A stretch of DNA of 40,293 nucleotides from Methylococcaceae bacterium. GTDB taxonomy: Bacteria > Pseudomonadota > Gammaproteobacteria > Methylococcales > Methylococcaceae. Below, piece after piece: positions 1-40,293 of the stretch. How positions within the stretch are numbered: position 1 is the first letter of the stretch; every line of letters begins with the position of its first letter. The stretch lies in contig CADDYU010000019.1 in NCBI GenBank assembly GCA_902810705.1, forward strand, positions 1 to 40,293, given 5' to 3'. Made by a program: the position numbers and the translations under genes. The notes below the pieces were generated by a model that ran no database searches, was not told the origin of the DNA, and saw only the letters and a list, made by a program, of their open reading frames with translations.

Positions 1-440
1 GTTCCACCCGCCTCGGCGTCTTCCTGGGTGCCGGCGGCCCCTGCCCGAGGCGTGCCGCCCGTGATGTCGCCAGTTTCGTCGCTGCCGTGCGCTTGCGAGT
101 CATCGGCATCACCTGAATTTTTCCTGCGTGTAGCGGGCGCAATAGGTTGACCTCCAGCCCCGCCCGCCCCTGGCGGAGCGCCGGTGCCGGTGGCGGAATC
201 CCCACCGCTGCCGGCTCCGCCCATGCCGGTGCTTTCCGTGACGGGCGTAGCGCCACCACTTACGGCTCCGACTCGAAGATCGCCGCTCAGGGTATCGGTT
301 TGTCCGGTGTTCGTTCCGCCCTGGCCGCCTGGGACTCCACTGGTGGTGCCTCCGGGCATGGTGCCGGCTACGCTGCCGCCCGGCTGGGTGCTGCCAGTCT
401 CTTCCCGCTCCTGCTGTGAAGGGGTGTTCGTGTCGCTCAT
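1..440 (-). CDS. Gly/Thr/Ser-rich low-complexity protein (partial, 3' end outside window)
   Basis: An open frame on the minus strand starts with ATG at 440 and stays open to the window edge (about 146 codons), so the C-terminus is missing. A strong Shine-Dalgarno (GGAGGA) lies 7 bases upstream of the ATG, which supports a real gene. The protein begins MSDTNTPSQQ and is almost entirely Gly, Thr, Ser, Ala, Pro and Gln with scattered charged residues, no hydrophobic segment and no recognisable domain. It looks intrinsically disordered, like a hydrophilin. It sits at the downstream end of a same-strand stress cluster, which suggests but does not prove a role in desiccation or osmotic protection. 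The long plus-strand frames opposite it are shadows. Confidence 0.6.
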   Translation of the reverse strand, partial: MSDTNTPSQQEREETGSTQPGGSVAGTMPGGTTSGVPGGQGGTNTGQTDTLSGDLRVGAVSGGATPVTESTGMGGAGSGGDSATGTGAPPGAGGAGGQPIAPATRRKNSGDADDSQAHGSDETGDITGGTPRAGAAGTQEDAEAGG

Positions 441-541
441 CTCGTGCTCCTCCGCCGATCTTGGGGACATGAATCGTTCAGCCAGTGCCTGAAGATAAGG
501 AAATCAGCAATCCCCGCGGCAATCTCCGCTACTCTCCGAAC

Positions 542-1714
542 TTAGGGGCGCTGGATTTCCCCACCACTCTCGGGCGTGGTCAGGATGCGCTCGCCAGTGG
601 CGGGCGTATCGGCGGTAGTCACCTCAGCTAGGCCGCCGCTCGGGCTTTCGAGGCCGGTCGTTTCGGTCGAGCCGGGCTGTCTTTCCCTTTCCTCTTCAGC
701 CAGAATGATGCCCGACGAGGATCCGGCCGTAATAGGACTGGACTCGGCTCGTTCGATGTCGGGCCGGTCGGGCTCGGCGGGCGGTTGCTCCGACGTCCGG
801 GATTCCAGCCCGGATTTCACCTGCTCGCGGGCCTCGCGGAGCCATTCGCCGCCGACCTCGTCGGCGCGATGCATCACTTCATCCCGGGTCTCGCCCAGCC
901 ATTCATCTTCCTGACGGGTTCGCGGCAGGCTTGCGCCCAAGGCTGCGCCCACGGCAATACCCAAGGCGCCGAGGACCAATGGCTGCTCTTCGAAAAGGTG
1001 GCGAGTCTGCTCCTTGACCTTTCTTCCCGCCCGCTGCGCCCGCTCACGGGCCTCGCCGGTCAATTCCTGAGCTTTCTCCCGCGCCTGTCCGAGGACCTGG
1101 CCGGTCCGCTCACGCACTTGGCCGGCGGTGTCGGAAGCTTTCTGCCCCATAGATTCCAAGGCCTCACCGGCGGCGTGCCAGGCTTGGCCGGCGCTTGTCC
1201 GACGCTCGCTCTGGCGCCGCTCGACTTGCCCTTCCGCTCCGCCCCAAGCACCCAGGGAACTTCCTTCGCCATTGTGGCGCCGTTCGCCTCCGAAACGCCT
1301 CTCGACAAACGTCTCCTCGCTTCCACCGAGGCCGGAGCCAGATGAAGAGCCGGTCCGGTATCCACCGGTACCTGCCGTGAAGCCACGGCCCACGGCGCCG
1401 CTTCCTCGGCTACCCTCCGAATAGCCCCGGCGAGATGAACCCCGCGTTCCGGCTGTGGTCCAGCCGGCGGTCAGCAGCCAGATCAGACCTACCCCCGTCA
1501 GGGTAGCCGGGACCGGATTTTCTTTGAGTGTATTGGTGATTTGAGAGCCAACGCGGCCGGATTTTTCATCCAGATAACCCAACACCTGGTCGACCAGCTG
1601 ACCCGAAGAAAATCGTCTCTGGATATCATTCAAGGTGCCGGCCATTCGGGAGCGGGTGTTCTCAATATCCCGCTCGATTCGCTCGGAACTGCGGTCTTCT
1701 TCATAGATTCCCAT
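542..1714 (-). CDS. DUF3618-like membrane protein with long disordered middle
   Basis: This frame encodes 390 residues and starts at ATG 1714 behind a GGAGG ribosome binding site. The N-terminus (about residues 8-50) has the DUF3618 look, with ERIERDIENTRSRMAGTLND, an amphipathic segment found in small stress-related membrane proteins. A hydrophobic helix follows around residues 68-88. Next comes a Gly/Ser/Arg-rich linker with low sequence complexity, then an Ala/Glu/Lys/Arg-rich coiled-coil-like stretch (about 180-245) resembling LEA or YqjD-type proteins. A second hydrophobic glycine-zipper helix lies near 247-268, and the tail is acidic. Two membrane segments separated by a charged region is unusual for the family, which is normally around 100-250 residues. 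Function is unknown; an envelope or stress role is inferred from neighbours. Confidence 0.7.
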   Translation of the reverse strand: MGIYEEDRSSERIERDIENTRSRMAGTLNDIQRRFSSGQLVDQVLGYLDEKSGRVGSQITNTLKENPVPATLTGVGLIWLLTAGWTTAGTRGSSRRGYSEGSRGSGAVGRGFTAGTGGYRTGSSSGSGLGGSEETFVERRFGGERRHNGEGSSLGAWGGAEGQVERRQSERRTSAGQAWHAAGEALESMGQKASDTAGQVRERTGQVLGQAREKAQELTGEARERAQRAGRKVKEQTRHLFEEQPLVLGALGIAVGAALGASLPRTRQEDEWLGETRDEVMHRADEVGGEWLREAREQVKSGLESRTSEQPPAEPDRPDIERAESSPITAGSSSGIILAEEERERQPGSTETTGLESPSGGLAEVTTADTPATGERILTTPESGGEIQRP

Positions 1715-1827
1715 GATTCGCCTCCATAACTGTCAACTTATTATCGCGTCGCAAGATATCGAACCTACGCTCCCAAAGCCCTTCGCCAAGCTCTTCAAGG
1801 TGCCTCGGTGCCTCGACACCCGCAATA

Positions 1828-2277
1828 TCACAGCCTAGACAGACGTTCCTCGATCCAGCTGCGGTGTCGGCGCTCATCCGCCAGATTCTGCTTCAGAAGA
1901 CCTTCAGCCCGGGGCAGAATGTCGCTGCGCTTCAGCGCCTGCTCATAGGCTTGATTGGTATCGTCTTCGTTGGACTTCATGGCTTGAAGAATGCCCTTGT
2001 CGCCCGCCAGATTGCCGATGACCACCTTGCCCTGGGTCAGCACCGCCTTAAAATCCTTGTCGGTGGGCGGAAGCTCGCCCAACTCTCGCACGATGGCGCT
2101 TAATTCCTGAATATGTCTTTGATGGTCGCTCATAAATTCGCCCAATTGATCCTTGATGAGAGGATCATCGAGTCGATTGATGGCTGCCTCATAGGCGGCT
2201 ACAGCGTCGAAATCCAGGGCAATAAGGTTTTTCAGGGTGTCGCTGAACGCCGCCTCGTTACCGATAAGGGTTGCCAT
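1828..2277 (-). CDS. DUF2383-like four-helix-bundle (ferritin-like) protein
   Basis: The 149-residue product starts at ATG 2277 after a strong AAGGAGG. It is all-helical, with acidic and His residues placed as in ferritin-like bundles: AYEAAI in helix 1, DHQRHIQEL in helix 2, and NLADERRHRSWIEERL in the last helix. These are the signatures of the DUF2383/PA2169-type family. Metal binding is plausible from the Glu/His spacing but is not shown by sequence alone. The gene sits between a YqjE-like and a DUF3618-like gene with only 23 bases to the upstream gene's stop codon, so it is probably co-transcribed with the stress cluster. The precise biochemical function of the family is not established. 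Confidence 0.75.
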   Translation of the reverse strand: MATLIGNEAAFSDTLKNLIALDFDAVAAYEAAINRLDDPLIKDQLGEFMSDHQRHIQELSAIVRELGELPPTDKDFKAVLTQGKVVIGNLAGDKGILQAMKSNEDDTNQAYEQALKRSDILPRAEGLLKQNLADERRHRSWIEERLSRL

Positions 2278-2300
2278 GAACCTGCCTCCTTTTTGAGAAA

Positions 2301-2726
2301 TTATTTATTGAACTGCTCCTTGAGGACCTCGGTGTCTCGCTTCAGGGATTCGCCGCTTCGGCGCGGAGCCAATGTTTCGGCTTCAAGATTGCGGCGGCCC
2401 CGCAAAATCAGGCCAATGCCGACAATCGCCGCCAATCCGCCGACGATGAGGGGAGATAGCCATGGGTAGTCGTCGGCGGTGGTCCCGAGCAGTTGGTTCA
2501 AGCCAGCGACGACGGCAAGTAGGAGAACTAAAAAGCCTCCCAAAAGCACGATCGCCCCAATGGCAAGTTGACCCACGCCCGTCTTAGCATCCGAAACCTT
2601 TTCCCATACCTCGGTCTTGATGAGTTGAGCTTCCTGCCGTACCAGGGTGGAAAATTCCCGGGTCAAATCCGAGAATAAGGTCCCTAGCGAGAATTCGCGT
2701 TTTGCTTGAGGTTCGTCGGGTTGCAT
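2301..2726 (-). CDS. YqjE/DUF1469-like (putative actinobacterial holin-X type) membrane protein
   Basis: This 141-residue protein has a cytosolic N-terminal amphipathic segment (LGTLFSDLTREFSTLVRQEA), a pattern typical of the YqjE/phage-holin-X family. Two hydrophobic helices follow, near residues 55-80 and 88-110, and it ends with a charged tail. Family members are inner-membrane proteins often found beside YqjD/ElaB and DUF3618 genes and induced under stress; the neighbours here match that. There is no evidence of phage genes nearby, so the 'holin' label should not be read as a lysis function. It lies 44 bases after the upstream gene of the same strand and 23 bases before the ferritin-like gene. 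Confidence 0.75.
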   Translation of the reverse strand: MQPDEPQAKREFSLGTLFSDLTREFSTLVRQEAQLIKTEVWEKVSDAKTGVGQLAIGAIVLLGGFLVLLLAVVAGLNQLLGTTADDYPWLSPLIVGGLAAIVGIGLILRGRRNLEAETLAPRRSGESLKRDTEVLKEQFNK

Positions 2727-2770
2727 AAACGTTCTCTCGAAGCGTGATGATTTGTCCCCATTTGGGAACT

Positions 2771-3292
2771 CTAGAAGGCGTACTGGGATCCGCGACTTTC
2801 CGTACGTGCTCGGCCGCTCATTTCAGAGCTGCCTTCGGCGGAACTCTTAAGAAAGCGCGCGAGCAAGAGTCCGGCGACGACGCTTCCTCCGAAGAACATG
2901 CCCGGATGTTCTCTGGCGTAGTGCTCCAGCTGGCTAAATACGGTGCGGAGATCCTTGTCGCGGAGGGTTCCGGCTAGGCGCTCTAGGGAATCCGCAGCCC
3001 GGGTCGCTAGCTTCGCCGTCGAAGGTTGCTGTTCCTGATTTAACTCCTGAGCCGTCCTACGCAGCGCAAGAGCCATGTTGCCTATTTCATCGGCAGCGGC
3101 ATGTTTTTGACTGTCGAATAAGGCTTGGCCCCGCTGTTTGGCTTCAGCGGTTATGCGCTGTGCTTCCTGCTTCACATCATTCTTGATTTCCTCGGTCGCT
3201 TGCTTTGCTTCGCCTAGAGTTTCCTTTGTCTCATAGCTCGTCTCCGAGCCCGGAATAGGACGAGTGGGAATTTCGGTGTCCGAATAAGCCAT
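2771..3292 (-). CDS. Coiled-coil, C-tail-anchored stress protein (ElaB/YqjD or nutrient-deprivation type)
   Basis: The 173-residue product begins at ATG 3292 with a GAGGTAA ribosome binding site. Residues about 20-130 are charged, Ala/Glu/Lys/Gln-rich and predicted helical. A single hydrophobic segment near 132-150 (PGMFFGGSVVAGLLLARFL) resembles the C-terminal anchor of the DUF883/ElaB/YqjD proteins, which attach ribosomes or other partners to the inner membrane in E. coli. The short tail after the anchor ends SRGSQYAF. The combination also resembles proteins annotated as 'nutrient deprivation-induced'. Assignment to a named family is tentative. It is the first gene of the tight minus-strand run toward position 1, after a 560-base gap. 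Confidence 0.65.
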   Translation of the reverse strand: MAYSDTEIPTRPIPGSETSYETKETLGEAKQATEEIKNDVKQEAQRITAEAKQRGQALFDSQKHAAADEIGNMALALRRTAQELNQEQQPSTAKLATRAADSLERLAGTLRDKDLRTVFSQLEHYAREHPGMFFGGSVVAGLLLARFLKSSAEGSSEMSGRARTESRGSQYAF

Positions 3293-3853
3293 GTTAATTA
3301 CCTCGCTTGATTAGGATATTTCAATGCTACGCTTAACGCTTCAGGAAGATAGCCGTAACAACCCTTACGTTTATCTACATGGATAGCCTGAAAAATACCT
3401 AAAGCCTAAGGCCAACCCGCCTCGCATAATGAGCATCACACAAGTCTTTTAATAACGATAAAGCCGCCCTAGGGCGGTATCAATACTTATGGGCTTATTG
3501 CCGGCTGGATCCGCTTAAATTAATAGAATAAAAGACAGGCTTCTTTAAGAACTAGTATCTAGAACTAGAGCGGCAGGCTAATCAACGGGCTCTTTGTCCG
3601 CAAAGGTGAAAGCCCTCGGAAAGCCACATCAATCTTGTTAAACCAGTGCTCCCAGGGCGGAAGGAGTTAATTGATATCGCCGAAGGGTTAAATCCATCCC
3701 TGTCAACAATCCGCTCCCTGCCATTTATGGAAGCCTTGGGATTGGATTTCCTGCGGCTCGGCATCTCAAAAAACAACTCCGCCCCTGAAAGCTTTTAGGC
3801 CCTAAAAACAGCCGACCTCATTGAATAGGTGGTATGACGCAGGTAAGGATAAA
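3293..3853. other. AT-richer intergenic region with a palindrome and a possible decayed reading frame
   Basis: These 561 bases lack a convincing gene. A perfect 14-base palindrome, CCGCCCTAGGGCGG, lies at 3464-3477 and is not followed by a T-run. Around 3540-3575 the triplet-like pieces AACTAG and CTAGA are repeated. A minus-strand frame of 64 codons (3582-3776) and a plus-strand open stretch ending near 3798 have no family likeness and no good ribosome binding site. I read the region as promoter-bearing spacer for the gene starting at 3292, possibly with remnants of a lost gene. Confidence 0.5.
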
Positions 3854-4372
3854 TTAACTTGCTCTGGCCTCCGACGTCGTGGAAATATCTTCCGCGCCCG
3901 CCTCTTCAAGAATATCCTCCACCTGATCGCGCTCTTCACTCGTTTCGGTATGCACCGAAATCAAAACATTTCCAGCGCGAATCTTGCCCTCATAGCGCTT
4001 GGCCTCGTATTCTGGGATGCCAAGTCCCACCAGAGCGCCGATAATACCGCCGGTCGCCCCTCCCACAGCCGCGCCACTCAAGGCCGCGACGATGGGCCCC
4101 GCCGCCACGAAGGGGCCGAGGCCAGGAATTACTAGACTTCCGAAGCCCGCCAGCCAGCCTAAAATACCGCCAACGCCCAATCCTACTACGCCACCGGTCG
4201 TCGCTCCTTCGGGCGCCTTGGTATTCTTTTCATGGGCGAAGTCCTTGGTCGTCGATTTATCGGGGAACAGGACCGAGATATCGTTATTGGAAAACCCGGC
4301 TAATTTAAGGCGTTCAACGATTCTTTCGGCCTGCTCAGTCGAATTGGCGATGCCAAATACAGCTCTTTTCAT
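3854..4372 (-). CDS. General stress protein 17M-like / glycine-zipper protein
   Basis: This 172-residue protein starts at ATG 4372 behind GAGGA. Its N-terminal 40 residues (MKRAVFGIANSTEQAERIVE and on to a DISVLF segment) match the general stress protein 17M/YflT-like ferredoxin-fold domain. The middle (about 55-125) is a Gly/Ala/Val-rich hydrophobic region with repeated GxxxG spacing, which looks membrane-inserting. The C-terminal 45 residues again resemble the same fold (ISVHTETSEERDQVEDILEE). Family members are common in stress clusters of soil and freshwater bacteria; molecular function is unknown. It stands alone between two long gaps, so it is probably transcribed separately. Confidence 0.75.
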   Translation of the reverse strand: MKRAVFGIANSTEQAERIVERLKLAGFSNNDISVLFPDKSTTKDFAHEKNTKAPEGATTGGVVGLGVGGILGWLAGFGSLVIPGLGPFVAAGPIVAALSGAAVGGATGGIIGALVGLGIPEYEAKRYEGKIRAGNVLISVHTETSEERDQVEDILEEAGAEDISTTSEARAS

Positions 4373-4448
4373 GATGGTATCCTCAGTTTGGAGATTGAAA
4401 CAGCTACTTTCAAAACGTCAATCTTATAGGGAATTTAAAACTCCCATT

Positions 4449-4485
4449 AAAACGCAGCGCTTGGGAAATGCACGCAAGCGCTGCG
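4449..4485 (-). terminator. Probable intrinsic terminator downstream of the csbD-like gene
   Basis: A perfect inverted repeat with 11-base arms (4453-4463 and 4475-4485, CGCAGCGCTTG and its complement) surrounds an 11-base loop. Read on the minus strand the hairpin is followed directly by TTTTAA, which suits Rho-independent termination of the CsbD gene ending at 4580. The U-tract is short, so efficiency is uncertain. Confidence 0.55.
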
Positions 4486-4544
4486 ATAAGCCATTCAATC
4501 AGCTACCAAATGAATTCGCATTGACGCTAACGTCGAGCGATTCC

Positions 4545-4572
4545 TTAATCCAGGATTAATTTATTAATCCTG
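4545..4572. repeat. Nested TTAATCC/GGATTAA palindromes
   Basis: Three alternating copies of TTAATCC and its complement occur in 28 bases. A perfect 10-base-arm palindrome (CAGGATTAAT, TT, ATTAATCCTG) occupies 4551-4572, and its left arm also pairs with TTAATCC at 4545-4551. It ends 7 bases from the CsbD stop codon. It may be an operator, or part of the 3' end structure of the csbD transcript. Confidence 0.5.
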
Positions 4573-4579
4573 TCAAATG

Positions 4580-4774
4580 CTACTGGTACTTGAAATCATT
4601 AACTTGTCTTTCCGCTTCCTCGCGAGCAATACCATAGCGCTCCTGGATTTTTCCGATCAATTTCTCGCGCTCGCCGTCGATCTCGTCGAGCTCATCATCG
4701 GTCAACCGCCCCCATTCGGCTTTGATTGAACCTTTAACTTGGCGCCAATTGCCCTTTATTTGATCCCAGTTCAT
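4580..4774 (-). CDS. CsbD family stress-response protein
   Basis: The 64-residue protein begins MNWDQIKGNWRQVKGSIKAE, the hallmark opening of CsbD proteins, and continues with the typical DDELDEIDGEREKLIGKIQE and a C-terminal EAERQVNDF. I chose ATG 4774 over the upstream ATG at 4819 because an AAGGAG ribosome binding site precedes it by 8 bases and the family always starts at this point. CsbD-like proteins are small, highly charged, stress-induced proteins under sigma-B control in Bacillus; their biochemical role remains unclear. Here the gene is monocistronic, with a hairpin terminator after it and a 391-base divergent region toward the sdh operon. Confidence 0.92.
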   Translation of the reverse strand: MNWDQIKGNWRQVKGSIKAEWGRLTDDELDEIDGEREKLIGKIQERYGIAREEAERQVNDFKYQ

Positions 4775-5110
4775 TGTTGGTCTCCTTTGCCAATTAAGTA
4801 CAAGCGTCAATTTAGCCAATCACTGACTTTGAAGGAGAAACGGGCGATAATGTTCCTCATAAACACTACACCTCACCCGAATCTTTCCGGACAGGCTATA
4901 ACGCTCATGCTGATTTGACTATACGAAAAGAAAGAATTTCCTGAATTTGGCTTCTTAAAATACTTACGGAATAATACTTATCTTGCCCTATTCCTGGCAT
5001 GAAGTTGAACGTCCTCGCCTCAAGAATGCAAATATTGCAAAACTAAATCTTGCCTGGAATCTAAAGAGCGGGGTAACTCCACCTGGGAACTCCAAGCCCA
5101 AGGGCTAAGC
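4775..5110. other. Divergent intergenic region between csbD and the sdh operon
   Basis: No gene is supported here. The region is AT-rich compared with its surroundings and must hold the csbD promoter on the minus strand, but I could not pick a confident -35/-10 pair. The sdh promoter lies just to its right. Confidence 0.5.
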
Positions 5111-5139
5111 TTGTGATTAATCTGGCGCCACGGTATAAC
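5111..5139 (+). promoter_or_regulatory. Probable sigma-70 promoter of the sdh operon
   Basis: TTGTGA (5111-5116) is separated by exactly 17 bases from TATAAC (5134-5139). Transcription would start near 5146, giving a roughly 20-base leader before the ATG at 5166. It is the best -35/-10 match I found upstream of the operon. No operator or riboswitch is visible in so short a leader. Confidence 0.6.
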
Positions 5140-5165
5140 ACTGGACACCCGCAAGGAGTCTCACG

Positions 5166-5333
5166 ATGATTCAAGAGCCAAAGTTCTTGTCCAAGGAAAA
5201 AGAAGGGCCAAAGCCGGATGTCAGGGAGAGTCGGGACGATCCCGAAGGCCAGGAGGAGGGCCAGCGAGTGAAGCGGCCGGAGCCTACCCGTTACGGAGAC
5301 TGGGAGAAGGGCGGGCGGTGCATTGATTTCTAA
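5166..5333 (+). CDS. DUF1674 / SdhAF4-like succinate dehydrogenase assembly factor
   Basis: A 55-residue frame starts at ATG 5166 after AAGGAG. Most of it is charged and probably disordered, but the C-terminus PTRYGDWEKGGRCIDF is the conserved signature of DUF1674, the family of eukaryotic SDH assembly factor 4 (Sdh8). In mitochondria SdhAF4 binds the flavinylated catalytic subunit SdhA and protects it before assembly with SdhB. The gene lies 50 bases upstream of sdhC, behind the operon promoter, so context independently supports the call. The protein is shorter than the eukaryotic members because bacterial versions lack a targeting peptide. It is easily missed by automatic annotation because of its size. 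Confidence 0.88.
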   Translation: MIQEPKFLSKEKEGPKPDVRESRDDPEGQEEGQRVKRPEPTRYGDWEKGGRCIDF

Positions 5334-5383
5334 GCTTCGCCACCCTAAGTAAAGAACGCGGCGGCTAGTACTTTATTCGGACG

Positions 5384-5785
5384 ATGTTTGATACGAAATC
5401 CACCATGAGCGAGCGTCCTCTTTCACCTCACCTTCAGATTTACCGGCTGCCGATCACGGCCGTGCTTTCCATCACCCATCGCATTACCGGCGTGATCCTC
5501 AGCGCCGGCCTGGTGCTTTGGGCGGTGTTCCTCATGGCCGTCGCGGCCGGCGAGGCGCAATACGCCTCAACGCAGGTGGTTTTGGATTCGACGCCTGGCA
5601 AGCTATTGCTGTGGGCATGGATATATGCGCTTTTCTTTCACCTGTGCCACGGCATACGCCATCTAGTTTGGGACACGGTCCATGGGCTGGAGCGGAATAC
5701 CCTGAATCGTGATGCCTATCTGGAAATCGGGGGGTCGGTGCTGCTGACCCTGATGGTATTTTTATTCGCGCTGCTGCGCAGCTAA
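5384..5785 (+). CDS. sdhC: Succinate dehydrogenase cytochrome b556 subunit
   Basis: The 133-residue product is one of two membrane anchors of complex II. It contains the family opening SERPLSPHLQIYR, which leads into the first helix (about 25-52) with the conserved SITHRITG motif. Two more helices follow near 73-92 and 110-131. The motif FFHLCHGIRHLVWD carries the heme axial ligand, His86 in this numbering, aligned with E. coli SdhC His84. An alternative start at the ATG at 5405 gives the common MSERPLSPH beginning; neither has a strong ribosome binding site. Together with SdhD it binds heme b and forms the quinone site. Confidence 0.95.
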   Translation: MFDTKSTMSERPLSPHLQIYRLPITAVLSITHRITGVILSAGLVLWAVFLMAVAAGEAQYASTQVVLDSTPGKLLLWAWIYALFFHLCHGIRHLVWDTVHGLERNTLNRDAYLEIGGSVLLTLMVFLFALLRS

Positions 5786-5839
5786 GCACGGGCAGCGACA
5801 TCTTCCAGAAATTCTCAACAGCTAGACTGAGTTCTAATT

Positions 5840-6220
5840 ATGAACTACCAAACGCCGCTCGGTAGGGCCCGCGGCTTGGGCTCTGCGGGGCAAGGGTCGC
5901 ACGAATGGTGGCGCCAGCGAGTCACTTCCGTGGCGCTGATTCCCTTAACTTTCTGGTTCGCCTGTTCCATCGCCTTGCTGCCCGGTCTGGAGTACGAGGC
6001 CGTGTTGAATTGGATCGCGGCACCGTGGAACAGCGTTCTCCTGCTCTTCTTCATCATTCTGACTACTTACCACACCCTGCTGGGGCTCCAAGTCGTCATC
6101 GAGGATTATATCCATACCCCGTGGGTCAAGATCCTGAGCCTAGTCGGGATCAGGCTCGTATTCTACTTCCTGGGCTTAGCGGCGGTGTACGCCACTTTGC
6201 GCATCGTGTTCGCGGACTGA
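5840..6220 (+). CDS. sdhD: Succinate dehydrogenase hydrophobic membrane anchor subunit
   Basis: This 126-residue protein has the SdhD pattern: an N-terminal cytosolic segment with [19 protein letters not shown], then three hydrophobic helices at about 31-50, 58-90 and 98-122. [16 protein letters not shown] matches the SdhD motif H-x(10)-DY that contributes to heme contact and quinone binding in E. coli (Asp82-Tyr83). It lies 54 bases after sdhC and ends 1 base before the sdhA start, consistent with translational coupling. Length is close to the usual 115-125 residues. Confidence 0.93.
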
Positions 6221-6221
6221 C

Positions 6222-8009
6222 ATGACCAAAGCTTACGAAATCATTCGCCATACCTACGACGCCTTGGTTGTCGGAGCCGGCGGTGCCGGTTTGCGCGCCG
6301 CCCTAGGACTCGCCGAGCGGGGGCTCACGACCGCCTGTCTCACCAAGGTGTTCCCCACCCGTAGTCACACAGTGGCTGCGCAAGGCGGCATCAGCGCAGC
6401 GCTCGGCAACATGGGCGAGGACGACTGGCGCTGGCATATGTACGATACGGTGAAGGGTTCCGACTGGCTGGGAGATCAGGACGCCATCGAATACATGTGC
6501 CGAGAGGCCATTCCTGCCGTCATCGAGCTGGAACATTATGGCGTGCCGTTCTCCCGTACCCAGGACGGCAAGATTTATCAGCGCGCTTTCGGCGGCATGA
6601 CCACGCGTTTCGGCGAAGGCACCGCTCAGCGCACTTGCGCCGCCGCCGATCACACCGGGCACGCGATTCTGCACACCCTCTATCAGCAGTCGCTGAAGCA
6701 TGAAGTGGAGTTTTTTACCGAATATTTCACCCTTGATCTCGTCATGGATGACGGCGTCTGCCGAGGCGTCCTGGCCTGGCGGCTGGATGACGGCAGCCTG
6801 CATCTATTCCGTTCGCACATGACCATTCTCGCGACCGGCGGCTACGGACGCACCTATTTCTCGTGCACCTCCGCCCACACGACGACCGGTGACGGCAACG
6901 CCATGGTGCTTCGCGCGGGATTGCCCTTGCAGGATATGGAGTTCGTGCAGTTCCATCCGACCGGCATCTACGGCGCGGGGTGTCTCATCACCGAAGGGGT
7001 CCGGGGGGAAGGCGGGTATCTGACCAACTCGGAAGGCGAGCGCTTCATGGAGCGCTACGCGCCTCACGCCAAGGACTTAGCGTCCCGCGACGTGGTCAGT
7101 CGGGCCATGACCATCGAGATTCGCGAGGGTCGGGGAGTCGGCCCGGAAAAGGACCATCTTCACTTGCATCTCGAACATGTGGACCCGGCGGTCATCGAAG
7201 AACGGTTGCCAGGCATCGTCGAAACCGCGAGGATCTTTGCGGGGGTAGACGTCCGCAAAGAACCCATGCCCGTACTTCCCACCGTCCACTACAACATGGG
7301 CGGGATTCCAACCAATTATCGCGGCGAGGTGGTCACCCTGAAGGACGGCAATCCGGAAACCGTGGTGCCGGGCCTCATGGCCATCGGCGAGGCCGCCTGT
7401 GTCTCGGTGCATGGAGCTAACCGACTGGGCTCCAATTCGCTGCTAGACCTGGTCGTGTTTGGGCGGGCCGCCGCTATCCGCTGTGCGGAGATCGTGAAGG
7501 CGGGACAACCGCACAAACCCTTGCCAGACACCACCTGGGACTCTTCGCTGGCCCGCTTCGACCGGTTGCGCCATGCGAAAGGCTCCCTCAAGACGGCGGA
7601 TATCCGGCTCGCCATGCAGAAGACCATGCAGAGCCATGCCAGCGTATTCCGGACCGGTGAAGTGCTGAGTGAAGGAATAGAGAAGCTGAGCCAGATCATG
7701 TATTCGTTCGGGGACGTGCGGATAAGTGATCGCTCCCTGATCTGGAATACCGACTTGGTGGAAACCCTGGAACTGGAAAACCTGCTGGCCCAGGCCATGG
7801 TGACCATCGTTGGCGCACTCAACCGGGAGGAGAGCCGGGGCGGCCATGCCCGCGAGGACTTTCCTGACCGGGACGACGAAAATTGGCTCAAGCATTCGCT
7901 GCTGTGGCTGGACGAAACTCATAAGGTGGCCGTAGGTTATCGGCCGGTACATTTATATACGTTGACCGACGAGATTGAGGTCATACCGCCCAAGAAACGA
8001 GTATATTGA
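6222..8009 (+). CDS. sdhA: Succinate dehydrogenase flavoprotein subunit
   Basis: The 595-residue product oxidises succinate to fumarate in the TCA cycle and passes electrons to SdhB. It shows the Rossmann motif [11 protein letters not shown] near residue 17, the SHTVAAQGG motif in which His49 should carry covalently bound FAD, the catalytic region around [20 protein letters not shown], and the C-terminal [19 protein letters not shown] motif. The C-terminus [20 protein letters not shown] followed by VY is typical. No key residue is missing. Covalent flavinylation is the step assisted by SdhE, whose gene is two genes downstream, and SdhAF4-like protein from the operon's first gene is expected to bind the product. 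Confidence 0.98.
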
Positions 8010-8061
8010 ACAGCAACTTGCTTTTCTTTAACGCCCTTTCCCTCCGAAAAGAGGGGACGTT

Positions 8062-8871
8062 TTGAATCTTTGGACAAAGCTCAAGCACATGGCACTTTTC
8101 TCTCTCCCTCAAAACTCCAAAACCAAGCCCGGCAAGTTCCACCCCGCGCCTGAAAACACTACTCGGCCGCGCCGTTTCGAGATCTACCGCTACGACCCGG
8201 AAAGCGGCGAGAATCCAAGGCTGGACGTGTACGAGATCGACTTAAATCGCTGCGGGCCCATGATTCTTGACGCCATTATCAAGATCAAGAACGAGGTCGA
8301 CAGCAGCCTGGCGTTCCGGCGCTCCTGCCGGGAGGGCGTGTGTGGCTCCTGCGCCATGAACATCGACGGCCGCAATACCCTCGCGTGCACCCAGGAGATC
8401 GAGGATTGCGGAGAGGTGGTGAAAATCTATCCGCTACCCCACCTGCCGGTCATTAAGGACCTAGTGCCCGACATGACCCACTTCTTTGCGCAGTACGCCT
8501 CAATAAAGCCCTGGGTTCGGACCCAGACGCCGCCGCCCGCCGACCGTGAACGCCTCCAGAGCCGGGAGGAGCGCGGCAAGCTCGACGGCCTCTACGAATG
8601 TATCCTATGCGCCTGCTGCTCCACGGCGTGTCCGAGCTACTGGTGGAACAGCGAGCGCTTTCTGGGGCCGGCGGCATTACTGCAAGCCCATCGGTGGATT
8701 CAGGACAGCCGGGACGAGAGCACCGGCGAGCGTTTAGACGATCTCGAGGATCCCTTCAAGCTATACCGCTGCCACACCATTATGAATTGCACCGATGTTT
8801 GCCCGAAATACCTCAGTCCCGCCAAAGCCATCGCCGAAATCAAGAGGCTTTTGATCGAGCGGCAACACTAA
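8062..8871 (+). CDS. sdhB: Succinate dehydrogenase iron-sulfur subunit
   Basis: This frame gives 269 residues from a TTG at 8062, which has a GAGGGG ribosome binding site. An ATG at 8089 would give 260 residues and the more usual [10 protein letters not shown] start, but has a poor ribosome binding site; either is possible. The [2Fe-2S] site is CREGVCGSC plus a Cys in TLACTQE. The [4Fe-4S]/[3Fe-4S] sites are [16 protein letters not shown] and the later [13 protein letters not shown]. The protein relays electrons from SdhA to the quinone site. A 52-base spacer with a pyrimidine-rich tract separates it from sdhA. Confidence 0.96.
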
Positions 8872-8873
8872 GT

Positions 8874-9119
8874 ATGCGTCAGGGCGAACTGCGATGGCGC
8901 TGCCGGCGCGGCATGCGGGAGTTGGACTTGCCGTTGCAGCGCTATCTGGAACAAACCTTTGAAAGCACCGATCTCTCCATGCAAGCAGCCTTTGTTCGAT
9001 TGTTGGACGAAACGGACGACGCCCTATGGCGTTACTTGTATGGCGACGTAAGCCCCAAGGATCCCGCACTTGCCGAACTCCTCCGCGTTATCCGCCGCAC
9101 CGCTGCATCTCATTATTGA
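8874..9119 (+). CDS. sdhE: FAD assembly factor SdhE
   Basis: The 81-residue product starts at ATG 8874, 2 bases after the sdhB stop. It contains RRGMRELDLPLQRYLEQ, the RGxxE motif that defines SdhE/Sdh5/SdhAF2 and is needed for covalent attachment of FAD to SdhA. Length and the acidic C-terminal half (DETDDALWRYLYGD) fit the family. Position at the end of the sdh operon, directly before a ygfX-like gene, repeats the sdhE-ygfX pair of enterobacteria, though in E. coli that pair is separate from sdhCDAB. Confidence 0.93.
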   Translation: MRQGELRWRCRRGMRELDLPLQRYLEQTFESTDLSMQAAFVRLLDETDDALWRYLYGDVSPKDPALAELLRVIRRTAASHY

Positions 9120-9525
9120 ACAATCCCGAGCCCTGACCTGGGTGCTTATTAGGGTTCACGGTCTCGCCGGAATCGCCGCCCTGATGAACTCCTTGCCGCT
9201 AGGCATCAAGGTCACGCTCCTTGGGGCGGTGGGCCTTAGCCTCTATTTGACGTTATGCAATCACGTCCTCGATCCTGCGGTCAGCGGCTTGTTGCTAAAC
9301 CGCGATGGTGGCTGGGAAGTCACCCGCCGCTCGGGTCCGGTGATGGCCACCCTGGCCGACAGCACGGTGGCGACGCCCTGGATCGTGATTCTGCATTTGG
9401 TTTCAGATTCCCAAAAAATTCCCGTCCTTGTTCCAAGGGATAGCGTGGATCCAGAGTCATTTAGGCGGTTGCGGGTGCATTTGAGGGTCACAAGAGGCGG
9501 GAATAAAGTAGAGCCGATGGCTTGA
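9070..9525 (+). CDS. ygfX: YgfX-like membrane protein
   Basis: The frame begins at TTG 9070, overlapping sdhE by 50 bases, and encodes up to 151 residues; the first confident family residues start near LIIEQSRALTW, so the true start may be a later GTG. Two short hydrophobic segments (about 24-40 and 45-66) precede a soluble domain with DGGWEVTRR, a PWIVILHL strand and the closing RDSVDPESFRRLRVHLR, which matches the YgfX (CptA) family. In E. coli and Serratia YgfX is an inner-membrane partner encoded with SdhE and was once described as a toxin. The gene order supports the call more than the sequence does. Confidence 0.75.
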   Translation: MPNSSALSAAPLHLIIEQSRALTWVLIRVHGLAGIAALMNSLPLGIKVTLLGAVGLSLYLTLCNHVLDPAVSGLLLNRDGGWEVTRRSGPVMATLADSTVATPWIVILHLVSDSQKIPVLVPRDSVDPESFRRLRVHLRVTRGGNKVEPMA

Positions 9526-9665
9526 AGGTGGGATTAGAGATGGGTTGCCCGCTTAGGGCCCGATAAGTTATTCCCATTTTGCGTGCCACACTCCCAAAGA
9601 TATCGTCCAGAGGAAGGTTCTTGTATCCCCTGAGGCGGCCGGGCCAAGCCTACGACCAGGAGACC
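9526..9665. other. Convergent intergenic spacer
   Basis: The ygfX-like gene and the small minus-strand gene meet here. I see no clear hairpin with a T-run on either strand. Confidence 0.4.
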
Positions 9666-9974
9666 TCAATAGCTATCTGCTTCATCGAGTAAATCGTCCA
9701 ACGTTTGGATGCCTGGCTCGTGGAGGTCGGGATCGGTGTAGCCAAGATCGTCGATTTCCACATCGTCGAAAGGAGCGCTTGCATCTTCCGGAGGCTCGAT
9801 GGGGGTGATCGCTGAATCTCGCCATGAACCAAAATCGAATTCTCCAATATCGCCGTTGTAGAACTGAACCTCTATGGAATCATTTTCCTCGTCGACGGCG
9901 ATCACCTGAAAAGCGCGTCCGGATTCAATATCCTGATACCAGTTCTCAATCGATGGGAGAGTTTCGGTAGGCAT
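9666..9974 (-). CDS. Small acidic protein, DUF6763-like
   Basis: A 102-residue frame starts at ATG 9974 behind AAGGTG. It opens with PSIENWYQDIESGRAFQVIA, then EENDSIEVQFYNGDIGEFD, and ends with a strongly acidic, probably unstructured tail. This pattern fits a small family of conserved hypothetical proteins in Gammaproteobacteria (DUF6763), recalled from pattern rather than from a search. The core resembles a small beta-barrel that reads as 'property, value, effect on a gradient', so no catalytic residue is evident. It is monocistronic and its function is unknown. Confidence 0.7.
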   Translation of the reverse strand: MPTETLPSIENWYQDIESGRAFQVIAVDEENDSIEVQFYNGDIGEFDFGSWRDSAITPIEPPEDASAPFDDVEIDDLGYTDPDLHEPGIQTLDDLLDEADSY

Positions 9975-10230
9975 AGTTACACCTTAAATTTAGTTCTTAG
10001 TTACGTTAAAAACGGCCAAGACGTGATTTCTGCCTTAGGGCAATCCCCGTTAATTCGAAGTGGGATACTTTATTTTCTCCCGAGAGATTGGAAAAAAACT
10101 GCCGAGCGATTCGGATTGGCTTTCGCGAATCACCCCCTTTGTTAATTTTGGTTTATTGGAATAGTTTTGCCACCTCTGCGTTATCTCCCGTAGGGTCCGG
10201 CTGGAAGCCAAACGCGGCGGGGCCGCCTTG
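9975..10230. other. Intergenic region with a weak terminator candidate for glnD
   Basis: Read on the minus strand, an inverted repeat (GATTCG at 10108-10113 and its complement at 10126-10131) and a shorter overlapping stem lie a few bases before seven Ts (10092-10098). This could terminate the map-glnD transcript, although stem and U-tract are not ideally spaced. The promoter of the small gene starting at 9974 must lie further left. Confidence 0.35.
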
Positions 10231-12891
10231 TCACTGAGTTCCCACCCAACTCATGATGGCGTCACTCAACAGTTGCTTTTGCGATTGGTCAGCCAACGGT
10301 CGGTCTTCGGAGTCAGTAATGTAGAAGATATCTTCCGCTCGGCTGCCGATCGTGGAAATCTTAGCGTTGTAAAGGCGAATGCCACATTGCGTGAACGCTT
10401 GGCCGACCTTCGACAACAGCCCGGCGCGATCGGTGGCGACTAATTCCAAGATAGTGTAGCGATTTTGCGGATCCTCGTGAAAATACACCTGCGTAGGGAC
10501 GGCAAAATGCTTGATCAATCTAGGTTCCCGCCGCTGCACCTGAATCGGCGTTCCATCCGCGCACTTGAGACTCTGGCGCAGCTTCACGCAAATCTGAATC
10601 TGTCGCAGGTGATCCCGGATCGGTTTTCCCGTTTGCTCTAGCACCTGATAACTGTTTAGTACGTAACCGTCGCCAGCGGTAATGATCCTGGCATCGAATA
10701 CCGTGAGACCCAACTGGTCTAGCACCGCCGTGCTATGGGCGAAGATGAAGTCCTGATTGTAGGCGTAGACGAAAATTTCCGCGCTGCCCCTTTGGCTGAC
10801 CGGACGCAGCAGCACCAAGGGCAAGTCTTCGGCCTTGCAAGCGCCAATCGCGACCGTATGCCAAGCCGCCTCCTCTGGCAGATAACGTAGAAAATACTCG
10901 TCGTTGAGCGTCTGCCAAACTCGCTCGACAATTTCATCGCCAATACCCAGGCGTTTTAGCAAGGCGCGGCTTTCCGCCTTGACGGAGGCGATCTTTTCGG
11001 CTTGCTCTACCGGCTTAGTCAGCCCTCGCCGAAACATCCAGCGGGTGGCCAAATAAAGCTCTTTCAATAGCGCGTCCTTCCAGGAATTCCACAAGCTCGG
11101 GTTGGTGGCGCGGATGTCGGCCACTGTTAGAAGATAGAGATGATCCAGTGTCGTTTGGCCGCCCAATTCGGTGGCGAACTCGCGGATCACATCCGGATCG
11201 TTGATGTCCTTGCGCTGCGCCGTCATGGACATGAGTAGATGGTGTTGTACCAGCCAGCGAACCAAGGCGGTATCCCGGGGGCCAAGACCGTGCCGTCGGC
11301 AAAACTCATCGGCGATGAAAGCGCCCACCGTGGAATGGTCATCGCCACACCCTTTCGCGATGTCGTGCATCAACGCGGCGATATATAGCAGTTCCGGCTT
11401 TTCGATGAATTCGAAGATTTCATTGCAGAGCGGGTGGTCGGCCCTGAATTTGTCCAAGGCGAAGCGCCGCAGGTTGCGAATCACAAAAAGGGTGTGTTCG
11501 TCCACGGTGTAGACGTGAAAAAGGTCGTACTGCATGCGGCCGACCACCCGTCCAAAAGCGGGGAGATAGGCGGCCAGTACCCCATAGCGGTTCATCCGTC
11601 GCAGCTGATGGGTGATGCCGGTCTTCTGACGCAGAATGGTCATGAACAAACGGCACGCTTCAGGGTCCTGGCGGAAATTCTCGTCGATCAGATCAAGGTG
11701 CTGTCGAATCAGCCGGATGGTGGAAGCCCGTATTCCCTGAAGGCTGGTATTTTGTTGAAGCAGCAGAAAAATCTTCAGCAGCGCCAAAGGGTGTCTCTTG
11801 AAGACATCAGGGTGCAAAACCTCAACATAGTTATTGACTGCTTGGAAATGCTCATTGATAGGCAAAACGGCGAAGTCCTCATTGCCATGCAGGGCCACTT
11901 CCTTGAAGAGCTGCATAAGCATTTCGTTCAAACGCTCCAACCCCATGACGGTGCGGTAATAGAGCTGCATGAACTGCTCAACGGCATGGTTGACATTCGG
12001 GTCCCGATAGCCGAACTGATAGGCGAGTTCCTTTTGATATTCAAATAGTAGTCGATCCTCGCTACGGCCGGTCAGAACATGCAGGGCGAACCGTACCTGC
12101 CAGAGAAAATCCTGGGCCTGCGCGAGTTCGGTGTATTCGGTCTTGGTCAACCAGCCTTGGTGCAATAAATCTTGCAAGCTTCGGCTTTTATAATGGCGTT
12201 TAATGATCCAGCCGATGATCTGAAGGTCCCTTAGGCCGCCGGGGCCTTCCTTGACATTAGGCTCGAGGTTATAGGCTGTGTCGTGGTATTTGGCATAGCG
12301 GGCCGCCTGCTCGGCCATCTTGGCTTCGAAAAATTCCGGCGAAGGCCAGAGATGCTCGGGTCCTAACTTTGTCGACAAGGTGTCGAACAACGCTTCCGAG
12401 CCCTGAATCAGGCGCGATTCCATTAAACTGGTGATGACGGTCTGATCCTGGCGGGCCAGGTTTACGCAGTCCGCCACGGTGCGCACGCTTTGGGCGGGCT
12501 TTAGACCAATATCCCACAGGAAGTTGAAAAATCCCGCCAGTTCCTTCTGGCAAGCCATGGCCACCGAAGTGTCCGTAGTGACGGAAGGATCGAGAAGGGC
12601 CAAGATATCGATGTCCGAGTGCGGGTGCAGTTCGCGTCGTCCATACCCGCCGACTGCGACTAGAGCCAGCTTTTCGGCGTGGGCCCCTAGAAAGTGCTGC
12701 CAGCAGGCACTTAGAATTTCGTCCATGAAATCCGAACGGTCGTGGATCAATTCCGCGGCCGGAACACCGTTCCGAAATCGCTCGATCAGTTCCGCATTCT
12801 TTTGTTGTAGGCATTCCTTGAAACTGCGGATCAGCTCGGCGGGCGAGTCCCTGTGCTCACGAACCCGTAAATTTAAGGCGGCCGTGTTCAA
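10231..12891 (-). CDS. glnD: Bifunctional [protein-PII] uridylyltransferase/uridylyl-removing enzyme
   Basis: GlnD senses glutamine and adds or removes UMP on PII proteins, controlling nitrogen assimilation. I place the start at TTG 12891 (886 residues, against 890 in E. coli), with a GAGGAAG ribosome binding site inside the end of map; the frame is open to 13008 and TTG 12900 is also possible. The nucleotidyltransferase motif VGGYGRRELHPHSDIDILAL is near residues 79-98. The HD phosphohydrolase motif ALMHDIAKGCGDDHS is in the middle. Two C-terminal ACT domains, one beginning AEIFVYAYNQD and one ILELVATDRAGLLSKVGQAF, bind glutamine. Overlap with map by 35 bases indicates co-transcription and translational coupling. 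Confidence 0.95.
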   Translation of the reverse strand: MNTAALNLRVREHRDSPAELIRSFKECLQQKNAELIERFRNGVPAAELIHDRSDFMDEILSACWQHFLGAHAEKLALVAVGGYGRRELHPHSDIDILALLDPSVTTDTSVAMACQKELAGFFNFLWDIGLKPAQSVRTVADCVNLARQDQTVITSLMESRLIQGSEALFDTLSTKLGPEHLWPSPEFFEAKMAEQAARYAKYHDTAYNLEPNVKEGPGGLRDLQIIGWIIKRHYKSRSLQDLLHQGWLTKTEYTELAQAQDFLWQVRFALHVLTGRSEDRLLFEYQKELAYQFGYRDPNVNHAVEQFMQLYYRTVMGLERLNEMLMQLFKEVALHGNEDFAVLPINEHFQAVNNYVEVLHPDVFKRHPLALLKIFLLLQQNTSLQGIRASTIRLIRQHLDLIDENFRQDPEACRLFMTILRQKTGITHQLRRMNRYGVLAAYLPAFGRVVGRMQYDLFHVYTVDEHTLFVIRNLRRFALDKFRADHPLCNEIFEFIEKPELLYIAALMHDIAKGCGDDHSTVGAFIADEFCRRHGLGPRDTALVRWLVQHHLLMSMTAQRKDINDPDVIREFATELGGQTTLDHLYLLTVADIRATNPSLWNSWKDALLKELYLATRWMFRRGLTKPVEQAEKIASVKAESRALLKRLGIGDEIVERVWQTLNDEYFLRYLPEEAAWHTVAIGACKAEDLPLVLLRPVSQRGSAEIFVYAYNQDFIFAHSTAVLDQLGLTVFDARIITAGDGYVLNSYQVLEQTGKPIRDHLRQIQICVKLRQSLKCADGTPIQVQRREPRLIKHFAVPTQVYFHEDPQNRYTILELVATDRAGLLSKVGQAFTQCGIRLYNAKISTIGSRAEDIFYITDSEDRPLADQSQKQLLSDAIMSWVGTQ

Positions 12892-13660
12892 GCGCTTCAA
12901 CTTCCTCGTGGCGTAGGGTAAGAATTTCGAAGCCTTGCTCCGTGACGAGAATCGTGTGTTCCCATTGAGCAGACAGGCTGTGATCCTTGGTGACGGCGGT
13001 CCAGCCATCCGAGAGAATTTTAACGTAACGTTTTCCTGAGTTGATCATGGGCTCTATGGTGAAGATCATGCCTGGCTCCAGCCTAGGACCCGTGCCTGGC
13101 TTGCCGTAATGGAGCACCTGGGGATCTTCGTGGAATTCGCGCCCAATCCCATGGCCACAGAATTCCTGCACCACTCCGTAGCCGTGGGATTCGGCGTATT
13201 TCTGGATGGCATAGCCGATATCGCCCAAATGCGCGCCGGGGCGCACCTGTTGAATGCCAAGATACAAAGCTTCCTGACAGACTCGCACTAAACGTCTGGC
13301 GCGGATCGGCACCTCGCCTACGAGAAACATTTTGCTGGTATCGCCATGATAACCGTCCTTGATGACAGTAATGTCGATGTTGATGATGTCGCCGCTCTTC
13401 AGCTTTTTCGGCCCCGGTATACCATGGCAGACCACGTGATTCACGGAAGTGCAAATGGATTTCGGAAACCCCTTGTAATTCAAGGGGGCGGGAATCGCCT
13501 GCTGAGCCCCTACAATATAGTCGTGACAAATTTGATTAAGTTCATCCGTAGTTATTCCGGGTACTACGAATGGCCCAATCATTTCCAACACCTCCGCAGC
13601 CAAATGGCCGGCGACTCTCATTTTTCCAATTTCGGCAGGTGATTTTAAGATAATGCTCAT
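12857..13660 (-). CDS. map: Type I methionine aminopeptidase
   Basis: This 267-residue enzyme removes the initiator methionine from nascent proteins. The five metal ligands are visible: Asp in INIDITV, Asp in GDTSKMF, His in GHGIGREFHEDP, Glu in FTIEPM and Glu in WEHTILVTE. Substrate-site His is in NHVVCHGIPG. The length is typical of bacterial type I enzymes. The ATG at 13660 is the family start (MSIILKSPAEI), yet the bases before it read CTCCTCCCC on the coding strand, with no Shine-Dalgarno, so initiation may be leaderless or use another signal. It is divergent from rpsB, the order seen in E. coli. Confidence 0.97.
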   Translation of the reverse strand: MSIILKSPAEIGKMRVAGHLAAEVLEMIGPFVVPGITTDELNQICHDYIVGAQQAIPAPLNYKGFPKSICTSVNHVVCHGIPGPKKLKSGDIINIDITVIKDGYHGDTSKMFLVGEVPIRARRLVRVCQEALYLGIQQVRPGAHLGDIGYAIQKYAESHGYGVVQEFCGHGIGREFHEDPQVLHYGKPGTGPRLEPGMIFTIEPMINSGKRYVKILSDGWTAVTKDHSLSAQWEHTILVTEQGFEILTLRHEEVEALEHGRLKFTGS

Positions 13661-13730
13661 AAAGGGGAGGAGTATGATGTTCTCCAGTGATGCCCTATAG
13701 GAGGCATAAGGGCAAGAGAGGCAGCGCGGA

Positions 13731-13759
13731 TTGTTGAAGAAAGGTCATTATGGTATAAA
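13731..13759 (+). promoter_or_regulatory. Probable rpsB promoter
   Basis: TTGTTG (13731-13736) and TATAAA (13754-13759) are 17 bases apart. Transcription would begin about 13766, leaving a leader of roughly 138 bases before rpsB, longer than translation needs. Confidence 0.55.
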
Positions 13760-13765
13760 GCGCTG

Positions 13766-13903
13766 CTATTTTTAGCAACAACACACACATATCGTCACGT
13801 TCGGCAGGGTGCCGCTTCGCTTGTTGGCAAAGTCTAGACCAAGGCGGTTGCCGGACGGGATATGTGGAGGCTCAACCCAAGCAGGCAATCCTAGGAGAAC
13901 TTA
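13766..13903 (+). promoter_or_regulatory. rpsB mRNA leader, possible S2 autoregulatory RNA
   Basis: The leader can fold into at least two small stems: CGGCA/TGCCG (13802-13806 with 13810-13814) and GGCAA/TTGCC (13826-13830 with 13848-13852). In Gammaproteobacteria ribosomal protein S2 represses rpsB-tsf through a structured leader, so length and foldability are consistent with such an element. I could not confirm a match to the known motif. The ribosome binding site is AGGAGA, just before ATG 13904. Confidence 0.35.
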
Positions 13904-14689
13904 ATGTCGACCGTTACGATGCGTCAAATGCTCGAGGCAGGTGTTCATTTCGGTCACCAGACGCGCTATTGGAATCCCAAAATGGCTCCGTTTATCTTCG
14001 GCGCGCGGAGCAACATTCATATTATCAATCTCGAAAAGACCTTGCCCTTGTTCAACGAGGCGTTGAAATACCTCGAGCAGGTGGCGGCCAAACGAGGCAA
14101 AATTATGTTCGTAGGCACCAAACGCACCACTCGCAAAGTCGTCGAAGATGAAGCCAACCGGTGCGGCATGCCCTACGTAAATCACCGCTGGCTGGGTGGA
14201 ATGCTCACTAACTTCAAGACCATCAAGCAATCCATCGCTCGCATGAAGGAGTTGGAGGCCATGCGCGATGATGGGCGGCTACAGCGCTTCAGCAAGAAGG
14301 AAGGCCTAGGGATGATGCGCGAACTGGAAAAGTTGGTGAACAGCCTAGGCGGCATACGAGACATGGAAAGGCTCCCCGATGTGGTATTTGTGCTCGATGT
14401 GGGCTACGAGAAAAATGCTGTTAGCGAAGCCCAAAAGTTGGGAATTCCCATAGTGGGCGTTGTTGATACCAATAACAGTCCAGTCGGAATCGATTATGTC
14501 ATTCCCGGTAACGACGATTCCATCCGGGCAGTTCAACTCTACGTGCAAGGCGCCGCGACAGCGATCCTGCAAGGCAAGGCAAACAGCCTCGAATTAGCCG
14601 GCGGCGAGGACGAGTTCGTGGAGATGGAACCGACCTCGGAATCCCGGGCGGAACCCGAGGCAGAGGTTCATGCTAGCTACGCTGAATAG
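13904..14689 (+). CDS. rpsB: 30S ribosomal protein S2
   Basis: The 261-residue product starts [20 protein letters not shown] and contains the family signatures [46 protein letters not shown] and [13 protein letters not shown]. It is needed for late 30S assembly and for docking S1. The last 35 residues are acidic and variable, slightly longer than in E. coli (241 residues). It heads the rpsB-tsf transcription unit; an attenuator-like terminator lies in the 272-base gap before tsf. Confidence 0.98.
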
Positions 14690-14876
14690 CGGAAATCCTT
14701 GAGGAGCTAAAAGCCTTGAGAGCAACGCCCTCGCCAGTCCGATAAGGCGTACCGGAAAAAGCGGCTCGAAATCACTTTTTGGCCTATTCCGAGCACTTTG
14801 AGCTTCGCTTAACGCTTAAACGGGATTGAGATGCACCACTAACGGGCGGCAGCTTTCTCGGGTCAGCCGCTTCAAG

Positions 14877-14900
14877 ACGCCTCCCTCAGGAGGCGTTTTT
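14877..14900 (+). terminator. Intrinsic terminator / attenuator between rpsB and tsf
   Basis: An 8-base-pair stem (ACGCCTCC pairing with GGAGGCGT, 14877-14884 and 14889-14896) closes a CTCA loop and runs into TTTTT (14896-14900). This is a textbook Rho-independent terminator. Since tsf follows 61 bases later without an obvious strong promoter of its own, it probably acts as a partial attenuator, as known for the E. coli rpsB-tsf operon. Confidence 0.8.
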
Positions 14901-14961
14901 AATAAGTTATGAATATGCGGATACCGCCGCCATTGAACTAAATTTTAGAGAGGTTCGGTTA

Positions 14962-15849
14962 ATGACCAATATCACCGCTGCAATGGTTAAGGAACTGCGG
15001 GAGCGCACCGGTTCCGGAATGATGGAATGCAAGAAGGCTCTAGGCGAAACCGGTGGCGATTTGGATGCCGCAGTGGAATTGATGCGCAAAGCAGGCCTCG
15101 CCAAAGCCGACAAGAAATCCGGCCGCACTGCCGCCGAGGGCCGAATCAGCATTAAGCTGAGCGAGGATGGCAAGCGCGCGGCGATCGTTGAAGTCAACAG
15201 CGAAACCGACTTTGTCGCCAAAGGCGACGATTTCATCGAATTCGCCAATCATGTCGCCCAGGCGGCGTTGGATGCCGGCGTTGGCTCGCTTGATGAGCTG
15301 CTCGGGGCCAAGATCTCGTCCACCGGCGCCACGGTCGAAGAAACTCGCCGCGAGCTGATCGCCAAGATCGGCGAAAATATCAACGTCCGCCGATTTGAGG
15401 GCTTTGCTTCGGAAAACGGCCAAGTGGCCAGTTACCTGCATGGCACCCGCATCGGCGTCTTGGTCGAATTGATCGGAGGTAATCCGGAGCTCGGCAAGGA
15501 TATTGCGATGCACATTGCCGCCAGTAAACCCATTAGTGTCGACGAAACGGGTGTGTCCACCGAAATCCTCGCCAAGGAGCGGGAGATCGCCAGAGCCCAG
15601 GCCGAAGCCGAAGGCAAGCCCACGAATATTGTTGAGAAAATGGTCGAGGGCAAGGTCAAGAAGTTCTTGGGAGAAGTCACCTTGGTTGGCCAGCCCTTCG
15701 TCAAGGATCCCGATCAGAACGTCGGCAAGTTGCTGAAGGACAATAATGCAAGAGTCGCCCGGTTCGTTCGCTTCGAAGTTGGCGAAGGCATCGAGAAAAC
15801 GGAAAGCAATTTCGCTCAAGAAGTCATGGCGCAGGTACGAGGTTCGTGA
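14962..15849 (+). CDS. tsf: Elongation factor Ts
   Basis: The 295-residue protein is the nucleotide-exchange factor for EF-Tu. It begins [20 protein letters not shown] with the signature [17 protein letters not shown], followed by the second signature region [15 protein letters not shown] (about residues 75-90). The coiled-coil and dimerisation parts follow, and the C-terminus is conserved ([18 protein letters not shown]). An AGAGAGGTT ribosome binding site precedes the ATG. Expression relative to rpsB is probably set by the terminator in the upstream gap. Confidence 0.98.
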
Positions 15850-15935
15850 TCCTCAGAGAGGGATTATCGGGGCATTTTCGGCTTTCGCCACGGGTGCCCG
15901 TTTATCGAGCATGGCTTTGGGATTAATAGACACCG

Positions 15936-16664
15936 ATGAGCGCACCAAAATACACCCGCATATTATTAAAGCTGAGTGGCGAAGCGTTAATGGGAAAACA
16001 GGGGAGCGGCATCGATCCCCACACGATTCACCGTCTTGCCCTTGAAATCAACGAACTGTGCTCGGTCGGCGTACAGGTCGGCTTGGTCATTGGCGGCGGC
16101 AACATCATCCGCGGGTCCGAAAAAGCGGCCGAGGGTCTCGACCGGGTGACTGGCGACTATATGGGCATGTTGGCAACGGTCCTGAACGCACTAGCGTTGC
16201 AGGATGCCCTCGAGCATCTAGGGCAGCCGGTACGGGTGATGTCCGCTCTCAAGATCAACGAAGTTTGCGAGGACTATATCCGGCGCCGCGCCATTCGGCA
16301 TCTCGAGAAAGGGCGAGTGGTGATCTTCGCGGCGGGCACCGGCAATCCTTTCTTCACCACCGATTCGGCGGCAAGCCTTCGAGCCATTGAAATCAACGCG
16401 GAATTGTTGATTAAAGCCACCAAGGTCGATGGTGTCTACTCTGCCGACCCAATGAAGGATCCTAATGCCAAACTTTACTCTCGCTTAACCTATGACGAGG
16501 CTTTGGATCAACGTTTGAATGTGATGGATGCCACAGCTCTAGTACTCTGCCGCGATCACAATATGCCGCTTAGGGTAATGAACATTTTTGAGCCCGGAGC
16601 CGTGATGCGGCTGGTGCAGGGTGAAGATATTGGGTCTTTGATAGAAACCGGTAAACGACTATGA
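15936..16664 (+). CDS. pyrH: Uridylate kinase
   Basis: This 242-residue enzyme phosphorylates UMP to UDP in pyrimidine synthesis. It belongs to the amino acid kinase superfamily: [13 protein letters not shown] at the N-terminus, [13 protein letters not shown] for the phosphate loop, the [16 protein letters not shown] motif, and [17 protein letters not shown]. There are 86 bases between tsf and pyrH, without an obvious hairpin. Its stop overlaps the frr start as ATGA, so frr is likely translationally coupled. Confidence 0.97.
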
Positions 16665-17218
16665 TCGAAGATACTCGAAAACGGGCTGCCGAGCGCATGG
16701 CCAAAAGCATCGAGGCGCTCAAACACGAACTCGCCAAAATTCGGACCGGCCGCGCCCACCCCAGCCTGCTGGATCACATTACAGTGCCCTACTACGGCAA
16801 CGAAGTGCCGTTGAGCCAGACCGCCAACATTACGGTCGAGGATGCCCGCACTCTGACGGTCACGCCATGGGAACGGAATATGGTCCAGGCTATCGAAAAA
16901 GCCATTCTCACCTCCGATCTTGGCTTAAATCCCTCCACAGCGGGTACGGTGATCCGTGTGCCTATGCCTCCTCTGACGGAACAGCGCCGCCGGGATTTGA
17001 TCAAGGTAGTACGGCATGAGGCGGAAAATGCGCGGGTGGCTATCCGCAACATTCGGCGCGATGCTAATAACGAGCTCAAGGCGGCCTTGAAAGAAAAGCT
17101 CGTTTCCGAAGATCAGGAGCGGCGCAGTCAAGAGCAGATTCAAAAACTGACCGACCAGCACATCAAGGAAGTGGACGAACTCTTAGAAGAAAAAGAAGCG
17201 GATTTACTTGCCATTTGA
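16661..17218 (+). CDS. frr: Ribosome recycling factor
   Basis: The 185-residue protein splits post-termination ribosomes together with EF-G. Characteristic segments are [40 protein letters not shown], and [20 protein letters not shown]. The C-terminal helix ends [16 protein letters not shown]. Length equals the usual 185. The gene overlaps pyrH by 4 bases. Confidence 0.98.
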
Positions 17219-17326
17219 GTGCCGGACTCCAGAGATGCCGCGCATTGGAGTTGGGTCTCCGACATTTTTTACAACCTCGGCCCTGGCAACGCCAACCCCG
17301 GGCGGCATCAGGCTACGGCTTTCCCT

Positions 17327-18106
17327 ATGACGAGTTCGAAAATCGGAATGGATGCGCCTGTTATCTCAATCAACGAGAGCCGACTTCCACGCCACATTGC
17401 AATCATCATGGATGGCAATGGCCGCTGGGCGAAAAAGCGGTTTCTACCCCGTACCGCCGGTCACCGCGCCGGAGTCGGTGCGGTTCGGAAGACAGTGGAG
17501 CGCTGTTTAGCAAAGGGAATCAAGGCCCTGACCTTATTCGCTTTCAGCAGCGAGAATTGGCGGCGTCCGCCCCAAGAAGTGTCGCTATTGATGGAGCTGT
17601 TCGTGGCGAGCCTTGAGCGAGAAACCGCGAAGCTGCATGAAAATGGCGTTCGGCTTCGCGTGATTGGCGATCTCAGTGCTTTGGCTCCGCTACTGCGAGA
17701 GCGAATCGCCGCCGCTGAGGCACTGACTAGAACCAACAACCGCCTCAACCTGATAATCGCCGCTAATTACGGCGGACGCTGGGACATCGTCCGAGCAGCG
17801 CGTCGTCTAGCGGAACTCGTCGAGCGCGGCGAGTTGTCAGCGGCTGTCATTGATGCAACTCTCTTCCAGTCCCATTTGGCTCTCGCGGATGTACCGGAGC
17901 CTGATCTTTTTATCCGCACGGGCGGGGAGCAACGCATCAGCAACTTTCTGTTATGGCAGTTGGCTTATACCGAATTGTACTTTACTCCCGTACTTTGGCC
18001 GGACTTCGACGAGCAATCCCTGGACCAGGCTTTAGAGGATTACGCCGGTCGTCAGCGGCGGTTCGGTTACACTGGCGAACAGGTCGAAAGCCTTTTGCTG
18101 GGTTAG
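17327..18106 (+). CDS. uppS: Isoprenyl (undecaprenyl diphosphate) synthase
   Basis: UppS condenses eight isopentenyl units onto farnesyl diphosphate to make the lipid carrier for peptidoglycan. The catalytic motif [16 protein letters not shown] is near the N-terminus. [14 protein letters not shown] and the C-terminal [20 protein letters not shown] with YTELYFTP complete the family set. The frame is open back to a GTG at 17219 directly after frr (295 residues). Starts at ATG 17327 (259 residues) or 17348 (252) fit family length better, but none has a clear ribosome binding site. Confidence 0.95.
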
Positions 18107-18157
18107 ATCGGCTCTTAAACTTTCCGCCCCCCCACTTTTAAAACTACAAGAAGTCCC

Positions 18158-19144
18158 ATGTTGAAAAATCGTATCGTTACGGCCTTGGCGCTGGCGCCGC
18201 TGACCATTGCGGCGATTTTGTTGCTGCCCGCCGACAGTTTTGCCTTGCTGTGGAGCGTGATCATTCTAGCCGGAGCTTGGGAATGGACGAATCTTGCCGG
18301 GCTGAAAAGTTTGCCTGCGCGCTTAGGGTATACCGGCTTAATCTTGGGTGTTTTTATATTGGCGCGCATTTTCGCGATTCACTGGGCGCCAGGGGAACTG
18401 CCTGAATGGTTCTACGTGCCTGTGGTGATATGGTGGGCCGTCTGGGGCCTAGCCTTTCGGAAAGCTCCCGAGAAGCTTGTCAAACTGCCCTACCCTCGAT
18501 ACGCAAAACTCCTCGCCGGCGCTTTCGTATTGATCACATCCTGGGTCTTGATGATTTGGCTGCGGCTTAATTTCACCCAATACCAAGTATTGTATCTCGT
18601 AGTGCTGATCTGGCTCGCCGACATAGCCGCCTATTTCGTGGGCAACCGCTGGGGCCACACCAAGCTGGTGGAACCGATCAGTCCAGGCAAGACCATCGAA
18701 GGCGTTTATGGGGGATTGGCCGCAGCAGCTGTACTGGCAATCATCATTGGCTTGGTTTCGCAATTCGAGGCCATGACAATTGCCGATTTTGCTTTCCTAT
18801 CCCTGCTGACAGTGGCATTTTCGATCTGCGGAGACCTCTTCGAGAGCCTCGCCAAGCGAATCCGTGGCGTTAAAGACAGCAGTGGGGTTCTGCCCGGGCA
18901 CGGCGGAGTCCTGGATCGAATTGATAGTTTGCTGGCGGGAGTCTCGGTGTTCTACGCTGGCTCTCTCCTGCTCGGAATTTTCCTGCACGCAGGGACTCCA
19001 GTAGAAACCGGAATTTCCCTGCAACCGGATGTTCCGAGTGCGATTGAAGCACCGGGCGAGCAGGCTTTCCCTGGCGAAGGCCAGGCCGGCGAGGGGCCTC
19101 ATGAGGAAGGGCTTTCCGGCCACAAGGAGGAGCATCCCGAATGA
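18158..19144 (+). CDS. cdsA: Phosphatidate cytidylyltransferase with acidic C-terminal extension
   Basis: CdsA makes CDP-diacylglycerol, precursor of all phospholipids. The 328-residue protein is an integral membrane protein with about eight helices. The family signature lies near residues 245-270: [20 protein letters not shown] followed by DSL, and the conserved [13 protein letters not shown] precedes it. Homologues usually end shortly after the last helix (about 270-285 residues). Here about 50 extra residues follow, rich in Gly, Glu and Pro ([19 protein letters not shown]), hydrophilic and probably disordered. The stop overlaps the dxr start by 4 bases, which shows the tail is not a read-through artefact. 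Confidence 0.95.
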
Positions 19145-20328
19145 AGGGCATTTGCGTTCTCGGCTCGACCGGTTCCATAGGGGTCAGCACTCTCGATGTA
19201 GTGGGGCGACATCCTAATCGGTATCGAGTGGTGGTGTTAACCGCCAACAATAATTTGGACCGCCTTTACGAGCAGTGCCTACGGTTTGAGCCCAGCTATG
19301 CAGTGATGATCGATGAGATTCAAGCCATCGAACTGCGCGGCCGGCTGCGGGCGGCAGGCCAATGGCGGACGCAAGTCCTGAGCGGTGCGAAGGCTCTGGA
19401 GGAAGTGGCCGTATTGCCCGAGGTGGATGCCGTCATGGCGGCCATCGTGGGAGCCGCTGGCCTCCTGCCAACGCTGGCAGCGGCCAGGGCCGGCAAGACG
19501 GTGCTCCTTGCAAACAAGGAGGCCCTGGTCATGTCGGGACCTTTATTCATGGCCGAAGTCATGAAATCGGGTGCCGATCTTCTACCGATCGACAGCGAGC
19601 ACAATGCCCTATTCCAGTGCATGCCGTCCGACTACCACGCGGGGCGACGGGCTCCCGAAGTGCGCCGAATTTTGCTGACGGCCTCAGGTGGACCCTTTCT
19701 CCGGACATCTGTGGAGAAATTGGAGCAGGTTACCCCGGATCAAGCCATCGCTCATCCCAACTGGGTGATGGGACGGAAGATCTCGGTGGATTCGGCCACC
19801 ATGATGAACAAAGGACTGGAGGTCATCGAGGCGTGCCTCCTGTTCGCCATGGCCCCCGAAAGCGTCCAGGTCGTAGTCCACCCACAAAGCGTGATTCATT
19901 CGCTGGTCGATTATGTCGATGGCACGGTGCTGGCCCAAATGGGCAATCCCGACATGCGCATTCCCATCGCCCACGCCTTAGCCTGGCCAGGCCGCTTCGA
20001 TTCCGGGGCGGAACCATTGGACTTGTTCGGGGTCAGACAACTAGATTTCGAGCCGCCGGATACCATTCGCTTTCCTTGCTTACGTCTGGCTTACGAAGCG
20101 GTTCGCGCCGGCGGAAGCGCGCCGGCCATTCTTAATGCCGCCAACGAGGTCGCGGTCGAAAGTTTTCTGGAAGGCCGAATATCCTTTTCGGCCATACCCG
20201 AGACGATCAGCCATTGCATGGATGCGCTGCCAGCGGGTGTAGCGGACACCCTTGAGGCCGTTTTGGAAGCCGACCGCTCGGCGCGAGCCGTGGCGCGTGC
20301 CTTTATAGCCCACCAGGAAACATCCTGA
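19141..20328 (+). CDS. dxr: 1-deoxy-D-xylulose-5-phosphate reductoisomerase
   Basis: The 395-residue enzyme converts DXP to MEP, the committed step of the non-mevalonate isoprenoid pathway. It has the NADPH motif [15 protein letters not shown] at residues 7-21, [12 protein letters not shown], the metal- and substrate-binding DSEHNALFQ, and the [20 protein letters not shown] block. Neighbour uppS consumes the isoprenoid product, and hopanoid synthesis, implied by the hpnR gene at 37679-39232, depends on this pathway too. It is translationally coupled to cdsA through the overlap ATGA. Confidence 0.98.
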
Positions 20329-20334
20329 TCAATT

Positions 20335-21696
20335 ATGTTCTCGCTGCTCCATACCTTGTTCTTTTTTTTACTGGCCTTGGCGGCTCTAATCGCCTTCCAT
20401 GAATTTGGCCATTTTTGGGCAGCCCGCCGGCTAGGCGTCAAAGTCATTCGCTTTTCCCTAGGATTTGGAAAACCGATTTGGATTCATCGAAAGACCCCGG
20501 ATAGCACTGAATTCGTCATCAGCACCCTGCCGTTGGGGGGCTATGTCAAAATGGTCGATGAGCGGGAAGGCGAAGTGGCCTCGGCCGATCTGCCCTATGC
20601 GTTCAATCGTCAACCCGTCCCCCGCCGGATCGCGATCGTTGCCGCCGGCCCTTTGTTCAATTTCATCCTGGCGATACTCATTTATTGGGTCGTTTTCATG
20701 GTGGGTGAAACGGGCTTGCGGCCAGTGCTTGGACCCATCGCCAAGGGCACCCTGGCTGAGCAGGCCGGATTCCGCCAAGGGGATGAGATCGTCGCGGTTG
20801 ATGGCGACAGAACCCCGATCTGGAACGCTGCCATCAGCGAAATCGTGGAACGGGCCATGGACGAGGAGGCCATCGCCGTTACCGTTGCGGCGGCGAACGA
20901 TGAGACTCGGGAACTGATCCTGGCCATTCCGAAGGATGTGGCTCAGCAGCCCGACAAGCTGTATCGGAGTCTTGGATTTCGGCCCTACGAACCCGACTTC
21001 CCTCCGGTCATCGACCGCATCGAGCCGGGTAGCGCGGCGGAAGCGGCCGGATTGCGGCCTGGAGACCACATTATTAGCGCTGATGGAACCACCATCGACA
21101 CCTGGAAGCAGTGGGTCGAGTTCGTGCGGGCCCGCCCTGAGGCGGTAATTCAGGCCGTCGTCGAACGCGACGGGGTGCGGCTCAACCTCAACATTCGGCC
21201 ACGTGCGGCCGATTCAACGGAAGGCCGCATCGGACGCATAGGCACGGCGCCGAAGGTGCCGGAGGCGATTGCCGAATCGATGAAAGCCGAATACCGTTTG
21301 GGATTTTTTCCGGCGCTCGGCGCGGCTTTGGAAAAGACCGGCGAATATTCGGCTCTCACTCTCAAAATGGTCGGACGGATGCTGATCGGTCAAGCCGCTG
21401 TCCAGAATCTAAGCGGTCCCATCAGTATCGCCCAGTACGCCGGCCAATCGGCGAGCATGGGTTTCAGCCAGTTCCTGAAATTCCTCGCCATCGTCAGCAT
21501 CAGCCTGGGTGTATTGAACCTCCTGCCCATCCCGGTTCTGGATGGCGGCCATCTCATGTTCTATCTGATCGAAGCCATCAAGGGTCGGCCAATTTCCGAG
21601 CGGACACAGGCATTTTGCCAACAAATTGGGATGTTCATTCTGCTCTGTCTGATGAGCCTCGCATTTGTCGTAGACATCGAGCGGCTGTTTTCCTGA
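20335..21696 (+). CDS. rseP: RIP metalloprotease RseP (site-2 protease)
   Basis: The 453-residue inner-membrane zinc protease cuts RseA and releases the envelope-stress sigma factor RpoE. The catalytic HEFGH is at residues 22-26 in the first helix, and LDGGH (Asp is the third zinc ligand) is in the third helix near 401-405. Two periplasmic PDZ domains lie between, around 110-190 and 205-290, with the second opening PGSAAEAAGLRPGDHI. It starts 6 bases after the dxr stop. In most Gammaproteobacteria bamA follows; here it is a thiol-disulfide protein. Confidence 0.97.
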   Translation: MFSLLHTLFFFLLALAALIAFHEFGHFWAARRLGVKVIRFSLGFGKPIWIHRKTPDSTEFVISTLPLGGYVKMVDEREGEVASADLPYAFNRQPVPRRIAIVAAGPLFNFILAILIYWVVFMVGETGLRPVLGPIAKGTLAEQAGFRQGDEIVAVDGDRTPIWNAAISEIVERAMDEEAIAVTVAAANDETRELILAIPKDVAQQPDKLYRSLGFRPYEPDFPPVIDRIEPGSAAEAAGLRPGDHIISADGTTIDTWKQWVEFVRARPEAVIQAVVERDGVRLNLNIRPRAADSTEGRIGRIGTAPKVPEAIAESMKAEYRLGFFPALGAALEKTGEYSALTLKMVGRMLIGQAAVQNLSGPISIAQYAGQSASMGFSQFLKFLAIVSISLGVLNLLPIPVLDGGHLMFYLIEAIKGRPISERTQAFCQQIGMFILLCLMSLAFVVDIERLFS

Positions 21697-21722
21697 TCGA
21701 CCTTTTACCTTACGGAATATCC

Positions 21723-22466
21723 ATGAAAAAGCTATTTGGCGCTGCAATTGGCGGGTTCGCCTTGCTCCTCGCGGGTTCGGTTCAGGCCGGCGACCCCAAG
21801 GCGGTCGAGGAGGCACTTAAGCAGGCTTTGCCGAAGATCAAACCGGATTCCATCGCACCCTCGCCGATAGCCGGACTCTACGAGGTCACTGTGGGGCCGA
21901 AGCTATTTTACGTTTCCGAAGACGGCCGCTACCTGATCCAGGGCTCGCTGATCGACATTCAGGCCCGTGAGGACCTCACGGAGCACAAGCTCTCAGAGGC
22001 CCGCCTCAATGCGTTAAAGAAAGTCGGCACGGACAACATGGTAGTCTTCAAGCCGACGCTTAACCGCCACGTCGTCTATGTTTTTACGGATATCGACTGC
22101 GGCTATTGCCGCAAACTGCATTCCGAGATCGACCAATACCTCAAGGAGGGCATCGAGGTTCGCTACCTCTTCTTCCCGCGCGCTGGCGAAGGTTCCGATT
22201 CCTACTTCAAGGCGGTATCGGTTTGGTGCGCCAAGGACCGCAATGAAGCCCTGACCAAAGCCAAGCGCGGGGAAACTCTTGAGCGGAAGGAATGTGACAA
22301 CCCGGTGGACGAGCATTTGGCCCTGGGCACCGCCATGGGCGCGAACGGCACCCCCATGATCGTGACTGAGAAGGGCGATGTTCTGCCGGGCTATGTTCCC
22401 GCGACCCGCTTGTCGAAACTCCTAAACCAGAACGACGGCAAGCGCAATGACGCTGCCGGAAAATAG
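21723..22466 (+). CDS. DsbC/DsbG-family periplasmic disulfide isomerase
   Basis: The 247-residue precursor has a signal peptide (MKKLFGAAIGGFALLLAGSV, cleaved after QA near residue 22), so the mature protein is periplasmic. The N-terminal cystatin-like dimerisation domain (about 25-85) contains the typical YEVTVGPKLFYVSEDGRYL. The thioredoxin-fold domain carries FTDIDCGYCRKLH with catalytic Cys126 and Cys129, a second Cys pair (WCAKD and ECDN) and the cis-Pro motif NGTPMIV. This is the DsbC pattern; dsbC is likely. The ATG at 21723 is preceded by ACGGAA. It starts 26 bases after rseP and ends 23 bases before the convergent mutS stop. Confidence 0.92.
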   Translation: MKKLFGAAIGGFALLLAGSVQAGDPKAVEEALKQALPKIKPDSIAPSPIAGLYEVTVGPKLFYVSEDGRYLIQGSLIDIQAREDLTEHKLSEARLNALKKVGTDNMVVFKPTLNRHVVYVFTDIDCGYCRKLHSEIDQYLKEGIEVRYLFFPRAGEGSDSYFKAVSVWCAKDRNEALTKAKRGETLERKECDNPVDEHLALGTAMGANGTPMIVTEKGDVLPGYVPATRLSKLLNQNDGKRNDAAGK

Positions 22467-22489
22467 CGCGGCTCGCCGCTCGTTGGCTC

Positions 22490-25069
22490 TTATTCCGAAG
22501 TCTCCAGCAATTCCTTAAGGACGTACAGCAAGTCCAGGGCCTGCTTGGGACTAGTCTCCTCGGGCCGGACCGTCTTCAGCAGTTCCAGGGCGGGATGAGG
22601 TCTCACAGGGGCGAACAAATCCAATTGCCGAACCTCGCCGCTCCACGGCTTCTCAGCGTAAGTTTGCCGTTCGAGGGCCGCCAATTTCTCCCTGGCTTTC
22701 TGCAACACCTTGCGCGGCACGCCCGCAAGCGCGGCCACCTGTAATCCGTAACTTTGATTGGCCGGCCCTTCCTTGACCGCGTGCAGAAATACCACGCCGT
22801 CCTTGTGTTCAACCGCGTCCAAATGGACGTTGTGGACGCCAGGACAAGCTTCCGGTAACGCAATAAGCTCGAAGTAATGGGTGGCAAACAGGGTGAACGC
22901 CTGGACTTCCCGCGCCAAATGCTCGGCCGTGGCCCAGGCCAGGGAGAGCCCGTCGAAGGTGCTCGTACCCCGGCCGATTTCATCCATCAGCACCAGGCTG
23001 GAAGCTGTCGCCTGATGCAGAATGTGGGCAGTCTCGGTCATTTCCACCATAAAGGTGGAGCGCCCGCTGGCGAGATCGTCCGAAGCGCCGATCCGGGTAA
23101 AAATACGGTCAACGGGGCCGATGACGGCGCTTTCCGCCGGCACGTAGCTGCCGATGTGAGCCATGATGATGATCAGCGCGGCCTGCCGCATGTAAGTGGA
23201 CTTGCCACCCATATTGGGGCCGGTGATGATCAACATGCGGCGCTCCGGCGATAGCGTGAGGTCATTGGGCACGAAGGGCGCCTCCAGAACGCTCTCGACC
23301 ACCGGATGTCTTCCGCCGGCGATACGGAGCCCCGGAGCATCGCTCAGCACCGGCGGGGCCAGATCCAAGGTTTCGGCGCGCTCGGCCAGATTCGCCAGGA
23401 CATCCAGTTCGGCAAGACCCTCGCCACATCGTCGGAGGGAGTCGAGATCGGCTCCCAACTTCTCGAGCAATTCATCGTAGAGCGCCTTTTCGAAAGCCAA
23501 GGCCCGCTCGCGGGCACCCAGGACTTTGTCCTCGAAGTTCTTCAACTCGGGGGTGATGTAACGCTCCACGCCCTTCAGGGTCTGACGGCGGACATATTCA
23601 ACCGGCACCTTGTCGGCCTGAGTGCGGGAAAGCTCGAGATAAAACCCCTGCACCCGGTTATAGCCGACCTTGAGGTTGGCTAGTCCCGTGCGCTGGCGCT
23701 CCCGATGTTCCAGCTCGATCAGGAAGTGTTCGGTGTTTTGACTGAGGCCGCGCAGTTCATCCAGTTCCGGATGGTAGCCATCGGCAATGACACCGCCGTC
23801 CCGAATCAAGGCGGGGGGGTGATCGACAATGGCCCTTTGCAACAGAGCGAGGATTTTCGGCTGCGCTCGGATTTTCTCCCGAAGCGCCGAGATCCAGGAC
23901 GTGTCGAGTTCCGTAAGCGCTTCGCCCAGCGAGGGCAAGTTACTCAGGGTCAGACGCAGGGTGGACAGATCACGGGGCCGGGCCGACTTGAGGGCGATGC
24001 GGGACACAATGCGCTCAACGTCGCCCACGGTCCTGAGGATCTCCCGAATCCGGTCGAGGACACCGCTATCCAAGAGTCTGCCGATGGCTTGGTAGCGGCC
24101 TTCGAGTAGCCGCCGGTCCCGGAGCGGGCTATGCAGCCAGCGCCTAAGCAGCCGGCCACCCATGGCGGTTACGGTGCGATCGAGCACTCCGAAGAGGGTC
24201 AGCTCGGAGCGGCCGGAGGGGTGGAAATCCAGTTCCAGATTGCGCCGGCTGGCGGCGTCCAATACGATCACATCCTCGCCACTCTCCAGCCTGAGTCCCT
24301 GAATATGCGGCAGGTTACTCTGCTGAGTGTCCCGCACGTACTGCAACAGACTGCCGGCGGCCGCCATGGCGGCAGGCCGATCCTCGCAGCCGAAAGCGGC
24401 AAGGTCCCGGGTGCCGAACTGGCGCAGCAGACTGTGACGGGCGCTCTCCGGCTCGAAGTGCCAGGGCGGGCGCCGGGTCAGTCCGCGTCGGGACCCAACA
24501 GCGGCCGGTAAAGGCCAATCCTCGCTGATCAGGATTTCGGCGGGATTCAATCGTTCCAGCTCGTCCAGCAAGCGCTCAATACTCTCCACCTCCTGGACGG
24601 CGAAACGTCCACCAGCCAAATCCAGGGCGGCGATCCCTAGGGTCGAACCAATCGCAGCGATCGCCAGCAGCAGGTTGTCTCGGCGGTCTTCCAGCAAGAC
24701 TTCCTCGGTGACTGTGCCGGGCGTGACGATTCGCACGACCCGCCGTTCCACGGGTCCCTTGGCGGCGGCGGGATCGCCGATCTGCTCGCAGATGGCGACC
24801 GATTCACCCAATTTCACCAGCTTCGCCAGATAACCATCCACCGCATGATAGGGCAAGCCGGCCATGGGAATGCGTTCCCCGGCCGATTCGCCGCGCGAGG
24901 TTAGCGTCAGGTCCAATAGTCTGGCGGCCCTCCGAGCATCTTCATAAAACAGCTCATAGAAGTCGCCCATGCGGAAGAACAACAGCCGGTCAGGGTGTTC
25001 GGCCTTGATGCGGAGGTATTGCTGCATCAAGGGGGTATGGCGGAATAGCGCGGTAGAATCGAGGCTCAT
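22490..25069 (-). CDS. mutS: DNA mismatch repair protein MutS
   Basis: The 859-residue product (E. coli 853) recognises mismatches and recruits MutL. I chose ATG 25069 ([20 protein letters not shown]), although the frame is open to 25219. The mismatch-wedge motif GDFYELF has Phe37 and Glu39. The connector, lever and clamp regions follow, and the ATPase holds the Walker [15 protein letters not shown], the Walker [17 protein letters not shown] and the [10 protein letters not shown] motif. The C-terminus ends with a short helix used for tetramerisation in homologues. It is divergent from pncC with only 52 bases between the two ATGs, which must hold both promoters. Confidence 0.98.
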
Positions 25070-25121
25070 CGGCCTAATTTTATCGGATACAATCCGTCTT
25101 CGCGATTTAACGGTGCTAACC

Positions 25122-25619
25122 ATGTCCGACGAGAGCGAATATCTATACGTCTTGGCACGGGATGTCGGCGCAGCGCTCGAACAGGCCGGCTTGAAGCTGG
25201 TTACCGCCGAGTCCTGCACCGGAGGCTGGGTGGCCGAGTGCGTTACCGATATCCCCGGCAGTTCAAATTGGTACGACCGGGGGTTCGTAACCTACAGCAA
25301 CGAAGCGAAATGCGAGGTTCTAGACGTCGATCCCAACCTGATTGAGACCCATGGCGCGGTAAGCGAGGCGGTGGTTCGGGCTTTGGCGGCGGGAGCCCTC
25401 CAACACAGCCGAGCGGAGGTCGCGGTGGCGGTCAGCGGCATCGCCGGACCCTCCGGCGGGACGGCCGGCAAACCCGCGGGCACGGTCTGGTTCGCCTGGC
25501 AGCGGCTCGGCCAGGCATGCCGAGTGCGACTGGAACGATTTGCCGGCGATCGAAAAGAGGTACGGCGGCAAGCCGTGGCAGTCGCGCTGCAGGGTGTGCT
25601 GGATGTCTGTAAAAAATGA
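25122..25619 (+). CDS. pncC: Nicotinamide-nucleotide amidohydrolase PncC (CinA C-terminal domain)
   Basis: The 165-residue enzyme deamidates NMN to NaMN in NAD salvage. Conserved motifs are [15 protein letters not shown] near residue 25, [32 protein letters not shown] and [20 protein letters not shown]. It is the stand-alone CinA-C form with no N-terminal molybdopterin-binding-like domain. In many Gammaproteobacteria pncC precedes recA; here no recA follows. Its stop lies inside the next gene (thpR starts at 25603, 17-base overlap), so the two are probably one transcript. Confidence 0.95.
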
Positions 25620-26157
25620 TCGGACGGAGGCTCGTCTGTTTTTCGCGCTATGGCCGGATGAAGCCACCCGCTCTCGCCTGACCGAGGCGGGCAACGAGGC
25701 GAGGAGCGCGGCTGCCGGGAAATGGGTGAAGCCCTGCAATCTGCATGTCACCCTTGCGTTCCTGGGCGATGTAGAGGCGAAACGATGGTCCGAACTCGGC
25801 CGGATCGCGGCAGAGACTCTCGAGCCGAGTTTTATCCTGGTGCTCGATCGCCTCGAAATCTGGCCCCGGAACGGCATCGTTTGCCTTGTACCCAGCCAGA
25901 CACCGTTATCGCTTGAGAATTTGGCGGCAAGCTTGGCGCAGCGTCTGGGGGCGGCGGAATTTCCAACTGAGTCGCGGCCCTTTCGAGCCCACCTCACCCT
26001 GGCCCGTCGGGGCCGCTCCGAGCGAACCTCGCTGCCGCTGTCGAAACCCGTGGTCTGGAACATCAATGCCTTCAGCCTGATGGAATCCCGTTTGGGCCGG
26101 GAAGGTTCGATCTATATCCAGCGGGAAACCTGGCACCTTCAGGAAACCGGCCAGTGA
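25603..26157 (+). CDS. thpR: RNA 2',3'-cyclic phosphodiesterase (2'-5' RNA ligase family)
   Basis: The 184-residue protein has the two HxTx motifs of the 2H phosphoesterase family, His48-x-Thr50 in NLHVTLAFLGD and His130-x-Thr132 in RAHLTLARRG, spaced as in ThpR. The opening RLFFALWPDE and the closing LMESRLGREGSIYIQRETWH are also typical. The ATG at 25603 overlaps pncC; an earlier in-frame start at 25540 would lie deep in pncC and is less likely. ThpR opens 2',3'-cyclic phosphates on RNA and was first seen as a 2'-5' ligase; its role in bacteria is not clear. Confidence 0.95.
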   Translation: MSVKNDRTEARLFFALWPDEATRSRLTEAGNEARSAAAGKWVKPCNLHVTLAFLGDVEAKRWSELGRIAAETLEPSFILVLDRLEIWPRNGIVCLVPSQTPLSLENLAASLAQRLGAAEFPTESRPFRAHLTLARRGRSERTSLPLSKPVVWNINAFSLMESRLGREGSIYIQRETWHLQETGQ

Positions 26158-26226
26158 ATTCTCCGAACGGGCCTTGGGAGTGAAACAGTCACAACGCAAG
26201 GCAACGGGAAAGCTGGGCGCAAGGCC

Positions 26227-28311
26227 TTACGCTTGCACGTATTGCGCCGAATTTCCCACCCAGCGTTTTATCAATAGCTCCACCCGCTCGGGATAATCGC
26301 GAAGCATCAGCTCGGCCGTACCGTGCACCGCGTCTAGCAGATCCCGGTCCCGGGTCAGATCGGCGACGCGAAACTGGACTTGGCCCGTCTGGCGGGTGCC
26401 GAGCAATTCGCCAGGGCCGCGGATGTCCAGGTCCTTTTCGGCGATGACGAAACCATCGTCGGAATCCCGGAGTATGCCGAGCCGCTCTCTGGCGGTTTGG
26501 GTCAAAGGCGGTTGGTAGAGCAGCACGCAGTGAGCCTCGCCGGGACCGCGTCCCACGCGGCCCCGAAGCTGATGCAACTGGGCCAGTCCCAGGCGCTCGG
26601 CATTCTCGATCACCATCAAGCTGGCATTCGGCACATCGACGCCCACCTCGATGACGGTGGTCGCCACCAGAAGATCGATCCCGCCGGCCTTGAAGGCGAG
26701 CATGGTGGCCTCCTTGTCGGCGGGCTTCTGTCGGCCGTGGATCAGGGCGGTCCGTACCCCTGGCAGCGCTTCGGCCAGGATTTGAGCGGTTTTTTCCGCC
26801 GCTTCCGCCTGAAGGAGCTCCGATTCCTCGATCAAGGTGCACACCCAATAAACCTGCCGCCCCTTGCCCACCCAATCGGCAATCCGCGCGACGATTTCGG
26901 CACGGCGAGCGGTGGGGACCACCACGGTATTGACTGGCGTTCGCCCCGGCGGGCGCTCGTCGATAACCGAAAGATCCAGATCGGCGTAGCCCAGCATGGC
27001 GAGCGTGCGCGGGATGGGCGTGGCGGTCATGATGAGCTGGTGGGGATAGAGCCCGTCCCGCGCTCCCTTTTCGCGCAGCGCCAAGCGCTGGTGCACACCG
27101 AAGCGGTGCTGCTCGTCGATCACGACCAGCCCCAGACGATGGAACGCCACCTGCTCTTGGAACAAAGCATGAGTGCCGACCGCCACGCCGGCGAAGCCGT
27201 CGGACAGCGCGGCAAGCGCCGATTTACGGCTCTCGCCCTTGGCCCGGCCGGACAGCAGAGCGACTTGCACGCCCAAAGGATCCAGCCATTGCCGGAAACT
27301 GCGAGCGTGCTGCTCGGCTAGGAGTTCGGTGGGCGCCATGACCGCCACCTGGTGGTTGGAAGTCAACGCCGCCAGCGCCGCGAAGGCCGCCACGACGGTT
27401 TTGCCCGAACCCACGTCGCCCTGCACGAGGCGCATCATGGGGCGAGGCGCCGCGAGATCAGCCTCGATTTCACCGATGACCCGCTGCTGCGCGGCTGTCA
27501 GGCTAAAGGGAAGACTTTGTCGAAAGCGCTCGGCGGCGGTCGGATCGATGTGGAGAATCGGAGCGCGGCGGGTTTGCATGCGGGCGCGAAACCGGCTCAG
27601 GCTGAGATGATGGGCCAGGAGTTCCTCGAAGGCGAGCCTTCGCCGGGCGGCGGCGAGTTCTGGGGAAGCTTCGCTGCAGCCGGCGGGCGGCTGGTGCAGC
27701 AGCTTCAGGGCTTCCCAGAGGCGCAGCCGGCCCGAGGCGGCGGGCAGCGATATTGGCAGGCCGTCAGGTAAATGCTCGGGATCAGCATAGGCCAAGGCTT
27801 GAGTGACCAGTCGTCGTAAGGCCTTCTGGTGAATGCCTTCCGTCAATGGATAAACCGGCGTGAGAGTGGCTTCCGGCCGGCCGGCTTCGTCCTCGGCGAT
27901 TAAGCGATAATCGGGATGGGTGATCTCCAATCCGTAGTAACCTTCTCTTATCTCGCCGAAGGCACGTAAAAGGCGTCCGCGTTCGAACTGCCTGCGCTGC
28001 TCCGCCGTGAAGTGAAAAAACCGCAGATTCAGAAAGCCAGTTCCGTCGCCGATGCGAAGCACTAGCGAGCGGCGTCCTTTAGGAAGGACTTCGATCAGTT
28101 CGACCCGCCCTTCCACCAGGGCCTGATCGCCGGCCTTGAGGCTCCCGAGAGCGGCGATCCGGGTGCGGTCCTCGTAGCGAAGCGGCAAGTGGAACAGCAA
28201 GTCCGTGACCGTCGCAAGACCCAGCTTTTCGAGCCTTCTCAGGGTTTGCAGCCCGACACCCTTCAGTGAGGCGATGGGAAGGGAATCGGGAGTGGAGGGC
28301 AGATCGGTCAA
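26227..28311 (-). CDS. recG: ATP-dependent DNA helicase RecG
   Basis: The 694-residue helicase remodels stalled forks and branched DNA. The N-terminal wedge domain (about 1-200) contains the OB-fold part beginning LKAGDQALVEGRVELIEVLP. The helicase core has Walker A LVQGDVGSGKTVVAAFAALA, DEQH box LVVIDEQHRFGVHQR, MTATPIPRTLAM, and motif VI region QLHQLRGRVGRG. The C-terminus closes as in E. coli RecG (693 residues). It follows ridA by 12 bases and ends the rpoZ-spoT-ridA-recG run; in E. coli the equivalent order is rpoZ-spoT-trmH-recG. Confidence 0.97.
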   Translation of the reverse strand: MTDLPSTPDSLPIASLKGVGLQTLRRLEKLGLATVTDLLFHLPLRYEDRTRIAALGSLKAGDQALVEGRVELIEVLPKGRRSLVLRIGDGTGFLNLRFFHFTAEQRRQFERGRLLRAFGEIREGYYGLEITHPDYRLIAEDEAGRPEATLTPVYPLTEGIHQKALRRLVTQALAYADPEHLPDGLPISLPAASGRLRLWEALKLLHQPPAGCSEASPELAAARRRLAFEELLAHHLSLSRFRARMQTRRAPILHIDPTAAERFRQSLPFSLTAAQQRVIGEIEADLAAPRPMMRLVQGDVGSGKTVVAAFAALAALTSNHQVAVMAPTELLAEQHARSFRQWLDPLGVQVALLSGRAKGESRKSALAALSDGFAGVAVGTHALFQEQVAFHRLGLVVIDEQHRFGVHQRLALREKGARDGLYPHQLIMTATPIPRTLAMLGYADLDLSVIDERPPGRTPVNTVVVPTARRAEIVARIADWVGKGRQVYWVCTLIEESELLQAEAAEKTAQILAEALPGVRTALIHGRQKPADKEATMLAFKAGGIDLLVATTVIEVGVDVPNASLMVIENAERLGLAQLHQLRGRVGRGPGEAHCVLLYQPPLTQTARERLGILRDSDDGFVIAEKDLDIRGPGELLGTRQTGQVQFRVADLTRDRDLLDAVHGTAELMLRDYPERVELLIKRWVGNSAQYVQA

Positions 28312-28323
28312 ACAGGGGAAGGC

Positions 28324-28710
28324 TCAGTCGCCGAGGACCAGCACCGCATCCATTTCGACGCTGGCGCCGCGTGGCAGGGCGGCCACGCCGATGGCCGCGC
28401 GGGCCGGGTAAGGCTCCGCGAAATATTCCGCCATGATTGCGTTGACCCGCGGGAAGTGGCTCAAATCGGTGAGAAACACATTGAGCTTCACCGTATCCTT
28501 GAGCTCTCCTCCTGCGGCTTCCGACACCGCCTTCAGATTGTCGAACACGCGGCGGATCTGCGCGTCGATCCCGCCTTCCACCAGTGCCATGGTAGCCGGG
28601 TCCAGGGGAATTTGCCCGGAGAGATAGACGGTGTTGCCGGCCTTGACGGCCTGCGAGTAGGTGCCGATGGCCTTGGGCGCCTGGTCGGTCGAGATGATTT
28701 GCTTCGCCAC
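28324..28710 (-). CDS. ridA: RidA family reactive intermediate/imine deaminase
   Basis: The 128-residue protein hydrolyses reactive enamine/imine intermediates from PLP enzymes. Conserved features include [30 protein letters not shown], the [10 protein letters not shown] stretch, and the C-terminal [20 protein letters not shown] with the substrate-binding Arg and the Glu of the active site. It lies 2 bases after the spoT stop, the usual place for a ridA copy in Gammaproteobacteria without trmH here. Confidence 0.95.
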
Positions 28711-28712
28711 GA

Positions 28713-30917
28713 TTAAGCCTTCTTTCTCAATTCGGATTTGACGCGGGAAATTTTTAGCACCACGGACAGTTTCCGCAGCTCGCGAACGACAGCGGCGAGA
28801 TGATTACGGTCCCTCACCATCAGGGTGATGACGTCGGTGGAAAGCTGGCTGTCTTGATTGGTGATCTGGACGTTCTCGATATTGGCGCGCATCTTGGAGA
28901 TGGTCGAAGCCACCTTAGCCAGCGTGCCCACCTGGTTCATGAGTTCCAGCCGGATGACCGCCGGAAATTCGCCGTTCGCTTGCTTATCCCATTGCACGTC
29001 CAGCCAGTTCATGGGTTTCTTGCGGAGTTCCTCGACATTCTTGCATTCGGTAAGGTGCACCACGATGCCCTTGCCGGGATTGAAGAGGCCAATGATGGGA
29101 TCGCCGGGAATGGGCCGGCAGCATTTAGCAAGATTCACGACCATGCCTTCCGTGCCCTTGATGACGAGAGGCGAGAGACCGGGTTTCTCAGGCGCCGGCT
29201 GCGAATCATCGGAATGGGCCTCGGCGTCGGCCTGCAAGAGCTGACGCGCCACCAGGAACGGCAGTCGATTGCCCAAGCCGATATCCACCATCAGCGCATC
29301 CACGGAAGGCAAATCCAGCCGCTTTAGCAATTCATCGAAACGATTCTTCGCAATATCTTCTAACCGGTAGCCTAAGCCATTCAGTTCCTTTTCCAAAAGG
29401 CGTCGGCCGAGGGCGATGCCTTCTTGTTTCTTGAAGTTGCGGAGATAGTTCCGGATGGCGGCGCGGGCCTTGGCGGTGGTCACGAAATTCAGCCACAAGG
29501 GATTTGGCCGCGCCCAGGGAGCGGTGATGATTTCGACCGTCTGGCCGTTCTCCAGCACGGTTTGCAGGGGCGCGAGTTGCCGATCGATACGGGCGGAAAC
29601 GCACGTATTGCCGATGTCGGTGTGAACGGCATAGGCGAAGTCGACGATGGTGGCATTCCGGGGCAGCTTAATGATCCGCCCCTTGGGAGTGAACACGTAG
29701 ACTTCCTGCTGAAACAGGTCGATCTTGAGATTGTCCAGGAACTCCATGGAGTCGCCGGCGCTTTTCTGGATCTCCAAGAGGTCTCTAAGCCATTCGTGGG
29801 CGCGGGCCTGACTGTAGGTGGATTGCTCGTGCTCGCTCTTGTAGAGCCAATGGGCGGCGATGCCCGACTCGGCGAGGTGATGCATGGCGCGGGTGCGGAT
29901 CTGAATTTCCAAAGGTTGCCCATACGGTCCCACCAAGACCGTGTGCAGGGACTGATAACCATTGGCTTTGGGCACGGCGATGTAATCCTTGAAGCGCCCC
30001 GGCACCGGCTTGTACAGGTTGTGGACTATCCCCAGGGCTCGATAGCACTCGTCGACGTTATCGCAGATGATGCGGAACGCATAAACGTCGTAAACCTCGC
30101 TGAACGCCACGTGCTTATTCCGCATTTTCTGATAGAGGCTATACAGATGTTTCTCGCGACCGACGACCTCGTAATGATTGAGGCCAGCGTCGTGCAAGCG
30201 TCTCGCGATCGTCGATTCAATCGTCGCCACCACCTCCTTGCGGTTGCCCCGGGCTTTTTTGACGGACTGCTCCAGAATTCGTGAGCGCATTGGATAGAGG
30301 GCGGCGAAGCCCAAATCTTCCAGCTCCAGCCGCATCTCGTTCATTCCCAGGCGATTGGCGATCGGCGCATAGATGTCCAACGTCTCCCGGGCGATGCGAC
30401 GGCGCCGATTGGCGGACATGGCGCCCAGGGTGCGCATGTTGTGCAGACGGTCGGCCAGCTTGACCATGATGACCCTAAGGTCCTTGACCATGGCCAGAAA
30501 CATCTTGCGGACGTTCTGGGCCTGGGCCTCGGCGCGCGATTTACAATCGAGCTGGCCCAACTTAGTGACCCCATCCACTAATTCGGCCACCTCCTCGCCG
30601 AACTGCTCGCTCAACTGCTCCTTGGTGACTGATGTGTCTTCGATCAGATCGTGCATGATCGCCGCCATGATGCCCTTGGCGTCCATGCACATCTCGGCGA
30701 GGATCAGGGCGACGGAAAGAGGATGGCAAATATAAGGTTCGCCGGTCAGCCGGAATTGCCCCTTATGGGCCGAGGCGGCCAATTCATAGGCGCGGCGGAC
30801 CTCATCGATCTGGTCTCGATCGAGATAGCCGGACAGCCGAGTGCATAGCCTCCGGATCAGTTTTTCCTGAGGCAGCTCGGTGGCTTCGATAGGAAGGAGT
30901 TGACTCATCACTCGCAT
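28713..30917 (-). CDS. spoT: Bifunctional (p)ppGpp synthetase/hydrolase
   Basis: The 734-residue enzyme controls the stringent alarmone. The hydrolase HD domain is intact: His51, His65 and the His89-Asp90 pair in IMHDLIED. The synthetase domain contains [20 protein letters not shown]; the RxKD form is the one found in bifunctional Rel/SpoT enzymes rather than in RelA. A TGS domain (about 400-465, [20 protein letters not shown]), a conserved-cysteine region ([12 protein letters not shown]) and a C-terminal ACT domain (from about 655) follow. The start may be ATG 30917 or 30908. rpoZ lies 24 bases upstream. Confidence 0.96.
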
Positions 30918-30941
30918 TCCAGTACCCGGCTATTTTTGGCT

Positions 30942-31232
30942 TTAGTCGAAATCCTCGTCATCCAAGTCGGCGAGCGCAGGACTGCGGGGCGGCAGAGGCG
31001 GACGTTCGAGAGTGAATCGGTCCTGCTTGAGATCAACGTTGAGATAATCGCGGGTAATCTCGCCGGCGGCGATTTCCCGAAGCGCCACAACGGTGGGCTT
31101 ATCATTCTCCCAGGAGACTTTGGCATCTTCCGGATGCCGGGACAGTTGGCGGGCGCGCTTGGCCGCCAATAACACCAGCTGAAAGCGATTATCGACGTTC
31201 TGCAAGCAATCTTCGACAGTTACTCTGGCCAT
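30942..31232 (-). CDS. rpoZ: RNA polymerase omega subunit
   Basis: The 96-residue subunit starts [20 protein letters not shown] and contains [10 protein letters not shown] and [15 protein letters not shown], all diagnostic. It helps assemble the beta' subunit and forms part of ppGpp site 1. It leads the operon with spoT, a functional pairing conserved across Gammaproteobacteria. Unlike in E. coli, gmk is not directly upstream. Confidence 0.97.
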
Positions 31233-31462
31233 TAAAAATCCTCTTTGAAAATCAATTCAATCCTGGACCCATAAACTTACCTAGCGGCGATCTCCAAATC
31301 CTATTACCCTGCTTTGAAACCTCAACTTACACAGAATATCCTGAAAGGAAAATTTCATAAAAAACCCACTTGGACAAAATAATCATGGGCTTTTATCCAT
31401 CGACGTCTTTCCCTTACCTTCAGTCGATTCAAACCTTCGTGTAGGACGTCTATGGTCCAAAC
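31233..31462. other. Intergenic region: weak pgk terminator and rpoZ promoter candidates
   Basis: Read on the minus strand, a GGG-T6 tract near 31355-31365, preceded by a loose CCCA...TGGG pairing, could terminate pgk. A possible rpoZ promoter has -35 TTGAGG (31320-31325) and -10 TAGGAT (31298-31303), 16 bases apart. Both are weak readings. Confidence 0.35.
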
Positions 31463-32635
31463 TTAAGCACGCTCTTCAAGCATCGCGACCGCAGGCAGCT
31501 TCTTGCCTTCAAGAAATTCGAGGAAAGCGCCGCCACCGGTGGAGGTATACGATACCCTATCGCCGATACCGTATTTTTCAATGGCCGCCAGAGTATCGCC
31601 GCCGCCCGCGATGGAAAAGCCCCGGGCCTCGGCGATCGCCCGAGCCACGGTCTTGGTTCCCTCGCCAAACTGGTCGATCTCGAACACCCCCACGGGGCCG
31701 TTCCAAACGATGGTGCCGGCGGCCTTGATAAGTTCGGCATATCGAGCGGCGGTGGCCGGCCCGATGTCGAGGATCAAATCGTCCTCGGCCACCTCGGCCA
31801 CGGGCTTGACGGTGGCATCAGCAGCTTCGGAAAATTCCTTGGCGGTGACCACATCGGTTGGAATCGGAATTTCACCGCCACGGGCCTTCGCTTGTTCGAT
31901 CAGACGTTTGGCCTCGGGAATCAGGTCGGCCTCGTAGAGGGACTTGCCCACCGGATAGCCCGCCGCAGCGATGAAGGTATTGGCGATGCCGCCGCCGACG
32001 ATGAGTTGATCGACGATATTGGAGAGAGAATCCAGCACGGTAACTTTGGTAGAGACCTTCGAGCCTCCGACAATGGCGAGCAGCGGCCGTTCGGGATTCT
32101 TCAAGGCCTTGCTGAGAGCGTCCAGTTCGGCCGCCAAAAGCAAGCCGGCGACAGCCACCGGCGCGAACCGGCCGGCGCCATGGGTCGAGGCTTCGGCGCG
32201 GTGGGCGGTGCCAAAAGCGTCCATGACGTAAACATCGCTCAAGGCGGCGATCTTTTTCGCCAACTCCTCACCGTCTTTCTTCTCGCCTTTATTGAAGCGA
32301 ACGTTTTCTAACAGAACCACTTCGCCCGGATCCAGCTCCACGCCATTCAGCCAGTCCTTGACTAAGGGCACCTCGCGCCCGAGCAGTTCGCCAAGGCGGT
32401 CGGCCACGGGCTTCAGGGAAAACGCCTCATCATACTGCCCTTCGGTCGGCCGCCCCAAATGCGACATCACTAGAACCTTGGCGCCGGCGTTCAGGGCATG
32501 TTGAATGGTCGGCAGGCTGGCCCGGATGCGAGTATCGCTGGTGACCTTGCCGTCCTTGACCGGAACATTCAGGTCCGCGCGGATCAGAACTCGCTTGCCG
32601 GCCAGATCCAGATCGGTCAGTCTCTTGAAGGACAT
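31463..32635 (-). CDS. pgk: Phosphoglycerate kinase
   Basis: The 390-residue enzyme interconverts 1,3-bisphosphoglycerate and 3-phosphoglycerate. Signatures: [73 protein letters not shown] and the nucleotide-site [13 protein letters not shown] near the C-terminus. Length is typical. In the usual proteobacterial locus it sits with gap, tkt, pyk or fba; none is present here, so pgk is uncoupled from other glycolytic genes in this window. The next gene upstream, a thioredoxin-fold protein, ends 37 bases away. Confidence 0.97.
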
Positions 32636-32672
32636 TGGCTTTTCCTCAATTTCGGATTGTTAGGCTTTAAGG

Positions 32673-33227
32673 TTAAGTCCGCCACTTGATGGAACAGCCC
32701 ATGCTGGCGATTTGTTCCTCAGGACCCTGGCCGGTCAAGGCGATTTGTTTCATGGCCTCGAATAGCTCGCGCCGAGCGCCGATCGGCGCGGTTTCCTTGC
32801 GGCTGGCATCGAGACGGCCTCGGTATTGGAGCCGCAAGTCCTTGTTATACCCGAAGAAATCGGGAGTGCATACGGCGCCGTAGGCCTTGGCGATCTCCTG
32901 AGTCTCGTCGAAGAGATAAGGAAACGGATAACCGAATTTCTCGGCCACGCGCCGCATGTTCTCGAAGGAATCCTCGGGGTAATCGGTGGGATCGTTGGAC
33001 ATGATGCCGACGGCGCCAATGCCATATTGCTTCAGTTCGGCCACATCCCGGACGAGCCGCTCCTGGACGGCTTTAACGTAAGGGCAGTGATTGCAGATAA
33101 ACATCACCAAAAGGCCATTTGGCCCTTTGCACTTGTCCAGTGTCCAAACTTGCCCGTCTACGCCTGGCAGCGAGAAGTCAACGGCTGGCTTGCCGAATTC
33201 ACAGAGGGGAGTTTCGGTTCGAACCAT
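32673..33227 (-). CDS. Thioredoxin-fold AhpC/TSA-like protein with CNHCPYV motif
   Basis: The 184-residue protein resembles the redoxin family often annotated simply as 'thioredoxin family protein'. It has VDFSLPGVDG at the N-terminus, then LLVMFICNHCPYVKAVQERL with Cys45 and Cys48, a GIMSNDPTDYPEDS loop, and TPDFFGYNKDLRLQYRGRLD, the region with a cis-Pro. There is no signal peptide, so it is cytosolic. Substrate unknown; peroxiredoxin or disulfide reductase activity are both possible. It may be co-transcribed with pgk. Confidence 0.85.
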   Translation of the reverse strand: MVRTETPLCEFGKPAVDFSLPGVDGQVWTLDKCKGPNGLLVMFICNHCPYVKAVQERLVRDVAELKQYGIGAVGIMSNDPTDYPEDSFENMRRVAEKFGYPFPYLFDETQEIAKAYGAVCTPDFFGYNKDLRLQYRGRLDASRKETAPIGARRELFEAMKQIALTGQGPEEQIASMGCSIKWRT

Positions 33228-33380
33228 GAGATTTATTCCGAACTTGTGAAAATTACTTGAAATAATAACAAAGAATCAATGCCCCATGTCATGGAAGAAC
33301 ATTGAGGAGCCGACGTCCGAAGCACTGATAGGCCCATCGAATTGAAGCGAATCCGGCCTGGCCGATGTAAGCCGATTGGC

Positions 33381-35030
33381 TTACGACCAGAAGGACCAGC
33401 GATCGCCCGCCAGCACCGACAGCGCAATCAGGCCGTTGGAGACCATGTGGGCGGTTATGGCGTCACCCAGCTTGCCGCGGCGGTAAAATGCCAAGGCATA
33501 GATCATTCCGGCCAGAGTTCCGGCCAGCCAGCGGGTATGGAGCAGGCCAAAGGCGAGCGAAGAGAGAATGAAGGATCCCCAGGTGAACCGAGGTGGAGCG
33601 AGCGTATCGAAGTGCTGTCCGGCGAGTCTACGAAGCAAATACCCTCGAAAGGCCAATTCCTCCACCCAAGGGATGATAATGATCGATCCCGCCACTCGGA
33701 ACGCCAGCCATAGGGCCTTTTGGCCGGCGGGCAGCGCCGCGAGGGCGGTCTCCAGCACGGATTTAGCTCCCCCGTTCATGGAGGGCTCCAGGACGATCCA
33801 GATTGCGAACACGGCGGCGCCCATGACCGCTCCCTGCCAGCCAAATGACCAATCCCAACCCCGGTAAACCCCACGAAAATGCCAAAGCACGGCCGCCGCG
33901 GCAATAATCCGCCAAGGATACAGCCAATCAAATTCACCGTCGGATAGCGCGGAAGTCAACACAAGGACTCCCATCAGCACCAACCAGGGAACCAGCAGAG
34001 GTGCAGCGGCATTGCTTTCCTCGACAAGGACGCCGCGCGAAGTGGCTTTCATAAAAATCCGTAGCCTGCGCATCGCCAGAATTAAGCCCAAGGCGACGGC
34101 GATAAAAGCAATCCAGCCGGCCTGGGAATGGAATCCCCCCATAGCCACCTTGGGAGAAAAGGAAGTACCAATGGCGATCAATAAAGCGATGCGCACCGAA
34201 TTCGCCAGCCAAACCGCCAAGGCTCCTATGGGAAACAGCAGAAATGCTTGGGGGAAACGTATTTCGGCACGAAACAGCCACAAATAAATCACCAAGAACA
34301 CCGTCACGAGGCCGATGCCCTCATAGCCCGAGCAGGATGGGGCGATATCGACGAGGAAATTGGGTGTGCCTAAGATGTGGGTTTCGGAATCGTGCACGAC
34401 ATCCCGGTAACCCAAGCTCAAAAGCCGGTAAGACAGCCAAAATGTCCCCGCCGTCAGCGGTCTCCAGAGCTCCTGTGCGAACAATCCGCCGAGCCAGGCC
34501 GCTAGTCCGGCCAGCATGGCGGCCAATAGCGCGAGCCCTTCCCGGGAGAATAGCCTCACCCAAAAACCCATGGGGAGCATGACTTCTAGCCATAGGCCGA
34601 AGCTTGCGAGTCCCAATCCAGCCCATCCCGCGATGAGGATCCCTGGAATCTCTGCGCCGGCCGCGGCTAAATCAAAGAGGAGAGTAGTGACCTCGCAGAA
34701 AGCTAGAAAGATCAAGAGATGGATCAATAGCCAACGCCACCAGAGATGGCTCAAAGCGAATTGCCGCGCTTCCCCGACCAGAGCCTGAATACGTGGCGCG
34801 AGAATCAACAGGAATGCCGCTAGGAAAGCCAAGACCAAGCGCAATAACGCGGGCGCCTCGCCGGCAAGATGGGTCCACTCGGAATCTCTCTTGGAAAGGA
34901 CTAGAGTGTCGAAGCACACCGAGAGCCCGATCAATTCAATAATCGGCACGGCGGCCAGCAAACCCCAGCGAAGTGAGAGCGGCCAAGGCTTGGACAGGCG
35001 ATAGGAAGCCCGATGTTCGAGGCGTGGCAT
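33381..35030 (-). CDS. xrtE: Exosortase E / CPBP intramembrane protease fusion (VPEID-CTERM system)
   Basis: The 549-residue polytopic membrane protein joins two proteases. The exosortase half (about 1-330) has the catalytic triad positions Cys233 in IAPSCSGYEGIG, Arg280 in NSVRIALL and His301 in GGFHSQAGW. The C-terminal half (about 345-549) is a CPBP (CAAX-type/Abi) protease with Glu457-Glu458 and Arg462 in WVEELAFRGYLLRRL, His498 in FGLLHTRW and His528 in TAHMVSNGL. This fusion is the family named exosortase E/protease, which is associated with proteins bearing a VPEID C-terminal sorting signal. No such substrate is encoded in the window, so it may lie elsewhere on the chromosome. A weak ribosome binding site precedes ATG 35030. 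Confidence 0.9.
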   Translation of the reverse strand: MPRLEHRASYRLSKPWPLSLRWGLLAAVPIIELIGLSVCFDTLVLSKRDSEWTHLAGEAPALLRLVLAFLAAFLLILAPRIQALVGEARQFALSHLWWRWLLIHLLIFLAFCEVTTLLFDLAAAGAEIPGILIAGWAGLGLASFGLWLEVMLPMGFWVRLFSREGLALLAAMLAGLAAWLGGLFAQELWRPLTAGTFWLSYRLLSLGYRDVVHDSETHILGTPNFLVDIAPSCSGYEGIGLVTVFLVIYLWLFRAEIRFPQAFLLFPIGALAVWLANSVRIALLIAIGTSFSPKVAMGGFHSQAGWIAFIAVALGLILAMRRLRIFMKATSRGVLVEESNAAAPLLVPWLVLMGVLVLTSALSDGEFDWLYPWRIIAAAAVLWHFRGVYRGWDWSFGWQGAVMGAAVFAIWIVLEPSMNGGAKSVLETALAALPAGQKALWLAFRVAGSIIIIPWVEELAFRGYLLRRLAGQHFDTLAPPRFTWGSFILSSLAFGLLHTRWLAGTLAGMIYALAFYRRGKLGDAITAHMVSNGLIALSVLAGDRWSFWS

Positions 35031-35547
35031 AAAACAGCGTAGTGAAGCTGTAAGTATTTATAAAGTTGCGTACGGACGATGCTTCAAATGATAGGCTTAA
35101 TCAGTCAGCACTCGGGCAACGTCCGTCTATATCACGAGGCTCTGGGACCAGCCTTGTCAATCGAAGCTCCGATGAGCTGGCAGGCCGATGGTCTCACCAC
35201 GCCATTTCGCACCCCCGAACAAGTTTAGTATTTATGGCCTTGAACTGTAGAATGGCATGGCTTCTACTTCTCTGCTTTAAAAATGTGCCTTGAGAGCGTA
35301 GCGCTTTCTTTCACCCATCCACTTTGATCGTCCGAGCCGAAAGCGCCTGGAAATCCTGGCTAGCTTCGCGCCGAAAAAGCCGCGGGAAGCCGTTACCTCG
35401 CTGCGTCGTTGAATAATATTCAGGGCCGTGCTTTTAGGTCCGGACATGACCCTTTGCTGGGCTCCCGACGTATCAAGCCCTGCCCTAACGCCGTGACTCG
35501 GTTGATTCAATGCGAAGCGGCCCGCGGAGAGAACGGTCTAAGCTTTT
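35031..35547. other. 517-base region without a convincing gene
   Basis: Short frames on both strands (35066-35293 plus, 35079-35228 plus, 35277-35510 minus) have no family likeness and poor ribosome binding sites. An 8-base inverted repeat GCGCTTTC/GAAAGCGC lies at 35301-35308 and 35339-35346. The minus frame 35277-35510 is basic (Arg/Lys-rich) and could be the remnant of a mobile element or a dispersed repeat, but I cannot show that here. Promoters for both flanking genes must be in this stretch. Confidence 0.45.
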
Positions 35548-36318
35548 ATGATGAAGCGCCCTCATACCGCCTACTTTCGGTTCTACGAAGAACTCAATGA
35601 TTTTTTGGCGCCCGCACAACGCCGTCAGACGCTCTGCTATGACTTCGAGGGGCATCCCGGCATCAAGGATCCTATCGAAGCTTTCGGGGTGCCGCATACG
35701 GAGGTGGACCTTATCCTCGTCGATGGAACCTCCGTCGGGTTCAACCATCAACTGCAGCCGGGTGAGCGGGTCGCGGTTTTTCCCACCTTCGAGAGTTTCG
35801 ATATTTCGCCACTGGTCAAGCTGCGCGACCGGCCGCTGCGGCACACCGCCTTCGTGGTCGATGCCAATCTTGGCAAGCTGGCCCGGCGACTGCGCATGCT
35901 GGGCTTCGATGCACTCTACGATCGTCGGTATCGAGACGATGAAATCGCTGACATTGCCGCCCTGGAACGGCGGATTGTCCTGACCCGCGACCGCCGTTTA
36001 TTGTTCGCCAAGCGCATCAGTCACGGCTATTGGCTGCGCTCGACGGCGCCTGATGAGCAAGTCCGAGAGGTCTTGAATCGCTGCGATTTGTGGCGCCAAA
36101 TCCGGCCCTTGCAGCGCTGCCTGATGTGCAACGGAGTATTGGAGTGGGTGTCCAAGGCCGAAATCCTCGACCATCTGCAACCCAAGACCCGGCTGTATTA
36201 CGAGGTGTTTTTCCGCTGCGCCGGGTGCGGAAGGATTTATTGGGAGGGCTCGCATGTAGCGGATATGCGCGAGCGGTACCTGGGCGCCGCCCTAGCCGCC
36301 AAGGAAGCACCGGAATGA
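35548..36318 (+). CDS. Mut7-C RNase-fold protein with N-terminal ubiquitin-like domain
   Basis: The 256-residue protein has two parts. Residues about 5-90 form a ubiquitin/ThiS-like domain (ELNDFLAPAQRR, ending in QPGERVAVFPTFESF). Residues about 98-250 match the Mut7-C PIN-like RNase domain: FVVDANLGKLARRLRMLGFD, YRDDEIADIA, and ERRIVLTRDRRLL with the acidic residues of a PIN active site. A zinc-ribbon follows, CLMCNG and CAGCGRIYWEGSH. This architecture is widespread in bacteria, but the RNA target is unknown. The ATG at 35548 (or 35551) has a weak ribosome binding site. Its stop overlaps the next start as ATGA. Confidence 0.88.
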   Translation: MMKRPHTAYFRFYEELNDFLAPAQRRQTLCYDFEGHPGIKDPIEAFGVPHTEVDLILVDGTSVGFNHQLQPGERVAVFPTFESFDISPLVKLRDRPLRHTAFVVDANLGKLARRLRMLGFDALYDRRYRDDEIADIAALERRIVLTRDRRLLFAKRISHGYWLRSTAPDEQVREVLNRCDLWRQIRPLQRCLMCNGVLEWVSKAEILDHLQPKTRLYYEVFFRCAGCGRIYWEGSHVADMRERYLGAALAAKEAPE

Positions 36319-36812
36319 GAGGGAATCGAACAAAGGACGCTGAGCCGGAGGGTCCATCGGAGGCTGGAAAAGCCGCCGATCCGGGGCTGGCGGAGAGAAT
36401 CGACCCTCGCGCTCAGAAACCCTTTGGCGAGGCTGACCCGATGCGCGACGATCGAGGCAAAATCGTTGTCTATTACGATGGGGCATGCCCGAGTTGTGTC
36501 CGGGACCGGCGCCGCTACGAGGCGCTGGCGGGTCGGGGGCGCGAGACCGTATGCTGGTTCGATATTACCGGCCGGGAGGAGCAACTCCGCCAACTTGGCC
36601 TGGATCCCCGGAAGGCTCTGACGGAACTGCATGTCCGTGACGAGCAGGGACGGATTCGGTCCGAACTCGACGCCTATATCCTGCTCATGGGCCGGGTTCC
36701 GCTCTTGAAACCCTTGGCTTGGCTGGTGAGCCTGCCGGCGATTCGTCCCTGGCTGGCGCGTCTTTATCACGATCGGGTGACTCGCCGCCTGCGGAAAAGC
36801 GGTCGCCTCTGA
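36315..36812 (+). CDS. DCC family (DUF393) thiol-disulfide oxidoreductase
   Basis: The 165-residue frame starts at ATG 36315, overlapping the previous stop by 4 bases. The first 45 residues are charged and poorly conserved; an ATG at 36441 would give the compact form. The family core begins IVVYYDGACPSCVRDRRRYE with the DxxCxxC pattern (Cys58 and Cys61). It continues through CWFDITGREEQLRQLGL, a LHVRDEQGRIRSELDAYILL segment and a hydrophobic helix LKPLAWLVSLPAIRPW. DCC proteins are predicted thioredoxin-like oxidoreductases of unknown substrate. Coupling with the Mut7-C gene suggests a shared transcript, not necessarily shared function. Confidence 0.87.
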   Translation: MRGNRTKDAEPEGPSEAGKAADPGLAERIDPRAQKPFGEADPMRDDRGKIVVYYDGACPSCVRDRRRYEALAGRGRETVCWFDITGREEQLRQLGLDPRKALTELHVRDEQGRIRSELDAYILLMGRVPLLKPLAWLVSLPAIRPWLARLYHDRVTRRLRKSGRL

Positions 36813-37008
36813 TTCCGAACCAGGACGCCATCCAGGGTCGAATACCTAGAAAACCCGCTTTCCGGGCCTGAGCCGATAGACAGAAATCGTACACTTACTC
36901 GGCTAGGCTGCGGATGATTGGAGATGAGTGATCCGGTTCTGGATCAGAGTTATCCTCAATCAATGCGGTCGGGCATCGGCGGCTGATTAGAAAACTTCGG
37001 ACGACAAC
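36813..37008. other. Intergenic spacer
   Basis: No gene or convincing terminator is seen. It separates the Mut7-C/DCC pair from the small membrane protein. Confidence 0.4.
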
Positions 37009-37407
37009 ATGATCGGAATTTTGATCCGCTTTTTCATGGCCTTGGCCTTGGTGTTCGCCACCTGGAACCCCACCAGCTGGTCCTTTGTTCATTGGCTGCT
37101 GCGCACATGGCCCGCGGTGACCGCTCCGCTGGTGTTCGCCGGCGTGGTTCTGTTGATCGGCTGGGTATTGTTTCTGCAGGCGACGCTGCAATCGTTGGGA
37201 ATGCTGGGTATCTTACTGGCTGGCGCGTTCTTCGGTTCGCTCACCTGGCTCCTGTTCGACCTTGGCTGGCTCTCGACTCAGAACGGGGTGATGAGCTACA
37301 TGGCCCTGGCGCTGATCGCGGCGGTCCTCGCCGTCGGCATGTCCTGGTCGCACGTCTGGCGCCGCCTGTCTGGACAAGTCGAGGTGGACGAAGTCTCTCA
37401 CCATTGA
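37009..37407 (+). CDS. Small four-helix membrane protein, DUF6524-like
   Basis: The 132-residue protein starts MIGILIRFFMALALVFATWN and contains NPTSWSFVHW, a motif shared by a family of small uncharacterised inner-membrane proteins (DUF6524, by recollection). Four hydrophobic segments are visible at about 3-18, 37-57, 62-83 and 96-113, and the C-terminal tail is soluble and charged. There is no catalytic motif and no recognised partner. The start ATG lacks a strong ribosome binding site but the family begins at this residue. Confidence 0.75.
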   Translation: MIGILIRFFMALALVFATWNPTSWSFVHWLLRTWPAVTAPLVFAGVVLLIGWVLFLQATLQSLGMLGILLAGAFFGSLTWLLFDLGWLSTQNGVMSYMALALIAAVLAVGMSWSHVWRRLSGQVEVDEVSHH

Positions 37408-37678
37408 GACTGGAACCGAACTTCCCAGATCGTCTCTCGCGCCCGCGGACCGGCTCGCGCCGCGAGGCTCCGATCACAAGGAAACCGCCACGCGGCCGCG
37501 CGAGCCCACCCGGCCGAAGGTTTTGTAGGCGGTCTGGCTTGGGAGGATCGGGACGGGGTTTGGGAATTTCGGTCAAGGGCCTCAACTCCAAAAATTAGAG
37601 CCCGCCGATGGCGCGGAACCGCCGGATGGTCGCGGGACAAGGATTTTCCTCTCTGACCCTCGACAAGGAACCGTTGCC
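37408..37678. other. GC-rich spacer upstream of hpnR
   Basis: No gene supported. The bases just before the hpnR start (GACAAGGAACC) contain a weak AAGGA ribosome binding site 7 bases from the ATG. No clear -35/-10 pair stands out. Confidence 0.4.
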
Positions 37679-39232
37679 ATGAAGATCCTCGCCGTTCATC
37701 CCAGTCCCCTCATGTACACCCAGGTCTTCCTCCGCTTGGAGCCGTTGGGCCTTGAAATGGTCGCCGAATCGGCCCGACGGGCCGGGCACACGGTCGACTT
37801 AATCGATTTGCAGGTGGAAAGCCATGCCCAGTTTTTCAAGCGGCTGGAGACTTTCCAACCCGACGTGGTGGCCTTCGCCCTCAATTATTTGGCCAATGTC
37901 CCCGAAGTCATCGACCTCGCCAAGGTCGCCAAGAACCGTTTGCCCCGGTGCTTCACGTGCATCGGCGGGCATAGCGCCTCGTTCATCGCCGAAGACTTGC
38001 TGAACCATGGCGAAGGCAAGATCGATTGCGTGCTCAAGGGCGAGGGCGAGGCCGGCTTTCCAAGGCTCCTCGAGGCCATCGAGCACGACCGCCGCTCGGC
38101 GCATCGGGTCCCCGGCGCCGTGACTCCAGACGGCCAAGGCCCGCCTCCCCGCTTCGTCGCCGATCTCGACGCGCTCAGCCCGGCGCGGGATCTGGTGCGA
38201 CACCGCCGCAAATATTTCCTGGGCATCCTAGATCCTTGCGCCTCCATCGAGTTCACCCGCGGCTGCCCCTGGGATTGCTCCTTCTGCAGCGCCTGGACCT
38301 TCTACGGCCGGAGCTATCGAGTGATAAGCCCGGATAAGGTGGTCGAGGACCTGGCCCGCCTTCGCGAACCCGGCGTCTTTATCGTGGACGACGTAGCCTT
38401 TATTCAGGACCGGCACGGCTTCGAGATTGGCGAAGCCATTGCCCGCCGCGGCATCAAAAAGGAATACTATCTCGAGACCCGGGGCGACGTGTTGCTGCGG
38501 AACAAGGACGTCTTTCGGTTCTGGAAAACCTTGGGCATGGAATACATGTTTCTTGGCCTGGAGGCCATCGACGAGGCCGGCCTCGCCAAGTACCGCAAGC
38601 GGGTCAGTCTCGGGAAAAACTTCGAAGCCCTGGAGTTCGCCCGGTCCTTAGGCATCACCGTCGCCATCAACCTCATCGCCGATCCGGATTGGGATCTGGA
38701 CCGTTTCGAAACCGTCCGCGCCTGGTGCCTCGAAATTCCCGAGATCGTCAATATCAGCGTCAATACCCCCTATCCAGGCACCGAGACCTGGCACACGGAA
38801 TCCCGCAGGCTCACCAGCCGCGATTACCGGCTGTTCGACATTCAGCACGCCGTGCTGCCCACCCGATTGCCCTTGCCGGAGTTTTACGCGGAACTGGTCA
38901 AAACCCAGCAGGTGCTCAACATGAAGCACATGGGTTTCGCTTCCCTCAAGGGCGCGGCCAAGATCGTCGCCCGGCATCTCCTGCACGGCCAGACCAATTT
39001 CCTGAGGAGCCTTTGGAAATTCAACCGGGTGTTCCACCCGGATCGGCAACTGGCGGACCATCGGCGCCCGGTCAAGTACGAAATGACCTTGCCGCCCGAG
39101 CCCGGCGAGCAGAAATTCAAGCCGCAAACCCTGTACGTGCACGAGATCCGGAGCCGTAAACCCCGCGCTCTGGACGAGACCACCGAACGCTTCGTCGACG
39201 AGACCCGTACCGGGACTTGGGACGAGGCCTAG
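37679..39232 (+). CDS. hpnR: Hopanoid C-3 methylase (B12-binding radical SAM)
   Basis: The 517-residue protein adds a methyl group at C-3 of bacterial hopanoids, giving 3-methylhopanoids. The N-terminal 150 residues form a cobalamin-binding-like Rossmann domain (MKILAVHPSPLMYTQVFLRL, LVIxx-type strands and CIGGHSASF). The radical SAM domain holds the cluster motif at Cys196, Cys200 and Cys203 in FTRGCPWDCSFCSAWTFYGR, followed by the SAM-binding region. The C-terminal 100 residues (from KHMGFASLKGAAKIVAR) are the part seen in HpnR. The call rests on similarity recalled from Methylococcus capsulatus HpnR; another B12 radical SAM methylase is possible but less likely. There are no hopanoid biosynthesis genes next to it. 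Confidence 0.88.
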   Translation: MKILAVHPSPLMYTQVFLRLEPLGLEMVAESARRAGHTVDLIDLQVESHAQFFKRLETFQPDVVAFALNYLANVPEVIDLAKVAKNRLPRCFTCIGGHSASFIAEDLLNHGEGKIDCVLKGEGEAGFPRLLEAIEHDRRSAHRVPGAVTPDGQGPPPRFVADLDALSPARDLVRHRRKYFLGILDPCASIEFTRGCPWDCSFCSAWTFYGRSYRVISPDKVVEDLARLREPGVFIVDDVAFIQDRHGFEIGEAIARRGIKKEYYLETRGDVLLRNKDVFRFWKTLGMEYMFLGLEAIDEAGLAKYRKRVSLGKNFEALEFARSLGITVAINLIADPDWDLDRFETVRAWCLEIPEIVNISVNTPYPGTETWHTESRRLTSRDYRLFDIQHAVLPTRLPLPEFYAELVKTQQVLNMKHMGFASLKGAAKIVARHLLHGQTNFLRSLWKFNRVFHPDRQLADHRRPVKYEMTLPPEPGEQKFKPQTLYVHEIRSRKPRALDETTERFVDETRTGTWDEA

Positions 39233-39312
39233 CGGACACTCATCCTTCGAGTCGGCCGACCGTCGGTAACCGCCAGCTTCGCAACAAATGGAGTTCCGGA
39301 GCTCTTGGACGA

Positions 39313-39744
39313 CTATCTCGCCGGCAAATTGATCCGGCCCACGGCCGGCTCCTTTTGGAACTCCACGAGATCCCCGCGAATGGTGATTTTGGGCAGCGAG
39401 AACAAGATGAAATAAGGCTGCGTCTGATCATAGACCAGATTCACGAGCGCCTGGGCCTTGCCTTCCGACACCCCGGCCTTTTGATACAACTGGGCCAGGG
39501 CTTCGGCATACTCCGGGCTCTTAAAGGGAATAAGGCCCAACAGGCTGAAGCCGGTACTGCTGCCGGTGGCGCCCGCTTTCACGAGGCGGAAGTTCGGCCG
39601 CGATAGCCTGACCTGGGTCGAGGTCGTGATTTGGGCTCCGCCACCGCCGCCTAGCGGCGGCATACTCACAAGACCGGTCGCGACGGGAGGAATCGGACAC
39701 CCTTCGAGCAGCAGCAATGCCGGAATCAAACGCAGAATTTTCAT
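39313..39744 (-). CDS. Small lipoprotein, DUF6567-like
   Basis: The 143-residue product starts at ATG 39744 behind AGGGAGA; an ATG further upstream at 39819 would bury the signal peptide. MKILRLIPALLLLEGC is a lipoprotein signal with the cleavage Cys at 16. After a Gly-rich linker comes TQVRLSRPNFRLVKAGATGS, a hydrophobic GFSLLGLIPF stretch, a helix with EGKAQALVNLVYDQTQ, and a final ITIRGDLVEF strand. The order resembles the DUF6567 lipoproteins of unknown function. It is convergent with hpnR, with 80 bases between them. Confidence 0.75.
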   Translation of the reverse strand: MKILRLIPALLLLEGCPIPPVATGLVSMPPLGGGGGAQITTSTQVRLSRPNFRLVKAGATGSSTGFSLLGLIPFKSPEYAEALAQLYQKAGVSEGKAQALVNLVYDQTQPYFILFSLPKITIRGDLVEFQKEPAVGRINLPAR

Positions 39745-40170
39745 GGAGTCTCCCTGATTTTCCGAGCAGCTCATCCTGGCCCGCAGCGCAGGTCTCAGGA
39801 TCCGGAGCGAACCTCTCAACCCAGTACCCGACCTCCCTTGTTGCCCGCAGCCTTTGTCTTACCGCAGCCCCTAAGGAAGCGATGCCCAGAGTACAAAAAT
39901 GACCCGAGAAGGTGGCTCATAACAGGGGCTTGTCGCTAATCTGCGCCAAGTATGGCTTTCCCTTGATCGTCACTCTCCTCGCGCCGAGCCTATCGAACAA
40001 TACAATAACTAAGACGGCCAATCTCCGCCGCCTGTTCCGTACCTACCACATCGGAGTCAGCCTGCTGACGGCAATGCCCACCGCGAGTTTTATCAGATCT
40101 TGCACGATGACACGACCGCGTTCTGCAGGGACTGTCCATAAAACGAGCATGGTGGCCGAACCGGCTGCCT
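39745..40170. other. Region between the lipoprotein gene and the insertion sequence
   Basis: An 86-codon plus-strand frame (39912-40172) ends at the insertion-sequence boundary and has no family likeness; I do not call it a gene. The first 150 bases should hold the lipoprotein promoter on the minus strand. Nothing else is recognisable. Confidence 0.45.
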
Positions 40171-40293
40171 AGAGGCTGTTGTGAACTTTTTCTGAGGCGG
40201 AAGTCAGGAGTAGGTATGACTACTCCGACTTCCCGAAAACCGTATCCCCGCGATGTAGCTGACGACGAATGGATGTTTGTCGCCTCTTACTCT
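40171..40293 (+). mobile_element. Left end of an IS5-like insertion sequence (cut by window edge)
   Basis: The element appears to begin at GAGGCTGTTGTGAACTTTTT, which has the look of an IS5-family terminal inverted repeat. A CTAG (40169-40172), the target preferred by part of this family, sits at the junction. Only the left end is present, so the right repeat and the target duplication cannot be checked. Confidence 0.7.
40216..40293 (+). CDS. IS5-like transposase, N-terminal fragment
   Basis: A frame opens at ATG 40216 and stays open to the window end (26 codons). MTTPTSRKPYPRDVADDEWM resembles the start of IS5-family transposases, in which a YPSDVSDDEW-type segment opens the N-terminal helical region. 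The sequence shows a truncation only because the window stops; the gene itself may be intact. The ribosome binding site is AGGAG at 40206-40210. Confidence 0.75.
   Translation, partial: MTTPTSRKPYPRDVADDEWMFVASYS

Follow-up and report, generated by a model that had tools for sequence, protein, structure and literature searches.

An exosortase E/CPBP double protease of a Methylococcaceae bacterium and a candidate PEID-CTERM partner encoded on another contig

A gene for an exosortase E fused to a CPBP protease was analysed in a draft genome of a Methylococcaceae bacterium. The fusion is probably an enzyme dedicated to tail processing by two proteases, with its partner gene relocated elsewhere in the genome; the most likely partner is a 79-aa protein encoded on contig C40. 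Comparison across genomes showed that the enzyme and the tail signal go together almost without exception, and that the substrates of exosortase E/CPBP systems are mostly microproteins, usually too small for a conventional surface protein.

The fusion gene and its catalytic residues

The window, which is the whole stretch of DNA analysed (40,293 nucleotides), is the entire contig C19 of a 5.03-Mb draft genome (375 contigs, 93.6% complete, 4.78% contaminated). The xrtE-CPBP fusion is a single open frame running from 35030 to 33381 of the window. The features are as follows.

32673..33227, minus strand: AhpC/TSA-family gene (PF00578), downstream neighbour, outside the system
33381..35030, minus strand: xrtE-CPBP fusion gene, 549 aa from ATG plus stop (open frame and profile matches)
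34059..35030, minus strand: exosortase half, about residues 1-324 (PF09721 at 65-322, TIGR04178 at 227-322)
33384..34058, minus strand: CPBP (Rce1-like glutamic protease) half, about residues 325-549 (PF02517 at 441-533, TIGR03008 at 348-548)
34332-34334, minus strand: Cys233, exosortase site, predicted to face the periplasm
34191-34193, minus strand: Arg280, exosortase site
34128-34130, minus strand: His301, exosortase site
33657-33662, minus strand: Glu457-Glu458, CPBP site
33537-33539, minus strand: His498, CPBP site
33447-33449, minus strand: His528, CPBP site
33435-33437, minus strand: Asn532, CPBP site
35031..35547, no strand: upstream gap of 517 bases, the site of the PEID-CTERM gene in many relatives, empty here by six-frame reading and profile searches
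35548..36318, plus strand: Mut7-C RNase gene (PF01927, PF14451), divergent neighbour, outside the system

A sequence-only reading had described the neighbours as housekeeping genes, and domain matches agreed (PGK, AhpC/TSA-type, Mut7-C RNase, RelA/SpoT, RecG, MutS, EF-Ts, DXP reductoisomerase and GlnD). Its remark that no substrate is encoded near the gene held for the window: searches of the genome with TIGR04161 and with our own profile placed no PEID-type signal on this contig, and six-frame reading of the 517 bases between the fusion and the next gene gave no PEID-type frame. Elsewhere in the genome, contig C99 (locus L001) carries a separate XrtA (353.6 bits) beside a PEP-CTERM/XrtA-type glycosyltransferase gene.

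Profile analysis confirmed the fusion that had been read from the sequence. TIGR04162 (exosortase E/protease, VPEID-CTERM system) matched at 236 bits against a cut-off of 150, covering positions 47-514 of the 516 in the model. The exosortase half matched PF09721 (39.5 bits, cut-off 25.7), and the CPBP half matched PF02517 (54.7 bits, cut-off 22.4) and TIGR03008 (135.6 bits, cut-off 81.05). The families nearest to the CPBP half were MrtJ and Mrt_core, relatives of myxosortase; the fusion scored 25.9 bits with the MrtJ model (cut-off 75) and 22.9 bits with Mrt_core (cut-off 100), which is below the level of myxosortase membership, and 18.1 bits with the XrtA model TIGR03109 (cut-off 208). Judged by these profiles, the window gene belongs to TIGR04162, an already known family of double proteases. 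Four fusions of EpsH-like and CAAX-protease-like domains were reported by Haft et al. 2006 (PMC1569441), in the portion of that paper drawn on here, and taken as a functional link; with that report and the NCBIfam models for enzyme and signal, the gene is of a known kind. The literature search found no experiment on any exosortase E, and the term VPEID-CTERM did not occur in the literature searched.

Scanning of genome contigs revealed relatives of the fusion in 218 stretches, so the fusion gene is not a chance product; no relative was seen in viral contigs, and thus the scan gave no sign of a phage link. The best 80 of the 218 loci by match to the full-length query were kept as named loci, and an enzyme frame was located in 77. 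The alignment used for conservation (A3, 66 rows) consisted of the window protein and the enzyme frames of 65 of the 77 relatives, each relative short of its last residue; alignment A5 consisted of the window protein and 44 of the 77 frames.

The seven catalytic residues called intact from the sequence alone were all found as placed, and relatives had not lost them: C233, R280, H301, E457, E458, H498 and H528, together with N532, were invariant in 66/66 sequences, a conservation that is partly built in for the exosortase half because the scan motifs contained its Cys and His. No scan motif was taken from the CPBP half, though its loci were still ranked by match to the full-length query. A regular expression for EExxFR, applied to the 80 loci, hit 76 of the 77 with a located enzyme frame; since ranking was by full-length match, unfused enzymes are under-sampled in this count. 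Going by the invariant residues, both halves are under selection.

Over the 66 rows, K+R counts showed a regular alternation, which placed the N-terminus inside and gave 15 membrane crossings. By this charge count, which used no coordinates, Cys233 and His301 are predicted on the outer face and Glu457/458 where a helix ends on the inside. The two sites thus probably face opposite sides of the membrane and could each work on a different end of one tail helix. An AlphaFold2 model had a mean pLDDT of 91.7 for the whole fusion and 91.2 for the CPBP half. Foldseek, with E up to 0.001, matched neither the whole model nor the CPBP half to a PDB entry, and sequence search found no solved relative. A second look (VIA) gave Z 7.7, rmsd 4.2 and 133 aligned residues with SpdC (6u0o), and Z 6.1, rmsd 6.0 and 181 aligned residues with Rce1 (4cad), both Z values being too low to establish a shared fold.

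The candidate partner and its pairing with the enzyme

The genome-wide scan for C-terminal VPEID-type signals proposed in the sequence-only reading was run and yielded one good candidate, on contig C40, so the suggestion that the enzyme is without a substrate was not borne out and a PEID-CTERM candidate is present in the genome.

C40:15966-16205: candidate substrate, 79 aa from ATG (TIGR04161 and PEID tail profile)

The protein starts with a signal peptide MNKSLGLSIYTAILALIMNSSGWA and continues as SSQDPLPPKAQGCNGVGNPHCVS, then APEIDALSGGGAIGMLVGVLFLLKGRSRRSSK; the parts after the signal peptide are a 23-residue middle with two cysteines, the motif SAPEID (APEID), a hydrophobic helix and a basic tail. 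The tail holds no Cys.

TIGR04161, whose curated cut-off is 33 bits, had its best match in the genome at C40:16107-16193, with 21.1 bits (E 0.0026). A profile of PEID tails (A2), built from 41 of 68 tails, gave C40 50.7 bits and the next place in the genome 14.7 bits, with the C40 row included in the profile. When this row was left out, the profile of the 40 other tails scored the C40 tail at 40.8 bits (E 7.4e-10 at 100,000 targets), and a profile from named-collection loci only gave 39.9 bits for the whole C40 sequence. Tetranucleotide usage of 16 kb of C40 correlated with that of the window at 0.93, compared with 0.92 between two parts of the window and 0.61-0.79 for nine loci of other genomes. 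The sub-cut-off TIGR04161 score and the lack of linkage to xrtE speak against the pairing; because the genome is a draft of 375 contigs with 4.78% contamination, another substrate may be missing or C40 may be foreign. The 79-aa exported protein is the most likely partner of the fusion.

The candidate gene is preceded by a CtaA-FtsY joint frame, and a Na+-dependent nucleoside transporter gene lies beyond on the opposite strand. The joint frame (L162:5449-7464) has 672 codons and matched COX15-CtaA heme A synthase at 199.7 bits and an FtsY-like SRP54 GTPase at 265.8 bits; it may be a fusion or an assembly error.

TIGR04162 was present in 15 of 151 genomes, namely the genome of the window and its relatives. 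TIGR04161 at E 0.01 was found in 13 of the 151, comprising 12 of the 15 with the enzyme and 1 of the 136 without it (Fisher p 3e-14). With TIGR04161 and A2 taken together, the signal was found in 15/15 enzyme genomes and 1/136 others; A2 holds tails from some of these genomes, so the 15/15 count is not independent, while the count from TIGR04161 alone is. The sole exception among the 136 was G022, a 72% complete genome. Among 398 genomes of the phylum, the signal was found in all four with TIGR04162 over cut-off and in 1 of the 394 others, where the frame contains a stop; in several genomes of this set and of the 50-genome set below, scoring covered a part of the first-look candidates. Six further genomes of the phylum had partial, sub-cut-off TIGR04162 matches, and none of them had the signal.

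The signal gene adjoined a full-length enzyme gene in 12 of the 15 enzyme genomes, lay beside an enzyme fragment in one, and was unlinked in two, which were the present genome and G037. The G037 enzyme was the closest in the first alignment (53% identity). Probably enzyme and partner genes have come apart in the present genome, while 12 of the 15 keep them as neighbours, and the lack of a partner next door does not have to mean that the partner is lost. The first downstream neighbours, taken in 68 of the 71 loci having one (three very long ones excluded), included no family in more than 5 of the 68. At L163 and L164, which had the highest TIGR04162 scores, the PEID gene stands tail to tail with the enzyme gene, which follows a ParA-like gene.

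Size and arrangement of substrates in relatives

With our own profile, 65 of the 80 named loci yielded PEID-type frames, 92 in total; 91 were on the strand of the enzyme and 1 on the opposite strand. Among 88 placed same-strand substrates, 84 ended upstream of the enzyme gene (12 to 2,674 bases) and 4 lay downstream of its start. No substrate was found with this profile in 15 of the 80 loci, some of them on short contigs; L132 was counted among the 15 although it has a substrate about 4 kb away, which our script dropped for want of a placed motif. A shuffled-tail control, which is crude, gave 0 matches in 11,724. The profile contains nothing but tails and therefore puts small proteins at no advantage.

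The median length of the 92 substrates was 62 aa, and 55 had at most 35 residues before the motif, barely one signal peptide. These 55 short substrates mostly started with ATG (49/55) and had a Shine-Dalgarno-like match of at least 4 bases (44/55), with starts and signal-peptide ends chosen by our own script and not by a trained predictor. One frame, at L059, had no predicted signal peptide.

In 50 whole genomes with such loci, at least one match was found in 48, with 104 matches in all and exactly one in 28 genomes. The two genomes without an A2 match (G560 and G567) both had weak candidates beside the enzyme (L072 and L084), the one at L084 with E 0.0036. The 104 frames had a median of 86 codons, 96 of them had at most 150, and 5 exceeded 200.

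Two to four substrate copies were present in 16 of the 65 loci. In 40 copy pairs from 15 loci, the mean alignment scores per residue were 0.56 (signal peptide), 0.05 (middle) and 0.86 (tail), the middle value being gap-penalised with negatives set to 0, and very short strings being easily unlike; the tail scored higher in 40/40 pairs. In some tandem arrays the middles were 3-8 residues long and differed between copies with like ends. In Marinicaulis-labelled and similar MAGs the middles included GQAVK, SIPMHE, GNGHIPD and GEPWVE, each before a near-constant VPEMSAGAGVAAVALL(V/I)GVAAIIRERSKRK. Some middles recurred: GEPWVE in two different MAGs (L134 and L137), and GQAVK at two loci within a single MAG. 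L120, L124, L129, L134 and L137 carry tandem arrays of three to four PEID-type mini-genes; as the enzyme loci L120 and L124 both come from one MAG, the likeness between them does not extend across species.

Codon differences in the tails were mostly synonymous. At least two cysteines were present in 13 of 30 longer middles, as in the C40 candidate. Only 3 of the 92 PEID tails contained any Cys, and without a regular Cys in the tail a prenyl- or lipid-cysteine route is unlikely.

Proposed action, alternatives and known systems

The proposed route of the C40 protein would have four steps. Its AxA-type end suggests that it would be exported by Sec and cut by signal peptidase. The tail helix would then anchor it in the inner membrane. 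As in the exosortase family, the exosortase half would cut at PEID with its outer-face Cys/Arg/His and free or transfer the short outer part. The CPBP half, with its Glu pair in the inner half of the membrane, might cut the left-over helix or the basic tail, which is the least certain step of this inferred route; the sequence-only reading was right to leave the job of the second protease open. The fusion, the intact residues, the enzyme-signal pairing and the small substrates rest on data; the cleavages, their order and the fate of the product are a proposal. The question of what the enzyme acts on thus has a concrete candidate for an answer.

Substrates this small hint that the system makes short exported peptides. 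Tentatively, exosortase E/CPBP systems may be peptide makers, in which the usual precursor has 50-80 residues and consists of a signal peptide, a short middle and a strongly conserved PEID-type tail; signal peptidase and the two fused proteases would cut it at both ends, and a peptide of a few residues would be released or lipid-linked, perhaps as a cell-cell signal. If so, tandem copies with differing middles would encode different peptides, and the product in the present genome would be a 23-residue peptide with two cysteines. If the middles are released as peptides, their maturation would run through a single chain that combines a cysteine-type with a glutamate-type membrane protease. The relatives include cultured hosts with the adjacent pair, Methylobacter marinus A45 and Singulisphaera acidiphila DSM 18658, in which this could be tested. 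The comparison across genomes gives a different picture of the family, with near-constant pairing, an often single substrate per genome (28/50) and small substrates. No account of exosortase E substrates was among the literature matches listed; the main review was outside the search, so the microprotein pattern is not claimed to be unpublished.

The exosortase half could instead perform ordinary surface sorting, acting like XrtA on its own set of proteins, with substrate size immaterial and the CPBP half only clearing the cut tails. Exosortases generally pair with PEP-CTERM surface proteins (PMC1569441, in the portion used here), and some substrates are large: L058 has three tandem frames of 286-391 codons, G037 has one of 266, and 5 of the 104 frames exceed 200 codons. 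The sizes as a whole make this account rather doubtful, given that the 13 PEP-CTERM frames over cut-off in the present genome have a median of 338 codons against 86 for the PEID-type frames, and that 54 of 91 substrates have at most 10 residues from the script-predicted signal-peptide end to the motif. L058 (2425-5881) is the closest named relative (59% identity, from a Rhodocyclaceae-labelled MAG), and its three large PEID-CTERM genes stand in a row before the enzyme.

It is unlikely that the two halves are joined for co-expression alone and that the CPBP half works on some unrelated client, for instance cleaved signal peptides or XrtA substrate tails. The present genome, with its XrtA and 13 PEP-CTERM matches, would offer such clients, and the fused copy is its only TIGR03008 domain; a standalone TIGR03008 protease also occurs beside PEP-CTERM genes in G510. 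The near-universal EExxFR pattern and the Glu pair in 66/66 rows argue against this, with the under-sampling of unfused enzymes borne in mind. Standalone TIGR03008 members were found in three genomes of the phylum sample; the one in G510 (L167:1-2145) directly follows two PEP-CTERM genes, with no exosortase in the 3.6 kb covered.

Alternatively, the products of the short genes might keep their first helix uncut and sit in the membrane as two-helix hairpins with a role in regulating or assembling the protease. About one helix's length precedes the motif in 55/92, and the tail amino acids are near-constant while codons vary (in one case of 30 codons, 18 were the same, 11 synonymous and 1 changed). 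Signal peptidase I substrates have N-terminal Lys/Arg, a hydrophobic core and A-x-A, and the short substrates fit this pattern; AxA lies within the last 12 residues before the motif in 47/55, whereas 500 shuffles averaged 16.9 and never exceeded 28. Such hairpins are therefore improbable. That the enzyme is a left-over whose substrate was lost, the C40 protein being a chance look-alike, would agree with the sub-cut-off match and the unlinked genes, but is very improbable, and an orphan enzyme was rejected, in view of the leave-one-out score, the gap to the next best place in the genome, the intact catalytic residues and the pair kept in 15/15 enzyme genomes.

The probable two-protease enzyme and its tail signal resemble several known systems. 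XrtA/PEP-CTERM, as on C99, shares the exosortase fold and the tripartite signal; XrtA differs in being a separate gene without a CPBP part, with 13 PEP-CTERM matches in larger frames. For the EpsH-CAAX fusions, the portion of PMC1569441 drawn on here names neither a substrate nor microproteins. Myxosortases (MrtX, MrtJ, MrtC; MYXO-CTERM/JDVT-CTERM) share a CPBP protease of a nearby family linked to a C-terminal tripartite tag; according to the part of PMC11980579 consulted, MrtX was reported to cut MYXO-CTERM C-terminal tags, and MrtJ, paired with a single target, likewise forms a two-gene system. They differ in the invariant Cys of the MYXO-CTERM motif, which has no regular counterpart in the PEID tails, and in lacking an exosortase half. 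In rhombosortase/GlyGly-CTERM, dedicated single-target systems tend toward adjacent genes, as reported in the part of PMC3237569 used; the protease there is an unrelated serine protease with many targets in other genomes. The closest comparison is the TIGR04162/TIGR04161 system itself. The partner here is unlinked and its tail lies below the TIGR04161 cut-off, while relatives usually have the partner next door; the fused architecture, both catalytic sets and the TIGR04162 score over its cut-off are shared, and the genome has a candidate C-terminal signal of the same type.
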